A DNA stretch of 64,000 nucleotides from a bacterium (GTDB lineage: Bacteria; Elusimicrobiota; Elusimicrobia; UBA1565; UBA9628), in the NCBI GenBank assembly GCA_021782205.1, contig JAJXVH010000002.1, positions 1 to 64,000 on the forward strand, given 5' to 3'. This document shows, one piece after another, positions 1 through 64,000 of this stretch. Position 1 is the stretch's first letter. Every line of letters begins with the position of its first letter. The position numbers and the translations under genes were made by a program. The notes below the pieces were generated by a model, which was given only the letters and a program-made list of their open reading frames with translations, did no database searches and had not been told where the DNA came from.

Positions 1-2
1 TG

Positions 3-431
3 GCGGCGCTCGGCGGCACGCGCGGCGCCGACGCCGCCGCGCGCGGCCTCAAGACGCCCAGCTACCGCGACGCGCTGGCCTCGTCGGCGGTGTCGGGACT
101 GTCCGCCTCGCGCGACCCCAAGGCGCTGCCGCGGCTCAAGGCCGCGGCCCTGGCCCCATCGCCGTACGGCGCGCGCGCCGCCGCCTGGCGCGCGCTGGCC
201 GATTACGCCGTCCGCGACGCCGCGCTGGTGCCGTGGATGTGCGCCCACGTGGAAGACGCCGATGAGCGCCTGACCTTGTCGGCCGTGGCCGCTCTGGGAG
301 CGACCGAGGACGAGCGCACCTTGCCCGTGCTCAAACGTCTGGCCAAGAAATCCGGCAACCCGCGCGTGCGCGTCTACGCCGAGGAAGCCGCCGCGCGCGT
401 GAAGGCCGACGGGAAAATGGCCGCACCTTAG
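3..431 (+). CDS. HEAT-like repeat protein, C-terminal part (5' end outside window)
   Basis: The frame is open from the window edge, so only the last 142 residues are seen; the GTG at 90 is merely the first in-frame start candidate and I do not take it as the true start. The visible part is Ala/Leu/Arg-rich paired helices spaced like HEAT repeats, for example DPKALPRLKAAAL and DERTLPVLKRLAKK. A helical domain of this kind commonly ends bacterial M1-family aminopeptidases, so that is a possible identity, but the zinc site would lie outside the window. The gene ends 23 bases before the next start, so it may be cotranscribed with the sensor kinase. Confidence 0.6.
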   Translation, partial: AALGGTRGADAAARGLKTPSYRDALASSAVSGLSASRDPKALPRLKAAALAPSPYGARAAAWRALADYAVRDAALVPWMCAHVEDADERLTLSAVAALGATEDERTLPVLKRLAKKSGNPRVRVYAEEAAARVKADGKMAAP

Positions 432-454
432 ACTTATCGCGACGTGCGCTGATC

Positions 455-754
455 ATGCGCCCTAAAGAGGAAAAACCCAACGACGCCGATCGTTTGCCGA
501 GCGAGTTCTTGGCCGGATTGCTCGACAGCACGCGCCTTGTCGTTTATCTTAAAGACGTTCGTGGGCGCTACATCTACGTCAATCGCCGCTACGAGGAAGT
601 TTCGACGGTGCCGCGAGCCGTCTTGGTGGGCAAGACCGACGACGATTTTTTTCCGAAAGAAGTCGCGGAGCTGTTTCGCACGCAAGACGCCGAGGTGATG
701 AACCGGCGGGAGATGATCGAATACGAAGAAACCATCCCATTGCCGGGGGGGTGA
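455..754 (+). CDS. N-terminal PAS fragment of a frameshifted hybrid sensor kinase
   Basis: This 99-residue frame encodes the first two thirds of a PAS sensor domain (VVYLKDVRGRYIYVNRRYEE, then FFPKEVAELF and EETIPLPGG). It stops at a TGA directly after a run of seven G (745-751). The rest of the PAS domain continues without loss in the overlapping frame at 751 (RSFITEKFPLFDANGKISAV). Adding one G to the run would join them as LPGGVRSFITEKFPL, which fits the usual PAS pattern. The fragment is therefore the start of one gene of about 650 residues, not an independent protein. A sequencing error, a true mutation or programmed slippage are all possible. No strong ribosome-binding site precedes the ATG. 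Confidence 0.75.
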   Translation: MRPKEEKPNDADRLPSEFLAGLLDSTRLVVYLKDVRGRYIYVNRRYEEVSTVPRAVLVGKTDDDFFPKEVAELFRTQDAEVMNRREMIEYEETIPLPGG

Positions 755-2406
755 GGTCCTTCATTACCGAGAAATTCCCGCTGTTTGACGCGAACGGCAA
801 AATCAGCGCCGTCGGCGGATTTTGCACCGAGATCACCTCCCAACTCGACCGCGCCGACGAATCCCTCGCGGCGGAACGGGAGCGGCTGGCAGTGACGGTG
901 AGAAGCATCGCGGAAGGGCTTGTCGCGACCGACACGCTTGGTCGAGTGATCCTGCTGAACCCCACCGCGGAAAATTTCGCGGGAACTAAAAGCGAAAGCC
1001 TGGCGGGTCGGACCATCGAGGATGTCTTTAGCGCCGCCGATACGCAGGAACGCGCCGCTTTGGCGAAGCTTGTGGGCGAGGTCCTGTCCGCACCCGGCGA
1101 TGAGCATCTGACGCCTTCTTCGCGCGGGTTGACCCTGACGACGCCGACGAGCGGCAAGCGCGACATCGTGGCGACTTCCGCCGCCGTGCGGGACCGCCAG
1201 GGCAAGCATATCGGCGCGGTGCTGTCGCTTCGCGACGTGACGGAGCAGCGGCGCTTGGACGCGGAGCGCTTTAAAATGCGCGGCCTGGAATCTCTCGGCT
1301 TTTTGGCCGGCGGGATCGCGCATGACTTCAACAATTTGCTGGGCGGCATCATCGGCAACTTGGGCTTGATTCTAGACGAGCCTTCCTTGCCGAAAGAGGC
1401 CCGCGACTCGCTTGAGGAAATTTCGCGCATCTGTGCGCGTGCGACAGCGCTCTCGCGGCAACTCCTGACTTTTGCCGGCGGCGGGTCGCCGGCACGCGCT
1501 CCCATCGACCTGCCTTCATTGCTGCAAGACACGGCTCGCTTGGTCCTGCGAAGCACTTGCGTGCATTTTCATTTGTCCGCGCCCCCCGGCGTGAGCCGCG
1601 TCTTGGGCGATGACGCGCAGCTCACGCAGGTGTTCGGGAATTTGTTCGTCAATTCAAAAGACGCGATGCCCTCGGGCGGCGGAATCTGGGCGTCATTGGA
1701 AAACCATGACTTGACCGTGCCGCTTCTGCATCTTGCCCCCGGCCGCTATGTACGCGCCGTCGTTCGTGACGACGGCCCCGGCATACCGCCAGAAATCCTG
1801 CCGCATATTTTTGATCCCTATTTTTCGTCCAAAAAATCCGGGAGCGGCCTGGGATTGGCCATCGTGCACTCCGTTCTGAAAAGGCACGGCGGCCACATCT
1901 GGACCGAGTCCTCCCCGGGCTCCGGGGCTCATTTCGTCATCTTGTTGCCAGCCACGGATCAGCGACCGGAAGCGCGCGCCGGCGCGGCGCCCGCGCGGCG
2001 CGCGCCGTCCGGTTCGAGCGCCCTCATCATGGACGACGAGCCTTCGATTTTGGCCGCGGCACGGCGCATTCTGAGCGGCGCCGGCTATATCGTCGAGACG
2101 GCCTCCGAAGGGAAGCAGGCCCTGGCCGCATACAAACGGTCGCGCAAAAATGGGCGCCCCTTCTCCGTCATAATTTTGGACCTGACAATCCGAGGCGGAA
2201 TGGGCGGAGTGGAAGCGGCGCGGCGAATTCTTTCCCTGGATGAGCGCGCGCCCGTGATCCTCTCGTCGGGCTACAGCGAGGAGATCATGAGCGCGGCGGC
2301 GTCCCGCGTCGGCAAGCTGCCGATGCTGCGCAAACCCTATACCCGCGAGCAATTGCTGCAGGCTACCGCGCGCGCGTCGCGCCGACGCCGTGTACCCAAG
2401 AAGTGA
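751..2406 (+). CDS. Hybrid sensor histidine kinase (PAS, HisKA, HATPase, receiver), main part
   Basis: This frame carries the end of the first PAS domain, a short coiled coil (residues about 30-45), a second PAS (about 45-165), a HisKA dimerisation helix with the phosphoacceptor His191 in GIAHDFNN, an ATPase domain (about 280-395; N box LFVNSKDAM, G boxes DDGPGIPP and GSGLGLAIVHSVLKRHGG) and a receiver domain (about 425-545; DDEPS, phosphoacceptor Asp477 in ILDLTI, Lys in RKPYT). There is no membrane segment, so it is a soluble cytoplasmic hybrid kinase that should pass phosphate from His to Asp. The GTG given by the track lies inside the G run and is probably not a real start. The signal sensed and the output partner are unknown. 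Confidence 0.85.
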   Translation: MRSFITEKFPLFDANGKISAVGGFCTEITSQLDRADESLAAERERLAVTVRSIAEGLVATDTLGRVILLNPTAENFAGTKSESLAGRTIEDVFSAADTQERAALAKLVGEVLSAPGDEHLTPSSRGLTLTTPTSGKRDIVATSAAVRDRQGKHIGAVLSLRDVTEQRRLDAERFKMRGLESLGFLAGGIAHDFNNLLGGIIGNLGLILDEPSLPKEARDSLEEISRICARATALSRQLLTFAGGGSPARAPIDLPSLLQDTARLVLRSTCVHFHLSAPPGVSRVLGDDAQLTQVFGNLFVNSKDAMPSGGGIWASLENHDLTVPLLHLAPGRYVRAVVRDDGPGIPPEILPHIFDPYFSSKKSGSGLGLAIVHSVLKRHGGHIWTESSPGSGAHFVILLPATDQRPEARAGAAPARRAPSGSSALIMDDEPSILAAARRILSGAGYIVETASEGKQALAAYKRSRKNGRPFSVIILDLTIRGGMGGVEAARRILSLDERAPVILSSGYSEEIMSAAASRVGKLPMLRKPYTREQLLQATARASRRRRVPKK

Positions 2407-2756
2407 GCGGTCGATATTGATACCCCTTGTAATGTGTGCGGGTGGGGGGACGGCGCGAGAAATTCACGCTGACAACGGCGGCCGTCACGCCGCCAGCGGC
2501 GCGAACTCTGACGCTACTGCCTTCCGAAACGTGAGCCCACTCGCGCGGCGATGGTGATTTCACTCCACTGGAGCCATTCGGAAAATTAGATATCATGATA
2601 ATTAATGTCAATAAACTGTTTTATTAAAAAATAGGCGGGCAACGTACAAAGGATTAAAAGAACCTCATGGCGTGAAGTTAAAATTGGTAGCAACCGTAAG
2701 CAAATCGATACGCCGATGAAGGCCAGAGCTGTATGTCGCGGGGCATAAGGACACAC
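2407..2756. other. Intergenic region, AT-rich in its second half
   Basis: There is no convincing gene here. The first 170 bases are GC-rich like the kinase gene. From about 2585 the sequence becomes AT-rich, with short palindromes (ATCATGAT, and AATAAA-ctgt-TTTATT) and poly-A stretches. This matches the lower-GC gene that follows and probably belongs to the same acquired block, including its promoter, but I cannot fix a -35/-10 pair. The minus-strand ORF at 2586-2861 overlaps the real downstream start and has no family features. Confidence 0.5.
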
Positions 2757-4004
2757 ATGCATAAAAAGTTTAGAGGATACAGCGTGGGGCTTTGGGGGAC
2801 CGGGACTAAGTCCATCGCGCGGATTTTTGGAAATTATCGCGCTGCCCACGAATTTTGGCAAAAGAAAACGCGGACATTTTGGAGTGCCTATGAACGTGGG
2901 GGCATATCAAAGAAGCGGTTTCTCACTTATTTACGTAAACGCGATGCAGCCGGTCAGCTGGAAATGGATTCGGATAACTTTCATAGTTTTTATCTTGACC
3001 TGTTGGACCAAGAATTTACCGGTGCGAAGTATATCTTCACGTTAAGGGATTGCTATTCCTGGTGCGAATCGCAAATCGAGGAATCTTTAACCAAGCTGAT
3101 CGGAATGAAGAAACACCTCATTCGTAGCGACTCGCAAATCTATTCATTAGTATCGGGGGGATCGATAACCGGCGCATTTGCTTCGGAGGGGAAGAACATC
3201 GATGCGGCACTCCGCGCAATGGCGAAAGAAAAAATATGGCGCGAGTGGTTGGACCGAAAGCTGGAAAAGCATGCCGCCCAATGGGCCCGGTTGAATAAAA
3301 GCATTCTTCGGCAGCTCCCACCGGCGCGCTTCCTGCTCGTGAGGTCTCATGAAATCTCCGATAGCCTTGAGCGGATGGCGGATTTTATGGCGATTTCGGC
3401 CCAAACCCTGACAATCTCTCAATCCCACTCCAATCGGATGATCCGCCCGTATGGGATTTTCGAAAAATTTGGATATAGGCATGTTCAAAATAAATTAGAT
3501 GCCCATTGCGCCCCCCTCATGCGACAATATTTTCCCGAGGGAAACATAAATGAATATTGTGCGAGACGTAGGCCCGCCGCCAGCCTTGGCGCGCGTGCGG
3601 CTTCGCGGAGAATGAATGGCGATGGCGATCTTTATCATGAAGCAATTTCCTGTCAAAGGCGAGGCGCCGACGTCCAGGCGCTTGCGATTTTAAAGAGACT
3701 CGCGCGTCGGTATCCCATGGATTCCAACCTGTTCGGCGAGATGGCGATTTCCCGCTGCCGGCTTGGATTAATGGAGGAAGCTCGTACGGATCTAAAAATG
3801 GCGATCCGTCTGAATCCCGCCGGCTCGGCCAATTCGTGGCTGTGCGCAAGCGACATTATCGCTAGGTCGGGATACAGGAAGCAGGGGCTTCAAGCGCTGC
3901 TGCGCGCCCTCAAAATTCAGACGGACGATGAGGTCCGGCGCCAAATACTAGCGGCCTATCGGGGACTCCTGGGCCAGAAGCATCAACTGCCGACTTCTGC
4001 ATAA
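2757..4004 (+). CDS. Sulfotransferase-like protein with C-terminal TPR repeats
   Basis: I place the start at the ATG at 2757 because AAGGA lies 5 bases before it; the track start at 2733 has no such site. The 415-residue protein opens with a P-loop-like PAPS-binding motif (GLWGTGTKSIARIF) and has the second sulfotransferase signature around residue 95 (KYIFTLRDCYSWCESQI). Helices then lead to about 110 residues of tetratricopeptide repeats (AISCQRRGADVQALAILKRL, MAIRLNPAG). Many TPR-sulfotransferase proteins have the repeats first, so this order is less usual. It probably sulfates a glycan or protein in the cytoplasm. Base composition is clearly less GC-rich than its neighbours and the codon use differs, which suggests horizontal transfer. 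Confidence 0.65.
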   Translation: MHKKFRGYSVGLWGTGTKSIARIFGNYRAAHEFWQKKTRTFWSAYERGGISKKRFLTYLRKRDAAGQLEMDSDNFHSFYLDLLDQEFTGAKYIFTLRDCYSWCESQIEESLTKLIGMKKHLIRSDSQIYSLVSGGSITGAFASEGKNIDAALRAMAKEKIWREWLDRKLEKHAAQWARLNKSILRQLPPARFLLVRSHEISDSLERMADFMAISAQTLTISQSHSNRMIRPYGIFEKFGYRHVQNKLDAHCAPLMRQYFPEGNINEYCARRRPAASLGARAASRRMNGDGDLYHEAISCQRRGADVQALAILKRLARRYPMDSNLFGEMAISRCRLGLMEEARTDLKMAIRLNPAGSANSWLCASDIIARSGYRKQGLQALLRALKIQTDDEVRRQILAAYRGLLGQKHQLPTSA

Positions 4005-4185
4005 ACGATGGAATCATGACGCGGCGGAACCAATCGGCGATATGAGCGCATGCTTATGAAACGGAAGAAGAACTTTTTGTCCGCGCGCCGCATCAGAGGC
4101 CAGGCCGAGTCAGCCGCCAGGGCCCTCCTTCAGGAGGTGCCGAGGAAGCCGCCGGCGCGTGAAGGCCGACGTAAGAAAGCCGCGC

Positions 4186-4623
4186 TCAAGTCGCCGCCCG
4201 CGCCGCAAGCGTCCGCGCGCGAAACCACGCGGCCGCGGCGCCGGCCGCGCCGTACCACCCCAGGAACGCCACGAAGCCCGCGTCCAGGGGCGCGCGATTC
4301 CATGAGGCGAAGACGGCCAGCCCCGCGCCCAGCGCCGCGCCGCATAAGGCGTAGGTGAGCGCGCCCGCGGCGTTCAGGCGGCCTAGCGCCAGCAGGAGCG
4401 GCGCGCCGATCAGCGCGGCCCACAGCGCGGAGCTGAGCGCCACCACCCCCGCCACGAACGCGAATTCTCCCGCGGACGGCACGCGAGCGCCGTAGGCGGC
4501 CTTGCCCGTCAAGACCAAAACCGCGAACACGACGTGCCCCGCCCAACACAAGAGCGCGCCCTGCACGCCGCCCCGCACGGCGTGCCCGGCCGACGGTGCG
4601 GCGCCGCGCCATAGTCCCAACAT
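4186..4623 (-). CDS. Small four-helix membrane protein of unknown function
   Basis: The start is the ATG at 4623, which has GAGGAG 7 bases upstream; the track's TTG at 4641 would leave the ribosome-binding site inside the gene. The 145-residue product has four hydrophobic segments (about residues 25-48, 55-85, 88-110 and 115-138) and no other motif I recognise. It begins 20 bases after the stop of the PorV-like gene and is the last gene of the response regulator, S53 protease, PorV series, so it may assist that surface system. Function is unknown. Confidence 0.6.
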   Translation of the reverse strand: MLGLWRGAAPSAGHAVRGGVQGALLCWAGHVVFAVLVLTGKAAYGARVPSAGEFAFVAGVVALSSALWAALIGAPLLLALGRLNAAGALTYALCGAALGAGLAVFASWNRAPLDAGFVAFLGWYGAAGAAAAWFRARTLAARAAT

Positions 4624-4642
4624 CCGCGCGCTCCTCTTCAAA

Positions 4643-5677
4643 TCAAAATCTCCAGCCGGCGCTGATGCGATACTCGTCGCCCAGGTAGGTCATGGGCTCG
4701 AAGGCCGCGTCGAACAGAAAGCGGTTGACGCGCAGGCCGATGCCGGCGGTGAGCCCCGCGACGACGCCCAGGTCCACGGCGGGCTGGCTGGTGTAGCCCA
4801 GGCGCAGCCCACCCCAGGCGTTATCGCCGAGCGCGCGGTAGTATTCGACGCCGAACTTGACGTATGGATTGCCTGCATAGGGAATGGAGACATCGAGCGC
4901 GGGCAGCAGGCGCCAGCCCGCGCCGCGGAAGGCATAGGCCGCCGAGGCGCCGATTTCCGAAGGCAGTGGCTCGGAGACGTCGATGTAGCGCAATTGACCG
5001 CCCAAGTTGCGCACCGCCGCGCCGAAGATCAAGTCGGGAGCCGCGGCGGGGCGAAAGATGGCGCCCGCGTCGACGGCGGTGGTGCCCGCGGCGCGCGTGC
5101 CGAGGTTTTCATCGATGTATTTGACCGCAAGGCCCGCGTCAAGCGTGCCCGCGATGGGCGCCGACGGCTGTGCGTCGTCGCCCAAGGGCTTATCGGCGCC
5201 CGGCATCAGCCACTCGCGGTCCATGGCGGACCGGCCCAGCGAGGAGTCTTCTCCGCCCAACGTGAAGCGGTGCGCGTAGGAGAGAGCGTAGGCCTCGGAG
5301 TGGGGGGCGAAGGAGCCCACGGTCTGGTTGCTGGCGGTGACCAAGTCCTGGCCGGGTTGGGTCAGGCTCGTGAAAGCCACGCCGATGTCGCCGTGGAGAA
5401 ATTCAGAAGGAGCGGCGGCGGCGGCGAAGTTGTGCATGATTCCGGCTGGAAGCTGGGTGAGGCTGTAGGCGGCCTCGGGGCTTTTCATCGCGGCCATGCC
5501 CGCGGGGTTCCAATAGATGGCCTCGGGACCCTCGGCGATGGCCGTGTAGGCGCCGGCCATGCCCAGGGAGCGCGCACCCGCTCCGATGGTCAGAAATTGA
5601 GCCGCGACCGTGCCGACGTTCTGCTGGAGCGCGTGGGCCGGCGCGGTCAGCAGGAGCGCGGCCCAAAATAAATTCAT
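4643..5677 (-). CDS. PorV/PorQ-type (UPF0164-like) outer-membrane protein
   Basis: The start is the ATG at 5677, giving a signal peptide MNLFWAALLLTAPAHA; the longer track ORF begins inside the upstream gene. The mature protein opens with the signature of the PorV/UPF0164 family, GAGARSLGMAGAYTAIAEG followed by IYWNPAG. Alternating amphipathic strands follow, typical of FadL-like beta-barrels, and it ends in a Phe (AGWRF), as outer-membrane barrels often do. At 344 residues it is of normal length. The start codon overlaps the stop of the S53 protease gene (ATGA), so the two are translationally coupled. In Bacteroidota, PorV helps type IX secretion substrates reach the surface; whether that role applies here is inference. 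Confidence 0.8.
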   Translation of the reverse strand: MNLFWAALLLTAPAHALQQNVGTVAAQFLTIGAGARSLGMAGAYTAIAEGPEAIYWNPAGMAAMKSPEAAYSLTQLPAGIMHNFAAAAAPSEFLHGDIGVAFTSLTQPGQDLVTASNQTVGSFAPHSEAYALSYAHRFTLGGEDSSLGRSAMDREWLMPGADKPLGDDAQPSAPIAGTLDAGLAVKYIDENLGTRAAGTTAVDAGAIFRPAAAPDLIFGAAVRNLGGQLRYIDVSEPLPSEIGASAAYAFRGAGWRLLPALDVSIPYAGNPYVKFGVEYYRALGDNAWGGLRLGYTSQPAVDLGVVAGLTAGIGLRVNRFLFDAAFEPMTYLGDEYRISAGWRF

Positions 5678-8600
5678 CGGATCAGCACCACGCGACGCAG
5701 GCGCCTGGTCCCACCGGACGAAATCGCGCACAGATAGGTGCCCGAGGCCGCGGCGCGCCCAAAGCGGTTATGGCCGTCCCACGTCGCCACGCCGAAGGCC
5801 GACGACGAACCCTCCCAGACCAGCTCGCCGGACAAGGTGAAGAGCTTGACCTGCGCGCCCGCGGGCAGGTTCGAGAAGGTCAGAACGTTCGCATAGTAGG
5901 GGCTGCCCGGCGCGCCCAGTTCCCACGGCTGGGGGAATATCTGCACCGGCGACAGGTCGCCGGTCGTCGCCGCGGTCATGAAGAACGGCGCGAACAGCGA
6001 GAAGTGCGTGGTGTAGGCGGTCAAGACGTGCGCGGAGGCGACGTCATGAGAGGCCACGATCGTCCACTGGCCGGCGGCGGGATCGTAGCGCATGAGCTGG
6101 AGGGCGCTTTCCGCGTCGCCGGCGGGCAGTTGGCCCGGATTATACGCGACGGAAAAAAGCACGGGCGCGCTGGGCTGGGGGCCGCCGGAATAGAGGCAGG
6201 TCGAAGCGCCCGACACGCAGAACGCGGCCTGCGGCCCCGCCGGCGTGATCGCCGACTCATTGCTGCCGGCCCCCGACAGAGTCGTCAGCGGCGTGCCGAA
6301 GAAGCCCTCGATGGCGGAGGCCGTCGTGCCCGCGGCAAACGCGCCCGCCGGGATGGTCACGGTCAGCGAGATCAGCGGCGGCGACAAGGGCAGGAACAGC
6401 ACGAGGTTTCCCGCGCCCGAAGTCCCGGTCGACAGCGTCGGCGCGCCGGTCGTCGTCGATCCGGCGGCCGAGAAATAATCCGCCGCGCCCTGCCAGTTCA
6501 GCGTGCCGACGCGGGCGTAGTAGGTCGTGTCGTAGAAAAGCCCGGAGACGAGCGCCGAGGACGCCGCCGGCGGCGCGAACACGCTGACGCTCAGCGTCGC
6601 GAACGTCGGCGACGTCGACAGGTCCACGCGGTAGCCCTCGTTGCCGGCCGCCGCCGTCCAGCCCACGCTCAGCGTGCTGACGAAGACCTGCTGGAAGGCC
6701 GCCGCCGCGACCGGCGCGGCCAAGGTCGAGCCGGAGCCGAGGGCGGAGGGCGCGCCGTTGGGGTCCGACGACAAGCTCTGGGCCGCGACCTGGGCGAAAT
6801 AGGTGGTGTTCGGCGCCAAACCCGAGACGACCGCCGAGCCGCCGACGGCGATCGAACTGGCGGCGGCGGTGAACGGCGACGCGGTCAAGGACACCGCCGC
6901 GGAATAGGACGTGCCCGGCGCGAAGCCGTTCGTCGACCATTGGAGCGCCAGCGCCGTCGAGGAAACCGCGACCGGAGCGCCTGCGGCGGCGGGCATGGCC
7001 GCCAAGGTGGCCGTCGCGGCCGGCACGCTGAATGCCGTCTGCGCGCCGGCGGAGTTCAGCGCGGCGACTTGGACGTAGAAGGTGGCGTTGGAGAGCAGCC
7101 CGCCGAACGCGGCGTCCGTCGCCGTGGTCGTCAGCGCGGCGTTGAGCGTGGCGAAGACGGGGCTGGTGGAGAGCTGAAAGACGTAGCGCGTGCCCGCGGG
7201 ATTTCCGGCCGGGTTGACGACGGCGACCAAGGATCCCGTGCTCAGCGCCGTGAAGGGCGGCGCGGCCAGAGCGGGAGGTGCGGCCAGCGTCAGCGTCGAG
7301 CCGATCAGGACGTAGACCGTGGGCGCGCCGGCGCGGCCGAAGGCGCGCGCACGGGCGTAGTAGGTCGTGTTCGCGCTCAGGCCCGCGAACGCCGCGGACG
7401 TCGCCGCGACGTCGGCGGACGAGAACGACGCGAACGTCGCGTAGGAGGAAATATCCGCTTCATACGCGGCGTCGGCCGCGTTGCCGTTCGCCGACCATTG
7501 GACGACGAGCGTCGTCGAGGCCACCGCAACGAAGGCGGGAGAGACGGCCGTCGGCGCGGCCGCGACGGTCGCCTGCGGGCCCGCGTCCAGGAACGGCCCG
7601 CCGGAGCCCTGGACGCGGAAATAGTAGCTCGTGTCGGAAGCCAGCCCATTGAAGGTCTGCGACAAGGCCGTGCCCGATTGGGTGAGCAAGGCGCCGCTGT
7701 AGTCCGGCGCGGTCGAGGCCTGCGCGACGTAGAGCTCGCCGGGCGGATTGCCGCCGGTGCTCCAGGAGAACGTGATCGCCGTCGCGGAAATGCTCGAAAA
7801 AGCGGGCGAGGCCGGGATCAAGGCATTGGTGTTGAAGGTCGTGGACGGGCCGTAGGAAGGAAATCCGTAGGGATTGGCGTAGGCGAGCTTGACATAGTAG
7901 ATGCCGCTGACCAGTCCGTTGAGCGTCAGCGAGGTCAGCCCGACGCTGGGAGTGGCGCTGGAATACAGCGTGCCGGTAAACCCGGCGTCCGTGGAGACGA
8001 GCACCGCGTAGCCGGAACAGGACTGCGCGGACGGAGGCGCCGAACAGGCCGCGTAGGTGAAGGTCGCGCTCGAGGTGTAGCCGACGACGACGGGGGAGGA
8101 GGTTGGAGGCTCGGCGTAAGTGGCCGTCGCCAAGGAAACCGGCGCGGAGCCCTGGATGCCGTCGACCGTCGGATAGACGATCACTCCCGCCGCGGCGTCC
8201 GGCGCCAGACCCGAACGGATGAACGGCGGCTGGATGGCCGAGCCCAGTTGTTGCGCGGGGGCGGTCGCGTTGTAGACGTTATAGGCGGTATTGGCCGCGG
8301 CCGTCCAGTTCCACGTGATCGAGGAAATTCCCAAGGTCGACGCGGACAGGCCCGAGACCGCGACCGTCTCCGGCGCGCTCAGCGAGGCGATCAAATGGTC
8401 GGCCCGAAAGGACCCCCAACCCGTGGCGTTGTCGTAGCCCGTCCCGGCGTTGTAGTAGCCGTTGTTGCCGCTGGTCACGTCGTTGAAGTTGTAGGCGTAG
8501 CCGCTGCCGCCGCCCATCGCCAATTGGTAGAGCGGGGGGTTGGCGAAGCCCAACGTCGAGTAGCCGCCCGCGACGCGCGCCTGGTTGACGAGGTTGGCCA

Positions 8601-10176
8601 GCGCCGCCCACAGCGGCGACGCCGCGCTGGTGCCGCCGATGGCGTTGGCGCAACTGCCGCCGACGCAGACCGCGTAGAAGGAACTGTTGGGGTCGGCGTT
8701 GAGCGAGACGTCGGGCACGTTGCGGTAGGCCGTCGAGTAGAGGGTGCCGACGCCGGATTGGTAGGAGGGAATGGGCCAATACGATCCGTTGGGTCTATCG
8801 GCGATGCCGCCGCCGCCCGCTCCGTAGTTCTGGCAGTTGGCGATGGCGCTGCCTGAACACAGGCTGCCGGGCACGCCGTTCCAGACCGTCTCGGTGATCG
8901 CCCCTCCGACCGTTCCCGAAAGGCTGGTGCCGCCCACGCCGGTGACATAGGGCTGAGAGGCGGGATCGTCGGTGACCAAGGTGTTGGTCGCGTCGATGGA
9001 ACCGGTGACGCTGGCGGCGTCATAGGCACCCTGGTCGCCCGCCGCCGAGAAGATGGACTGCCCCTGCGTCGCCATCTGCTGGAACACCGTCGCCTCCGCG
9101 CTCATGGCGGCGGTTCCTTCATCGTCCTCGTCCAAGCCCCAGGAGGTGCTGACGGCTTTCGCGGCGTCGTCGGCCGCGATCTGCGCGTAGACGTCGACGG
9201 TGGTGGAACTGGGGGCGATGTAGACGGCGATGTTGGCCGCTCCGGAAGACAGCGCCAGCGCCATGTCGATGTCGAGCGCGACCTCACCCATGCCGTTGTC
9301 CGCGCCGGTCGTCGTCTGATCGGGTTGGCCGCCGTTGAGCGTGGTGGAGTTGCACGGATCGCTCTGGTTGGGGCCGCAGAGGTTCGCCTGACCGTCGACG
9401 GCCACGGCCGTCACCGTCGAGTAGGGAGCGGAAAAAAACGTGGTCTCGTAGAGTCCCACATCAGAAGGAGCGAAGCCGTCGTATTCGACAAGCGCCATTT
9501 CCTGGCCAGCGCCGGTCAACTTTCCCGGAGTAAGTCCGTAGATCTTCTTGATGTCGACCGGAGCCAGTTCGCCGCCCGGACCAGTGCCGCCGGAAAGCGT
9601 CCTAGCACCCGCGACGCGCGCGGCGCGGCGCACGTGTGGCTTGGCCGCGCCGCGGTAGTTCGACAGTCCCATCACCGCCAGCAAATGCGGCATGAGCGAA
9701 GCCGGAATCCGGGGGTCGGATTCAGCGGCGCGGAAAATTTGTCCGTCAGGGGCGCGGTAGCGATTCAAAATCAGTCCGAACGCGCCCTGCACCGCGGCCG
9801 CCGAACCGGAAACATGGACGACCAAGTCGTTGGGCGCGGCGGAGGGCGCGACGGCAAGACCCGCCGCGCGCGCGAAGCGCTCCACCGCGCGCCGCTTGGC
9901 CGCGACGCCGAAGAGCGCGCCGAACTGCGCCGGCGTCAAAAAGCTCTTGTTGCGGGGCGCGCCCGGGCCGTAGAGCGCGGCCAGCGTCCGATCCATCTGG
10001 GCCTGGTCCAGGCGCAGGTAGAGGCTGAGCGGGACGTTTTCGTCGGAAGCCGCGCGTCCGAGGAGAGCGGACGCGCGCACGACGCGGGCCACGTGGCCGG
10101 GGAGAACGACCGACCCGGCGGCCGACGAGACGGTCGTCGCGAGAGCCAGAGCGGACGCGATGAAGACAAGCTTCAT
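5674..10176 (-). CDS. Secreted S53 (sedolisin) protease with FN3-like repeats and FlgD-like C-terminus
   Basis: The 1500-residue protein starts with a signal peptide (MKLVFIASALALATTVSSAA). A pro-kumamolisin activation domain follows (about 25-175), then the S53 peptidase domain (about 200-580). Catalytic Glu298 and Asp302 lie in GEVALDIDMAL, and Ser517 in GGTSAASPLWAAL. The calcium-binding end (FNDVTSGNNG, GTGYDNATGWG) is intact, so the enzyme looks active. Seven fibronectin-III-like repeats fill about 590-1240, each with a phrase such as NTTYYARARA. After a further beta-rich stretch, the last 90 residues (ATWDGHNRFGRAAASGTYL) match the FlgD-Ig/type IX sorting type of C-terminal domain. S53 enzymes work at acid pH and self-activate. 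The coupled PorV-like gene supports surface display or secretion. Confidence 0.88.
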   Translation of the reverse strand: MKLVFIASALALATTVSSAAGSVVLPGHVARVVRASALLGRAASDENVPLSLYLRLDQAQMDRTLAALYGPGAPRNKSFLTPAQFGALFGVAAKRRAVERFARAAGLAVAPSAAPNDLVVHVSGSAAAVQGAFGLILNRYRAPDGQIFRAAESDPRIPASLMPHLLAVMGLSNYRGAAKPHVRRAARVAGARTLSGGTGPGGELAPVDIKKIYGLTPGKLTGAGQEMALVEYDGFAPSDVGLYETTFFSAPYSTVTAVAVDGQANLCGPNQSDPCNSTTLNGGQPDQTTTGADNGMGEVALDIDMALALSSGAANIAVYIAPSSTTVDVYAQIAADDAAKAVSTSWGLDEDDEGTAAMSAEATVFQQMATQGQSIFSAAGDQGAYDAASVTGSIDATNTLVTDDPASQPYVTGVGGTSLSGTVGGAITETVWNGVPGSLCSGSAIANCQNYGAGGGGIADRPNGSYWPIPSYQSGVGTLYSTAYRNVPDVSLNADPNSSFYAVCVGGSCANAIGGTSAASPLWAALANLVNQARVAGGYSTLGFANPPLYQLAMGGGSGYAYNFNDVTSGNNGYYNAGTGYDNATGWGSFRADHLIASLSAPETVAVSGLSASTLGISSITWNWTAAANTAYNVYNATAPAQQLGSAIQPPFIRSGLAPDAAAGVIVYPTVDGIQGSAPVSLATATYAEPPTSSPVVVGYTSSATFTYAACSAPPSAQSCSGYAVLVSTDAGFTGTLYSSATPSVGLTSLTLNGLVSGIYYVKLAYANPYGFPSYGPSTTFNTNALIPASPAFSSISATAITFSWSTGGNPPGELYVAQASTAPDYSGALLTQSGTALSQTFNGLASDTSYYFRVQGSGGPFLDAGPQATVAAAPTAVSPAFVAVASTTLVVQWSANGNAADAAYEADISSYATFASFSSADVAATSAAFAGLSANTTYYARARAFGRAGAPTVYVLIGSTLTLAAPPALAAPPFTALSTGSLVAVVNPAGNPAGTRYVFQLSTSPVFATLNAALTTTATDAAFGGLLSNATFYVQVAALNSAGAQTAFSVPAATATLAAMPAAAGAPVAVSSTALALQWSTNGFAPGTSYSAAVSLTASPFTAAASSIAVGGSAVVSGLAPNTTYFAQVAAQSLSSDPNGAPSALGSGSTLAAPVAAAAFQQVFVSTLSVGWTAAAGNEGYRVDLSTSPTFATLSVSVFAPPAASSALVSGLFYDTTYYARVGTLNWQGAADYFSAAGSTTTGAPTLSTGTSGAGNLVLFLPLSPPLISLTVTIPAGAFAAGTTASAIEGFFGTPLTTLSGAGSNESAITPAGPQAAFCVSGASTCLYSGGPQPSAPVLFSVAYNPGQLPAGDAESALQLMRYDPAAGQWTIVASHDVASAHVLTAYTTHFSLFAPFFMTAATTGDLSPVQIFPQPWELGAPGSPYYANVLTFSNLPAGAQVKLFTLSGELVWEGSSSAFGVATWDGHNRFGRAAASGTYLCAISSGGTRRLRRVVLIR

Positions 10177-10210
10177 GTCGTGCGAGTCCCGGCGGCGCGC
10201 CGGCCGGTGT

Positions 10211-10894
10211 TTAATCCAATTTTTCGGCGGAGATCAGGCCCAGATCGATGCCCTTGACGACGGCCTCGGTGCGGTTGGACGCGCCCAGCTTCTGGAACAT
10301 GCTGTTGAGGTGGTTCTTGACCGTCTTGACGCTGCACTCGAGAGCCGCCGCGATCTCCTTGTTGGACTGCCCGCGGCCGAGCAAAGCCAGGACCTTGATC
10401 TCGGTCTTGGTCAGCGCCACGATGGAGCCCGGGCTGCCGCCCGCGCCGATGTTGCGCAGGCCGTCGATGAGCTTGCTCATCACGGGCTGGGGGATCATCA
10501 CGCCCTGGTTGGCGAAGGTCTTGAGCGCGTTGACCAGTTCCGCGGCCGGCAGCATTTTGGACAGATAGCCGTTGGCGCCGGCCTGGATGGCCTCCATCAC
10601 GTGCGCCTCGTCCTCGTAGCCGGACAGGATCAGCACGTTCGTGTTCGGGCACTCCTTGTGAATCTGGCGCGTGGCCTCGATGCCGTCCATGTGCGGCAGC
10701 TTGATATCAAGGAGGATCACGTTGGGCTTGAGCTTCTTGACCAGGCGCAGCGCGTCGCGCCCGTCGGCGGCCTCGCCGATGACCGAGATATTTTTCTCGT
10801 CGCTGAGCAGGTCCTTGATGCCCTCGCGGAACAACGTCTGGTCGTCCGCGATGACGACCGTGATCTTCTTCGCCGCCGTTTTCGCCTTGGCCAC
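10211..10894 (-). CDS. NarL/LuxR-family response regulator
   Basis: I choose the GTG at 10894 because AAGGAG lies 7 bases upstream; the track start is 15 codons earlier and unsupported. The 227-residue protein has a receiver domain (about 10-128) with acidic pair ADDQ, phosphoacceptor Asp63 in ILLDIKL, Ser in LILSGY and Lys in YLSKML. A GerE/LuxR DNA-binding helix-turn-helix follows (about 160-220; LTKTEIKVLALLGRGQSNKEIA, VKTVKNHL). It is a transcription factor, cytoplasmic. No kinase is adjacent. It ends 34 bases before the S53 protease gene on the same strand and could be cotranscribed with and control it. Confidence 0.9.
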   Translation of the reverse strand: MAKAKTAAKKITVVIADDQTLFREGIKDLLSDEKNISVIGEAADGRDALRLVKKLKPNVILLDIKLPHMDGIEATRQIHKECPNTNVLILSGYEDEAHVMEAIQAGANGYLSKMLPAAELVNALKTFANQGVMIPQPVMSKLIDGLRNIGAGGSPGSIVALTKTEIKVLALLGRGQSNKEIAAALECSVKTVKNHLNSMFQKLGASNRTEAVVKGIDLGLISAEKLD

Positions 10895-10934
10895 GCGTGG
10901 TCTCCTTGTACTCTGCCGCTGATGACGACGCGCG

Positions 10935-10940
10935 ATCATA
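10935..10940 (-). promoter_or_regulatory. Possible -10 box of the response regulator
   Basis: Read on the minus strand the sequence is TATGAT, 40 bases before the GTG start and so compatible with a normal leader carrying the AAGGAG site. No convincing -35 box is visible. It lies back to back with the tRNA promoter. Confidence 0.4.
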
Positions 10941-10979
10941 CATAATTTCGCGCCGCGCTGGCCCCGCGACGCGCGCTTG

Positions 10980-10988
10980 TGCTAAAAT
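10980..10988 (+). promoter_or_regulatory. Extended -10 promoter of tRNA-Met
   Basis: TG-C-TAAAAT ends 14 bases before the first tRNA base, the right place for a short tRNA leader. The -35 position is GC-rich and unlike the consensus, but an extended -10 can work without one. The same TG-n-TAnnnT form recurs at other genes in the window. Confidence 0.6.
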
Positions 10989-11002
10989 GCCCCCGGCTTT
11001 TC

Positions 11003-11074
11003 GGCGCGGTAGCTCAGTGGTAGAGCGGAGGTTTCATAAGCCTCATGTCGGCAGTTCGATCCTGCCCCGCGCCA
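11003..11074 (+). tRNA. tRNA-Met (anticodon CAT), elongator type or tRNA-Ile2
   Basis: A full cloverleaf can be drawn: acceptor GGCGCGG/CCGCGCC, D arm GCTC-AGTGGTA-GAGC, anticodon stem GAGGT/GCCTC with loop TTCATAA, and T arm GGCAG-TTCGATC-CTGCC, with discriminator A. The anticodon is CAT. The paired G1-C72 end argues against the initiator, so it is elongator Met, or an Ile2 tRNA if the C is changed to lysidine. The 3' CCA is not encoded. Confidence 0.93.
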
Positions 11075-11085
11075 ATCTTCGTAAG

Positions 11086-11121
11086 ACCCGCGGACATTGA
11101 TCCAGATCAATGTCCGCGGGT
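11086..11121 (+). terminator. Perfect 16-bp hairpin after tRNA-Met (possible terminator)
   Basis: ACCCGCGGACATTGAT and its exact reverse complement are separated by CCAG, making a very strong stem 11 bases after the tRNA. No T tract follows (TCCGCTTTCGG), so it is not a classic intrinsic terminator. It could end the tRNA transcript with help, protect its 3' end, or be part of the leader of the histone-fold gene that starts 57 bases later. Confidence 0.5.
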
Positions 11122-11178
11122 TCCGCTTTCGGTCTAATGCGTCGACTTTCACCACACATTCCGCGCGGAGGAATTCCG

Positions 11179-11361
11179 ATGGCCGAGACCCTCGTCGTCG
11201 TCAGCAAGGTCAAGAAGCTCGTGAAGGACGCCGGGCTGCGCACCGGCGGAGACTACGTCGACGCGCTGTCCGCCAAAATCGCCGGCATGATCACCGCCTC
11301 GGTGCAGAAAGTGCAGGCCGACGGCAAGAAAAAGACCCTGAGCGCCGAAGACCTTCTTTAA
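11179..11361 (+). CDS. Bacterial histone-fold protein (single short histone fold, HBb-like)
   Basis: The start is the ATG at 11179 with GGAGGAA just upstream; the longer track ORF runs back through the hairpin. The 60-residue product has little besides a histone fold: helix 1 (SKVKKLVKDAG), the loop LRTGGD, the long helix 2 (YVDALSAKIAGMITASVQKV), then DGKKKTLSAEDLL. That last stretch copies the loop 2/helix 3 pattern of archaeal histones (GRKTikaeD), with Thr53 and Asp57 in the expected places. It is Lys-rich and so should bind DNA. Known relatives include the short bacterial histones such as the abundant Bdellovibrio nucleoid protein. It stands alone between the tRNA hairpin and midA, 12 bases before the latter. 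A role in nucleoid packing is inferred. Confidence 0.85.
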   Translation: MAETLVVVSKVKKLVKDAGLRTGGDYVDALSAKIAGMITASVQKVQADGKKKTLSAEDLL

Positions 11362-11373
11362 AAAGACGGCCTG

Positions 11374-12372
11374 ATGCCCACCTTTCGGGACTTCATGGAG
11401 TCGGCCCTCTATGACCGCGACACGGGCTTTTACACCGTGCGCGAAAAGACCGCCGATTTCTACACCGCCCCGGAGCTGCACCCCGCGTTCGGCGCCGTGG
11501 TGGCCGACCGTGTCGCCGCGCTCCTGCGCCGCGCGCGCGCGGCCAATCCCCGCGCGCGCCTGAGCCTGGTCGAGGCCGGCGCCGGCGACGGTACGCTGGC
11601 CGCGCAGATGGTCAGAAGACTGCGCGAGGGCCACGGCGACGTCGCCGCGGATCTGAGCGTCGTTCTGGTGGAACGCTCGCGCCGCGACCTGACCGAGGCG
11701 GCGCGCCGCGTCACCGCGTTCGGCCTGCCCGTCGACGCCTGCACCGGCCTGGACCGTCTGCCCGCCTTCACCGGCGTGCTGGTCTCCAACGAGCTGATCG
11801 ACGCCCTGCCCGCGCACCTGCTGGTCAAGAGCGGCGGAAAAATGCGCGAGTTGTACGTCGACGAGGGCCGCGAAGCGATCGGCCCGCTCTCGACGCCCGA
11901 GCTGGCCGCGGCCGCCGACACGATCGCCCCCGCTCTGGAAGAGGGGGGACGTCACGCCGTCAGCCTGGAGGCGCGCCTCTGGATGACGGAGGCCGCCCGG
12001 CGCCTTTCGTCGGGCTTCATCGTCACGTTCGATTACGGCAAGCGTTTTTCAGACCTCACGCCCAACGTCCCGCGCGCCTACCGCGCCCACCGTCTGGAGT
12101 CCGACCTGATCGAAGCGCCCGGCACGAAGGACCTCACCGTGCCCGCGGACTTCGGCGCGCTCATCGACGCCGGCGCCGCGGCGGGGCTGGAGCTTGAGAA
12201 CTACGAGAGCCTCTCGCGCTTTTTGATCGACGGCGGCATCGAGCGCTGGCTTGCCGCCGCGGCCGGCGACGGCCCCGAGGCGTACGCCGAGCGCGCCCGC
12301 CTGAAGACTTTGTTCCACCCCGAGGGGATGGGCGAGGCCTTCAAGGTTCTTATACAGAGGAAAGCGATATGA
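11374..12372 (+). CDS. midA: MidA/NDUFAF7-family SAM-dependent methyltransferase
   Basis: The 332-residue protein has the family N-terminus (FMESALYDRDTGFYT, then DFYTAPELHPAFG), a SAM-binding motif I (VEAGAGDGTLA, about residues 66-76) and the typical SNELIDALPAHL, followed by FIVTFDYG. The mitochondrial homologue NDUFAF7 dimethylates an arginine of the complex I 49-kDa subunit and is needed for assembly. Here the stop overlaps the start of nuoA (ATGATGA), so the gene is translationally coupled to complex I genes, and the target arginine is conserved in NuoD. The likely role is methylation of NuoD; that substrate is inferred from homology and context. No clear ribosome-binding site precedes its ATG. 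Confidence 0.85.
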   Translation: MPTFRDFMESALYDRDTGFYTVREKTADFYTAPELHPAFGAVVADRVAALLRRARAANPRARLSLVEAGAGDGTLAAQMVRRLREGHGDVAADLSVVLVERSRRDLTEAARRVTAFGLPVDACTGLDRLPAFTGVLVSNELIDALPAHLLVKSGGKMRELYVDEGREAIGPLSTPELAAAADTIAPALEEGGRHAVSLEARLWMTEAARRLSSGFIVTFDYGKRFSDLTPNVPRAYRAHRLESDLIEAPGTKDLTVPADFGALIDAGAAAGLELENYESLSRFLIDGGIERWLAAAAGDGPEAYAERARLKTLFHPEGMGEAFKVLIQRKAI

Positions 12373-12725
12373 TGAACGCCTACGCCGTGGTGTTCGCCTT
12401 CGTGATCGTCGGCGTCGGCTTCGCCGCGGTCACGCTTCTGGCCGCCAAGGTTCTGCGCCCGAGCGTGCCCTACGCGCGCAAGGAAAGCACCTACGAGTGC
12501 GGCATCCCCGCCACGGGCTCAAGCGAAGTCAAGCTCAACATCCGTTTTCACACGTACGCGCTCTTGTTCGTGCTGTTTGACGTGGAGGTTCTCTACGTCT
12601 TCCCGTGGGCGGTCGTCTCACGCGGATTGGGCGCGCCGGCCCTCGTGGAAATGGGAGCGTTCTTGGCGATCCTGGCGCTGGGGCTGGCGTTCGCCTGGCG
12701 CAAGGGCGCGCTGAGCTGGGAGTAA
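12369..12725 (+). CDS. nuoA: NADH-quinone oxidoreductase subunit A
   Basis: This 118-residue membrane subunit has three transmembrane helices and the family motif KESTYECGIPATGSS, with the conserved Cys of the loop near the quinone channel, then FHTYALLFVLFDVEVLYVFPW. It is part of the membrane arm of complex I at the junction with the peripheral arm. It overlaps the upstream methyltransferase by four bases and is followed 3 bases later by nuoB. It is the first gene of the nuo series. Confidence 0.95.
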   Translation: MMNAYAVVFAFVIVGVGFAAVTLLAAKVLRPSVPYARKESTYECGIPATGSSEVKLNIRFHTYALLFVLFDVEVLYVFPWAVVSRGLGAPALVEMGAFLAILALGLAFAWRKGALSWE

Positions 12726-12728
12726 GAC

Positions 12729-13280
12729 ATGGGCATGATACTTGAGAAGCTGCCGGGACTGACGAAGGGACTGCCGGGCGGGGAGCTGGTGCTGACCACC
12801 GCCGATTATCTCATCGACCTGGGCCGACGCCAGTCGATGTGGCCCATGACCTTCGGCCTGGCCTGCTGCGCTATCGAGATGATGGCCTCCTACGCCTCGC
12901 GCCTGGACTTCGACCGCATGGGCGTCATCCCGCGCGCCAGCCCCCGACAGGCCGACGTCATGATCGTGGCCGGCACCGTCTGCAAGAAGATGGCCGACCC
13001 GATCCTTGAAATCTACCACCAGATGCCCGAGCCGCGCTTCGTCATCTCCATGGGCTCCTGCGCCAACTGCGGCGGCCCCTACTATGACTCGTATTCCGTG
13101 GTGAAAGGCGTGGACCGCATCGTGCCCGTGGACGTCTACATCGCCGGCTGTCCGCCGCGGCCCGAGGCGCTTCAGTACGCGGTGATCAAGCTCCAGGAAA
13201 AGATCAAGCGTATGTCGCTGGCCAAGGAAGGCCTGGCCACGCCGCAGATGGAGAAGGGCAGCCGCCCGTTCGGAGCCTAG
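12729..13280 (+). CDS. nuoB: NADH-quinone oxidoreductase subunit B
   Basis: The 183-residue protein carries the ligands of the N2 iron-sulfur cluster: Cys46-Cys47 in [11 protein letters not shown], the Cys of MGSCANCGG and that of [11 protein letters not shown]2 passes electrons to quinone at the junction with NuoD and NuoH. Length and motif order are normal. It ends 2 bases before nuoC. Confidence 0.96.
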
Positions 13281-13282
13281 CC

Positions 13283-13849
13283 ATGACCCAGGACGAACTC
13301 TTCGCCAAGATCGCGGCGCGTTTTCCAAAAATCGAGAAGGCCGCGGTGCCGGTCAAGGACTATCTGACCGTGCGCCTACCTTCAAAGGACGATCTCCTGC
13401 CGCTGGCGCAGTGGCTCAAGACGTCGGGCTTCGACTACCTGGACATGCTCACCGGCACGGACTTCCTCGGACCCGTGGACATGAAGGGCTACATCCGCCA
13501 GCAGAACTTCAACGTGTTCCTGCCCGACGGCGCCACGCCGGAAATCGAGTCGGCCGCCACTCCCGGCTACGCCTATAAGCCCGTCCTCGACCTGCTCTGG
13601 TCGTTCGTGTCGATCAAGGAGCGTGCGCGTGTGATCGTCAAGCTGGAGGTGCCGCGCGACGCGGCCCGCGTTCCCAGCTTGGCGGGACTGTTCAAGACCG
13701 CCGACTGGCAGGAGCGCGAGACGTTCGACCTGCTGGGCGTGACCTATGAGGGCCATCCGAACCTGGTGAAGATCCTCACCCCCGATTTCCTGCAGGGCCA
13801 TCCCCTGCGCAAGGATTACGCGCACGTCAAGGACCGCTTCGATGACTGA
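13283..13849 (+). CDS. nuoC: NADH-quinone oxidoreductase subunit C
   Basis: The 188-residue peripheral-arm subunit is recognised by its C-terminal signature: [21 protein letters not shown], followed by [12 protein letters not shown]. It is separate from NuoD, not fused as in some proteobacteria. It lies 2 bases after nuoB. A 44-base gap with two alternative hairpins separates it from nuoD, the only sizeable gap in the first half of the operon. Confidence 0.95.
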
Positions 13850-13862
13850 GCCTCGCGATGTA

Positions 13863-13895
13863 ATGGTCGCGTCCATCGCCTTGGGAGGCGACCAT
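13863..13895 (+). promoter_or_regulatory. Two alternative hairpins over the nuoD ribosome-binding site
   Basis: ATGGTCGC (13863-13870) pairs with GCGACCAT (13888-13895), which includes the first two bases of the nuoD start codon. Alternatively TCGCCT (13876-13881) pairs with AGGCGA (13886-13891) and covers half of the GGGAGG ribosome-binding site. The two structures exclude each other. They may control how much NuoD is made, but this rests on sequence pairing only. Confidence 0.35.
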
Positions 13896-15009
13896 GACTA
13901 ACGCCGCCGAATTGAAGACGGACCAGCTCTTCATCAACATGGGTCCCCAGCACCCGTCCACGCACGGCGTGCTGCGCATCGGCCTGACCATCGAAGGCGA
14001 GGTCATCGTCAAGGCCGTGCCGGACATCGGCTACCTGCACCGCGGCACGGAGAAGCTGGCCGAGGTGCGCAACTACCACCACTGCGTCGTGCTGACCGAC
14101 CGCTGGGACTACGTCTCGGCCATGCCCAACAACCTGGTCTTCTGCCTGTCGGCCGAGAAGCTCATGGGGCTCAAGGTGCCGCCGCGCGCCGACGCCCTGC
14201 GCGTGATCTCCTGCGAGCTCAACCGCATCGCCAGCCACCTCCTGTTCTTCGGCACCTACGGCATCGACACGGGCGCGTTCACGCCGTTTCTCTACGCGTT
14301 TCGCGAGCGCGAGATGGTGCTGGACCTCTTCGAGATGCTCTGCGGCGCGCGCCTGACCTACAACTACATCCGCCTGGGCGGCGTGATGGTGGACGCCTCG
14401 CCCGAGTGGCGGACGCGGCTGGCGGAGTTCGTGGAGTATTTCAAGCCGCGCCTGGACGAATACGACACTTTGCTCTCCTTCAACCCCATCTTCATGGCGC
14501 GCACCCAGGGCGTGGGACGGCTCAGCGCCGAGGAAGCCGTCAACTGGGGGCTGTCCGGCCCCAACCTGCGCGCCTCCGGCGTGGACTACGACGTGCGCAA
14601 GCACGACCCCTACTGCGGCTACGAGAACTATGAATTCGAGGTGCCGTTGGGCGCCGAGGGCTCGTGCTGGGACCGCTACTTCTGCCGCGTGCGCGAGATG
14701 CGCCAATCCGTGCGCATCATCGAGCAAGCCTTGGCCAAACTGCCCGAAGGCCCCACCATGGCCACGGGCGTGGCCAAGATCCCCAAGCCCGCGGCCGGCG
14801 AGGCCTACGCGCACGTCGAGGCCTCGCGCGGCGAACTGGGCATCTACCTGGTCAGCGACGGCGGCATTTCGCCCTTCCGCATGCACGTGCGCGCGCCGTC
14901 GTTCGTGAACCTGGCGATGCTTGAGAAGACCCTCGTCGGCATGAAGGTGGCCGACGTGATCGCCGTGCTGGGCTCGATCGACATCGTGCTCGGCGAGGTG
15001 GACCGATGA
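13894..15009 (+). CDS. nuoD: NADH-quinone oxidoreductase subunit D
   Basis: The 371-residue subunit forms the quinone site with NuoB. It has the family N-terminus GPQHPSTHGVLR, then GYLHRGTEKL, and ends with IVLGEVDR. It lacks the nickel-binding Cys pairs of hydrogenase large subunits, so this is true complex I and not a group 4 hydrogenase. Arg50 in GYLHRGTEK lines up, by my recollection, with the arginine of mitochondrial NDUFS2 that NDUFAF7 methylates. A ribosome-binding site GGGAGG precedes the ATG. It overlaps nuoH by four bases. Confidence 0.96.
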   Translation: MTNAAELKTDQLFINMGPQHPSTHGVLRIGLTIEGEVIVKAVPDIGYLHRGTEKLAEVRNYHHCVVLTDRWDYVSAMPNNLVFCLSAEKLMGLKVPPRADALRVISCELNRIASHLLFFGTYGIDTGAFTPFLYAFREREMVLDLFEMLCGARLTYNYIRLGGVMVDASPEWRTRLAEFVEYFKPRLDEYDTLLSFNPIFMARTQGVGRLSAEEAVNWGLSGPNLRASGVDYDVRKHDPYCGYENYEFEVPLGAEGSCWDRYFCRVREMRQSVRIIEQALAKLPEGPTMATGVAKIPKPAAGEAYAHVEASRGELGIYLVSDGGISPFRMHVRAPSFVNLAMLEKTLVGMKVADVIAVLGSIDIVLGEVDR

Positions 15010-16454
15010 GCGAAGCCCCCGAGCCGAAAAAGAATTCCGAGCCCGCCGCGGCCCCCGCGCCCGCCGCCGCGCCGGACGCCGCCCCGGTCCCTGCCGCCGC
15101 GGGCGCGGCCGCGCCCGCCGCGCCCAAGCCGGCCGCCAAACCCGCGCCCGTCAAGGTGCCGCTGCCCGACCCGGTGCTCAACCGCAGAGACGGCCGCCTG
15201 CTGGAAGATCGTTTCGCGACCTGGCCCCAGCCGATTTTCGATTCCAAATGGTCGCGCCCCAGCTACCGCATGGGCGCGGGCCTGCTCGCGGGCATCTTCC
15301 TCGGCTTCGCCGTTCTGGGTATCCTCGTCGGGGAGTTGTCGAAGTGGGGGGATCTAGCCTACGGCCTGCTCGGTCGATTGGTGGACTTCGCCGGGCCGCG
15401 TCTGCTGGGTCATCCTCTGCCAGCCGCGACGACCGACGTGGTGTGGATCGCGATCAAGGTTCTGATCGTGCTGCACGTGATCCTGCTCAACGGCCTGTGG
15501 TCGATCTGGTGGGAACGCAAGATCTCCGCGCATATTCAATCGCGCGTGGGCCCCACGTACGCGGGCAGCCCCAAAGGCTGGAACTTCCACGGCTGGGCGC
15601 AGACCGCCATCGACGGCATCAAGCTCCTCTTGAAGGAGGACATCACGCCCGCCGCCGCCGACGCGCCGGTGCATGCGCTGGCTCCAGCCATCGTGGTGGT
15701 CCCCTGCGTCATCGCCTTCGCGCCCGTGCTCTTTGGCCGTGAATTGGCGGCCGCGAGCCTGGACATCGGCACGCTCTATATTTTCGCGTTCGCGGGCATT
15801 TCCGTGATCGGCGTGGTGATGGCGGGCTGGGCGTCGGGCAACAAGTATTCCCTTCTGGGCGGCCTGCGGGCCGCCGCGCAGATCGTCAGCTACGAACTGC
15901 CGCGCGGCTTCTCCATCGTGCCGGTGCTGATGTTCGCGGGCTCGCTCGACTTGGCGGTCATCGCCAAGGCGCAGGAAGGCTACTGGTGGGGGGTGGTGCC
16001 GCGCTGGTTCGTCTTCTATCCGGTGGTGGGCCAACTGGCGTTCGCCATTTTCCTTATCGCGTCCATCGCGGAGACCAACCGCGTGCCTTTCGACATTCCC
16101 GAAGCCGAGTCGGAGCTGGTGGGCGGCTTCCACACGGAATACTCCGGAATGAAGTGGTCGATCTTCTTCCTGACCGAGTACGGCTACGTCCTGCTCGGCT
16201 CCTTCCTGCTGGCCACGTTTTTCTTGGGCGGCGGCGCTTCTCCCATAAACGCCGTGCCGTTCACGTCCATTCCCAGCTGGCTGTGGATGCTGGGCAAGGC
16301 CATGCTGATGATGTTCACCTTCCTCTGGGTGCGCTGGACCCTGCCGCGCTTTCGCGTCGACCAGCTGATGGACTTCTGCTGGAAGTTCCTCCTGCCGTGG
16401 TCGTTTGCGAACATCGCGCTGGCGGGAATTCTCCTGGCGCTCCGGCACAAGTGA
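15006..16454 (+). CDS. nuoH: NADH-quinone oxidoreductase subunit H with long N-terminal extension
   Basis: The core (from about residue 140) is a normal NuoH: TM1, then the quinone-channel loop WWERKISAHIQSRVGPTY and IDGIKLLLKEDITP, and later FDIPEAESELVGGFHTEYSG. At 482 residues it is about 150 longer than usual. The extra part is an Ala/Pro-rich stretch (residues 1-57), a short charged linker, and one additional hydrophobic helix (GAGLLAGIFLGFAVLGILVG, about 89-110). The ATG overlaps the nuoD stop (ATGA), which supports the long form; an internal ATG at 15270 would keep only the extra helix. The role of the extension is unknown. Confidence 0.92.
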   Translation: MSEAPEPKKNSEPAAAPAPAAAPDAAPVPAAAGAAAPAAPKPAAKPAPVKVPLPDPVLNRRDGRLLEDRFATWPQPIFDSKWSRPSYRMGAGLLAGIFLGFAVLGILVGELSKWGDLAYGLLGRLVDFAGPRLLGHPLPAATTDVVWIAIKVLIVLHVILLNGLWSIWWERKISAHIQSRVGPTYAGSPKGWNFHGWAQTAIDGIKLLLKEDITPAAADAPVHALAPAIVVVPCVIAFAPVLFGRELAAASLDIGTLYIFAFAGISVIGVVMAGWASGNKYSLLGGLRAAAQIVSYELPRGFSIVPVLMFAGSLDLAVIAKAQEGYWWGVVPRWFVFYPVVGQLAFAIFLIASIAETNRVPFDIPEAESELVGGFHTEYSGMKWSIFFLTEYGYVLLGSFLLATFFLGGGASPINAVPFTSIPSWLWMLGKAMLMMFTFLWVRWTLPRFRVDQLMDFCWKFLLPWSFANIALAGILLALRHK

Positions 16455-16461
16455 GGATGCA

Positions 16462-16974
16462 ATGATCTCCTATTTCACGGCGATCTGGCGCAACACCAAG
16501 GCGATCCTCCAAGGCCACTGGATCACCTTGCGCTACATGTTCAAGCCGTCCGTCACCATCCACTACCCCGACGAGAAGCTGGTGCCTTTCGAGAAATACC
16601 GCGGCGCCCTGCTCTTCGACGCCGGCGTCTGCATCTCCTGCAACCTGTGCGTGAAGGCCTGCCCGTCCAACTGCATCCAGCTGGAGAACGCCAAGAACGA
16701 GGCCGGCAAGAAGGTCGCGAAGGTGGACTGGTATTCCATCGACTTCGGCAAGTGCAACTTCTGCCGCCTCTGCGAGGAGGCCTGCCCCACCAAGCCGCGG
16801 TCCGTCTGGCATTCCCTGGACTACGAGGTGATCTTCACCAAGCGCGACGAGATGGTGCGCTGCTGGAAGAAGGACTTCCCGTTCGCCGGGAAATACTGGG
16901 ACACGGCGGCCAAGGACTTTTTAGAGCCCGAGGGGCAGATTCACATCCACGACGTGCAACCGCGCCGGAACTAA
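16462..16974 (+). CDS. nuoI: NADH-quinone oxidoreductase subunit I
   Basis: The ATG at 16462 lies 7 bases after the nuoH stop; the track start lies inside nuoH. The 170-residue protein binds two 4Fe-4S clusters (N6a and N6b) through two complete motifs, CISCNLCVKACP and CNFCRLCEEACP. It relays electrons from the peripheral arm to NuoB. With NuoE, F and G absent nearby, it is the outermost redox subunit encoded here and could receive electrons directly from a ferredoxin-like partner. Confidence 0.95.
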   Translation: MISYFTAIWRNTKAILQGHWITLRYMFKPSVTIHYPDEKLVPFEKYRGALLFDAGVCISCNLCVKACPSNCIQLENAKNEAGKKVAKVDWYSIDFGKCNFCRLCEEACPTKPRSVWHSLDYEVIFTKRDEMVRCWKKDFPFAGKYWDTAAKDFLEPEGQIHIHDVQPRRN

Positions 16975-16976
16975 TC

Positions 16977-17471
16977 ATGCTTGAACACTTCGTCTTTTAC
17001 TCGTTGGCGGCCGTGGTCCTGCTTTCGGCCTTGGCCGTGGTGACGCTCAAGAACACCGTGCACTCCTCGCTGATGCTGGGCCTGTCCCTGGCGGGCGTGG
17101 CGGGTCTCTACGCGGCGCTGGGCGCGGACTTCCTGTTTGCCGCGCAGATCATGGTCTACGTCAGCGGCATCGCGGTCTTGGTGATGTTCGTGGTCATGCT
17201 CCTGGGACGCGCCAGCGACCTGCACCTGCGCCAGGTCAACGAGTATTGGGTCGCGGCGCTGGCCGTCTGCGGCGTGGCCGGCGTCGGCCTGCTGCGCCTG
17301 GCCGGCGCGCGCTCGGGCACGCTGTCGGCCGCACCCGCCCATCCCGCCACGCAGGCCCTCGGCCGCCTCTTCTTGGGCGAGTACCTGCTGCCCTTCGAGC
17401 TGGTCTCCCTGCTTCTGCTCGCCGCTCTGCTGGGCGCCGTGTTCTTCACCCACAAGGAGTCCGCCTCATGA
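16977..17471 (+). CDS. nuoJ: NADH-quinone oxidoreductase subunit J
   Basis: The start is the ATG at 16977, 2 bases after the nuoI stop. This 164-residue subunit has five predicted transmembrane helices; the TM3 region ([24 protein letters not shown]) contains the conserved Tyr-x-Gly stretch (VYVSG) of the family. It is part of the E-channel region of the membrane arm. It overlaps nuoK by four bases (ATGA). Confidence 0.93.
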
Positions 17472-17773
17472 CCTTGGCCGACTACATGACGGTGTCCGCC
17501 CTGCTCTTCCTGATCGGCGTCTTCGGCGCGCTCACGCGCCGCAACATCATCGGCATCCTGATGTCCATCGAGCTGATGTTCAACGCCGCCAACCTGAACC
17601 TGGCCGCGTTCGACCGCTTCCTGCATCCCGAGGGCCTGATCGGTCAGGCCCTCGCGGTCTTCGTCATCACCGTCGCCGCGGCGGAGATCGTGGTGGGGCT
17701 GGCCCTGCTGCTCGCCATCTACCGCAACACCGACACGACCTACGTCGAGGATTTCCACCTCCTCAAGGGCTAG
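17468..17773 (+). CDS. nuoK: NADH-quinone oxidoreductase subunit K
   Basis: The 101-residue protein starts at the ATG overlapping the nuoJ stop. Three transmembrane helices carry the conserved glutamates of the proton path: [13 protein letters not shown] in TM2 and [13 protein letters not shown] in TM3. Length and motifs are standard. nuoL follows 6 bases later. Confidence 0.95.
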
Positions 17774-17779
17774 AGACCA

Positions 17780-19828
17780 ATGATCGAATACGCCTGGCTG
17801 ATCCCGCTGATCCCCGTCGCCGCGTCGCTGATCATCCTCTTCGGCGCCAAGGAGGACCCGCGTTCCCCCCTGCCCTGGATCGGCATCGGCGCGATGACCG
17901 TGTGCCTGGCGCTGGCCGTCTCGATCTTGTGGGGCTTCGTCTCCGGCGGCGTCGCGCTGCCCTACGAAAAAAACTGGGACTGGTTCTCCCTGGCCACCAC
18001 CATCGGCGGGCAATCCTTCGTCTGGACCATGCCGGTGGGCGTGCTCATCGACCCGCCCGCGGCCGTCCTCCTGTTCGTCGTCAGCCTGGTCAGCCTGATG
18101 GTGCAGGTCTATTCGATCGCCTACATGCACGACGACACGCGCTACAAGCGCTACTTCGCCTTCGTGTCCTTCTTCACGGCGGCGATGCTGGGCCTGGTCG
18201 TGTCGAGCAATATTCTGGTGGGCTTCATGTGCTGGGAGCTGATGGGCCTGACCTCCTACCTGCTCATCGGCTTCTGGTTCGAGCGCGAAGGCCCGTGCGA
18301 AGCCCAGAAGAAAGCGTTCATGACCACGAAGCTGGGCGACAGCGGCCTTTATCTGGCCCTGCTTCTGCTGTATGCGAAGACCGGCACCTTCCAGCTCACC
18401 CAGCTTCACCAGCACTTCGCCCTGGGCCTGGTGGCCCCGGCCGCCGCGACCGTCGCGGCCATCGGCATCCTGCTGGGCGCCATGGGCAAGTCGGCGCAGG
18501 CGCCGCTGATGGTCTGGCTGCCCGACGCCATGGAAGGCCCCACGCCCGGCTCCGCGCTGATCCACGCCGCGACCATGGTCGCGGCGGGCATACTCGTGGT
18601 CTCGAAGCTCTACTTCGTGTTCCTGGCCGCGCCCCTGGCGATGGAAGCCGCGGCTTGGATCGGCTTGATCACCGCGTTCATGGCCGCGGCCATGGCGCTG
18701 GTCAGCTTCGACATCAAGCGCGTGCTGGCGTTCTCGACCGTCTCCCAACTGGGCTTCATGCTGTGCGCCTTGGGCTGCGGCGGCTACACCGCGGGCCTGT
18801 TCCACCTGACCACGCATGCCTTCTTCAAGGCGCTCCTGTTTTTGGGCGCCGGCTCCGTGATCCACTCCGTGCACACCAACGACATGCGCCAGATGGGGGG
18901 GCTGTCCCGGCGCATGCTGCTCACCTTCGCGACCATGACCGTCGCGGTGCTGGCGATCTGCGGCGTCTGGCCCTTCGCCGGCTTCTACTCCAAGGACATG
19001 ATATTGGTCGCGGCCTGGAACCACGAGAAATGGATCTTCTGGCCCCTGCTCCTGACCGCGCTGATGACCGCCTTCTACATGACCCGCCTGCTGACCTTGA
19101 CCTTCCTGGGCGACGACCGCGACCACGAGCGCTTCCACCACGCCCATGAGTCTCCCGCGCTGATCACCGCGCCCCTGCTGGTGCTCGCGTTTTTCTCCTT
19201 GACCGCGGGGATGGCCGTCGCCCACGACGGCTTGGCCGCGCGGCTGTTTCCCAAGCCGACGCTTTCCGTCGCCGCGGACGCTGCGGCCGCGACGCCGAGC
19301 GCGTCGGTCGCGGCCTCCGCCGCGAACAACCCGCAGGTTCAAACGCCGGACGCCGAACAGGAACTGCCGGACTGGCTTAAGTTCGGCATTCCCGGGGTCT
19401 TCGTTCCCGGCGCGATGCTGCTCGCGTTCTTCATGTACCGCGGCCCGAAGTTCGAGGCGGCCGAAGGCCTGCGCTCCGCGTTCGCGCCGATCGCGACCTT
19501 GCTGGACCGCCGCTGGTATCTGGACGACGCGTTCCTGGCGCTGGTCGCGTTCTGCGACGGGGTCGCGGCGCTGGCGTTCTGGATCGACGCGAACATCGTG
19601 GACCGCGTGTTCGTCGACGGCTGGGGCCTGCTCATGCGCATCATCGCGGAGATCTCCAGCTTCTTTGACGGGGCCTTCGTGGACGCGGCGGTGGACGGCG
19701 TCGGCGGTCTTTCCACCGACCTGGGCGTGGGCCTACGCTCCTTGGTGGCCGAGGGGCAGGTGCAGGAATACATGATGTATGCGGCCATCGCCGTAAGCCT
19801 CGCCGCGACCTTGATCTTGACGCGCTGA
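17780..19828 (+). CDS. nuoL: NADH-quinone oxidoreductase subunit L
   Basis: The 682-residue antiporter-like subunit has the typical core (GLVVSSNILVGFMCWELMGL, KTTKLGDSG-like MTTKLGDSGL, MVWLPDAMEGPTPGSALIHAATMV, FFKALLFLGAGSVIHSVH). After the core, a low-complexity Ala-rich stretch (about residues 492-520) precedes the part that forms the lateral helix and the last transmembrane helix. It pumps protons at the end of the membrane arm. nuoM starts 21 bases later with a GAGGAG site. Confidence 0.95.
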   Translation: MIEYAWLIPLIPVAASLIILFGAKEDPRSPLPWIGIGAMTVCLALAVSILWGFVSGGVALPYEKNWDWFSLATTIGGQSFVWTMPVGVLIDPPAAVLLFVVSLVSLMVQVYSIAYMHDDTRYKRYFAFVSFFTAAMLGLVVSSNILVGFMCWELMGLTSYLLIGFWFEREGPCEAQKKAFMTTKLGDSGLYLALLLLYAKTGTFQLTQLHQHFALGLVAPAAATVAAIGILLGAMGKSAQAPLMVWLPDAMEGPTPGSALIHAATMVAAGILVVSKLYFVFLAAPLAMEAAAWIGLITAFMAAAMALVSFDIKRVLAFSTVSQLGFMLCALGCGGYTAGLFHLTTHAFFKALLFLGAGSVIHSVHTNDMRQMGGLSRRMLLTFATMTVAVLAICGVWPFAGFYSKDMILVAAWNHEKWIFWPLLLTALMTAFYMTRLLTLTFLGDDRDHERFHHAHESPALITAPLLVLAFFSLTAGMAVAHDGLAARLFPKPTLSVAADAAAATPSASVAASAANNPQVQTPDAEQELPDWLKFGIPGVFVPGAMLLAFFMYRGPKFEAAEGLRSAFAPIATLLDRRWYLDDAFLALVAFCDGVAALAFWIDANIVDRVFVDGWGLLMRIIAEISSFFDGAFVDAAVDGVGGLSTDLGVGLRSLVAEGQVQEYMMYAAIAVSLAATLILTR

Positions 19829-19849
19829 ACCGACTTTGAGGAGAACGAA

Positions 19850-21304
19850 ATGATGCTGAGCTTGATCACCTGGGCGCCGCTGGTGGGCGCGCTGCTCGTC
19901 CTGCTGATTCCCAAGGAGAACGTCAAGGCCATCCAAGGCGTGGGCTTCCTGGCCGCCGGCGTCTCCCTGCTGGCCTCGCTTCTGCTGATCCTGTCCTTCG
20001 ACCGCTCCACAGCCGGTTTCCAGTTCGTCGAGCAGTGGTCCTGGATTCCGTCGTTCAACGTGTCCTACCACCTGGGCGTCGACGGGCTGTCCTTCCCGCT
20101 GGTCCTGCTGACCACGTTCATGAGCTTCATCGCGCTGATCGGCTCGATGGGCATCAAGGAGCGCGTCAAGGAATACTTCTTCTGGTTCCTGATCCTGGAG
20201 ACGGGCATGCTGGGCGTGTTCGTGGCCCTGGACCTGATTTTGTTCTACGTGTTCTGGGAGATCACGCTCGTGCCGATGTATTTCCTGATCGGCGTCTGGG
20301 GCGGCCCGAAGAAGGAGTTCGCCGCGATCAAGTTCTTCCTCTACACGTTGTCAGGCTCGGTGTTCATGCTGTTGGCCATCTTGGCGATGTATTTCAACAA
20401 CCCCGCGCGCACCTTCGACATGATCGAGATGATGAAGGCCGGCGCGGCCTGGTCGCCGCGCTTCCAGGAGATCGTCTTCCTGGGCCTCTACTTCGGGCTG
20501 GCCATCAAGATTCCGGCCTTCCCGTTCCACACCTGGCTGCCGCTGGCCCACGTGGAAGCGCCCACGCCCATCTCCGTCATCCTGGCCGCGGTCCTGCTCA
20601 AGATGGGCGTCTACGGCCTCTTGCGGCTGTGCTATCAGATGCTGCCCGCGGGCTTCGCCTGGTTTTTGCCCGCGCTGGTGGTCATCGCCGTGATCAACAT
20701 CGTCTACGGCGCGCTGTGCGCCATGGCGCAGACCGACATGAAGAAGATGGTCGCCTACTCCTCGGTCAACCACATGGGCTACTGCCTGCTGGGCATCGCG
20801 GGCATGACGGCGGCGGGATTTTCCGGCGCGGTCCTGCAGATGATCAACCACGGCATCATCACCGGCGCGCTGTTCCTGCTGGTGGGCGTGATCTACGACC
20901 GCGCGCACACCCGCGACCTGTCCGCCTTCGGCGGCCTGGCGGCGCGCGTGCCCGTCTATTTCGGACTGATGGCGCTGACCTGCTTCGCCTCGCTGGGCCT
21001 GCCCGGCCTCTCCGGCTTCGTCGGCGAGTTCCTGTGCTTCCTGGGCGCGTTCCCGCTCTGGAAGTGGCAGACGACCATCTCGGTGCTGGGCATCATCGCC
21101 ACGGCCGCGTTCTTCCTGCGCATGATCCAGAAGGTCTTCCTGGGCGCGTTCAACGAGAAATGGGAAGGCCATATGCCGGACATGACCCCGCGCGAGCTGC
21201 TGTCCGTGGCGCCGCTGGCCGTGCTGACGGTCCTCTTCGGCGTGTATCCGAAATGGCCGCTGGACTTGATGAACGCGACCGTCGTGGCCCTGCTGAGAAA
21301 GTAG
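19850..21304 (+). CDS. nuoM: NADH-quinone oxidoreductase subunit M
   Basis: The 484-residue antiporter-like subunit shows ILETGMLGVFVALDLILFYVFWE (with the conserved TM5 glutamate), FHTWLPLAHVEAPTPISVILAAVLLKMGVYG and KKMVAYSSVNHMGY. GAGGAG lies about 8 bases before the ATG. It is the middle proton-pumping unit of the membrane arm. nuoN begins directly after its stop codon. Confidence 0.95.
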   Translation: MMLSLITWAPLVGALLVLLIPKENVKAIQGVGFLAAGVSLLASLLLILSFDRSTAGFQFVEQWSWIPSFNVSYHLGVDGLSFPLVLLTTFMSFIALIGSMGIKERVKEYFFWFLILETGMLGVFVALDLILFYVFWEITLVPMYFLIGVWGGPKKEFAAIKFFLYTLSGSVFMLLAILAMYFNNPARTFDMIEMMKAGAAWSPRFQEIVFLGLYFGLAIKIPAFPFHTWLPLAHVEAPTPISVILAAVLLKMGVYGLLRLCYQMLPAGFAWFLPALVVIAVINIVYGALCAMAQTDMKKMVAYSSVNHMGYCLLGIAGMTAAGFSGAVLQMINHGIITGALFLLVGVIYDRAHTRDLSAFGGLAARVPVYFGLMALTCFASLGLPGLSGFVGEFLCFLGAFPLWKWQTTISVLGIIATAAFFLRMIQKVFLGAFNEKWEGHMPDMTPRELLSVAPLAVLTVLFGVYPKWPLDLMNATVVALLRK

Positions 21305-22717
21305 ATGCAGAACCTGTCCTTGCTGAGCCCCGCGATGGCCCTGTCGGGGCTGGCGGTCCTGGTCTTGCTGGCCGACATGCTGGTGCCGCCCTCGCGCTCG
21401 CGCCTCCTCTACCACCTCGGCTGGGCGAGCGCCGCGGGCACGCTCGCCTGGCTGGTCGCGGGGCTCGCCAACCCCGCCTCGCGCGGCGCGGGCAGCCTGT
21501 GGGTCGTCGACGCCTACGCGCAGTTCTTCGGCATGACCATCCTGCTGGCGGCCGTGCTGTGCCTGCTGATGGGGCTGGACTATAAAGCCCTTCCCGAGCG
21601 CCACGCAGGGACCTTCACCGCGCTGATGCTCTTGGCGACCTCGGGGCTGATGATCCTGGTCAGCGCGACGGACCTGCTGCTGATCTTCGTTTCGCTCGAG
21701 CTCGTCTCGCTGTCCTCGTTCGTGCTCGTCGGCTTCGAGCGCGGCAATCCGAAGTCCAACGAGGGCGCGATGAAGTATTTCCTGTTCGGCGCGTTCTCCT
21801 CGGCGATCATGGTCTACGGCATTTCGCTTTATTACGGCGCGGCCGGCACCACGCACCTGATCCGGGGTGCGGCGGCACCGGGACCCATGCTGATGCTGGG
21901 CCTGATCCTGATCCTTCTGGGCTTCGGCTTCAAGGCCTCATTGGCGCCCATGCACTTCTGGGTGCCGGACGCCTACGAGGGCGCGCCCACGCCGGTGACC
22001 ACCTTCCTGTCCGTCGCGCCCAAGATCGCCACGTTCGCGCTGCTGGTGCGCGTGTTCGTCTCCGTGCTGCCGGCCGCGCAGTTCGACCTGCAGGCGCTGG
22101 TCGTGCTCATGGCGCTGACCACCATGACCATCGGCAACTTCACCGCGTTCTTCCAGAACGACGCCAAGCGCCTGCTCGCCTACTCCTCGATCGCGCAGGC
22201 CGGCTATCTGCTCATCGGCCTGGCCGCCGGCAACGGCCGCGGCGTCGAGGCGGTGATGATGTACTCCTTCATCTATCTGGCCATGAACGTGGGCGCCTTC
22301 GCCGTGGTCCAAGCCGTCGGCCAGGACGCGGGAAGCTGCGACCTGTCCTCGTTCGACGGCCTGGCCCAGCGCTCCCTGGGCCTGGCGCTGGCCATGACCT
22401 TCTGCCTGCTCTCGCTGGCCGGCATACCGCCGCTGGCGGGCTTCATGGGCAAGCTCTACATCTTCTCCTCGGCCGTGGAGACCGGACACTGGTGGCTGGC
22501 CACGGCCGGCCTGCTCAACTCGGTGGCCTCCGCCTACTTCTACTTCCGCATCGCGCAGCGCATGTTCCTGCGCGCGCCGCGCGAAGGCGCTTTGCCCGTC
22601 GCCGCCGGACCGTACATCTACGGCGCGGTCGCGGTCGCGGTGGTGGGGGTGATCCTCTTCGGCGTGCATCCCGAACCGCTGATCGCCGGCGTGCGCGCCT
22701 CGGCCGGACTGCCCTGA
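21305..22717 (+). CDS. nuoN: NADH-quinone oxidoreductase subunit N
   Basis: The 470-residue antiporter-like subunit has the family motifs SLELVSLSSFVLVGF, KASLAPMHFWVPDAYEGAPTPVT and KRLLAYSSIAQAGYLLIGL. It closes the nuo series (A, B, C, D, H, I, J, K, L, M, N). The convergent kinase gene ends only 6 bases downstream, with no recognisable terminator between them. Confidence 0.95.
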   Translation: MQNLSLLSPAMALSGLAVLVLLADMLVPPSRSRLLYHLGWASAAGTLAWLVAGLANPASRGAGSLWVVDAYAQFFGMTILLAAVLCLLMGLDYKALPERHAGTFTALMLLATSGLMILVSATDLLLIFVSLELVSLSSFVLVGFERGNPKSNEGAMKYFLFGAFSSAIMVYGISLYYGAAGTTHLIRGAAAPGPMLMLGLILILLGFGFKASLAPMHFWVPDAYEGAPTPVTTFLSVAPKIATFALLVRVFVSVLPAAQFDLQALVVLMALTTMTIGNFTAFFQNDAKRLLAYSSIAQAGYLLIGLAAGNGRGVEAVMMYSFIYLAMNVGAFAVVQAVGQDAGSCDLSSFDGLAQRSLGLALAMTFCLLSLAGIPPLAGFMGKLYIFSSAVETGHWWLATAGLLNSVASAYFYFRIAQRMFLRAPREGALPVAAGPYIYGAVAVAVVGVILFGVHPEPLIAGVRASAGLP

Positions 22718-22723
22718 CGCGCT

Positions 22724-24283
22724 CTAGCTCGTCCAGTTGAGACGGCGGTCCTTGGGCTTGGCCTGACCCGTCGTGCGCAGGCCGCGCGTGGCCGTCAGCG
22801 CGACCGCGAACGCGACCACGCCTCCCCAGCGCCAGCCGGCGCCGGTGTCGATGAGAATGCGCCAAGTTCCCGCGGCCTCCGCGCGCAGCGCCACGCTCCA
22901 GTCCGGACTCTCCGGCGCCGCCCACGCCAGGGCCGAGACCGCGGTGAGCGCCGCGCCCGCCGGCGCGAGCAGGCGCGCCCAGAGCAGCTCCTCGCGGTCC
23001 GCGCCCCAATAGGCCAGATACGCGCCGGCGCCGCCGGTCAAAAGCCCGAAGGCCGCCGCGATCAAGGTCTCAAGCCCGGGGTCGCCGCGGCCGCGCTTCA
23101 AGACGAATTGCGCCGCGCACGCCGTCGAGCCAAGCCACAGAACGGCGCCGAGCGCGCGCCGCCCCGCGCCGAACCGATCGCCGAACCCCAGCAGCAGCGG
23201 CGCGCAAGCGCCGACCACTCCGGCCGCCAGCCAGTCCTCGACGACGGCGCGGCGCCACGGCCAGACGGCGGCCGTCGCGCACAGCGTGACGAGTATCGCC
23301 TGGAACGACGCGCGCGAGCCCAGCGCGGAAGCCGCGGGCGCGGGGGGAGAGGGCGGCGGCGCGTAGCGCTCGCGCGGCGGCTCGGAGGCGATGTCGCCGG
23401 CGGCGGCGGCGGGTTCGGCCGGCGCCAGAAGGCGCAAGGGGGAACCGCTGTCATCCACGTCCAGAAGAAGTCCCGGATCGGCCAGTTCCGCCGCCAGCGC
23501 CGCGCCGTCGGCCGGGCGGCCCGAGGGATCCTTGTCGAGCAGGCGGCGCAGCAGCGCCGCGGCGCGGGTGGAGACCTCCGGCCGCGCGCGCCGCACGTCG
23601 GGCGGCGGCGCCTCGCGGTGCGCGACGACCACGTCGCCGGGCGCTCCTGAAAACGGGGCAAGACCCGTCAAAGCGAAATACCACGTCCCGCCCAGCGCGT
23701 AGACGTCCATGCGCGGGTCCGGAGGAGCGCCCCAGCCCTGCTCCGGCGGCATGAAGTGAAAGCTGCCCACGGACTCGCCGCCCGCGTCGGCCCGGCCCGC
23801 GCCCGCGGCCAGGCCGAAATCGGCGAGCTTCGCGCCGCCGCGCGCGTCCAGAAGCACGTTGGCGGGCTTGACGTCGCGGTGGACGACGCCGGCGGCGTGC
23901 GCGGCGGCCAGCGCCCCGGCCACGTCGCGGGCGACGGCCAGCGCGCGCTCGACGGAAAGCGGCCCGTCGCGCCGCACGCGGGACTCCAGGCTATCACCTT
24001 CGACCCATTGCATGACGATGTAGCCCACGCCGCGGTCCTCGCCGACCTCATGGATGGCCACGATGCGCGGGTCCTCCAGCTTCGCCGCGGCGCGGGCCTC
24101 GGCGAACGCCGCCTCGCGCGCGGCCGCGCCCGCCGACGCCCCCCGGTCCACCAGTTTGACGGCCACGTCCCGGTCGAGGGCCAGGTGCCGGGCCTTATAG
24201 ACGCGCCCCATGCCCCCGACGCCCAACAGTCGCTCAAGCCGGCAGGGGCCCACCACGGTTCCAACGAGGGGATCTTCGGCCAT
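22724..24283 (-). CDS. Membrane-anchored Ser/Thr protein kinase (PknB/Hanks type)
   Basis: The start is the ATG at 24283; the 906-residue track ORF includes an antisense shadow of the neighbouring gene. The 519-residue protein has a full N-terminal kinase domain (about 13-275): Gly loop LGVGGMGRVYKA, Lys in VAVKLV, HRD loop VVHRDVKPANVLLD, DFG in LADFGLAAG and PPE in FMPPEQGW. A Pro/Ala linker is followed by about six hydrophobic segments (about 325-505). It phosphorylates proteins on Ser/Thr from the cytoplasmic face; its targets are unknown. An extended -10 box lies exactly 7 bases before the start, so the mRNA is probably leaderless. The divergent neighbour starts 60 bases away. Confidence 0.88.
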   Translation of the reverse strand: MAEDPLVGTVVGPCRLERLLGVGGMGRVYKARHLALDRDVAVKLVDRGASAGAAAREAAFAEARAAAKLEDPRIVAIHEVGEDRGVGYIVMQWVEGDSLESRVRRDGPLSVERALAVARDVAGALAAAHAAGVVHRDVKPANVLLDARGGAKLADFGLAAGAGRADAGGESVGSFHFMPPEQGWGAPPDPRMDVYALGGTWYFALTGLAPFSGAPGDVVVAHREAPPPDVRRARPEVSTRAAALLRRLLDKDPSGRPADGAALAAELADPGLLLDVDDSGSPLRLLAPAEPAAAAGDIASEPPRERYAPPPSPPAPAASALGSRASFQAILVTLCATAAVWPWRRAVVEDWLAAGVVGACAPLLLGFGDRFGAGRRALGAVLWLGSTACAAQFVLKRGRGDPGLETLIAAAFGLLTGGAGAYLAYWGADREELLWARLLAPAGAALTAVSALAWAAPESPDWSVALRAEAAGTWRILIDTGAGWRWGGVVAFAVALTATRGLRTTGQAKPKDRRLNWTS

Positions 24284-24290
24284 CGCGCGC

Positions 24291-24299
24291 AGGATAGCA
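24291..24299 (-). promoter_or_regulatory. Extended -10 box, 7 bases before the kinase start (leaderless)
   Basis: On the minus strand: TG-C-TATCCT, then GCGCGCG, then ATG. Transcription should begin at or next to the start codon, and no ribosome-binding site fits in the gap. Confidence 0.55.
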
Positions 24300-24327
24300 G
24301 GCGGTCCGAGCCGGACGCAAGGGCAAA

Positions 24328-24336
24328 TGTTAGTAT
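24328..24336 (+). promoter_or_regulatory. Extended -10 box, 7 bases before the transglutaminase-like gene
   Basis: TG-T-TAGTAT, then CTCCCGC, then ATG at 24344. The geometry is the same as the divergent kinase promoter 30 bases away, so both mRNAs should be leaderless. Confidence 0.6.
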
Positions 24337-24343
24337 CTCCCGC

Positions 24344-25363
24344 ATGCTCGGCCTGCGCACGACGGTCGTTCTTCTCGCGGCGCTGGCCGCGGCCTTGGCG
24401 ACGGCCGCGCGCCTCGGCTCCGAGTGGAACCGGCGCATCGCCCAATACCCGGCCGGCGGCGACCTCCTGGCCGGACAGATCGACTTCTCGATCGGCGGCG
24501 GCTTCGATGGCGCCGCGGACGTCTATCAGAAGATCGTCGACCTGGGCTCCCTGCGCCTGTCCGAGTACGGCTTCAAGAACTTCAATCAGGATATTCTGCA
24601 CCTGACCTACAAGATCCCGACCGAGCAGTTCCAAGCCTACAACGCCGCCTACGGCTATTTTCCTGAGGACGTGCGGAAGCTTCAGCAGTGGCGCGACGAC
24701 GCGCGCCAGAGCGCCTACCGCCTGGCGGTCAAGACCGGCAAGAACCAGGCGCAGTTGAACGCGGCGCTGGCCGCCATCGACGGCCTTTATCAGCGCAAGC
24801 TGCGCGACTATCTGGAATCGCGCGGCTTCCGCCTGGAGGCAGGCAACGTCACGCGCATCGACATGCCGCAGGTGGTGCGGCGCAACGCGCCCCTGCTCAA
24901 GCCCATCGCCTTGGTCATCGACCGCGTGGCCACCCAGCACCGCTATCAGTCCATGGACATCATCGGCGCGGGGCTCTCCTTCGTGCAGACCGGCCTGCGC
25001 TACCAGCAACCCGAGGACGTCTGGAAGGGCAAGCACACGGGCGCGTTCGTGCCGCCGCTGACCTCGGTGGTGCTGGGCTGGGGCAACTGCGACTCGAAAA
25101 GCGCGTTGCTGGCCTCCATTCTGTCCAACTGGGCGCAGATGCGCATGATCGGCATCTTCATGCCCGGCAACCCCGTGGGCCACTACGTGATGGGCGTGCT
25201 GCAGATCCCCGACGAGGGCGACGTGTATGTCGAATACCAGGGCCTCAAATACGTGCTGACCGAGCCCGCCGGCCCCGCGTGGCTGCCGCCGGGCCGCGTC
25301 GGCGACGAGACCTTGGCCAAGCTCAACGCGCCGGAAGGCTACAAGATCGACCAATTCTTCTAG
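24344..25363 (+). CDS. Exported transglutaminase-like (cysteine protease fold) protein
   Basis: The start at 24344 follows an extended -10 box, and the track's longer ORF runs back through the antisense of the kinase gene. The 339-residue product has an uncleaved or cleaved N-terminal hydrophobic segment (TTVVLLAALAAALATAA). Its centre is alpha-helical (TGKNQAQLNAALAAIDGLYQRK). The stretch GWGNCDSKSALLASILSNW resembles the catalytic Cys region of transglutaminase-like domains, with a likely His in NPVGHYVMGVL about 30 residues later and an acidic residue in GDVYVEYQG. I infer a periplasmic hydrolase or transferase; the substrate is unknown. A DUF350 membrane protein follows after 7 bases (AGGAG), so they form a pair. 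Confidence 0.6.
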   Translation: MLGLRTTVVLLAALAAALATAARLGSEWNRRIAQYPAGGDLLAGQIDFSIGGGFDGAADVYQKIVDLGSLRLSEYGFKNFNQDILHLTYKIPTEQFQAYNAAYGYFPEDVRKLQQWRDDARQSAYRLAVKTGKNQAQLNAALAAIDGLYQRKLRDYLESRGFRLEAGNVTRIDMPQVVRRNAPLLKPIALVIDRVATQHRYQSMDIIGAGLSFVQTGLRYQQPEDVWKGKHTGAFVPPLTSVVLGWGNCDSKSALLASILSNWAQMRMIGIFMPGNPVGHYVMGVLQIPDEGDVYVEYQGLKYVLTEPAGPAWLPPGRVGDETLAKLNAPEGYKIDQFF

Positions 25364-25370
25364 GAGAGCC

Positions 25371-25913
25371 ATGTACAACGAGAGAATCGTCGTCGCCGTC
25401 TTCCACTTCCTGCTGATGGTGCTGTCCTCGGGCCTGGTCGTCACCTTGACCTACCGCGTGTTCATCGGCGCCAATCCCGACTTCCACATGGGCACGGAGA
25501 TCCGCGACGGCAACGTCGCCACCGGCATCTTGGTCGCCGCGATCCTCTACGGCGCCTCGCTGATCATGATGGCGGGTACGCAGTCGGCCGTGGAGATGTT
25601 CCGCATGCACATGCTGGCCCCCAGCGAGCAGAGCGAGAGCCTGGTGAAGCTCTTCTTCCTGATCGTCGCGCACATGGCGGTGTCGCTGATCCTGGCGGTG
25701 ATCTCCATTTCCACCACCTTGCGGCTGTTCGGCCGCCTGACGCGCCGCGAACTGCACGCGGGCCAGGAGCTCAAGCGGGGCAACACCGCCGTCGGACTCG
25801 TGCTGGCCAGCGTGGTGATCGTGTCGAGCCTGTACGTGCGCGACGGGGTGCTCTCCCTGTCCAAGGCCCTGGCGCCTCAGCCGTCTTTCGGCCACATCGA
25901 AATCGAGAAATAG
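25371..25913 (+). CDS. DUF350 (YjfL-like) membrane protein
   Basis: The 180-residue protein has four transmembrane helices arranged as two similar halves, the DUF350 layout: ATGILVAAILYGASLIMM in the first half and NTAVGLVLASVVIVSSLYVRDG in the second, each preceded by an Asn/Gly-Asn turn (IRDGNVATG, LKRGNTAVG). AGGAG lies 5 bases before the ATG, and the gene follows the transglutaminase-like gene by 7 bases. DUF350 proteins are of unknown function and often travel with exported enzymes. Confidence 0.75.
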   Translation: MYNERIVVAVFHFLLMVLSSGLVVTLTYRVFIGANPDFHMGTEIRDGNVATGILVAAILYGASLIMMAGTQSAVEMFRMHMLAPSEQSESLVKLFFLIVAHMAVSLILAVISISTTLRLFGRLTRRELHAGQELKRGNTAVGLVLASVVIVSSLYVRDGVLSLSKALAPQPSFGHIEIEK

Positions 25914-25915
25914 GT

Positions 25916-25921
25916 TACAAT
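25916..25921 (+). promoter_or_regulatory. -10 box 7 bases before preT (leaderless)
   Basis: TACAAT is followed by CGTTCCA and the ATG at 25929. This is the same 7-base spacing seen at four other starts, although the TG of the extended form is missing here (GG instead). The box overlaps the last bases of the upstream gene's intergenic gap. No ribosome-binding site is present. Confidence 0.5.
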
Positions 25922-25928
25922 CGTTCCA

Positions 25929-27317
25929 ATGGCACGCCGGCCGCCCAGTTCCGTCTGGCGCGACAACTTCGCGGAGCTTAAAAAACCTCTGGCGCGGGAG
26001 GAAGCCCGCGTCGAGGCGTCGCGCTGCCTCTACTGCTACGACGCGCCCTGCGTGAAGGCCTGCCCCACGCACATCGACATCCCGCGCTTCATCCGCCAAA
26101 TCGCCGCGGCCGACGTCTTGGGAGCGGGGGAAACCATTCTGGAAGCCAACGCGCTGGGCCATTCCTGCGCGCGCGTCTGCCCGGTGGAGGTGCTCTGCGA
26201 GGGCGACTGCGTCTATCACGACTGGCACGAAAAACCCATCCACATCGCGCGGCTTCAGCGCCGCGCGACCGACGCGGTGCACGCGTCGGACGAACTGCCT
26301 TTTGAACCGGGAGCCGACACCGGGCGGCGCGTGGCGGTGGTGGGCGCGGGTCCGTCCGGCGCGGCGTGCGCGGTCTACCTGCGCCGCCTGGGCCACGCGG
26401 TGACGATCTTCGAGAAGCGCAAGCTTCCCGGCGGGCTCAACACCTCGGGCGTGGCCGAGTATAAGATGCCCGCCAAGACGTCGCTTGAAGAGCTGCGGAT
26501 GCTGTTCCGTTTGGGCTGTTCCGTGAAGACGGGCGCGACCGTGGACGGCGCTTTGGCCGCGAAGCTTTTGCGGGACTTCGACGCCGTCTTTTTGGGCGTC
26601 GGCCTGGCTAAGACCCGCGGCCTGGGCATCCCGGGCGAGAATCTGCCCGGCGTGATGGACGCTTTGTCTTTCATTGAGCGCGTGAAGGCGCACGACCCCA
26701 AGCTTCCCGGCTCCAGCGCCGCCACCGTGGTCATCGGCGGAGGCAACACCGCCGTGGACGCGGCCACCCAGTCGCGGCGCACGGGAACCGGGAAGGTCGT
26801 GCTCGCCTACCGGCGCGGGGCCGAGGACCTGTCGGCCTATGACTTCGAGGTGGCGCTGGCGCGCACCGACGGCGCGGAGGTCCTGCTGAACGCCGCGCCC
26901 AAGCGCATCCTGGGCCGCCGGACGGTCGAGGGCGTGGAGTTTTCGCGCACGAAGACGGTGAAGGGCAAGCTCATCGAAGAGAAGAAGACCTTCGTGGTGG
27001 CGTGCGACCGCGTGATCACGGCCATCGGCCAGAGCAAGGATCGCGCTCTGCCGGAGCTGTTCGGCGCGGCGCTCAACGATGACGGCACGGTCCGGGTGGA
27101 CGCCGAGACCCTGCGCACGTCGCACGCGAAGGTGTTCGCCGGCGGCGACATGGTCAACGGCGGCAAGGAAGTGGTCAACGCCGCCGCCGACGGCAAGCGC
27201 GCGGCCTGGGGCATCCATCGCCTGCTCGCGCCGGGCGCGCGGCCCGACGGCGACAACGCCTATTGGGTCTCCACCATCGACGGCCGCGTCGTCGCGCCGA
27301 TCATACCGCGAAATTGA
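25929..27317 (+). CDS. preT: NAD-dependent dihydropyrimidine dehydrogenase, subunit PreT
   Basis: This 462-residue flavoprotein resembles the small subunit of glutamate synthase. The N-terminal domain holds Cys for two 4Fe-4S clusters (CLYCYDAPCVKACPTHIDIP and CARVCPVEVLCEGDC). An FAD-binding Rossmann motif follows (VAVVGAGPSGAACAVYL, about residue 138), then an NADH-binding one (VVIGGGNTAVDAATQSRR), and a C-terminal FAD motif (VFAGGDMVNGGKEVVNA). It passes electrons from NADH to PreA, which reduces uracil or thymine. In E. coli the two genes are adjacent; here an 856-residue unknown gene separates them. The mRNA is probably leaderless. Confidence 0.9.
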   Translation: MARRPPSSVWRDNFAELKKPLAREEARVEASRCLYCYDAPCVKACPTHIDIPRFIRQIAAADVLGAGETILEANALGHSCARVCPVEVLCEGDCVYHDWHEKPIHIARLQRRATDAVHASDELPFEPGADTGRRVAVVGAGPSGAACAVYLRRLGHAVTIFEKRKLPGGLNTSGVAEYKMPAKTSLEELRMLFRLGCSVKTGATVDGALAAKLLRDFDAVFLGVGLAKTRGLGIPGENLPGVMDALSFIERVKAHDPKLPGSSAATVVIGGGNTAVDAATQSRRTGTGKVVLAYRRGAEDLSAYDFEVALARTDGAEVLLNAAPKRILGRRTVEGVEFSRTKTVKGKLIEEKKTFVVACDRVITAIGQSKDRALPELFGAALNDDGTVRVDAETLRTSHAKVFAGGDMVNGGKEVVNAAADGKRAAWGIHRLLAPGARPDGDNAYWVSTIDGRVVAPIIPRN

Positions 27318-29884
27318 AGCGATCCGCCGCGCGCGTCATCGCCTTGTTGAGCGTGTGCGCCGCTCTTGGCGTCGGCCCTCAGCCTCCCGACCCGATCCGG
27401 CTCCATTTGCAGCTCGCCAAGACAAAGCTTCAAGTGGGCGAGTATCCTTGGTATCGCCTCTCGGTGTCCAACATCGGCCGCAAGCCCATTGCGCTGGACT
27501 CTTTTTTCTGCCGTCAGTCTGAGCTTCATACGCCGGACGATGGGAAAATCTTCGGCTGGGTCACTATTCAGATCGCCGACAGGTCCGGCCATCTGATCGC
27601 TTCCGACGGTAGCGGGAGCCATCCCCATTATTGGACGAACGAGTGCGGCGCAACGACCGGTTGCCCGTGCTCGGCGACCGGGGGAGGATTGTCCCTGGAA
27701 GGCGGCGAAACATTCGATGCAACCGCGTCGATCGTCGGCCCCGTCGATGAGGAGAGGGGAAAGAGGCGGTCGATGTTTGACGATTACACATTTTCACTGC
27801 ATCCACGTCCGGCACCGATCGGGGATCCACGGCAGGTCGGCTGGCCGATCGACACTTCCTCGCCCGCGCAACGCCGAGCCCTGGCCGCGCAATGGAAACT
27901 CGCCGTCGAGCGCGAAGGATACCTGCTGGGCGATGCCGTCTTCACGTCGCCGATGACGGGCAGCGGCTCCCCGTATACCGGTTATCCGAAAGCTCTCTAC
28001 CCAGGCTACCGCATTTTCGACGGCATGACCGTCGAGAAGCCGGGGCGCTATCGCATGCGCGTCGTTTACCGTCCCTTTGGCGAAGACATGAACTATGAAT
28101 CCATTAGAAAGAAATGGATGCAAGCCGACGGGGAACAGGACGACATTCGCGGCTGGCCCAAGGAAACGCGCCAATTTGACTACGCTTCAAATTGGGTGGA
28201 TTTCGAGTTGGAGCCGGCGCCGTTCCCCGAGCACTTGTTCGCCCGCAGAAGATCCAGCGACCCTTGCACGAAGGCCATCGACTGCTGGATGCGCCGGGCT
28301 TTGCGGGATTCACGAATATGGCAAGGCGATCGTTCCGACAAAACGACCCGCGAACCTCGTTACCGTATTCCGTTGGAGTGCCGTTCGAGCTCGGGAGAAA
28401 TTCCACCCGCTGCGGCCGTCATGAGACACGCCATGGAGGACGGTTCGACATTCAAGCTGATCAATCTGCTCTGGGGAGACGATCGCGATGCCGCGCTCAG
28501 GCAGGCTGGCTTTCATCCTCCCCAAAACGACGCTGCCTTCGTGCTCCTCCTGCGCCGAATGCGCCGCAGGTCGACAAATGTGGCCCGAGCATCGCAGGCC
28601 GTTCCTCGCATGATCGCCGAAGCGCTGGTCCAAGATGAACGGGCGAAGCAGGATGTTAGCCGCGCGTTTCTTCGCGCCATGCGACGCAATGGAGATATTG
28701 CCGAGGCGATGCGCTCGGAAAAAATTAGCGATCAAGAGGTCTCCGCGCTGATCGAGGAATGGGTGAGCTCGAACACTCTGGATGCGGCGACGCTCTATTT
28801 CGCCGACAACTCCACGGCGCCTTCCCCAGGCTGGCTGGAGGCCGACCCGAAGCCACTAAAAACATACGCCGCCGCGTGGAGCGGCTTGCCGGCATGTCTT
28901 GCTCACTGGAAGAGCGACGGCTACGAACCCGTTGAATTTCCACGCAATAAACCTGCGGAACTGCTGGTGCGCCATCTTTCAGACGCAAGCGCGTACGCCC
29001 GAATGGCTTTGTTTTTCTGTTTCGACAACATGCCCGATTCGAGAGGAGCACGCATCCAGAACGCTCCGATGGCGGTGCCTCCCTCGAAGAAGGACTTCGC
29101 GACAGGGGCGCGCAAGGCTGGCCGCAAAGAAACTCAGTGGCCGCCCGCTTTCAAGAACCTGTATGAAGACGGGGGCTTGATTGCCGACGTCCGCCGCGAC
29201 AGCCGGGACGCACATCACAAGCTCTCGATCAAGGTTTACACGCTCAAGGATACTGATGGCGCGTTGACCAACATGATCGGCATCGCGGACATCACCAACC
29301 CGAGTCGCGTCTATGCGCCGGTCTATTTCCCGATGAGCGTTTCTGGTCGAAAATATTTCCGCCTGTATCGCGGCCTCGACAACGGCAAGACCGCCGAGAA
29401 TGAATATGAACTCCGGGTCGGCCCCGACGGCGCCGTCATTATTCTAAGACCGAACACGGAATTCAACGAGGGTCAGATCTCCGTGTTCGCCCGGGAGAGC
29501 TTGGCGATGCTCAGGGCCGAGCAGGTCGCAGATGTGGGCACCGTGACGACCGTGAATGGCAGGAACTATTACGTTTTTGGCCAGGGTGGGGCGGAGGGTT
29601 CCTATCTCTTTTTTGAAAAATGCTTGATCGACGCGCGCGACAACATCGGGGACATGACCCACCTCCTTCCCGCGGCCATGGCTCTGGGAGTCGAAAGAAA
29701 AGACGCCCCAGGCGCGGCCGCGCGAGTCCACGCGATGGAATTGGGTTCGTTTCCGAACGCGGTGATGGGAGCGTTTCGCCGCTATCGCTTGCTGTGGGAT
29801 TCCACGCGGCGCCAATGGACGATTCGCCGGGATAATAGCGCGCGCGGTGCTTTCCTCAATAAACTATTTGGCCGCGGAAAATAG
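27314..29884 (+). CDS. Large secreted protein of unknown function, inserted between preT and preA
   Basis: I use the TTG at 27314, which overlaps the preT stop (TTGA); it gives a signal peptide LKRSAARVIALLSVCAALG. The track start 17 codons earlier lies inside preT. The mature part of about 835 residues begins with a beta-rich domain (KLQVGEYPWYRLSVSNIGRKPI), a Cys-rich patch (CGATTGCPCSA), then mixed alpha/beta sequence with no motif I recognise. Two cysteines near SSDPCTKAIDCWMRRAL may pair, which fits export. Codon use is less GC-biased than in preT and preA. It may be a late insertion that uses preT translation for its own start. preA begins 87 bases later. Confidence 0.7.
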   Translation: MKRSAARVIALLSVCAALGVGPQPPDPIRLHLQLAKTKLQVGEYPWYRLSVSNIGRKPIALDSFFCRQSELHTPDDGKIFGWVTIQIADRSGHLIASDGSGSHPHYWTNECGATTGCPCSATGGGLSLEGGETFDATASIVGPVDEERGKRRSMFDDYTFSLHPRPAPIGDPRQVGWPIDTSSPAQRRALAAQWKLAVEREGYLLGDAVFTSPMTGSGSPYTGYPKALYPGYRIFDGMTVEKPGRYRMRVVYRPFGEDMNYESIRKKWMQADGEQDDIRGWPKETRQFDYASNWVDFELEPAPFPEHLFARRRSSDPCTKAIDCWMRRALRDSRIWQGDRSDKTTREPRYRIPLECRSSSGEIPPAAAVMRHAMEDGSTFKLINLLWGDDRDAALRQAGFHPPQNDAAFVLLLRRMRRRSTNVARASQAVPRMIAEALVQDERAKQDVSRAFLRAMRRNGDIAEAMRSEKISDQEVSALIEEWVSSNTLDAATLYFADNSTAPSPGWLEADPKPLKTYAAAWSGLPACLAHWKSDGYEPVEFPRNKPAELLVRHLSDASAYARMALFFCFDNMPDSRGARIQNAPMAVPPSKKDFATGARKAGRKETQWPPAFKNLYEDGGLIADVRRDSRDAHHKLSIKVYTLKDTDGALTNMIGIADITNPSRVYAPVYFPMSVSGRKYFRLYRGLDNGKTAENEYELRVGPDGAVIILRPNTEFNEGQISVFARESLAMLRAEQVADVGTVTTVNGRNYYVFGQGGAEGSYLFFEKCLIDARDNIGDMTHLLPAAMALGVERKDAPGAAARVHAMELGSFPNAVMGAFRRYRLLWDSTRRQWTIRRDNSARGAFLNKLFGRGK

Positions 29885-29971
29885 GTATGCTGGTGGTGTC
29901 GGACTCATTTTTGGAAGACCTCGGGAGCGGCGACCGGTGCCGGGGACGATTTCAAGTGGAACGAGCGCAAC

Positions 29972-31282
29972 GTGAATAAAAAAAAGAGATCCGTGATAGA
30001 TCTTTCGGCCAACACGGCCGGCATCAAGTCACCCAATCCTTTCTGGCTGGCCTCGGCGCCGCCCACCAACTCCGGCGCGCAGATCATGCGCGCCTTCGAG
30101 TACGGCTGGGGGGGCGCGGTGTGGAAGACGCTGGGCCAGGACCCGCCGGTGGTCAACGTGACCTCGCGCTACGGCGCGATGGACTTCGGCGGACAGAAGA
30201 TCGCCGGCTTCAACAACATCGAGCTGATCACCGACCGCCCATTGGCGGTCAATCTGAAGGAAATCTACGAGGTCAAGAAGCGCTTTCCCAAGAACGCCGT
30301 CGTCGCCTCGCTGATGGTGCCGTGCGAGCGTCAGGCCTGGCACGACATCACGAAGAAAGTCGTCGACGCCGGTTCCGACGGCATCGAGCTGAACTTCGGC
30401 TGCCCGCACGGGATGAGCGAGCGCGGGATGGGCGCGGCCGTGGGTCAGGTGCCCGAGTACGTGAAGATGGTGACGGAGTTCGTCAAGGAGGCGTCCTCCA
30501 TCCCGGTGCTGGTCAAGCTCACGCCGAACGTGGCCGACGTGCGCTTCCCGGCGCGCGCGGCGAAGGCGGGGGGCGCGGACGGCGTGTCGCTGATCAACAC
30601 GATCAACTCGATCATGGGCGTGGATTTGGAGACCTTGGCTCCGAAATTCGCGGTCGACGGCAAGGTGTCGCACGGCGGCTACTGCGGACCCGCCGTCAAG
30701 CCCATCGCGCTCAACATGGTCAGCCAGATCGCCACGGACCCGCAGACGCGGGGCCTGCCCATCTCCGGCATCGGCGGCATTTCCAATTGGTCGGACGCCG
30801 TGGAGTTCATGCTGCTGGGCGCCTCCTCCGTCCAGCTCTGCACGGCGGTGATGCACCACGGCTTTCGCATCGTCGAGGACTTGAACGCCGGCCTGGCCGG
30901 CTGGATGCGGCGCAAGGGCTTTGCGCAGCTCGACGACTTCATCGGCAAGACCGCGCCGAACATCGTGGATTGGAAGCACCTCAACCTCCACCACAAGACC
31001 GTCGCCTCCATCGACAAGAGCAAGTGCATCGGCTGCGACGTCTGCTACGTGGCCTGCAACGACACCACCCACCAGTGCATCGCCATCGACGTCAAAAAGA
31101 AGAACCGCAAGCCCCACGTGGTCCAGGACGACTGCGTGGGCTGCAACCTGTGCTCCTTGGTCTGCCCGGTGGACGGCTGCATCACCATGACGCCGGTGGA
31201 GACCGGCCTTAAGCCGCTGACCTGGGAAGAGCTGACCAAGAACGGCATGAAGGGCTACGGCGAAGTCTACAGGCGGCATTGA
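29972..31282 (+). CDS. preA: NAD-dependent dihydropyrimidine dehydrogenase, subunit PreA
   Basis: The 436-residue catalytic subunit has the FMN barrel of dihydropyrimidine and dihydroorotate dehydrogenases (NPFWLASAPPT, LNFGCPHGMSERGMGAAVGQ, SGIGGISNWSDAVEFMLLGA). A C-terminal ferredoxin domain carries two 4Fe-4S motifs (CIGCDVCYVACND and CVGCNLCSLVCPVDGC). It reduces uracil and thymine to the dihydro forms. The GTG at 29972 is used; another GTG at 29993 would remove seven residues. It overlaps the next gene by one base. Confidence 0.92.
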   Translation: MNKKKRSVIDLSANTAGIKSPNPFWLASAPPTNSGAQIMRAFEYGWGGAVWKTLGQDPPVVNVTSRYGAMDFGGQKIAGFNNIELITDRPLAVNLKEIYEVKKRFPKNAVVASLMVPCERQAWHDITKKVVDAGSDGIELNFGCPHGMSERGMGAAVGQVPEYVKMVTEFVKEASSIPVLVKLTPNVADVRFPARAAKAGGADGVSLINTINSIMGVDLETLAPKFAVDGKVSHGGYCGPAVKPIALNMVSQIATDPQTRGLPISGIGGISNWSDAVEFMLLGASSVQLCTAVMHHGFRIVEDLNAGLAGWMRRKGFAQLDDFIGKTAPNIVDWKHLNLHHKTVASIDKSKCIGCDVCYVACNDTTHQCIAIDVKKKNRKPHVVQDDCVGCNLCSLVCPVDGCITMTPVETGLKPLTWEELTKNGMKGYGEVYRRH

Positions 31283-31800
31283 TGCCCCCCGAAACCGACA
31301 ACCTGCGTTTGGAAGAGCTGCACGCGGCCGATCAGAACGACCGCGCGCGCGTGCTGACCTCGGCCAAGGACGTGGAGGCGCTTAAAAAACGCGACCTGGA
31401 GCGCCGCCGGGAAATATTCGAGATGATCGCCCGCGGCGAGATCAACACCCAAAACGACCTCTACCGCGCCGCCGTCATCTTCCTGCACGGCGCGGAGCCC
31501 AAGGATTTTCTCGCCGCGCACCGCCTGGCGGTGATGGGCGCCGTCAACGGCCACCGCGCCTCGCGCTGGCTTGCCGCCGCAAGCCTTGACCGCTTCCTGA
31601 TGTCCTTGGGCCTGCCCCAGACCTACGGCACCCAGTTCGAGCACGACGCCGAGCTCAACCGCTACCAGCTGCGCCTGCCCATCGACGACGCGTCGCTGCT
31701 GCATTTTGAAAAACGCTTCTTCAACGTGCCCTCGGTGATGGAACGGCTGTCCCAGCTCAACGGCCAGATGAACCAGGACGCGGGAAGGAAGCCGGCGTGA
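31282..31800 (+). CDS. DUF6624-like protein
   Basis: The ATG at 31282 shares its first base with the preA stop (TGATG). The 172-residue cytoplasmic protein is mostly helical. An Asp-Arg stretch (AADQNDRARVL), a central DLYRAAVIFLHGAEPKDFLAAH and the motif LGLPQTYGTQFEHD resemble the DUF6624 family, whose function is unknown. Its position inside the pyrimidine gene set suggests a linked role, but nothing in the sequence shows which. Confidence 0.6.
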   Translation: MPPETDNLRLEELHAADQNDRARVLTSAKDVEALKKRDLERRREIFEMIARGEINTQNDLYRAAVIFLHGAEPKDFLAAHRLAVMGAVNGHRASRWLAAASLDRFLMSLGLPQTYGTQFEHDAELNRYQLRLPIDDASLLHFEKRFFNVPSVMERLSQLNGQMNQDAGRKPA

Positions 31801-31893
31801 GCCGTCACGTCTTCCGTCTCAAGGCGCGATACCGACCAAAATTGTCGACGGACGCTGGCGTCACCAAATAATGCATCGTCGTTAGGAGAGACC

Positions 31894-32765
31894 ATGGCCC
31901 GAATCGTGAAGTGCGGACTCATCCAGGCGTCGTGCCCGTGGACGACGCCGAAATACACCTTGCCGCAGATCAAGAAGCTGATGATCGACAAGCACGTGGC
32001 CATGATCGAGACGGCCGCCAAGAAGGGCGTGCAGATGATCGGCCTGCAGGAGATTTTTTACGGGCCGTATTTCTGCGCGGAGCAGGAGACGAAGTGGTAC
32101 GACACGGCCGAGCCCATCGACGGGCCGACGACGAAGCTCATGCAGAAGCTCGCCAAGAAGCACCAGATGGTGATCGTCTCGCCCATCTACGAGACGCCCT
32201 CCACCGGCACCTACTACAACACCGCCGCGGTGATCGACGCCGACGGCTCGCTCAAGGGCATTTACCGCAAAAACCACATTCCGCACTGCGCGCCGGGTTT
32301 CTGGGAGAAGTTCTACTTCAAGCCGGGCAACCTGGGCTATCCCGTCTTCCAGACGCGCTACGCGAAAGTGGGCGTCTACATCTGCTACGACCGCCACTTC
32401 CCCGACGGCGCGCGCATACTGGGCCTCAACGGTGCGGAGATCGTGTTCAATCCGTCGGCCACGGTGAAGGGCCTGTCCGAATATCTCTGGAAGCTGGAGC
32501 AGCCGGCGCACGCGGTGGCCAACCAGTATTTCGTGGGCGCGTCCAACCGCGTCGGCGTCGAAGGCCCGTGGAAGATCGGGGAGTTCTACGGCCAGTCCTA
32601 CTTCTGCGACCCACGCGGCAAGCTGCTCAAGGTCGGCTCGCACGACAAGGACGAGTTGGTGATCGCGGATCTGGACTTCGACCAGATTCTGGAGGTCCGC
32701 AAGGTCTGGCAGTTCTTCCGCGACCGCCGGCCCGAGACCTACGGGGAGCTCGTTCAACAGCTGCC

Positions 32766-32769
<4 letters not shown>
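31894..32769 (+). CDS. Beta-ureidopropionase-type carbon-nitrogen hydrolase
   Basis: The 291-residue nitrilase-superfamily enzyme has the full catalytic triad: Glu53 in GLQEIFYG, Lys126 in IYRKNHIP and Cys164 in VYICYDRHFPDG. AGGAGAG precedes the ATG. Family features such as IPHCAPGFWEKFYF and the neighbouring preTA and dihydropyrimidinase genes point to N-carbamoyl-beta-alanine hydrolysis, the third step of reductive pyrimidine breakdown, giving beta-alanine, CO2 and ammonia. An N-carbamoyl-putrescine or D-amino-acid substrate is less likely given the context. It overlaps the transporter gene by four bases (GTGA). Confidence 0.85.
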
Positions 32770-34255
<1,486 letters not shown>

Positions 34256-34259
<4 letters not shown>

Positions 34260-35650
34260 GCTACGACCTGATCGTCAAGAACGGCACCGTCGTCTCCGCC
34301 TCGGACACCTTCATCGGCGACGTGGCCGTCGCGCAGGGCCGCGTCGTGGCCGTGGGAAAAATCGAGGGCGCGGCCAAGACCGTGGTCGACGCCAAGGGCA
34401 AGGTCGTGGTGCCCGGCGGCATCGACGTGCACACCCACTTCGACATGCCCTTCATGGGGGCCACCACCATCGACGACTTCACCTCCGGCTCCACCGCCGC
34501 GGCCTGCGGCGGCACCACCACCGTCGTGGACTTCGCCATTCAAAAGAAGGGCGAGACGTTCCGCCACGCGCTCGACGACTGGCACCGGCGCGCCGACGGA
34601 CGCTGCGCGGTCGACTACGGGTTCCACATGATCGTGGTGGACTTCCCCGAGAAGGCCGAGAAGGAAATGGACAAGCTCGTCGACGAGGGCGTCTCCTCGT
34701 TCAAGCTGTTCATGGCCTACCCCGGCATCTTCATGAGCGACGACTCCACCATCTTCCGCGCGCTGCTGCGCACCAAGGACAACGGCGGCACCATCTGCAT
34801 GCACGCCGAGAACGGCTCCGTCATCGACGTTCTAGTCAAGAAGGCCATGGCCGCGGGCAAGATCAGCCCCGAGTGGCACGCGCTCACCCGCCCCATGACC
34901 GCGGAGGCCGAGGCCACGCATCGCGCCATCGCGCTGGCGGAGATCGCGGGCGTGCCGATCTACTTCGTGCACCTCTCCGCCGGCGACGCCATGGAGGAGG
35001 TGCGCGCGGCGCGCGCGCGCGGCCTGCCGGTGTTCGCGGAGACCTGCCCGCAATATCTCTATCTGTCCGAGGACGACTATCGCCGCCCCGGCTTCGAGGG
35101 CGCGAAGTTCGTCATGTCCCCGCCGCTGCGCCCGGAGGGGAACTCCGAGCGCCTGTGGCGGGGACTGGCGCGCAACGACCTGCAGGTCGTCTCCACGGAC
35201 CACTGCTCGTTCTGCATGAAGGCCGGCGCCAACCAGCCCGGCAAAGAATTAGGCAAGAAGGATTTCTCGAAAATTCCCAACGGCGCGCCCGGAGTCGAGT
35301 ACCGCATGCTCCTGCTCTGGGACGCCGTGCAGAAGGGCCGCATCACCGAAAACCGCTTCGTCGAGATCACCGCCACGGCCCCGTCGAAGTTGTTCGGCCT
35401 CTATCCGCGCAAAGGCCACCTCAACCCCGGCGCCGACGCCGACATCGTCATCATCGACCCCAACAAGCCGCACACCTTCTCGCTCAAGAACCACCACTCC
35501 GCCGCCGACTACAATCCCTACGAGGGCGTCACGGTCAAAGGCTCCATCCGCGACGTGTTCTCGCGCGGCGACGCGCTCATCGAGGGCGGCAAATGGGTCG
35601 GCTCGACGCGCCACGGCAAGTTCCTCAAGCGCACGCCGAGGACTTTTTGA
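34256..35650 (+). CDS. hydA: Dihydropyrimidinase (hydantoinase)
   Basis: The ATG at 34256 overlaps the transporter stop; the track start five codons earlier is unnecessary. The 464-residue amidohydrolase has the metal-binding His59 and His61 (GGIDVHTHFDMP), the carboxylated Lys150 (SSFKLFMAYPG), further His in CMHAENGSVID and VHLSAGDA, and the Asp of STDHCSF. It opens dihydrouracil to N-carbamoyl-beta-alanine, the second step of the pathway. The length is normal. Its stop overlaps the TTG start of the next gene. Confidence 0.93.
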
Positions 35651-37032
35651 GAGGGCCCGCCGGCGTTCTGCTCTGCGCGATCTTCGCCTCCGCGACGTGG
35701 GCCGGCTGCGCCGATCCGGGCAGCCTCGCGGGCGGCGGCGCCTTCGGCGGCGGCATGATGGCGGCAGCACCCGCTGCCGACGCCGGCAACGCCGCGCCCA
35801 CCAGCGGCCTGCAGGGAAATTTGATGCAGTCGTTGGTCGCCGCGCAGCTGGCCGCGCGGCAGGCTCAAGCCCCGGCGCAGGCGAACGCCGACGCGTCCGA
35901 GCCCTCCGCGCTCCATGACGCGGCGCGCGACTGCGACGTGGCGCGGCTGAACCAATTGCTGGACGCGGGCGGCAACGTCGACGCGCGCCTGCGCGGCACC
36001 GGAGATCAGGTTTCCGAAGGCATGACGCCGCTGATGACGGCCGCGAAGTCCGACCAGCTCGACTGCGTGCGCCTACTGCTGGCCCGCGGCGCGCGCGTCG
36101 ACGCGCAGAGCCGCTGGGGCTGGACGGCGGAGAACTACGCCGATCACTTCCACGCCAGCGCGGACGTGCGCGCGATGCTGCACAACGCCTACCTTGAAGC
36201 GCACCCCGAGACCGCCGCCGCTCCCGCAACGCCCGCCGCCGCGGCGGACGCCCCGGTCGCCGCCGCGCCTTCCGCTCCGGCCGCCCCCGTCTCCGACGCG
36301 GACGCGACCGGTCCGCGGGCCGCCGAACGCCCGCACGACTACGCCCTGGTCATCGGCATCGAGAAATACTCGCGCGTGCCCGACGCGCGCTTCGCCGAGC
36401 ACGACGCCGACGCGATGAAGAACCATCTGATCGCGCTCGGCTACCCGGAGCGCAACATCATACTGCTCAAGGGCGGCCATGCCACCCGCGGCGAGGTGCA
36501 GGGCTACGTGGAGGAATGGCTGCCCCGCAACGTGGGACCGCAGTCCGAGGTCTTCGTCTATTTCTCCGGCCACGGTTCTCCGGACCCGAAGAACGGCGAC
36601 GCCTACCTGGTGCCCTGGGACGGCGACCCCATGTTCCTGAAGTCCACGGCCTACCCGCTCAAGAGCCTCTACGCATCCCTGGGGAAACTCAACGCCCGGC
36701 GCGTGCTGATCGCGCTGGACTCCTGCTTCTCCGGCGCGGGGGGACGCTCCGTGCTGGCCGACGGCGCGCGCCCGCTGGTCTCCCGAGTGGACACGACCGC
36801 GGCGCCCGCGCGCGTGACCGTGCTGAGCGCCGCCTCCGGCGACGAGATCACGGGCACCATCGACTCTCAAGGCCACGGCGCGTTCACCTACTATCTGCTG
36901 AAATCACTCAACGACGGCAAGCTCACCGCGCGCGCCGCATACCGTGAACTCAAGCCGCGAGTCGAAGACGAGGCGCACCGCCAGAACCGCGAGCAAACGC
37001 CGCTGCTGCTGGGCGCGGACGCGCCCTTTTAA
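35647..37032 (+). CDS. Exported ankyrin-caspase (C14) protein
   Basis: The frame is open far upstream, so I take the TTG at 35647, which overlaps the dihydropyrimidinase stop. This gives an N-terminal hydrophobic segment ending in ATWAGC, close to a lipobox, so it is probably a lipoprotein. After a Gly/Ala/Gln-rich linker come two to three ankyrin repeats (about residues 85-185; SALHDAARDCDVARLNQLLDAG, GMTPLMTAAKSD). Next is an Ala/Pro linker, then a caspase-like domain (about 230-455) with catalytic His309 in YFSGHGSPDP and Cys360 in LDSCFSGAGG. Both catalytic residues are present. It is a periplasmic or surface metacaspase-type protease; its target is unknown. Confidence 0.78.
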   Translation: MRGPAGVLLCAIFASATWAGCADPGSLAGGGAFGGGMMAAAPAADAGNAAPTSGLQGNLMQSLVAAQLAARQAQAPAQANADASEPSALHDAARDCDVARLNQLLDAGGNVDARLRGTGDQVSEGMTPLMTAAKSDQLDCVRLLLARGARVDAQSRWGWTAENYADHFHASADVRAMLHNAYLEAHPETAAAPATPAAAADAPVAAAPSAPAAPVSDADATGPRAAERPHDYALVIGIEKYSRVPDARFAEHDADAMKNHLIALGYPERNIILLKGGHATRGEVQGYVEEWLPRNVGPQSEVFVYFSGHGSPDPKNGDAYLVPWDGDPMFLKSTAYPLKSLYASLGKLNARRVLIALDSCFSGAGGRSVLADGARPLVSRVDTTAAPARVTVLSAASGDEITGTIDSQGHGAFTYYLLKSLNDGKLTARAAYRELKPRVEDEAHRQNREQTPLLLGADAPF

Positions 37033-37060
37033 TTCCCATTGTTCCAACCGCCGCGCACGA

Positions 37061-37069
37061 TGCTAGAAT
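37061..37069 (+). promoter_or_regulatory. Extended -10 box before the PDZ lipoprotein gene
   Basis: TG-C-TAGAAT ends 9 bases before the ATG at 37079, so the leader would be only a few bases. AAGG lies within the gap but would not be fully transcribed. Confidence 0.5.
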
Positions 37070-37078
37070 AAGGTCATC

Positions 37079-37702
37079 ATGAAGGCACTCGCCCCGATAG
37101 CGGCCGCCGTTTTTTCCGCGTTCCTGCTTGCGGCCTGCGCCGAACAGCCCGTGTTCCAGAGCGCGGCGTCGCCCCTCTCGGCCCCGGCCGCCGCGCCGCA
37201 GGTGGTGCAGGCCTACCAGCCCTCTTCGGCCGTCTCCGCGCCGAACCCGCCGCCCGAGCCTGCGCCGGCGCCTGAGGCCGAAGCCGCTCCTGCCGCGCAA
37301 GCGGCCGCGCCAGCCGAGGAGGCGTCTGCCGGAGCCGGGCTTGTCGGCCTGCGCATCGGCGTGGTCCGCGGAGGCGTCGCGGTGGCGTCGGTGACGCCGG
37401 GCTCGTCGGCGGACCAGGCCGGAGTACAGGTGGGAGACCTGGTGTTGGCCGTGGACGGCGCCCGCACCGGCCCCATGACCTTGGCTCAGATCGCCGGCCG
37501 CGTGCGCGGCCCCGCGGGAACCTCGGTCACGATGACGTTCCAGCGCGCAGACGGCGCGCCCTTCGACAAAACCCTGCTGCGCCGCGGCGCGGCCGCCGTT
37601 GCCGCGGCGCCGGCCGCGGCCGTCTCCGCACCGGCGGCGTCAGCGTACGCCGACGACTCCTCCGGAGACGACGCGGACCTGGACGCGCGCCTCCTGCCTT
37701 GA
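37079..37702 (+). CDS. PDZ-domain lipoprotein
   Basis: The 207-residue protein has a clear lipoprotein signal (FSAFLLAACAEQ). An Ala/Pro/Glu-rich tether (about 25-85) follows, then one PDZ domain (about 87-170; GLRIGVVRGGVAVASVTPGSSADQAGVQVGDLVLAVDG). It has no protease domain, so it likely binds protein C-termini in the periplasm or at the outer membrane. It stands alone behind its own promoter, 46 bases after the caspase gene. Confidence 0.8.
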   Translation: MKALAPIAAAVFSAFLLAACAEQPVFQSAASPLSAPAAAPQVVQAYQPSSAVSAPNPPPEPAPAPEAEAAPAAQAAAPAEEASAGAGLVGLRIGVVRGGVAVASVTPGSSADQAGVQVGDLVLAVDGARTGPMTLAQIAGRVRGPAGTSVTMTFQRADGAPFDKTLLRRGAAAVAAAPAAAVSAPAASAYADDSSGDDADLDARLLP

Positions 37703-37748
37703 AAATTGCCAGTCACACTGGTCATTTCCAAGGATGAATTTTCGGCGG

Positions 37749-37774
37749 TCCGCATGCGCCTTCCGCATGCGCCT
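37749..37774 (+). repeat. 13-base tandem repeat, two copies
   Basis: TCCGCATGCGCCT occurs twice head to tail in the gap before the aldehyde dehydrogenase. Each copy holds the palindrome GCATGC. It may be a regulator site or chance. Confidence 0.45.
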
Positions 37775-37834
37775 ATTGTATCCCCGACGCCGCGGCAGCG
37801 GCCGCGGCGCGACGGCTTGGAGTCGGCCGCGAAC

Positions 37835-37843
37835 TGATATAAT
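37835..37843 (+). promoter_or_regulatory. Extended -10 promoter of the aldehyde dehydrogenase gene
   Basis: TG-A-TATAAT lies 26 bases before the ATG at 37870. CTTGGA, 16 bases upstream, is a weak -35 candidate. The leader includes a good GGAGG ribosome-binding site, so this gene has a normal leader, unlike the leaderless ones. Confidence 0.65.
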
Positions 37844-37869
37844 CTAGCAACACGCACACCGGAGGCAAC

Positions 37870-39378
37870 ATGTCCACCGCCACGAAGCCCGAAATCTCCG
37901 CCGCCGTTCTTCAGCAGTTCATCGCCGGGCGCTGGGTCGACGGCTCGTCGACCAAGCAGATCGTCTCCACCAACCCCGCCGACTCGCGCCAGGTGCTGGC
38001 GACCTTGCGCGGCGCCGACCGCGCCGACGCGCTGCGCGCCATCGAGGCCGCGCACCAGGCCTTCCCGGCCTGGCGCGACACTCCGGCGCCGGTGCGCGGG
38101 CGCATTCTGGCCAAGGCCGCCCAACTTTTACGCGCGCGCAAGGAGGAACTGGCGCGGCTCATGACGCGCGAGGAGGGGAAAATCCTTCCCGAGGCGCTGG
38201 GCGAGATGGAGAAGGGCATCACCTTGATCGAGTGGTTCGCCGGCGAGGGCCTGCGCCTGGGCGGCGTGACCATGCCCTCGGAGCTGCCCAAGAACATCCT
38301 CTACACCACCCGCCACCCGCGCGGCGTCGCCTCCATCATCACGCCGTGGAACTTCCCGTTCGCCATTCCCGCGTGGAAGATCGCGCCGGCGCTGGTCTCC
38401 GGCTGCACGGTGGTCTTCAAGCCCGCGTCCTTGGTGCCCGCCATGGCCGTGGAGTTCGTCAAGATACTGGACGAGGCCGGCATCCCCAAGGGCGTGATCA
38501 ACCTGGTGCTGGGTTCGGGGGCGGCGATGGGCGACGTGCTGGTCGAGGACCCGCGCGTGAAGGTGGTCTCCTTCACCGGGTCCAACGAGATCGGCCGGCG
38601 CGTGCACACGATCTGCGGCGCGCGCGGCGTGCCCGTGACCTGCGAGATGGGCGGCAAGAATCCGGCGGTCGTCTGGGGCGACGCGGACCTGGACCTGGCG
38701 CTGGGCGGAGTCATGAAGGGCGCCTTCGGCTCCACGGGCCAACGCTGCACGGCCACCTCGCGGCTGATCCTGGACGAGCGCATCGCCGACAAGTTCCTGG
38801 CCATGCTCTTGGCCGAGGTCAAGAAGATCAAGCTCGGCGACGGGCTTGAGGCGGGCATCGGTATGGGACCGGCGGTCGACGAGTCCCAGCTCAAGACGGA
38901 CCTGGACTACATCGAGATCGGCAAGAAGGAGGGGGCGAAGCTTCTGTGCGGCGGCGCGCGCCCTCAAGGTGAGGCGTTCGCGCACGGCTGTTTCGTGGAG
39001 CCCACCGTGTTCGACCGCGTGAACCCGAAATCCCGGCTGTGGCAGGAGGAAGTCTTCGGGCCGGTGCTGGCCGTGGCGCGCGCGAAGACTTTCGACGAAG
39101 CGCTGGAGCTGGCCAACGACTGCGCCTTCGGCCTGACCTGCGCCGTCTACACGCAGGACCTGACCTTGGCCATGCGCTTCTCGGAGAAGATCGAGGCGGG
39201 CATGGTCCACGTCAACAGCCCCACCATCGGCGGCGAGGCGCAGGTCCCCTTCGGCGGCGTCAAGGGCTCCGGCGTGGGCGAGCGCGAGATGTCCAAGGAA
39301 GGCCTGCACTTCTACACCGAGCTCAAGACCGTGTTCCTGGACTACACCGGCGAGCGCCGCAGTTCGAACATCTACTGA
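37870..39378 (+). CDS. NAD(P)-dependent semialdehyde dehydrogenase
   Basis: The 502-residue aldehyde dehydrogenase has the catalytic Cys293 (GSTGQRCTATSR) and Glu259 (CEMGGKNPAVV), plus TPWNFPFAIPAWKIAPAL and FTGSNEIGRR for NAD(P) and substrate binding. The GQRCTATSR form is common in succinate- and 2-oxoglutarate-semialdehyde dehydrogenases. Beside the pyrimidine genes and a class III aminotransferase, oxidation of malonate semialdehyde or a related product is a fair guess, but methylmalonate-semialdehyde dehydrogenase motifs are not evident. GGAGG precedes the ATG. Confidence 0.85.
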   Translation: MSTATKPEISAAVLQQFIAGRWVDGSSTKQIVSTNPADSRQVLATLRGADRADALRAIEAAHQAFPAWRDTPAPVRGRILAKAAQLLRARKEELARLMTREEGKILPEALGEMEKGITLIEWFAGEGLRLGGVTMPSELPKNILYTTRHPRGVASIITPWNFPFAIPAWKIAPALVSGCTVVFKPASLVPAMAVEFVKILDEAGIPKGVINLVLGSGAAMGDVLVEDPRVKVVSFTGSNEIGRRVHTICGARGVPVTCEMGGKNPAVVWGDADLDLALGGVMKGAFGSTGQRCTATSRLILDERIADKFLAMLLAEVKKIKLGDGLEAGIGMGPAVDESQLKTDLDYIEIGKKEGAKLLCGGARPQGEAFAHGCFVEPTVFDRVNPKSRLWQEEVFGPVLAVARAKTFDEALELANDCAFGLTCAVYTQDLTLAMRFSEKIEAGMVHVNSPTIGGEAQVPFGGVKGSGVGEREMSKEGLHFYTELKTVFLDYTGERRSSNIY

Positions 39379-39407
39379 AACTGGAAGCGCCGAGGCACGC
39401 AAATCCC

Positions 39408-40358
39408 GTGCGGAAGATGCTCCGCGCCTCTTCGGTCGCGCTCTTGCTCGCCGGATGCGCGGTTCCGTCGATCAAACAGATGTCGCCGTCGCTCGGCAAG
39501 TCGGCCGTCATTGAAACGGCGGCCTCCGCTGAAATCGTCAAAATTGACGAGCGGCTGAACCTCCTCTATTTTTTCCCCTGGAAAAGCGCGGCCTTGACGG
39601 AGGGCGAGCATGTCCTGTTCTTTTTTTGCGGGCCGCCCATAAAGGCTATTCGCACTTACAAATTCACCGCGCAGCCCGCCCACGTCTATCGGCTCGAGTG
39701 CAAGCATGTTTCGTTCGGCCCACTACGGGGCGAGAACACGCGCATAGTCGATGTCCAGACGGGCGCGGATGTCGGCCGAATCCTCAGCGCCAGCGGGGAC
39801 GCGGTTATTGAGAGCGCGCCTGAATCGGTGGATTACCCCCTTTTCAAGTGGCGGCCTACAAATAATGCCGGCTGGTACATCCTGAGACGCGACGCTTACG
39901 GCATCTCATTGCTGCAGGCAGGCGAAAATACGGACGGACTCTATGCCGTCAACATCGGAACGATGACGCTCCCCGAATTCGGCAAGCGTGACGACTTCCT
40001 TGCCTTCGTCGGCCGCCAGGAACCCTCCGCCCTCGACCCGCGGCGGTTCCAAGTTCTCCAGGACAGCGTGACCTACCAGGTCGGACAACCCGGACCCTGC
40101 GCAATGATTCATCGCAAGGCAATAGATGACGAGCCCGACACCGCGCGAGATTTGCCGTCGAGCCTGGCGAATGCGCTTGGGCGGAAGATCGGCACGGTAC
40201 CGCCGCTCATTTTCGAGAGCTACGGATATGTTTGCCGCTCCAGGCGCGATAGAAGGATCGCGATCGTCTTCTTTTTTTCGCACCAATACTACGACGGCCA
40301 ACAGGTTGGATCTTTGCCTGAACGGGCGCAGAACGCGTTCAATCGTCTAGAACTATGA
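39408..40358 (+). CDS. Lipoprotein of unknown function
   Basis: The start is uncertain: GTG at 39408 or ATG at 39417; both give a clean lipoprotein signal (VALLLAGCAVPS). The longer track ORF is antisense or out-of-frame shadow of the aldehyde dehydrogenase. The mature 290-residue protein is beta-rich at first (LNLLYFFPWKSAALTEGEH), then mixed, and contains few cysteines (HVYRLECKHVSFG, YGYVCRSRRD). I recognise no family. Base composition is slightly lower in GC than the genes before it. Confidence 0.6.
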   Translation: MRKMLRASSVALLLAGCAVPSIKQMSPSLGKSAVIETAASAEIVKIDERLNLLYFFPWKSAALTEGEHVLFFFCGPPIKAIRTYKFTAQPAHVYRLECKHVSFGPLRGENTRIVDVQTGADVGRILSASGDAVIESAPESVDYPLFKWRPTNNAGWYILRRDAYGISLLQAGENTDGLYAVNIGTMTLPEFGKRDDFLAFVGRQEPSALDPRRFQVLQDSVTYQVGQPGPCAMIHRKAIDDEPDTARDLPSSLANALGRKIGTVPPLIFESYGYVCRSRRDRRIAIVFFFSHQYYDGQQVGSLPERAQNAFNRLEL

Positions 40359-40425
40359 TCCTTGCACCGGACCTGCCGGGTCGCATGATAGTTCGAGGAC
40401 GCCTTCCAGAGAAGCTGGTCACTCC

Positions 40426-40836
40426 ATGCGCGATGAAGAAATAAATCTAGCGGGATTGTTGAAAGGTCGAACCTTGGCCGAATTTTTATCTAGTGGCAAG
40501 AGCGGTCGATTTATCACATCCGAGCAATTTCTTGTCCATCTGGATGAAGGCCTCTGGCATACAACATCGCCCATTCGTTATGACGGCATCCTCAACGCCA
40601 AGGCGATCCTCCCAGAACCGGTCATATCGGACTCTGAGCGCTGGAATACGGCCGCAGGACCAGAATCTGATCGGGCATCGTCAACTCCCCACAACTATGT
40701 ATTATTACACTATGGGAACTATGGAGCGGTTGAAGCTGGCACCTGGTTATACGGGCAGCGCCCAACGCACCGACATCCTCGTCGTAGACGAATTTTACTG
40801 ACGAGCCTCGAAAAGGAGAAAATTTATGAAGCATAA
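40426..40836 (+). CDS. Small hypothetical ORF, possibly a decayed gene
   Basis: This lies in a lower-GC stretch of about 465 bases (40359-40825) between two clear genes. Frame one (136 residues) begins MRDEEINLAGLLKGRTLAEFL and reads plausibly up to about codon 80. From there a second frame (ending at 40801, LKLAPGYTGSAQRTDILVVDEFY) looks more protein-like. The region may therefore hold one small gene broken by a frameshift, or no gene at all. The last codons overlap the next gene's ribosome-binding site. Confidence 0.3.
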   Translation: MRDEEINLAGLLKGRTLAEFLSSGKSGRFITSEQFLVHLDEGLWHTTSPIRYDGILNAKAILPEPVISDSERWNTAAGPESDRASSTPHNYVLLHYGNYGAVEAGTWLYGQRPTHRHPRRRRILLTSLEKEKIYEA

Positions 40837-42172
40837 ACCGCCGACAAAGCCCGCCCCTGCCGCGTCCAAGATATCCACCGTGCCTTCGGCCGCGGAGACC
40901 GCCGCGATCCGCGCCAAGCACCTCCTGCCCCTGCCCGGCCCCATGTTCTCAAAGCCCGTGCAGATCGTGGAGGGGAAGATGCAGTTTCTCTACGATGAAA
41001 ACGGCAAGCAATATCTGGACGGCTTCGCGGGCGTGGCCACGGTCTCCATCGGCCACTCGCATCCGCACTTCGTTCAAGCGCTCAAAAACCAGATCGACAA
41101 GCTCCAGCACAACCCGCCGCTCTACCTGCACCCGGCCGTGGGCGCGTTCGCCAAGCGCCTGGCCGACAAAGCCAAGACCGTCAACCCGGACATGGACGTG
41201 TGCTTCTTCACCAACTCCGGCTCCGAGGCCAACGAGATGGCCGCCCTGCTCGCCAAGGCCCATACCGGCCGCCACGAGTTCGTCGCCGTCCAGCGTTCCT
41301 ATCACGGCCGGACCTTGCTCACCGTGGCCCTCACCGGCCAGCACAACTGGCGCAATCAAGCGCCCTATCCCGCGGGCGTCAGCTTCACGCCCACCGATTA
41401 CGCCTACCGCTTCAACGGGACCGCTCCGCAGTCGACGGAGGCCGCGCTCAAGGGCCTGGCCGAGACGCTCAAGACCTCGACCCAAGGAAAGATCGCGGCG
41501 TTTTTCGCCGAGACGATCATGGGCGTGGGCGGCGCCATCACGCCGGGCAAGGAGTATTTCCCGCAGGCCGTGGAACTGGTGCACAAGCACGGCGGGCTGT
41601 TCATCTGCGACGAGGTGCAGGCCGGCGTGGGCCGCACCGGAAAACACTACTTCGGCATCCAGCACTGGGGGGCCAAGCCCGACATCCTGGTCATGGCCAA
41701 GGGCCTGGCCAACGGCTATCCCATCGGCGCCGTGATCACCACGCCCGAGATCGCCGCCTCGGTCAAGGGCATGCTCCACTACAACACCTTCGGCGGCGGG
41801 CCCATGGCCATGGCCGCGGCCGACGCCGTGATGGACGTGGTGGAACGGGAAAACTTGGCCGACAACGCGCAGAAGGTGGGCGCGCGCCTGTGGTCCGCTC
41901 TCAAGGAAATCCAATCCCGCGACGAGCGCGTGGGCGACGTACGCGGCATGGGCCTGATGCTGGGAGTGGAGCTGGTCAAGTCCGGCAAAACCAAGGAACC
42001 CGCGCCGGAGCTGACCGCGGCGGTCGTCGAGAGAATGAAGGACCTCGGCGTGCTGGTGGGCAAGGGCGGCCTTGAGGGAAACACCGTGCGCATCAAGCCG
42101 CCGCTGTGCCTGACCGCCGCCGACGTGGACCGCATCGCCAACGCGTTCCAGGCCGCGCTGAAAGGCGCCTGA
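40826..42172 (+). CDS. Class III aminotransferase, AGXT2/beta-alanine-type
   Basis: The 448-residue PLP enzyme has the family motifs TNSGSEANEMAALLA and FICDEVQAGVGRTGKHYFG, with PLP Lys292 in VMAKGLANGYPIGAV. The overall pattern, including YHGRTLLTVALTG, resembles AGXT2 (alanine-glyoxylate / 3-aminoisobutyrate-pyruvate aminotransferases) more than GabT. With the upstream pathway making beta-alanine, transamination of beta-alanine or 3-aminoisobutyrate is the likely job. AAAGGAG precedes the ATG. The first 25 residues are a Lys/Pro/Ala-rich extension. Confidence 0.85.
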   Translation: MKHKPPTKPAPAASKISTVPSAAETAAIRAKHLLPLPGPMFSKPVQIVEGKMQFLYDENGKQYLDGFAGVATVSIGHSHPHFVQALKNQIDKLQHNPPLYLHPAVGAFAKRLADKAKTVNPDMDVCFFTNSGSEANEMAALLAKAHTGRHEFVAVQRSYHGRTLLTVALTGQHNWRNQAPYPAGVSFTPTDYAYRFNGTAPQSTEAALKGLAETLKTSTQGKIAAFFAETIMGVGGAITPGKEYFPQAVELVHKHGGLFICDEVQAGVGRTGKHYFGIQHWGAKPDILVMAKGLANGYPIGAVITTPEIAASVKGMLHYNTFGGGPMAMAAADAVMDVVERENLADNAQKVGARLWSALKEIQSRDERVGDVRGMGLMLGVELVKSGKTKEPAPELTAAVVERMKDLGVLVGKGGLEGNTVRIKPPLCLTAADVDRIANAFQAALKGA

Positions 42173-42190
42173 ACGAAATTCCAAGTCCTG

Positions 42191-42219
42191 TTGACTGCCG
42201 CGCGTCGACTTCTTAAAAT
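42191..42219 (+). promoter_or_regulatory. Strong sigma-70-type promoter
   Basis: TTGACT, a 17-base spacer, then TAAAAT: both boxes are one base from consensus at optimal spacing. The start of transcription should lie near 42227, giving a leader of about 30 bases with AGGAGG before the ATG at 42257. It is the best -35/-10 pair in the window. Confidence 0.7.
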
Positions 42220-42256
42220 AATCTAATTCCTTAGGCCGTATCTCAGGAGGGAAACC

Positions 42257-42820
42257 ATGTTCACCTCATTTAGAAAAACGTTGGCGTTGGCGGCGACCGT
42301 CTTAATTTTCGGGGCGGGTCACGCCCGTGCAAATCTTTCTGGAAGCACGATTAGTAATAGTGCATTTAACACGATTCCCGTAACGGTCGTCGGCACAACC
42401 AAAGCAACGGTCATGGTTAATGGGCAGCCGTATAAGCCCGGGGCGACGATCCAGCCCGGCCAGTCGATCACGGTGACGGGCGGGTCGGCTGTACTCGACA
42501 TTGGGACAACCGAAGTCACCGCGAACGATGGGAGCTCGATGCAAATGCATGCGGGGAGTCAGGGCGATCCCTGGAGTGGTATTCCGCCTGTTGACCCCAG
42601 CTTCTCTCTTACAAAGGGAACGATCAACGTAATTGGTTCAACATTATCCTCTGGATCCATACTCTCCACCGTTGAAGATAATGCTTATACTGCGGTACTT
42701 GTTGCAGAAGGGGATCTAGGCCTTTATACCGATAACAAAGAACTTATCAACGAGGTCGTCAATCTCGTTCCAACCCCGGCGCAGGCGTCGGCGGTGATAT
42801 CGCCGTCCGCCCCGCATTAG
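42257..42820 (+). CDS. Secreted FecR-like beta-rich protein
   Basis: The 187-residue protein has a signal peptide (TLALAATVLIFGAGHARA). The mature part resembles the FecR-type beta domain: KATVMVNGQPYKPGATIQPGQSITV, then GGSAVLDIGTTEVTAND. It has no membrane anchor and no cysteine. Strong promoter and ribosome-binding site suggest abundant product. GC content is clearly lower than that of most neighbours. Exact role unknown; FecR-like domains are used in sensing and surface proteins. Confidence 0.65.
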   Translation: MFTSFRKTLALAATVLIFGAGHARANLSGSTISNSAFNTIPVTVVGTTKATVMVNGQPYKPGATIQPGQSITVTGGSAVLDIGTTEVTANDGSSMQMHAGSQGDPWSGIPPVDPSFSLTKGTINVIGSTLSSGSILSTVEDNAYTAVLVAEGDLGLYTDNKELINEVVNLVPTPAQASAVISPSAPH

Positions 42821-42855
42821 TCTTCACGCAAACAGATACAACAACGGTCGAAAGA

Positions 42856-43692
42856 TTGGCGCGCGCCGGAAGTAGTTGCGGATGCGGCTTAAAGTTCGCG
42901 CGTTTGACGGCATCGGCATTGTCGGCACTCTTGGCGGCGTGCGCCGCGTATGTGCCGCGGGCGCAGTTCACGTGTCCAAGCGGGGTGCTCGTCTCGCTGA
43001 ACCCCGAAACGACGGCTTGCAAGATGGACGCCGCGCCACCGTCGCCCGCAGGCGACTGCCGGACGGTTTATGTTTATTGGCCGAACGGCGCGGGGAATCA
43101 CAGTTCGTTTTTGATTCAGCGCCAGGATTTTCCTGTCCCGGAGGCCGTCGTCGTTTCGACGGGGGCCGATGCGCACGCGGGTTTTGTCGGAACACTGACG
43201 GGCCTGCCCACGGATTGGGTGGAGGTGGGCTTCGGCAACCTGGACCATTACCTGGCTGGACTTACGGGGAAGGATTTCCCCTGGTGGAAAATAGCCGCCG
43301 CGACCCGCGGGGCCGTGCAGGTCCGGCCATTTCCATTGGGAGGCTCTCCCGCGCGTTGGCTCAGCCCTAACATGATGTTTTTTCCCGTCGATCTGCCGGA
43401 GGATCGCTATACAGTCCTCATGAACTACATCTCCGCCTCATTCGCGCGTGGAAGGGACGGCACCCCCATTCTGGAAGACGGGACGCACGGGTCGGGCATC
43501 TATCTCTCCACGCTGACCTACAGCTACCGCCGCTTTTGCAACAGTTGGCTGCTCCAAGGACTGAAGGTGGCAGGATTTCCCACGGACACCTGGATGCCCC
43601 ATCAGGATTCGGTGAAGGAATGGTTTCGCGAGGACTATCGCGAGCCGGCCGCCTGCGCGAGGCCGGCTCGTGATGCCGCGTCCGCCCGATGA
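42856..43692 (+). CDS. DUF2459-like exported protein
   Basis: The TTG start at 42856 is weak but gives a basic N-terminus followed by a lipobox-like segment (SALSALLAACAAYV). The 278-residue product contains VYVYWPNGAGNHSSFLI and WVEVGFGNLDHYLAG; this pattern of a nucleophile-like region followed by a W-x-E-x-G-x-G motif and an aromatic tail recalls the DUF2459 family (once called urease-associated). The function is unknown. The last four bases overlap the next gene (ATGA), so the two are coupled. Confidence 0.5.
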   Translation: MARAGSSCGCGLKFARLTASALSALLAACAAYVPRAQFTCPSGVLVSLNPETTACKMDAAPPSPAGDCRTVYVYWPNGAGNHSSFLIQRQDFPVPEAVVVSTGADAHAGFVGTLTGLPTDWVEVGFGNLDHYLAGLTGKDFPWWKIAAATRGAVQVRPFPLGGSPARWLSPNMMFFPVDLPEDRYTVLMNYISASFARGRDGTPILEDGTHGSGIYLSTLTYSYRRFCNSWLLQGLKVAGFPTDTWMPHQDSVKEWFREDYREPAACARPARDAASAR

Positions 43693-44369
43693 GATGGGCC
43701 GCGGCCCTGGCCTGCGCGCTGGCCGCCTGCGCGCCCCGCTCCTCCCTGTTTCCCGTGAGGTTGTGCGGTACGGGCCCGATGTCCCCGGCGCGCGCGCGGA
43801 GACTGCGCGCGGCGGCCATGCGCGTGGGTCTGTCCACGGCGGGGGACGCCACCTGCGCAGAAGCGGCGAACGTCCCTCCCGCGCCGGCCATGCTCCCCGT
43901 CTTCGATCCTCGCGACGGCCGACCCGTCGGCGCCATGCGGCTCGGACTCCAAAGCTACTGCGCTCTCTTGGACGGAGTCGGCGGACTGTTCTACTCCGTG
44001 CCGGCGCAAAAGGACGAGGCCCCGCCCGAACAATGGATAGCGCTCCGTCTGGTGGCCGAACAGATGAGCGCCCTTCAGCAGATACTGACGGGTGGCCGCG
44101 CTTGGGCTGCGCCGTTCGGGCCTCTGCCCGAGGGTCTGCGCGCGCGCGCCTGGCGCTACCACGGCCGCGATTACGTGATCGTCGCGGACCTGGGTCGCGA
44201 CTCCTTGAAGATTCCGGTGCAACTGCTGGAGCCGCGCTGGCGGCTGCTGTTCCAGCGCCGCCGCGACGTCCAAGATGTTCTGCCTTTCGCCGGCGACGGC
44301 TGGTACATGGCCCCGTTCCAAGTCCTGGTCTTCGAAAGCCGGCCAAGCCTTTTCGGGCTGAGTTTTTAG
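43689..44369 (+). CDS. Small lipoprotein of unknown function
   Basis: The ATG overlaps the upstream stop. The 226-residue protein has a short lipoprotein signal (RWAAALACALAACAPRSS). The mature part is Arg/Ala/Leu-rich, with a mixed alpha/beta core (LRLVAEQMSALQQIL, RDYVIVADLGRDSLKIPVQLL). I recognise no family. It is probably made together with the DUF2459-like protein. Confidence 0.55.
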   Translation: MRWAAALACALAACAPRSSLFPVRLCGTGPMSPARARRLRAAAMRVGLSTAGDATCAEAANVPPAPAMLPVFDPRDGRPVGAMRLGLQSYCALLDGVGGLFYSVPAQKDEAPPEQWIALRLVAEQMSALQQILTGGRAWAAPFGPLPEGLRARAWRYHGRDYVIVADLGRDSLKIPVQLLEPRWRLLFQRRRDVQDVLPFAGDGWYMAPFQVLVFESRPSLFGLSF

Positions 44370-44400
44370 TCGCGCTTCGCGCGTCAACGCGCCCGGCGTT

Positions 44401-44409
44401 TGATACTAT
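44401..44409 (+). promoter_or_regulatory. Extended -10 box, 7 bases before rocD (leaderless)
   Basis: TG-A-TACTAT, then CTCGTCC, then ATG at 44417. There is no ribosome-binding site in the gap, so a leaderless mRNA is expected. Confidence 0.6.
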
Positions 44410-44416
44410 CTCGTCC

Positions 44417-45622
44417 ATGTCCGCCAAAACGACGGCTCTCATCGCGCTGGAAGAGAAATACGGAGCGCACAACTACCACCCGCTGCCGGTGGCGCTGACG
44501 CGCGGCAAGGGCGCCCTCGTCTGGGACGCGGATGGAAAAAAATATTTCGACTTTCTCTCCGCGTACTCCGCGCTGAACCAGGGCCACAACCACCCCAAGA
44601 TCGTGGCCGCGGCCAAGGCGCAGTTGGGACGCCTGACGTTGACCTCACGCGCGTTCCACAACGACAAGCTGGGCGCGTTCTTGAAGCTGCTCTGCGAGAC
44701 CACGGGCATGGAGCGCGCCCTGCCCATGAACTCCGGCGCGGAGGCCGTGGAGACCGCGATCAAGGCCATGCGCCTGTGGGGCTACCGCTCCAAGGGCGTG
44801 GACCAGGACCGCGCCGAGATCATCGTCTGCGAAGGAAACTTCCACGGCCGCACCACCACCATCGTCGGCTTCTCCTCGGACGAGGGCTCCTGGAACGGCT
44901 TTGGCCCCTCCACGCCGGGCTTCGTGAAGGTCCCGTTCGGCGACGCCGACGCGCTCAAGGACGCGATCAACGCCAACACCGTGGGCTTTCTCTTCGAGCC
45001 TATCCAAGGGGAGGCCGGCGTGATCCTGCCGCCGCCCGGCTATCTCAAGAAAGTCCGCCGCCTCTGCTCGACCTACCGCGTCTTGATGTGCGCCGACGAG
45101 ATCCAGTCCGGCCTAGGGCGCTCCGGCGCGCTGTTCGCCTGCGATCACGACGGCATCAAGCCCGACCTCTACGTGCTGGGCAAGGCGCTGTCGGGGGGAC
45201 TCTATCCCATCTCCGCGCTGGTCGGAGGCGAGGACGTGCTGGGCTTGTTCACGCCCGGCACGCACGGCTCCACCTTCGGCGGCAACCCGCTGGCCGCGGC
45301 CATCGGCGAGGCCGCGCTGCGCGTCATCCTCTCCGAGAAGCTGCCCGCGCGTTCGGCGCGCCTGGGCGCCCTGTTCCTGTCGCGCCTGAAGACCTTGCGC
45401 CACCCGAAGCTCAAGGAAGTCCGCGGCCGCGGCCTGATGCTGGCCATGGAGTTCACCGAGCCCGTCCGCCCGCTGGTCCTGGACCTGATGAAGCGCGGGC
45501 TGCTGGCCAAGGACACGCATGAGAACACGTTGCGCCTCGCCCCGCCGCTGGTGATCTCCGAAAGCCAGCTCGCCGCCGCCTTCCGCGTAATTTCCGCGGC
45601 ACTCGCAGCCTTGCCCGAATGA
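44417..45622 (+). CDS. rocD: Ornithine aminotransferase
   Basis: The 401-residue PLP enzyme starts with the hallmark YGAHNYHPLPVAL and YFDFLSAYSALNQGHNHPKI; PLP Lys256 lies in VLGKALSGGLYP. It converts ornithine and 2-oxoglutarate to glutamate semialdehyde and glutamate. The longer track ORF reads into the upstream gene in another frame. The gene begins a six-gene series in which all neighbours overlap: rocD, the four-Cys protein and potA-D-B-C. Confidence 0.92.
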   Translation: MSAKTTALIALEEKYGAHNYHPLPVALTRGKGALVWDADGKKYFDFLSAYSALNQGHNHPKIVAAAKAQLGRLTLTSRAFHNDKLGAFLKLLCETTGMERALPMNSGAEAVETAIKAMRLWGYRSKGVDQDRAEIIVCEGNFHGRTTTIVGFSSDEGSWNGFGPSTPGFVKVPFGDADALKDAINANTVGFLFEPIQGEAGVILPPPGYLKKVRRLCSTYRVLMCADEIQSGLGRSGALFACDHDGIKPDLYVLGKALSGGLYPISALVGGEDVLGLFTPGTHGSTFGGNPLAAAIGEAALRVILSEKLPARSARLGALFLSRLKTLRHPKLKEVRGRGLMLAMEFTEPVRPLVLDLMKRGLLAKDTHENTLRLAPPLVISESQLAAAFRVISAALAALPE

Positions 45623-45804
45623 CCGCGCCGTCTTTCGGCCTGTGCGGCTCCTGCCGCCACGCCCGGCGCCTGACCGCGACTTCCGGCGCGCAGTTCGTGC
45701 AGTGCCGCCTGGCCGAGAGCGACCCGCGCTTCGCCAAGTGGCCGCGCCTGCCCGTGCTCACGTGCGCCGGCCACGAGAGCGGCGAGGGCGAGGCGGTGGT
45801 ATAA
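45619..45804 (+). CDS. Four-cysteine mini-protein
   Basis: The 61-residue protein overlaps rocD (ATGA) and potA (TAATG). It has CGSC near the start, a Cys in FVQCRLAESDPRFAKWPRLPV and one in LTCAGHES. This C-x2-C ... C ... DPrF.kyPrLPV..C pattern recurs in small bacterial proteins of unknown role, and it may bind a metal such as zinc. Because it sits between two enzyme genes with tight overlaps, it is likely a real gene. Confidence 0.7.
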   Translation: MTAPSFGLCGSCRHARRLTATSGAQFVQCRLAESDPRFAKWPRLPVLTCAGHESGEGEAVV

Positions 45805-45805
45805 T
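45797..45805 (+). promoter_or_regulatory. Extended consensus -10 box inside the potA start region
   Basis: TG-G-TATAAT ends in the ATG at 45804. Seven bases later (GCCGGCC) is an in-frame GTG at 45813. The layout equals the other leaderless starts, so potA may also be expressed on its own from a leaderless GTG three codons downstream of the coupled ATG. Confidence 0.5.
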
Positions 45806-46928
45806 GCCGGCCGTGGCCGACGACAACCTGCTGGAGCTCGGGCCCGTCAGCAAGTCCTTCGGCTCGACGCCCATCCTGCGCGACGTAACCCTCAGCGTGC
45901 GCCGCGGCGAGTTCATGACCTTGCTGGGACCCTCGGGCTGCGGCAAGACCACGACCTTGCGCATCATCGCGGGCTTCGAGAGCCCGGACACGGGACGCGT
46001 GAAGCTCGACGGCGCGGACGTGACCGACCAGCCGCCCTACGAGCGCGACGTGCACACGGTCTTCCAGCACTACGCGCTGTTTCCGCATCTGGACGTGGCC
46101 GGCAACATCGCCTTCGGCATGAGGATGGACAAGGTGCCCGAGGCCGAAATACGCCGGCGCATCCCGGAGGCGCTGGCCATGGTCAAGCTGTCCGGCTACG
46201 AGACGCGCCGCGTGGGCTCCCTGTCCGGCGGGCAGATGCAGCGCGTGGCCTTGGCGCGCGCCATCGCGGGACGTCCCGCGGTGCTTCTGCTCGACGAGCC
46301 GCTGGGCGCGCTGGACCTCAAGCTGCGCAAGGAGATGCAGCTGGAGCTCAAGAATCTTCAGAAGAAGATCGGCCTGGCCTTCGTCTACGTCACCCATGAT
46401 CAGGAAGAGGCGATGACCATGTCCGACCGCATCGCCGTCTTCAACGGAGGGCGCATCGAGCAGTTGGGCACCCCGGGGGAGATCTACGAGTCCCCGCGCA
46501 CCAGCTTCGTGGCCGACTTCATCGGGGGGGCCAACATCTTCACCGCGAAGGTCCTGCCCGGCGCCGCCGGCCGCGCGCACCTGCTGCTTGAAGACGAGCA
46601 CGAACTCGACGTGCCGCTCGACGCGCACGAGACCCTGCCCGCGCCCGGCCGCAAGGTCAAGGTCGCCATCCGCCCCGAACGAGTGAAGGTGTTCTACAAA
46701 GACGAACTGCCGTTCGGCGCCCTGCGCTTTGACGCGGTGCTCCAGGACTCGATCTTTCTGGGCGACGGTTGCCAGATCTACCTGCGCATGTTCAAGAAGG
46801 CCCCCGAGCGCCTGACCGTGGCCCTGGCCGGCGGCGACCGCTACGCGGTGCACGACGACCTGGGCGTGCCCGTCATCGCCGCGGTCCAGCCCGAGGACGT
46901 CTACATCCTGGAAAGCGATGGCGACTGA
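45804..46928 (+). CDS. potA: Spermidine/putrescine ABC transporter ATPase
   Basis: The ATG overlaps the stop of the mini-protein gene; an in-frame GTG at 45813 fits a leaderless transcript. The 374-residue ATPase has Walker A GPSGCGKTT, Q loop FQHYALFPH, signature LSGGQMQRVALARA, Walker B VLLLDEP and switch His in VTHDQEEA. A C-terminal TOBE-type regulatory region follows (about 245-370). It drives polyamine import with PotB and PotC. It overlaps potD by 11 bases. Confidence 0.92.
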   Translation: MPAVADDNLLELGPVSKSFGSTPILRDVTLSVRRGEFMTLLGPSGCGKTTTLRIIAGFESPDTGRVKLDGADVTDQPPYERDVHTVFQHYALFPHLDVAGNIAFGMRMDKVPEAEIRRRIPEALAMVKLSGYETRRVGSLSGGQMQRVALARAIAGRPAVLLLDEPLGALDLKLRKEMQLELKNLQKKIGLAFVYVTHDQEEAMTMSDRIAVFNGGRIEQLGTPGEIYESPRTSFVADFIGGANIFTAKVLPGAAGRAHLLLEDEHELDVPLDAHETLPAPGRKVKVAIRPERVKVFYKDELPFGALRFDAVLQDSIFLGDGCQIYLRMFKKAPERLTVALAGGDRYAVHDDLGVPVIAAVQPEDVYILESDGD

Positions 46929-47976
46929 CGTCTCCCGCCGCGATTTCGTCAAGGCCGCTTTGCTGGCACCGCTCCTGCCGTCCCTGCTGGCCGCCTGCCG
47001 CCGCGCCGACCGGGGGCCCGTCGTCAACTTCTTCAATTGGTCGAACTACATCGGCAAGGACACGTTGCCGAACTTCACCAAGGAGACCGGCATCGCCGTG
47101 CGCTACGATCTGTTCGCCGACGAGGAGGAGATGTTCGCCAAGCTGCGCGCCGGCGCGGCCGGCTACGACCTGATCGTCGTCGGCGACTACCTGATCCCGC
47201 GCTTTCGCGCGCTGAACATGATCGACCCCGTGCCGCCGGGCGTGCTCAAGAACCAGGGCAACCTGGCGCCCGGCTTCCGCCACCCTCCCTACGATCCCGA
47301 CGAGGCCACCGTGCCCTACCTGTGGGGTACCACCGGCATCGCCTACAACCGCAAGACGCTGAAGACCAAGCCGACCTCGTGGTGGGATCTCTGGGACCCC
47401 AAGTATAAAGACCGCCTGTCCATGCTGGACAACGTGCGCGACTGCGTGGCGCTGGCCATGCAGCTCTTGAACATACCGCAGACCACCAGCGATCCCGCCG
47501 ATTTTAAAAAAGTGCGCGATCTGCTGGTGCGCCAGAAGCCGCTGGTCAAGATGTACTCCAGCACGTCCTATTTGAACAGCCTGGTGGCCGGAGAGATCGA
47601 CCTGGCCATGACCTGGTCCGGCGACCTGTTCCAAGCCGCCAAGGACAACCCCGACCTGGACTATTGCCTGCCCAAGGAAGGCACCTACATGTGGGTGGAC
47701 TGCCTGGCCCTGATGCGCGGCTCCCGCCACCGCGAGAACGCCCTGCGCCTGATCGACTATCTGCTGGAGCCGCAAGTCGCCGCCGACAACGCCAACTACG
47801 TGCGCTACGCCTCGCCCAACGCGAAGGCCTGGCCGCTGGCCGACCCGGTCCTGCGCCGCGACCCGCGCGTCTATCCGCCGCCCAAGCGCATGGCCGAACT
47901 GAAGATGCACCACGTCCTCGACCCCGAGCAGACGGAGTTGTGGAACCAGACCTGGGCCGACGTCAAGGTGGCGTGA
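46918..47976 (+). CDS. potD: Polyamine-binding lipoprotein with Tat-type signal
   Basis: The 352-residue solute-binding protein has the PotD pattern FFNWSNYIGKDTLPNFTKETG and YDLIVVGDYLIPRF. Its N-terminus SRRDFVKAALLAPLLPSLLAAC combines a perfect twin-arginine motif with a lipobox. It is thus likely exported folded and then anchored as a lipoprotein. Family members bind spermidine or putrescine. It overlaps potA by 11 bases and potB by four (GTGA). Confidence 0.9.
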   Translation: MATDVSRRDFVKAALLAPLLPSLLAACRRADRGPVVNFFNWSNYIGKDTLPNFTKETGIAVRYDLFADEEEMFAKLRAGAAGYDLIVVGDYLIPRFRALNMIDPVPPGVLKNQGNLAPGFRHPPYDPDEATVPYLWGTTGIAYNRKTLKTKPTSWWDLWDPKYKDRLSMLDNVRDCVALAMQLLNIPQTTSDPADFKKVRDLLVRQKPLVKMYSSTSYLNSLVAGEIDLAMTWSGDLFQAAKDNPDLDYCLPKEGTYMWVDCLALMRGSRHRENALRLIDYLLEPQVAADNANYVRYASPNAKAWPLADPVLRRDPRVYPPPKRMAELKMHHVLDPEQTELWNQTWADVKVA

Positions 47977-48845
47977 AGACGCTCGACCGCGGCTTGTCGT
48001 GGCTGCTCGCCGGCCGCCGCTCGGCCGCCAGCCACCTCCTGCTATCACCCGCGGCGGCGTGGCTGATCGTATTCCTCGTGCTTCCCGCGCTCGGCCTGGT
48101 CGCGCTGTCGTTGGCCCGCAACGGCGCCTACGGCACGGTGGTTTGGTCGTTGAATCTGGACAACTACCAGCGCGCCGTCGATCCGCGCTACGTGCCCGTG
48201 CTTCTGCGCACGCTGGCCTTTGCCGGGGCGACGACGGCGCTGTGCCTGGTCCTGGGATATCCTCTTGCCTACTTCCTGAGCTTCCGCGCCGGCCGCTTTC
48301 GCGGCGCGCTGATCATCGCGCTGATGGTGCCGTTCTGGACCTCGGCGTTGGTCGCGTTCTACAGCTGGATGGTGATCCTCGGCAAGGAGGGCCTGCTCAA
48401 CACCGCGCTGCTGCGCTTCGGCTTCATCTCCGCGCCCCTGGGCATTCTCTACACGCCGTTCTCGGTCCTGCTGGGCCTGGTCTACTTCTATCTGCCCTTC
48501 ACCGTTCTGCCTCTGTACGGCTCGCTTGAGAAAATCCCGCGCTCCTACGTGGAGGCCGCCTACGACCTGGGCGCCGGCCGCTGGACCGCGTTTCTCAAGG
48601 TCACCTTGCCGCTCTCCCTGCCCGGCGTGATCGCCGGCGCTCTGCTGACCTTCATCCCGTGCCTGGGAGACTTTCTGACCGCGGAACTGCTGGGGGGGCC
48701 GCGCTACTACCTGCTGGGCAACTTGATCTCCAATCAATTCCTGATGGCGCAGGACTGGCCGTTCGGCGCGGCGCTGACCACGCTCCTGCTGGCCGGGATG
48801 ATCGGCGGGTTGTGGGCCTACCGCCGCTGGGAGCCGGACGCATGA
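47973..48845 (+). CDS. potB: Polyamine ABC transporter permease PotB
   Basis: The GTG at 47973 overlaps the potD stop. The 290-residue permease has six transmembrane helices and the EAA loop contacting PotA (YVEAAYDLGAGRWTAFLKVTLPLSLPG). The later LGDFLTAELLGGPRYYLLGNLI is characteristic of PotB. It overlaps potC by four bases. Confidence 0.92.
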   Translation: MKTLDRGLSWLLAGRRSAASHLLLSPAAAWLIVFLVLPALGLVALSLARNGAYGTVVWSLNLDNYQRAVDPRYVPVLLRTLAFAGATTALCLVLGYPLAYFLSFRAGRFRGALIIALMVPFWTSALVAFYSWMVILGKEGLLNTALLRFGFISAPLGILYTPFSVLLGLVYFYLPFTVLPLYGSLEKIPRSYVEAAYDLGAGRWTAFLKVTLPLSLPGVIAGALLTFIPCLGDFLTAELLGGPRYYLLGNLISNQFLMAQDWPFGAALTTLLLAGMIGGLWAYRRWEPDA

Positions 48846-49633
48846 AAAAAGGCCGCGGGCTGGCGCTGTACTGCGCCGGGCTGTACGCTTTTCTTTATAT
48901 CCCGCTGGCCGTGATGACCGTGTTCTCCTTCAATAACGCCCACCGCAACGTCGTGTGGCTGGGCTTCACGCTCAAGTGGTATGCGCGGCTGTGGAAGGAC
49001 GCCGACTTGATGAACGCGATGCTCACCTCGGTGGAGCTGGCCGCCGCGGCGGCGGCCATCGCCGCGGTGCTGGGCGTGCTGGCGTCCTACGCGCTGACGC
49101 GTCACAAGAACTTCCACGGCCGCGAGGGCTACGCGGCCCTGCTCGACGCCCCGCTGATGATTCCCGAGGTCGCCCTCGGCGTGGGCCTGCTGAGCTTCCT
49201 GGTGCGCGCCGGCTTCGAGCTGAACTTCGGCGCGCTGGCCTGCGCCCACGCACTGATCTGCCTGCCCTACAGCGTGGGCGCGGCGCGCGCGCGGCTCAAG
49301 TCCATCGGCGGCGAGCGCCTGGAGGAGGCCGCCATGGACTTGGGCGCCAGCGAATGGGCCGCCTTCGTCAAGGTCACCCTGCCTCTGCTGGCCCCCGCCA
49401 TCGTCTCCGGCTCCCTGCTGGCCTTCACCGTCAGCTTCGAGGATTTCGTGACCTCGTTCTTCCTCGCCGGCATCGGCATCGTGACCTTGCCCATCAAGAT
49501 CTACGCGATGATGAAGTTCGGCGTCACGCCCGAGATCAACGCCCTCTCCGTCGTCCTGCTGGCCGCCACCTTCATCTTGCTCGGCCTCAACGCCTGGCTG
49601 GCCGTGCGCACCGGCGAAGCCACGCGGCTCTGA
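48842..49633 (+). CDS. potC: Polyamine ABC transporter permease PotC
   Basis: The ATG overlaps the potB stop. The 263-residue permease has six transmembrane helices and the EAA loop EEAAMDLGASEWAAFVKVTLPLLAP, followed by the PotC-type SFEDFVTSFFLAG. It ends the transporter unit. The next gene starts 84 bases later with its own ribosome-binding site. Confidence 0.92.
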   Translation: MKKGRGLALYCAGLYAFLYIPLAVMTVFSFNNAHRNVVWLGFTLKWYARLWKDADLMNAMLTSVELAAAAAAIAAVLGVLASYALTRHKNFHGREGYAALLDAPLMIPEVALGVGLLSFLVRAGFELNFGALACAHALICLPYSVGAARARLKSIGGERLEEAAMDLGASEWAAFVKVTLPLLAPAIVSGSLLAFTVSFEDFVTSFFLAGIGIVTLPIKIYAMMKFGVTPEINALSVVLLAATFILLGLNAWLAVRTGEATRL

Positions 49634-49717
49634 AACATACGTCAGCGGGCCGATCTGTTGCGCCCCACGAAGGAAGGATCACGCACGACGGGTCAAGCGG
49701 ACCTCCGGGAGGCTCTA

Positions 49718-50434
49718 ATGGACATCGGCAAACTGACTCAGTATCTCTCCGGGATGTCGCGCGCGCTCAGCGCGGAGCAAGCACCTGAGCTACGGCGCTT
49801 TCCCTTTGTCGCCATATCCCGGCAAACCGGCGCAGGCGGCCACTCATTGGCCGAAGCCATACTGACGGAACTGGAAAAACGAACGGACGGAGATCTTTTC
49901 TCCGGCTGGCAGATGTTCGACGAGGAGATTTGCCGGAAGATCGCCGCCAATCCAAGGCTCAAGGTGCTCATGGATTCGCTGCTCACGGAAAAGTTTCGCT
50001 CGGGCATGGAGGACTTTTTGACGCACGCCATCGCCGGAGTCAGCACTCAAGACCAGGTGATCGGAGAGATATTCCGCATGTTCCGTGACGTGGCCGCGGC
50101 GGGCAAATGCGTGCTCGTCGGGCGCGGCGCGGCCTCCCTGATGAGGCGAAACCCTCGCGGCGTCTTCGTGCGCGTGATCGCTCCTATCGAAGCGCGGACG
50201 GCCCGCATGATGGCCCGGCTCAACACGAGCCGGGAAAACGCGCTCCTGCACATTCAACAGCAGGACGCCGACCGCGCCCGGCTGGTGCGGCATTATTTCG
50301 GACAAGACGTCGGCGATCCTCTGCACTACGACTGCGTTTGGAACACGGGCAACGTACCCGTCGAACTGGCGGCCCGTGCGATCGTCGTCTTGATCGAGGA
50401 GCGGGCCCGCGCCAGGCTCCCGCTCGCGCGCTAA
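49718..50434 (+). CDS. Cytidylate kinase-like family protein
   Basis: The start is the ATG at 49718, with GGAGG 6 bases upstream; the track start 20 codons earlier lacks one. The 238-residue protein has a P-loop-like AISRQTGAGGHSLAEAI, a kinase-type KCVLVGRGAASLMRR and an Arg-rich lid region (IEARTARMMARLN). It belongs to the cytidylate-kinase-like group (PF13189 type) whose substrate is unknown. Four bases overlap the convergent ATPase gene. It seems to be part of a stress-type cluster. Confidence 0.75.
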   Translation: MDIGKLTQYLSGMSRALSAEQAPELRRFPFVAISRQTGAGGHSLAEAILTELEKRTDGDLFSGWQMFDEEICRKIAANPRLKVLMDSLLTEKFRSGMEDFLTHAIAGVSTQDQVIGEIFRMFRDVAAAGKCVLVGRGAASLMRRNPRGVFVRVIAPIEARTARMMARLNTSRENALLHIQQQDADRARLVRHYFGQDVGDPLHYDCVWNTGNVPVELAARAIVVLIEERARARLPLAR

Positions 50435-52296
50435 AAGTCGGTCAGATCCCGCGGCGGCAGAGCCGCGCGCACCGCGTTGAGCACGGCGGCCAAGTCGATG
50501 ATTTCTTGAAGGATCGCGCCCTCGAGCGGCGACAGGCGTCCGGACGCCGCCAACGCCATGCCCACAGCACTCAGCGCCATGCCGCCGATCGCGCTCTGCA
50601 AAGCGATGCGCCGCATGCGCTCGCCGATATGGATCAACTCGTCGACTTTTTCGATCGACGCGGTCATGATCACCGCGCCCGCGGCCTGCGCGCTCACGTC
50701 GCTGTCATGGCCGATGGCGACGCCGACGTTGGCGGCGGCCAGAGCCGGCGCGTCGTTGATCCCGTCGCCGACGAACAACGTCTGCGCGGCCGCGGTCTCC
50801 ACGCGCACGATCTCCAACTTCTGCTCCGGAGAGCGTTCGGCCCTAATCTCCCGAACGCCGACGCTGCGCGCCAGGTCCCGCACCGCGGACTCGCGATCGC
50901 CCGAAACAATGAGCACGCGGTCGACGCCGTGCTTCGGCGTCAGGTGCGCCAAAAATGGGCGGCTTTCCGGCCGCGCTTCATCTCGAAAACGCAGCGTGGC
51001 GGCCGGAGCCCCGTCCAACAGGACGACGCACTCCAGGCCCGGCGCCGGGGGCGGCAAGGCGGCGCGCGCCGCCGCCGCGACTGCGCCGCGCCCGATGACG
51101 CGCACGTCCCGCCCGCCGACGACTCCGGACAGCCCGTGACCCGGCTCCTCCGAAACGCCGGAAGCCTCTTCCAAGGCCAGCCCGCGAGACTCGGCGCCCG
51201 TCACCACGGCGCCCGCCAGAGGATGGCGCGAGTAGCGCTCCAGGCTGGCGGCCAGGCGCAAGGCCTCGGTCCCGTCCGCGCCCTCAAACGGCAGGATCTC
51301 GGTTAGTGACGGGCGGCCGAAGGTCAAGGTTCCCGTCTTGTCCAGGATCACGGTCCGGCAACGGCCAATGCGCTCGAGTATGGCCGGGTTTTTGATGATG
51401 ATGCCGCGCGAGGCCGCCAGTGAAACCGCCCCGATCACGGCCACGGGAATGGCAATCAGCAGCGGGCACGGCGTGGCCACGACGATCACCGCCAGGAAGC
51501 GCCCGGGCTCGCCCGTTGCGGCCCACGCCGCCCCGGCGATCGCCAGCGCCAGCGGCGTGTAGAATGCGGCCAGGCGGTCTCCCAGGCGTCGCAGCTGCGG
51601 ACGGCCGTTCTCCACGTCCTTCATCACGCGCATGATGCCCGCGTAGCGCGAGTCCGCCGCGCGTCTTCCCGCGCGCACGACCAGAGCTCGCGCCCCGTTG
51701 ACCGCGCCGGAGAGCACCGCCGAACCTGGCGCCTTCTCGATTTGATAGGGCTCGCCGGTCAGGTAGGCCTCGTCCATGCTCCCGCGGCCTTCCAGCACGG
51801 CGCCGTCCACCGGACAGAGTTCATGCGGAAGCACGACCAACTCGTCGCCGGCGGCGATCTGGGAGACTTCGATGTCGGTCAGGCCTTCCGGGCCGCGCCG
51901 ATGCGCGACCTGCGGCATGCGCCGGGCCAGCGCGTCCAGCACGGACGACGCTCGGCGCGAGGCCGCGCGTTCCAGCCCCTGGCCTCCGGACAGCATCAGA
52001 ACGATGATCGCCGCGACCAGGAACTGACCCATCGCCGCCGCCGCGACGATGGAAACGCCCGCAAGCAGGTCAGAGCCGAAATCGCCCGCCCACATTTTTT
52101 GGCCGACGCGCAGGGTCAACGGAACACCGCCAAGCACGACGACCAGCGCCAGCGGCGCCTCACGCGTCCAGACGGGCACAGACGTCAACTGCAGAAGCAG
52201 GTGCGCGCCGATCCCGCCGGCGGCCGATGCCGCCAGAAGGTTCTCCGCCAGAAGCCGACGGCACCGGTCGGCGACGGCCGCGCAAGGGGGCTTCAT
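50431..52296 (-). CDS. Heavy-metal P1B-type ATPase with TPC motif
   Basis: The 621-residue ATPase has the TGE actuator loop (MDEAYLTGEPY), the phosphorylated Asp in ILDKTGTLT, the nucleotide site HPLAGAVV and the hinge VGDGINDAPALAAANVG. The metal site in the membrane is TPC (VVATPCPLLIAIP), not the CPC of copper or zinc pumps. TPC pumps (P1B-5 type) have been linked to nickel or iron export. It lacks the N-terminal metal-binding domain and the C-terminal hemerythrin domain of the studied member. Metal specificity is inferred only. Confidence 0.85.
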   Translation of the reverse strand: MKPPCAAVADRCRRLLAENLLAASAAGGIGAHLLLQLTSVPVWTREAPLALVVVLGGVPLTLRVGQKMWAGDFGSDLLAGVSIVAAAAMGQFLVAAIIVLMLSGGQGLERAASRRASSVLDALARRMPQVAHRRGPEGLTDIEVSQIAAGDELVVLPHELCPVDGAVLEGRGSMDEAYLTGEPYQIEKAPGSAVLSGAVNGARALVVRAGRRAADSRYAGIMRVMKDVENGRPQLRRLGDRLAAFYTPLALAIAGAAWAATGEPGRFLAVIVVATPCPLLIAIPVAVIGAVSLAASRGIIIKNPAILERIGRCRTVILDKTGTLTFGRPSLTEILPFEGADGTEALRLAASLERYSRHPLAGAVVTGAESRGLALEEASGVSEEPGHGLSGVVGGRDVRVIGRGAVAAAARAALPPPAPGLECVVLLDGAPAATLRFRDEARPESRPFLAHLTPKHGVDRVLIVSGDRESAVRDLARSVGVREIRAERSPEQKLEIVRVETAAAQTLFVGDGINDAPALAAANVGVAIGHDSDVSAQAAGAVIMTASIEKVDELIHIGERMRRIALQSAIGGMALSAVGMALAASGRLSPLEGAILQEIIDLAAVLNAVRAALPPRDLTDF

Positions 52297-52329
52297 CGGC
52301 TCACGCTCACGACCTCACGCAACGCGGCG

Positions 52330-52354
52330 GCCGAGGGGCCCCCGTCCCCTCGGC
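52330..52354. repeat. 9-bp inverted repeat in the divergent promoter region
   Basis: GCCGAGGGG and CCCCTCGGC are separated by 7 bases, between the ATPase start (52296, minus) and the sugar nucleotidyltransferase start (52428, plus). It could be a regulator-binding site for both genes or a hairpin in one leader. No T tract follows. Confidence 0.45.
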
Positions 52355-52376
52355 TGTGGAATTCTTGTTGCGTGCG

Positions 52377-52404
52377 TTCATGTAATCTATGGCGTAAATA
52401 AAAT
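52377..52404 (+). promoter_or_regulatory. Possible promoter of the nucleotidyltransferase gene
   Basis: TTCATG, 16 bases, TAAAAT lie in an AT-rich patch 24 bases before the ATG. The -35 is poor, and other hexamers in the patch (TAAATA, TAATCT) are alternatives. Confidence 0.4.
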
Positions 52405-52427
52405 ATTTAATTTTTGAGGGAGTCGGC

Positions 52428-53363
52428 ATGATGAACTTTAAGACGAGTTCAGGCAAGCGGTGGGCCGTCGTGTTGTCGGGCGGTGACGGCGAGCGCATGA
52501 GGGCTTTCGTTCGAAAACGCCTGGGCCGTTCGCGGCCGAAGCAATACTGCGCGTTCACGGGCCGGCGGACCATGCTCGAGCACACCCTCGACCGGGCCGT
52601 CGCCGTCGCGGGCCCAAGCCGCGTGGTCACGGTCATCAATCCGGATCATCGCATATTCCTGGAGCGCCCCCGGCGCCTGAACGTCCCCGGCTGTCTGATC
52701 GTCCAGCCGCGGCGCTGCGACACCGGCCCCGGCGTCTTCCTTCCCTTGACCGTCGTGGCGGCGCGCGATCCAGAGGCCGTCGTCGCCGTCATGCCTTCGG
52801 ACCACTTCATCCACCCCAAAGAGCGCTTCCAGGCGGCGCTCGACGAAGCGTTCGGCTTGGCTGAGCGGCATCACGAGAGGATCGTCCTGCTGGCGGCGCG
52901 GCCCGACTCGGCCGAACCCGACTACGGCTGGATCACGCCCGGAGCGCGTGTCAGCGGCTCGCGGGCATTTCTCGTCGACAGCTTCAAGGAAAAGCCCGGG
53001 CCTGAGGAGGCCGCCGCGCTCCATCGCCGCGGCGGGCTATGGAACACGATGCTCGTCGTCGCGCGCGCGACGGCGCTGTGGGAGGCGGCGCGAGAATTTC
53101 TGCCCGCGATGCTGGCGCGCTTCGCGCTGCTGCGTACGCACCTCGGCACGCCGGGAGAGCCTCAGGCCCTGGAACTGGCCTATCGGAGCATGCCGTGCGT
53201 CAATTTCTCGCGCGATCTTCTGGAGCATGCCGCCGCGAGGACGGTCGTCCTGCCCCTGCGGGGAGTGAACTGGTCGGACTGGGGAAGGCCGCAACGAGTC
53301 CTGAGGACCCTGGAGGAAATCGACGCCGCGTCCACGCTGGAGGAGGGCGTGCATGTTTCGTGA
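52428..53363 (+). CDS. Mannose-1-phosphate guanylyltransferase-like protein
   Basis: The 311-residue nucleotidyltransferase has the signature AVVLSGGDGERM with Lys in RSRPKQYCAF, then VVAVMPSDHFI and FKEKPG. It lacks the C-terminal isomerase half of bifunctional ManC enzymes. The usual product is GDP-mannose for glycans, but the glycine-rich motif (SGGDGERM instead of AGGxGTRL) deviates, so the sugar is uncertain. GAGGGAG precedes the ATG. It overlaps the next gene by 11 bases. Confidence 0.75.
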   Translation: MMNFKTSSGKRWAVVLSGGDGERMRAFVRKRLGRSRPKQYCAFTGRRTMLEHTLDRAVAVAGPSRVVTVINPDHRIFLERPRRLNVPGCLIVQPRRCDTGPGVFLPLTVVAARDPEAVVAVMPSDHFIHPKERFQAALDEAFGLAERHHERIVLLAARPDSAEPDYGWITPGARVSGSRAFLVDSFKEKPGPEEAAALHRRGGLWNTMLVVARATALWEAAREFLPAMLARFALLRTHLGTPGEPQALELAYRSMPCVNFSRDLLEHAAARTVVLPLRGVNWSDWGRPQRVLRTLEEIDAASTLEEGVHVS

Positions 53364-54021
53364 CCGCCAGGCCGCCGGCGCGCTCCTGGCGCGCGAATTG
53401 TCGCGCTATCGCGTCGACAAGGACGCGGTCGTTCTCGCCGTGCCGCGCGGAGGCCTGCCGGTCGCCGGCGTGCTGGCGCGCGAGCTGGCCCTGAAGCTGG
53501 ACGTGATCCTGACCAAGAAGATCGGCCACCCCGACGACCCGGAGTTCGCGATCGGCGCGGTGAGCCTGACCGACGAGTCCGTCGATTCCGCGCTGGTCGC
53601 GCGAGAATCGATCTCGCGCGACGACATCGCCTGGGAGATCGAACGTCTCCGCGCCTCTCTTCACGGCCGCTACCGCCTCTACCGCGGGATTTCGGGGCCG
53701 CTGCCCGTGGCGGGCAAGACCGTCATCCTGGCCGACGATGGGGCCGCGACGGGGCAAACGATGCTCGTGGCCATCGACCTGCTCCGCCGCCAAGGGGCGC
53801 GCAAGATCGTGGCGGCGCTCCCCGTCGCGCCGAGAAGCACCGTCGAGCTCCTCACGAAACGCGCCGACGAAATGGTCTGCCTCTTGGTGCCGGACGACTT
53901 CACCGCGATCAGCCGGTTCTACACGGACTTCAGCCAGGTCTCGGACGAGGAGGCTCTGCGATTCTTGAAAGACGCCCGACTCGACGAACGCCGCGCCGAG
54001 ACGAAGGAGAAACGCCGATGA
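53353..54021 (+). CDS. Phosphoribosyltransferase-family protein
   Basis: The 222-residue protein has the type I PRTase PRPP loop VILADDGAATGQTM, and the early AVPRGGLPVAGVLA with KKIGHPDDPEFAIGAV. This subgroup commonly lies beside universal stress proteins and has no clear substrate. It overlaps both neighbours (11 bases upstream, 4 bases downstream). Confidence 0.8.
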   Translation: MFRDRQAAGALLARELSRYRVDKDAVVLAVPRGGLPVAGVLARELALKLDVILTKKIGHPDDPEFAIGAVSLTDESVDSALVARESISRDDIAWEIERLRASLHGRYRLYRGISGPLPVAGKTVILADDGAATGQTMLVAIDLLRRQGARKIVAALPVAPRSTVELLTKRADEMVCLLVPDDFTAISRFYTDFSQVSDEEALRFLKDARLDERRAETKEKRR

Positions 54022-54917
54022 AAAGATTCCCGCCCAAGCGCGTGCTCGCGGCCGCCGACTTGTCGGCGACGTCGCTGTCCGCTCTCGACGCCGCGAAGGC
54101 CCTCGCGCGGCTCTGGGGCGCCGCGCTTGAGATCGTCTATGTCCAGCACCCGCCGGCGTTCGACGCGTGGGGCGGCCCAGGCGGCGTCCCGGCCGTCTCG
54201 CCTCCGCCCGATGAGCCGCCGCTGAAGGAGGTCGAGCTCCGGTTGCGCCAAGCCGCCGCGGATTTCCCCGCCGCGCGCCTGACTCTGAGCACGCCCCTCG
54301 GCTGGCCGACGGCCTGCCTGCTGGACATGGCCCGTCCCGAACTGGCGGACTTGCTGGTCATGGGCACGCATGGCCACTCCGGGCTGCACCGCCTGCTTAC
54401 GGGCTCGGTCGCCGAGACCGTCATCCGCCGCGCCCGCGTCCCCGTGCTCGCCGTGCCCGAAAAGACGAGCCTGGCCGCGGTATCGCGGGTGCTCGCGCCC
54501 TGGAACGGACGCCCCTACGCGACGCGCGCGCTGCGCTGGGCGCGGGAATTCGCGCGCGGCTTCGGCGCGACGCTGGATGTGCTCCACGTCAAGGAAGGGG
54601 GGCTTGCGATAGGCACGGACGCCGTGATGCTGCGCCGCATCCTGCTGGCCATCCTCGGCCCTGGAACCGATTGGACTTTGAGCACGCGCGCCGGGGACGC
54701 GAGCGCTCGGATCGTCACGCAGGCGAATTCCGGACGCTATGGGTTGGTGGTTCTGTCGGCGCACCGCCGCCCGTTCGGCGCGGACCTCGCCCTCGGCTCG
54801 ACGGTCGAGCGGGTGCTGCGCCACGCGCATGCCCCCGTCCTGGCCATACCGTCGGGGCGGCCGTTGTCCGGGTTCATGCGCCGCGTTGTCGCGCGCGCCG
54901 GCTCGCGATTGTATTGA
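54018..54917 (+). CDS. Tandem universal stress protein
   Basis: The 299-residue protein holds two UspA domains. The first has a full ATP-binding motif (MGTHGHSGLHRLLTGSVAE); the second is divergent (SAHRRPFGADLALGSTVERVL). It is coupled to the PRTase gene (ATGA). The role is protection in stress or stasis. After its TGA the same frame continues open for 79 codons, see the next feature. Confidence 0.85.
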   Translation: MKRFPPKRVLAAADLSATSLSALDAAKALARLWGAALEIVYVQHPPAFDAWGGPGGVPAVSPPPDEPPLKEVELRLRQAAADFPAARLTLSTPLGWPTACLLDMARPELADLLVMGTHGHSGLHRLLTGSVAETVIRRARVPVLAVPEKTSLAAVSRVLAPWNGRPYATRALRWAREFARGFGATLDVLHVKEGGLAIGTDAVMLRRILLAILGPGTDWTLSTRAGDASARIVTQANSGRYGLVVLSAHRRPFGADLALGSTVERVLRHAHAPVLAIPSGRPLSGFMRRVVARAGSRLY

Positions 54918-55157
54918 TTCAGTCCGCCGCGCAGCGCGGCGAGAAACTATGCCGTTCAAGTCGAGGCGCCGCCCGATAGGCTCCGCGTCGAACTTCGCAT
55001 CAACGATTCCGGCTGGAGCGCGTGCCGCGAGGCTCTGAGGTTATTTTGGTACGACTGGGCCGGCTACGAGCCCGGAAACCATCGCCTCGTCGCGCGAGTC
55101 ATGACGCAGGACGGCGACATTCTGCAATCGGCCGAGCGAGAGATCCTCGTGATCTAA
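54918..55157 (+). pseudogene. In-frame coding remnant after the stress-protein stop
   Basis: Directly after the TGA, in the same frame, an open stretch runs to TAA at 55157. Its last 70 codons look like real protein: YAVQVEAPPDRLRVELRIND, then WYDWAGYEPGNHRLVARVMT and a beta-strand ending EREILVI. The pattern resembles the end of an Ig-like beta domain. There is no ATG, GTG or TTG in frame until near the end, so it is not in the ORF track. It is probably the tail of a decayed gene, or a C-terminal domain cut off by the TGA. Confidence 0.45.
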
Positions 55158-55169
55158 GCCCGCGGACGT

Positions 55170-55346
55170 TCACCGAGGAGCTTCGTCGGCAGACTGCGCG
55201 CTCATCCCGGAATGGAAAGCGCAGCCTCCGCCGCCCAGCGGACAATCCTCGCCGCAGGCAAGGCGGCGCACGCCGACGACGACGCCGATCAGGAGCGCCA
55301 AGGCCAGGACCCGCCCCAGAAGGTTGCCGTCCTCGTTGAAATTCAT
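55170..55346 (-). CDS. Small single-helix membrane protein with Cys/His-rich tail
   Basis: The start is the ATG at 55346, giving 58 residues; it overlaps the stop of the riboflavin kinase gene by four bases (ATGA). One transmembrane helix (LLGRVLALALLIGVVVGV) precedes a tail with CGEDCPLGGGGCAFHSG, which could bind a metal. It is too short for the track as a separate ORF. Unknown function. Confidence 0.5.
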   Translation of the reverse strand: MNFNEDGNLLGRVLALALLIGVVVGVRRLACGEDCPLGGGGCAFHSGMSAQSADEAPR

Positions 55347-55726
55347 GCGTTCAGTGTAGCGGTCGGCCGCGCGCGCGTCAAGGCGGCCACGTCGCGGCGG
55401 ATCTGAGCCTTGAGCGCGGCCAGCGAAGCGAATTTCTTTTCCGCGCGGAGGGGGGAGACGAATGCGACGCGCAAGACACGGCCGTAGAGGTCTCCGCGAA
55501 AACCGGGAACGTGGACCTCGACGACCAGGCGCGTGCCGCCCACGGTCGGCCGCACGCCCACGTTGCAGACCGCCTCGCGCTCGCCCAGGGTCGTGCCGCG
55601 CACCGTCACGCGCCAGACTCCTCGCGGCGCGCGCATGGAGGGCGCAAGCTTCAGGTTCGCGGTGGGAAAACCCAGCTTGCGGCCCATCCCCTCGCCGCGG
55701 ACCACGCGGCCGCGCACCGTCCTCAT
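55343..55726 (-). CDS. Stand-alone riboflavin kinase domain
   Basis: The 127-residue protein matches only the C-terminal flavokinase half of RibF: GEGMGRKLGFPTANL for ATP/flavin binding, then VCNVGVRPTVGG and FRGDLYGR. The N-terminal FMN adenylyltransferase half of the usual bifunctional enzyme is absent, and the upstream sequence is truB, so this is not a truncation artefact at the window edge. It makes FMN; FAD synthesis must be encoded elsewhere. The ATG overlaps the truB stop (ATGA). Confidence 0.85.
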   Translation of the reverse strand: MRTVRGRVVRGEGMGRKLGFPTANLKLAPSMRAPRGVWRVTVRGTTLGEREAVCNVGVRPTVGGTRLVVEVHVPGFRGDLYGRVLRVAFVSPLRAEKKFASLAALKAQIRRDVAALTRARPTATLNA

Positions 55727-56463
55727 TTCTTCGGGGCCGCCTTGAGCGCGCGGTCGAGAAGCGGGAGGGACTCAAGCAGGCGGCGCGCCAGGTCGGCCGG
55801 GGCCAGCGCGCGCGCGGCGTCGAGCGCCAGCGCGTCGGCCACGTCGAAGGGACCGATTTTCTCGCGGCGCAGACTCGACACCGTACCGCCGCAGCCCAGG
55901 CGCTCGCCCAGAACCTCCGCCAGCGAGCGCACGTAGGTGCCGCTGGCGCAGGAGACGCGGTGCGTCAGTTCCGGCGCGTCCCAGGCCAGCGCCGTCCAGG
56001 CGTACACCGTCGCGGTGCGCGGCTTGACCGGCACCTCCAGCCCCGCGCGCGCGTATTCATAGAGGGCTTTGCCCTTGTGCTTGACGGCCGAATAGGCCGG
56101 AGCGGGAGCGTCCACGGTGCCGACCAAGGCGGCCAGCTCCCGGCCCAGGCGGTCCAGGGTCAACGGCGGCACCGGCTCTTGCGCGGTGACCTTGCCGGTG
56201 ACGTCGCCGGTGTCCGTCTTGATGCCCAGCCGGATCGTGCCCGAGTAGACCTTGTCGAAGCCCTGCAGGCGCGCCTGCAGGCGCGTGCACGGACCCACCA
56301 GGACCGCCAGCAGTCCCGTGGCCAGAGGATCGAGCGTGCCGGTGTGACCCACCTTGGTCCCCCTCGGGAACAATTTCCTCAATACCGCGACGACGTCGTG
56401 AGAGGTCCAGTCGCGCGGCTTGTCGACGAGCAGAAGTCCGCCCGCCGCGGCTGCGGAGTTCAC
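55723..56463 (-). CDS. truB: tRNA pseudouridine-55 synthase
   Basis: The 246-residue enzyme has the catalytic Asp45 in GHTGTLDPLATG, and YSAVKHKGKALYEYAR and CASGTYVRSLAEVLG. It modifies U55 of tRNAs. The start overlaps the rbfA stop (ATGA); the order rbfA-truB-riboflavin kinase is typical of the infB operon. Confidence 0.95.
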   Translation of the reverse strand: MNSAAAAGGLLLVDKPRDWTSHDVVAVLRKLFPRGTKVGHTGTLDPLATGLLAVLVGPCTRLQARLQGFDKVYSGTIRLGIKTDTGDVTGKVTAQEPVPPLTLDRLGRELAALVGTVDAPAPAYSAVKHKGKALYEYARAGLEVPVKPRTATVYAWTALAWDAPELTHRVSCASGTYVRSLAEVLGERLGCGGTVSSLRREKIGPFDVADALALDAARALAPADLARRLLESLPLLDRALKAAPKK

Positions 56464-56810
56464 GCGCCGCGCTCTTTTTCCAGCTTGTTCAAGAGCGCGT
56501 CGATGCGCGAGGCCTTGCGCGGCGTCTCGTCGAATTCGAAGCGCAGTTGGGGCACGACCTTGACCGTCACCTTTTTCTTGAGCAGGCCGCGCAAATAGGG
56601 AGCGGCGCGCTCCAGGGCCTTGGCCGCGCTCGCGCGTTCCGCGTCCGATCCCATGACGGAGTAGTACACCGTCGCGTTCTTTCGGTCCGCGGACAGGCGC
56701 AGGTCGGTGACGGTCAAAAAACCCGTCAGCCCGGGATCCTTGACCTCGCGCAAGAGCCCGGTGATGAGCTCCTTGAACAGCTCCCGCAAACGCTCGCCGC
56801 GATCGAACAT
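56460..56810 (-). CDS. rbfA: Ribosome-binding factor A
   Basis: The ATG at 56810 is used; the track's longer ORF is the antisense/out-of-frame read of infB. The 116-residue KH-like protein has REVKDPGLTGFLTVTDLRLS and VVPQLRFEFDETP. It helps 30S maturation in the cold. It lies 17 bases after infB. Confidence 0.93.
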   Translation of the reverse strand: MFDRGERLRELFKELITGLLREVKDPGLTGFLTVTDLRLSADRKNATVYYSVMGSDAERASAAKALERAAPYLRGLLKKKVTVKVVPQLRFEFDETPRKASRIDALLNKLEKERGA

Positions 56811-56827
56811 GGAAGCCTCCGCCGCGC

Positions 56828-59425
56828 TCAGCGCGGCGACTGCGACAGACGCCGGGTGCGCGTTTCCTTGACGTAGAACTCGAGGAGGTCGCCGACCTGG
56901 AAGCCGGAGAAGCCGTCGATGCCGATGCCGCACTCCTGGCCCTTCTCCATTTCCTTGACGTCGTCCTTGAAGTGCTTGAGCGTGGTGACCTTGCCTTCGT
57001 GAACCGTCTGGCCGTTGCGCACCACGCGGATCATGCCGCCGCGGGACACCTTGCCGTCGCGGATGGCGGAGCCGGCCACCGAGCCGCCCTTGACGGCGAA
57101 CACCATCTTGACCTCGCCCTTGCCGACGGTCACGTCGACGATCTCCGGCGCGAGCAGTCCCTCGAGCGCGGCCTTCACGTCCTCGATGAGCTCGTAGATG
57201 ATCTCGTAGCGGCGGATCTCCACGCCCTCGTGCGCGGCCACTTCCTCGGCGCGCGCCTCGGCGTCGGCGTGGAACATCAGCACGACCGCGTCGGACGCGG
57301 AGGCCAGAAGGACGTCGGACTCCGAGGCGTTGCCGATGGCGCCGTGGATCACGCGCACGCGGCACTCCGTCGTCGCCATCCCTTCCAGGGAGTCGCGCAG
57401 GGCCTGCAATGAGCCCTGCGTGTCGGCCTTCAGCACGATGTTCAGATCTTTGGCCTTGGAGGAGCCCGTGGTCAGCGCGGAGCGCAGGCCGACCAAAGTC
57501 ATGTGCTTCTGGTGGGCCATCATCTGCTCGCGGTGGATGAGGCGCCGCTTCTCGGCGATGTCGCGCGCGGCCTTCTCGTTCTCGACGACGGTGAACGCGT
57601 CGCCGGCCTGCGGGTTGCCCGTCAGGCCCAGGACTTCCACCGGGGTCGCGGGACCGGCGGCCTCGATGCGGGCGCCGGAATCGTTGACCAGAGCCTTGAT
57701 CTTGCCGTGCGCCAGACCCGCGACGAACGCGTCGCCGCTCTTGAGCGTGCCGGCCTGCACCAGCACCGTCGCCACGGAGCCGCGCTTGGGGTCCATCTTG
57801 GCCTCCAAGACAGTTCCATAAGCCAGGCGGTCAGGATTGGCCTTGAGCTCGAGTATTTCGGCCTGCAGCAGAACGGCTTCCAAAAGCTTGTCCAGGTTGA
57901 GGCGCTTCTTGGCGGAGACATCCACGAACATGGTCTTGCCGCCCCACTCCTCGGCCTGCAGGCCGTGGTTGGCCAGGTCCTGACGGATCTTCTGCGGGTT
58001 GGCGCCGGGCAGATCAATCTTGTTGACCGCGACGACGATGGGCACGCCGGCCGCCTTCGCGTGATCGACGGCCTCCAGCGTCTGCGGCATGATGCCGTCG
58101 GTCGCGGAGACCACGAGGATGACCAGGTCGGTGACCTTGGCACCGCGCGCGCGCATGGCGGTGAAGGCCTCATGACCGGGAGTGTCGAGAAAGACCACCT
58201 CGCCCTTTTCGATCTTCACTTTGTAAGCGCCGATGTGCTGGGTGATGCCGCCGGACTCGCCCTCGGCCACGCGGGAGGAGCGAATCGCGTCGAGCAGGGA
58301 GGTTTTGCCGTGGTCGACGTGGCCCATGATCGTGACGACGGGGGACCGGGACTTGAGCTTGGCGGGGTCTTCCTTCTCGGCCTTGACGACCGCCAACTCT
58401 TCTTCTTTGTACATCGCGACGACTTCCATCTCGTAGCCGAAATCGGAGGCGACGACCTGCGCCGCCTCGGTGTCCAGGCGCTGGTTGATGGTCGCGAAGA
58501 TGCCCAGCGACATCAGCTTCTTGATGACGTCGTTGGTCTTGACCTCCATCTTCTCGGACAGTTCGCGCACGGTGATCATCGACGAGACCTGAATCTTCTT
58601 GAGCGCCGGCTTGGCGCCCGGCTCCGCCGGCTTCTGCGGGGCGGGGGTGGGACGGGACGCGGCCTGCTGAGGCTTGGGGCCGCGATGCTGGGAACCGGGA
58701 CGGAAATTGGCGTGCTGCCCGGGACGCGGCGCGCCGGGGCGAGGAGGAACGAAGGTCGGCGACTTGGTGGTGATCGCGTTCGGACGCAGAATCGTGGGCT
58801 TGGCCGGAGCGCTCGGCGCCGGGGTGCCGGAGACCGGCGGCTTGACCGGTGAAGGCGCGCCGGGAACGGCCGGACGGGGTGTTGCCGCCGGGGCCGCGCC
58901 GGCTGGCGACGCGGGGCGAGGCGCCGGCATGCCGGGAGGCACGGGCGCGCGCACCGGCAGAGCCGGAGCGCCGGGAATGACCGGACGCGGCGCGGGCATG
59001 CCGGCCGAAACCGCAGGCCGCGGCGCGGCGACAGGCGCCGGGGCGGAAGCGGCGGGAGGCGCAACAGGGGCGGGCGTCACGGGCGTCACCGGAGCCGGCG
59101 GCAGCTTCGGCGCGGGCGGCTTGGGCAAGGCCGCGCCCGCGGCCAGTCGCGTGACGGCCGGACCGGCGGCCGGACGGCTCTTCTTAAAAAGAGAGAACGC
59201 GGAAACCAGGTTCGAACTCGGCGGCGCGATGGAGCCTTCTTCCTGCGCCGAGCGCACTTCCGCCGCAGCGGTGACCACGCCTTTGGCGTCCTTCTTCACC
59301 GCCGCCTTCTTGGGCGCGCCCGTCTTCTTGGCCGAAGACTTGGCGTCCTCGCCCTCGTCATTTTTCGCGGCCGGCTTCTTTGTCGTGATCTTTTTTTCCA
59401 TGCTCTCGGGGCCTTCGGAGGTCAT
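56828..59425 (-). CDS. infB: Translation initiation factor IF-2
   Basis: The 865-residue GTPase has a Lys-rich start, a long Pro/Ala-rich linker (about 95-265), an IF2-N domain (about 285-335; [13 protein letters not shown]) and a G domain with [27 protein letters not shown] and SAKK. Two beta-barrel domains and the C-terminal tRNA-binding domain follow. A second ATG at 59401 (MEKKITTKK) has AAGG upstream and could be the real start; neither has a strong site. It follows nusA by 16 bases. Confidence 0.95.
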
Positions 59426-59441
59426 GATAGCATTTTCGCGT

Positions 59442-60722
59442 TCACGCCTGCTCCGGGAGCGTTCCCGCCGCCGCCGCGACCGCGGCCTTCGCGGACGCGA
59501 TGATCTTCAGCGCGGTTTTCTCCCCGATTCCGGCGCGAGCGCTGAGGTCCTCGGGCGCGCTCGACGCGAGAGCCGCCGCGTCGATGATGCCCGCCTTGAC
59601 CAAAGCCTCGACGGTCTTCGGGCCGACGCCTTCCAGATTGGAAAGGCCCGTGTTCGCGCCGGGGGCTTCGGCCGCCGGTTCCGCGGCCTTGCGGCCCAGG
59701 GACTTGACCTCCATCGTCCAGCCCGTGAGCTTCTGCGCCAGGCGCACGTTCTGGCCGTCCTTGCCGATGGCCAGCGCCAACTGCTCCTCGGCGACCAGCA
59801 CCTCCGCGACGCGGTTCTCGGCGTCGGTAATGCGCACCGACGCGACCTTCGCCGGGTTCAGCGCGTTGGCCAAAGCGGCTTCCGCCTCGTCGGCGTAAGG
59901 GATCAGGTCGATGCGCTCGCCGGCGACTTCGTTCATGATCGAGCGGATGCGCGAGCCGCGCAGGCCCACGCACGCGCCGATGGCGTCGACCTTCGGGTCG
60001 TTCGATTTCACGATGACCTTCGCGCGGAAGCCGGGATCGCGCACCAGGTGGACGATCTCCACGGTCCGGTCTCCGATCTCCGGGACCTCCAGTTCCATCA
60101 GGCGCTGCAGAAAACTTTCCGAGGCGCGCGAGAGGACCACGGCCGGGCCGCGCTGGGCGCGGTCGACGCGCAGGATCACCGCGCGCACGTTGCCGCCGAT
60201 GCCGTAGCGTTCGCGGCGGATCTGCTCGCGCAGGGGGAGGATCGCCTCGGTCTTGCCCAGGTCGACGATGATGTTGCGGTCCAGGAAGCGGTGCACCGCG
60301 CCGCTGACGATCTCGCCTTCCTTGGGCTTGTACTCCTCGTAGAGCTTGTCGCGCTCGACCTCGCGCACGCGCTGGGTCAGCAACTGCTTGGCGGTCTGCG
60401 CGGCGATGCGCGCGAAGTCGGCGGCGGGGGCGGCGTAGATGATCTCGTCGCCGATCTGCGCGCCCTTCTTGTACTTCTGCGCGGCCTCGACGCTGAGCTC
60501 CAACTCCGGCTCCGTGACCTTCTCCACGACCTTCTTGGCCACATTCGCGGAGAACGCGCCGCTTTCACGGTCGATCGACGCGCGGATGTCCGCGTCCTTG
60601 CCCACGTGCTTGCGCAAGGACGACACGACCGCGCCTTCGATCATCGTCAGAATTTCCTCGACCGGGATGTTTTTCTCCCGGGCGATCTGTTCCAAAGCCG
60701 CCATCAACTCGGACTTCGCCAT
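59442..60722 (-). CDS. nusA: Transcription termination/antitermination factor NusA
   Basis: The 426-residue protein has the RNA-polymerase-binding N-domain, an S1 domain (GEIVSGAVHRFLDRNIIVDLG), two KH domains (DAIGACVGLRGSRI, LAIGKDGQNVRLA) and a C-terminal helix-hairpin-helix unit (LEGVGPKTVEALVKAG, AGIGEKTALKI). It binds pausing polymerase and influences hairpin terminators. It is therefore a candidate controller of its own operon, whose leader has such a hairpin. Confidence 0.96.
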   Translation of the reverse strand: MAKSELMAALEQIAREKNIPVEEILTMIEGAVVSSLRKHVGKDADIRASIDRESGAFSANVAKKVVEKVTEPELELSVEAAQKYKKGAQIGDEIIYAAPAADFARIAAQTAKQLLTQRVREVERDKLYEEYKPKEGEIVSGAVHRFLDRNIIVDLGKTEAILPLREQIRRERYGIGGNVRAVILRVDRAQRGPAVVLSRASESFLQRLMELEVPEIGDRTVEIVHLVRDPGFRAKVIVKSNDPKVDAIGACVGLRGSRIRSIMNEVAGERIDLIPYADEAEAALANALNPAKVASVRITDAENRVAEVLVAEEQLALAIGKDGQNVRLAQKLTGWTMEVKSLGRKAAEPAAEAPGANTGLSNLEGVGPKTVEALVKAGIIDAAALASSAPEDLSARAGIGEKTALKIIASAKAAVAAAAGTLPEQA

Positions 60723-60725
60723 GAC

Positions 60726-61196
60726 CTAGTCCTCCCCGAAATCGGCTTGCGCGGCGTCGTCGAGACGCACCTCATCGACGTTCGCGCGCGAAAACAGCTT
60801 GAGGTCCGGACCGACCTGCACGGCGACGGCTCCGTCCCTCAAACCCTTGAGTATCCCCGCGAAACGGCGCTGGCCGTTCTCCGCGATCTTGATGCGAACC
60901 TTCACGGGCTTGCCCGCGAAGCGCTCGAAATCCTTTTCCTTCTTGACGACGCGGTCGAGTCCCGGGGAAGAAATTTCCAACACGTAGGATTGCTCGATCG
61001 CGTTCGTGTCGTCCAGCAGCGCGCCGACACGGTCCGAAAAATAGGCGCAGTCGTCCAAGCTGATGCCCTTGGGCTTGTCCAGGAACAGGCGCAAGACCCA
61101 CTGATGGCCCTCGCGCCGCCATTGCAGGTCCACCAGCTCCCCGCCCTCCTGCTCGATGACGGGCGTGATCAGCGTCTCGATTTCTTTGGCGTCCAT
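60726..61196 (-). CDS. rimP: Ribosome maturation factor RimP
   Basis: The 156-residue protein shows the family pattern VDLQWRREGHQWVLRLFLDKPKGISLDDC (with the Asp of the first domain) and LEISSPGLDRVVKKEKDFERF. It acts in 30S assembly. The ATG follows a poly-T/A stretch (TTTTTTTATTGAAAAAAC) with no clear ribosome-binding site, and a terminator-type hairpin ends about 15 bases upstream. It is the first gene of rimP-nusA-infB-rbfA-truB. Confidence 0.95.
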   Translation of the reverse strand: MDAKEIETLITPVIEQEGGELVDLQWRREGHQWVLRLFLDKPKGISLDDCAYFSDRVGALLDDTNAIEQSYVLEISSPGLDRVVKKEKDFERFAGKPVKVRIKIAENGQRRFAGILKGLRDGAVAVQVGPDLKLFSRANVDEVRLDDAAQADFGED

Positions 61197-61202
61197 GTTT
61201 TT

Positions 61203-61240
61203 TCAATAAAAAAAGTGGCTCAAAACGGAAGCCACTTTCA
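61203..61240 (-). terminator. Intrinsic terminator hairpin in the rimP leader (possible attenuator)
   Basis: On the minus strand: AAAGTGGCT, loop TCCGTTTTG, AGCCACTTT, running into a total of seven T. The 9-bp stem plus T tract is a textbook intrinsic terminator. It lies between a perfect -10 box (61273-61278) and the rimP start (61196). It can end proS transcripts and, since it is inside the new leader, also regulate rimP-nusA-infB. Confidence 0.8.
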
Positions 61241-61272
61241 ATGCGCGTCCCCGATCGGAGGCGAACGGCTAC

Positions 61273-61281
61273 ATTATAGCA
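61273..61281 (-). promoter_or_regulatory. Extended consensus -10 promoter of the rimP-nusA-infB operon
   Basis: On the minus strand: TG-C-TATAAT, in the gap just after the proS stop. Transcription should start near 61266, giving a leader of about 70 bases that contains the terminator hairpin. A weak -35 (GTGACT) lies 19 bases upstream. Confidence 0.7.
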
Positions 61282-61299
61282 CGGATTCCGACGCGAAAG

Positions 61300-63018
61300 T
61301 CACGCGCCTGACAGCGCCTGCTTCAGGCGGCTTGCCGCTTCCTCTAGCTTCCACCGCGTCGCGTCGGCGGCGCCCCGGCGCTTGTGCTCGACCGAGCCTT
61401 CGTCGAGCGTGCGCTTGGAGACCACCAGGCGGTGCGGGATGCCCAGCAGGTCGATGTCCTTGAACTTCACGCCGGGCTTGCCGTCACGGTCGTCTTCGAG
61501 CGCGTCCAGGCCCGCGGCGGCCAGAGCCTTGAGCAGGGCGTCGACGGCGGGGCGCACGCGCGCGTCGTCGGCCTCGTCGAGCACCACGACCGCGCAGTCG
61601 AACGGGGAAATCTCCGCGGGCCAGACGATGCCGTCCTTGTCGTGTCCCTGCTCGATGGCGGCGGCCACCACGCGGCTGACGCCGATGCCGTAGCAGCCCA
61701 TGACCATCGTCTGGGGCTTTTGCGCCTTGTCCAAGTATTCCGCCTTCATGGACTTGGAATATTTCGTGCCGAGCTTGAACGTGTGTCCGACCTCGATGCC
61801 TTTATAGAATTCGGTGCGCGAAGCGCACCGAGGGCAGGGGTCCTCGCTGGTCGCCGACCGGAGGTCGGCGAAGCCCTTGAGGCCGGGCAGGTCGCGGGCG
61901 ATGTTGAAGCCGTCGGCGTGCAGTCCATCCTTGTTGGCGCCGGTCACGCCGTTGAGCACCGCGCGCGTCGCGAAGTCGCAGTAGACGGCGACGCCGTCGT
62001 GGCCCTGGGGGCCGCCGAAGCCGACCTTGCAGCCCATGACCTGCTGATACTGCGCCTCGGACGCGCGGTACAGCGCGGGCGAGCCGACGGCGGCGGCCAG
62101 CTTGGCCTCGTGCAGTTCGTGGTCGCCGCGCATGAGCGCGATCACCGGGACCTTGCCGTCGATCATGTACAGCTGGGTCTTGAGGAAATCGGTCGTCGGC
62201 CGTCCCACCAGCGCGGCCACGTCGGCCACGGTGGTCTTGTTCTGCGTGTTGAATTCAGTCAGCGGCTTAAAAGACGCGGCGCTTGGCGCCGCGTACTGAT
62301 CCTTGACCTCGGCGCGCTCGATATTGGCCGCATACTCGCATTTCGTGCAGGAGACGATGGTCTCCTCGCCGGTCTCGGCCAGCACCATGAACTCGTGGGA
62401 GAAGGAGCCGCCGATGGCTCCCGACTGGGCCTCCACAGGCTTGAACTTGAGCCCGCAGCGCTTGAAGACGTTTTTATAGGCGTCATACATGCGCTTGTAG
62501 TAGGCGCTCGCGTCGGCCTCGTCGGCGTGGAACGAATAGGCGTCCTTCATCAGGAACTCGCGCGCGCGCATCACGCCGAAGCGCGGGCGGATCTCGTCGC
62601 GGAACTTGAGGCCGAACTGGTAGAACATCGCCGGCAACTGGCGCCAGGAGCGGATCTCGCGGCGCGCCAGGTCGGTGATCACTTCCTCGGCGGTCGGCGC
62701 GAAGCAGAACTCCGCGTCCTTGCGGTCTTTCAGGCGCAGCAGTTCTTTTCCGTAGACCGGCCAGCGGCCCGTCTCCTCCCACAACTGCTTGGGCTGGATC
62801 ACCGGCAGCCACACTTCCTGGCCGTCGGCCGCGTTCATCTCCTCGCGCACGATCTTCTCGACCTTGCGCAGGACGCGCAGCCCCAGCGGCAGCCAGTCGT
62901 AGATGCCGCTGGCGACCTTGCGGATCATCCCCGCGCGCTGCATGAGCTGGGCGGAGACGTTGTCGGCGTCGCTGGGCGCCTCGCGCAGGGTGGGGATCAA
63001 GGTCTTGGAGTATTTCAT
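61300..63018 (-). CDS. proS: Prolyl-tRNA synthetase (bacterial type with editing domain)
   Basis: The 572-residue class II synthetase has motif 1 (GIYDWLPLGLRVLRKVEKIVREEM), motif 2 (FQ-type FRDEIRPRFGVMRAREFLMKD) and motif 3 (GCYGIGVSRVVAAAIEQ). The insertion between motifs 2 and 3 (about 225-400; VPVIALMRGDHELHEAKL) is the editing domain that clears Ala-tRNA(Pro). The C-terminal anticodon domain is complete. It follows rseP by 24 bases. Confidence 0.96.
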   Translation of the reverse strand: MKYSKTLIPTLREAPSDADNVSAQLMQRAGMIRKVASGIYDWLPLGLRVLRKVEKIVREEMNAADGQEVWLPVIQPKQLWEETGRWPVYGKELLRLKDRKDAEFCFAPTAEEVITDLARREIRSWRQLPAMFYQFGLKFRDEIRPRFGVMRAREFLMKDAYSFHADEADASAYYKRMYDAYKNVFKRCGLKFKPVEAQSGAIGGSFSHEFMVLAETGEETIVSCTKCEYAANIERAEVKDQYAAPSAASFKPLTEFNTQNKTTVADVAALVGRPTTDFLKTQLYMIDGKVPVIALMRGDHELHEAKLAAAVGSPALYRASEAQYQQVMGCKVGFGGPQGHDGVAVYCDFATRAVLNGVTGANKDGLHADGFNIARDLPGLKGFADLRSATSEDPCPRCASRTEFYKGIEVGHTFKLGTKYSKSMKAEYLDKAQKPQTMVMGCYGIGVSRVVAAAIEQGHDKDGIVWPAEISPFDCAVVVLDEADDARVRPAVDALLKALAAAGLDALEDDRDGKPGVKFKDIDLLGIPHRLVVSKRTLDEGSVEHKRRGAADATRWKLEEAASRLKQALSGA

Positions 63019-63042
63019 TGGAGGGTCAGTCCTTTACTTCTT

Positions 63043-64000
63043 TTACTTCTTTCCCTTCGGCGAAGAATCCGCCGCGCCCGCGGTGGGAGTTGCCGCGGCT
63101 TTCGCCTGGCGTTCCGCTTTCGCGGCCCGCTCGGCGCGGATGCGCACGACGTCGTTGTAGGTCGCGAAGGCCAGCAGGGACATCAGGAAGGCGAAGCCGA
63201 CGGTCTGGATCTTCTCGAGTGTCTGCGGGGTCGGGCGCTTGCCGCGCAGGCCTTCCCAAATGTAGACCGCGCCGTGGCCGCCGTCGAGCAGGGGCATGGG
63301 CAGGAAATTGAAGAAGCCGATCGCCACCGAGATGAAGCCGATGAAGAACAGATACTCCTCCCAGCCCGCGCGCGCCGCGCGTGTGACCATCTGGAATATC
63401 CCCACCGGTCCGGCCAAGTCGGGGCGCTCGTGACGCCAAAGCTTGCCCGCGATGGTGGTGACGGTCTGCTTGCTCTGCAGCCAGCACATGCTCGCGGCCT
63501 CGTTCATGGCGGCCGGCAGGCTTGCGGGCTTGTAGGTCATCTCCGGCATGATGCCGATGACGCCGCGGTCCTCCGCGTCGTCCTTGCGCGGGGTCACGGT
63601 CACGTCCAAGGCGGCACCCGCGCGGCTGACGGTCAAGGTGACGGGACGCCCCGGAGAGCGGTGGATGGAGCTCGCCAGGTCGTCCCAGCCCGCCAGGGCG
63701 CGGCCGTCGAAGGCCGTCACGCGGTCGCCGATCTTCAGGCCCGCCGCGTCGGCCGGCATGCCCGTCATCATGTTGCCGATGACCGGGTCCGACGAAGGCT
63801 GGGGCAGGCCCTGGGCCCAGATCAAGCCGGTGTAGAGCAGGAAGGCCAGCACGTAGTTCATCGTGGGTCCGGCGTAGACGATGATCAGGCGGCGATACCA
63901 CGCCTGGCCGAAATACTCGTCGGCCTTCGGCGTGATCGCGGCGTCGGTCGCGGGATCTTCGCCGGCGGGCTTGACGAAGCCGCCGAACGGAATCGCGCAC
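63043..64000 (-). CDS. rseP: RIP metalloprotease RseP (site-2 protease), N-terminus outside window
   Basis: The frame is open to the window edge, beginning IPFGGFVKPAGE, so the HExxH zinc motif lies outside; the ATG at 63861 is internal. The visible part has RRLIIVYAGPTMNYVLAFLLY (membrane helix), one PDZ domain (GMPADAAGLKIGDRVTAFDGR), the second-site FNFLPMPLLDGGH with the Asp that completes the zinc site, and a last membrane helix. It cleaves membrane-bound anti-sigma factors or signal peptides. The Lys/Ala-rich tail is cytoplasmic. Confidence 0.92.
   Translation of the reverse strand, partial: CAIPFGGFVKPAGEDPATDAAITPKADEYFGQAWYRRLIIVYAGPTMNYVLAFLLYTGLIWAQGLPQPSSDPVIGNMMTGMPADAAGLKIGDRVTAFDGRALAGWDDLASSIHRSPGRPVTLTVSRAGAALDVTVTPRKDDAEDRGVIGIMPEMTYKPASLPAAMNEAASMCWLQSKQTVTTIAGKLWRHERPDLAGPVGIFQMVTRAARAGWEEYLFFIGFISVAIGFFNFLPMPLLDGGHGAVYIWEGLRGKRPTPQTLEKIQTVGFAFLMSLLAFATYNDVVRIRAERAAKAERQAKAAATPTAGAADSSPKGKK

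What the first reader, a model, noticed from the sequence alone, without database searches (positions are those of the whole stretch)
61197..61281. Promoter plus terminator leader before rimP-nusA-infB: a likely attenuator
A TGCTATAAT promoter follows proS, and a 9-bp stem with a seven-T tract lies downstream of it but before the rimP start, with only about 15 bases to the ATG. Any transcript from this promoter must pass the terminator. Because the operon encodes NusA, which acts on hairpin pauses and terminators, self-regulation by attenuation is plausible.
Basis: partly seen in the sequence, partly recalled or inferred. Interest (0 to 1): 0.7.

Follow-up and report, generated by a model that had tools for sequence, protein, structure and literature searches.

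The report
Promoter-proximal terminator before rimP-nusA-infB
Right in front of an operon that makes a transcription-termination protein (NusA) sits a start signal followed at once by a stop signal, and this pair is kept across a whole bacterial phylum (Elusimicrobiota), which strongly suggests that the operon controls its own expression; the same kind of switch is already known in other bacteria.

Summary
On the minus strand an extended -10 (TGCTATAAT, 61281-61273) is followed by a perfect 9-bp hairpin (61238-61212) with a T7 tract, 15 nt before the rimP ATG (61196). It is the only perfect stem of at least 8 bp with T6 in the 64-kb window; 60 shuffles gave none. The window belongs to Elusimicrobiota.

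The layout promoter, hairpin plus T-run, rimP recurs in nearly every genus of the phylum examined. In the window's order the hairpin sequence itself is conserved: AAAGTGGCnGnnGT...GCCACTTTTTTTATTG, including the unpaired loop. An exact-pattern scan of about 85,000 genomes gave 31 matches: all 22 in Elusimicrobiota lie 37-60 nt upstream of rimP, and the 9 in other phyla have no rimP nearby. The upstream gene varies, so this is not a proS terminator.

It is best read as a transcription attenuator of rimP-nusA-infB. The "rimP-leader" is a published, widespread attenuator, and NusA autoregulation by it is reported for B. subtilis. This is therefore a new sequence variant of a known kind. It lacks the GGGc...gCCC signature, has no Rfam match, and its hairpin often starts almost at +1, leaving no room for an antiterminator. 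That NusA is the regulator is inferred, not shown.

The parts
61273..61281 (-). extended -10 promoter element TGC TATAAT
   Evidence: sequence; TG plus a TATAAT-like hexamer in the same place in nearly all of the 17 genus members, several also with TTGACA; at least 5/6 match in 85 of 101 phylum leaders against 35.5 in shuffles
61242..61266 (-). short leader with a weak upstream hairpin (hairpin I, predicted -7.8 kcal/mol). In many genus members the equivalent hairpin is strong and followed by a pyrimidine run, i.e. a tandem terminator
   Evidence: RNAalifold support on the alignment is weak
61211..61239 (-). terminator hairpin GAAAGTGGCTT ccgtttt GAGCCACTTTT with conserved core GTGGC...GCCAC
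   Evidence: covariation and slide controls
61208..61214 (-). T7 tract of the terminator, followed by the conserved ATTG
60726..61196 (-). rimP
   Evidence: no Shine-Dalgarno-like sequence upstream
59442..60722 (-). nusA, the proposed regulator
   Evidence: TIGR01953 above cut-off
56828..59425 (-). infB, same operon
   Evidence: TIGR00487 above cut-off
61300..63018 (-). proS, upstream gene; its stop codon lies about 20 nt before the -10
   Evidence: not conserved as the neighbour in relatives

Best explanation
This is a transcription attenuator of the rimP-nusA-infB operon. RNA polymerase starts at an extended -10 promoter just after proS. After about 55 nt it meets an intrinsic terminator whose U-tract ends 11 nt before the rimP start codon, so neither transcripts from this promoter nor read-through from proS can reach rimP without passing it. 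A fraction of polymerases terminates and yields a short RNA; the rest read through and make RimP, NusA and IF2. The most likely control is feedback: abundant NusA stimulates hairpin termination and lowers its own synthesis, and scarce NusA lets polymerase through. Shown here: the parts, their order, their phylum-wide conservation, and the sequence constraint on stem and loop. Inferred: that termination is partial, that it is regulated, and that NusA is the regulator.
For: Relatives: 44 of 51 rimP upstream regions, from genus to class, carry G(T/C)GGC-loop-GCC(A/G)C plus a T-rich tract; loop positions 2, 5 and 6 are G, G, T in 35, 35 and 30 of 44. Specificity: of 31 exact matches in about 85,000 genomes, all 22 Elusimicrobiota matches lie 37-60 nt upstream of rimP and the 9 others have no rimP. 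It is single copy in its own genome. Covariation: 96.1% of cells paired against 35-69% when slid, 4 pairs with changes on both sides, 4 invariant pairs. Promoter: a -10 of at least 5/6 upstream of the hairpin in 85 of 101 leaders against a shuffled mean of 35.5 and maximum of 49; 6/6 in 41 against a mean of 5.4. Where the GTGGC sequence is lost the layout stays, with other stems such as GCGACTTG...CAAGTCGC or GGCGGC...GCCGTC. The upstream gene is proS, rseP or neither. Precedents: rimP-leader and NusA repression of its operon (PMC2965389); B. subtilis NusA attenuation (PMC12288461).
Against: There are no RNA data from any member, so neither start nor termination is measured. No -35 is recognisable in this genome. 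No antiterminator competes: the best fold without the hairpin is -8.5 against -21.4 kcal/mol, so RNA refolding alone would not regulate it. NusA specificity rests on precedent and on exclusion. A strong terminator in front of genes expected to be essential needs substantial read-through, which was not measured.
Confidence: 0.72

Rival explanations
1. Same attenuator, other sensor: a protein other than NusA (RimP, IF2, a ribosomal protein or a phylum-specific factor) recognises the conserved loop and stem and promotes or blocks termination.
For: The loop nGnnGT is conserved although unpaired, and four stem pairs never vary, more than hairpin stability needs. Naville and Gautheret mention RimP feedback as conceivable.
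Against: NusA already acts on hairpins in the RNA exit channel and is encoded in the operon; NusA control is the published precedent.
Confidence: 0.14
2. Fixed brake: the terminator has a constant efficiency and only sets the basal level of the operon relative to the promoter, with no regulation.
For: No antiterminator, leader peptide or riboswitch is visible.
Against: A fixed level could be set more simply by a weaker promoter; keeping promoter plus terminator across a phylum, with loop sequence conserved, is hard to explain without a regulator.
Confidence: 0.1
3. The hairpin and U-run mainly act in the mRNA: a 5' stem-loop protecting the transcript, with the U-rich stretch serving ribosome binding in place of a Shine-Dalgarno sequence.
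For: The hairpin starts close to +1 in many relatives and most rimP genes in these genomes lack a Shine-Dalgarno sequence.
Against: The T-run abuts the stem in nearly all members, which is the terminator signature; protection would not need it.
Confidence: 0.07
4. It is simply the proS terminator; rimP is fed by read-through and the TATAAT is incidental.
For: In this window the hairpin lies about 60 nt after the proS stop.
Against: The hairpin follows rimP, not proS: other genes such as rseP lie upstream in many relatives, and the -10 lies before the hairpin across the phylum.
Confidence: 0.02

Closest known systems
rimP-leader (Naville and Gautheret 2010, PMC2965389; Rfam RF01770 'rimP')
   Same: A terminator in the 5' UTR of rimP-nusA-infB, 4-130 nt before the gene, sequence-conserved stem, no visible antiterminator, NusA proposed as regulator. 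A tandem upstream hairpin occurs in some members, as in many members of this genus.
   Different: The stem core is GTGGC...GCCAC instead of GGGc...gCCC, with a conserved loop. RF01770 finds no match in this genome at E up to 10. The hairpin often starts almost at the transcription start.
NusA-autoregulated leader of the B. subtilis nusA operon (Mondal et al. 2016, as summarised in PMC12288461)
   Same: Same operon, intrinsic terminator in the 5' leader; NusA-stimulated termination is reported there.
   Different: The B. subtilis leader is about 180 nt; here the RNA up to the end of the U-tract is about 60 nt, and probably 30-40 nt in many relatives. No experiment exists for Elusimicrobiota in the papers searched.
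E. coli metY-rimP-nusA leader
   Same: Terminator-like GGGCTTTAGGCCCTTTTTTTATG upstream of rimP.
   Different: tRNA gene metY at the head of the operon, longer leader with tandem terminators and the GGGC/GCCC core.

Membership tests
rimP-leader (Naville and Gautheret 2010 / RF01770) | located in the 5' UTR of the rimP-nusA-infB operon | tested here: met
rimP-leader (Naville and Gautheret 2010 / RF01770) | Rho-independent terminator: hairpin followed by a T-stretch, 4-130 nt before the start codon | tested here: met
rimP-leader (Naville and Gautheret 2010 / RF01770) | GGGc...gCCC motif in the terminator stem | tested here: not met
   stem core is GTGGC...GCCAC here and in the order
rimP-leader (Naville and Gautheret 2010 / RF01770) | match to the Rfam model RF01770 | tested here: not met
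   no match in the window's genome at E up to 10; no gathering-threshold hit at this locus
NusA-autoregulated attenuator | operon encodes NusA downstream of the terminator, with no room for a promoter between hairpin and first gene | tested here: met
   11 nt between T-tract and ATG; NusA TIGR01953
NusA-autoregulated attenuator | termination in the leader increases with NusA | not testable with these tools
   needs RNA or in vitro transcription
riboswitch, T-box or leader-peptide attenuator | a sensing domain or an alternative antiterminator structure upstream of the terminator | tested here: not met
   no Rfam hit; best alternative fold -8.5 against -21.4 kcal/mol; in 30 of 66 leaders outside the genus the stem begins within about 5 nt of the predicted +1

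The most novel reading that the evidence does not exclude
In Elusimicrobiota the hairpin is essentially the whole leader: transcription starts a few nucleotides before (or at) a sequence-conserved terminator whose loop nGnnGT is recognised by NusA or another factor. Termination would then be decided at about +30 to +40, when sigma is being exchanged for NusA, making a minimal NusA-sensing attenuator and a direct read-out of free NusA at promoter escape.
Probability: 0.2. Interest if true: 0.7.

Novelty: new variant of a known kind. Interest (0 to 1): 0.45.

Why it matters
It extends attenuation of the operon that makes a transcription-termination factor to a phylum with almost no experimental genetics. 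It gives a compact, sequence-defined element that can be tested in vitro. Its minimal size and conserved loop would help to settle whether NusA reads RNA sequence or only hairpin shape when it stimulates termination.

Tried and rejected
The proS-terminator reading was rejected because the hairpin follows rimP and not proS. A riboswitch or other known RNA family was rejected for lack of any Rfam match. An antiterminator was sought and not found: no competing structure within 12 kcal/mol. A genus-specific upstream hairpin was examined; it looks real in several genomes, but the alignment gives only three supported pairs, so it is reported as a lead. A lenient terminator census of the window skipped odd hairpin lengths and missed this very hairpin, so it was not used. 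The automatic hairpin picker chose the upstream hairpin in some genus members and gave doubtful picks in nine leaders, which were left out of the distance statistics. The -10 control used mononucleotide shuffles and treats related genomes as independent, so its margin is indicative.

Full report
What is there. On the minus strand, in transcription order: proS stop, TGC TATAAT (61281-61273), a 33-nt spacer, the hairpin GAAAGTGGCTT-ccgtttt-GAGCCACTTTT (61239-61211; 9 Watson-Crick pairs at 61238-61212), a T7 tract, ATTGAAAAAAC and the rimP ATG at 61196. Downstream are nusA, infB, rbfA (read by eye) and truB; upstream are proS and rseP. The hairpin is the only perfect stem of at least 8 bp followed by T6 in 64 kb, and 60 dinucleotide shuffles contained none. 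No -35 is recognisable in this genome.

Where it comes from. Near relatives of the window's genome are contigs labelled Elusimicrobia. RimP is found in 192 of 199 genomes of the phylum.

Conservation. Upstream regions of rimP were read from 51 loci, from same genus to same class. In 44 the core G(T/C)GGC...GCC(A/G)C followed by a T-rich tract is present. The consensus is AAAGTGGCTGCCGT..GAGCCACTTTTTTTATTG, with loop positions 2, 5 and 6 being G, G and T in 35, 35 and 30 of 44. Pairing holds in 96.1% of cells against 35-69% for slid controls. Four pairs have changes on both sides and four never vary. Invariant stem pairs plus a conserved loop mean that sequence as well as shape is under constraint.

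Specificity. The pattern GTGGCNNNNGN{2,6}GCCACTTTTTTTATT occurs exactly in 31 stretches among about 85,000 genomes. All 22 in Elusimicrobiota (one is labelled only 'bacterium' but is a genus member) have rimP 37-60 nt downstream; the 9 in Bacteroidota, Clostridia, Acinetobacter and others have none. The window's own genome has one copy.

Across the phylum. A relaxed pattern occurs in 51 of 199 genomes. Outside one family (f12) nearly all fetched copies are again upstream of rimP. In f12 the matches lie elsewhere, but its rimP has a different hairpin in the same place, GCGACTTG...CAAGTCGC. Of 102 leaders, about 92 have a convincing hairpin with a T-rich tail. A -10-like hexamer of at least 5/6 precedes it in 85 of 101, against a mean of 35.5 in shuffles, and a perfect TATAAT in 41 against 5.4. 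So the layout outlives the hairpin sequence.

Distance. Outside the genus the stem starts a median of 14.5 nt after the -10, and within 11 nt in 30 of 66 leaders. With a usual start about 7 nt after the -10, the hairpin then begins within about 5 nt of +1. That leaves no room for an antiterminator, leader peptide or sensor domain. In the window's leader the best fold without the terminator is -8.5 kcal/mol against -21.4 with it.

Neighbouring gene. proS, rseP or other sequence lies upstream in different relatives, so the hairpin belongs to rimP.

Comparison. The rimP-leader was described in 2010 as the most ubiquitous predicted attenuator, with a GGGc...gCCC stem and NusA as the preferred regulator (PMC2965389). 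B. subtilis NusA is reported to autoregulate through NusA-stimulated termination in its leader (PMC12288461). E. coli has GGGCTTTAGGCCCTTTTTTTATG before rimP. In the few other-phylum genomes read here, Acinetobacter has GGGGCGAATTTCGCCCTTTTTTATTGG upstream of rimP, and a Saprospiraceae and a Ruminococcus genome have a TATAAT- or TATACT-like element followed by a hairpin and T's before rimP. The window's element lacks the GGGc...gCCC motif and does not match RF01770. It works like a rimP-leader; by the published motif it is a variant rather than a member.

Verdict. NusA as the sensor is probable by precedent, but untested.

Noticed in passing
window 61242-61266 and loci L001-L017: In the window's genus a second hairpin precedes the terminator and starts 6-7 nt after the -10. 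In many members it is strong and followed by CTTTCTT or T-runs (a tandem terminator); in the window's own genome it is weak.
   Followed up: partly
window 61197-61207 (minus strand): rimP has no Shine-Dalgarno-like sequence here or in most relatives, while nusA in the same operon has GGGGAGGA; the terminator occupies the place where one would sit.
   Followed up: partly
L030, L031: In genus g9 the T-tract runs directly into the rimP ATG (GCCACTTTTTTTTATG), so terminator and start codon nearly overlap.
   Followed up: no
L187, L188, L185: Promoter-like or hairpin plus T-run arrangements also precede rimP in Acinetobacter, a Saprospiraceae and a Ruminococcus genome; Acinetobacter shares the TTTTTTATTGG tail.
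   Followed up: partly
window 58674-61463 (+): A 929-aa open frame on the plus strand runs antisense through infB, nusA and rimP; most likely a by-product of high G+C content.
   Followed up: no
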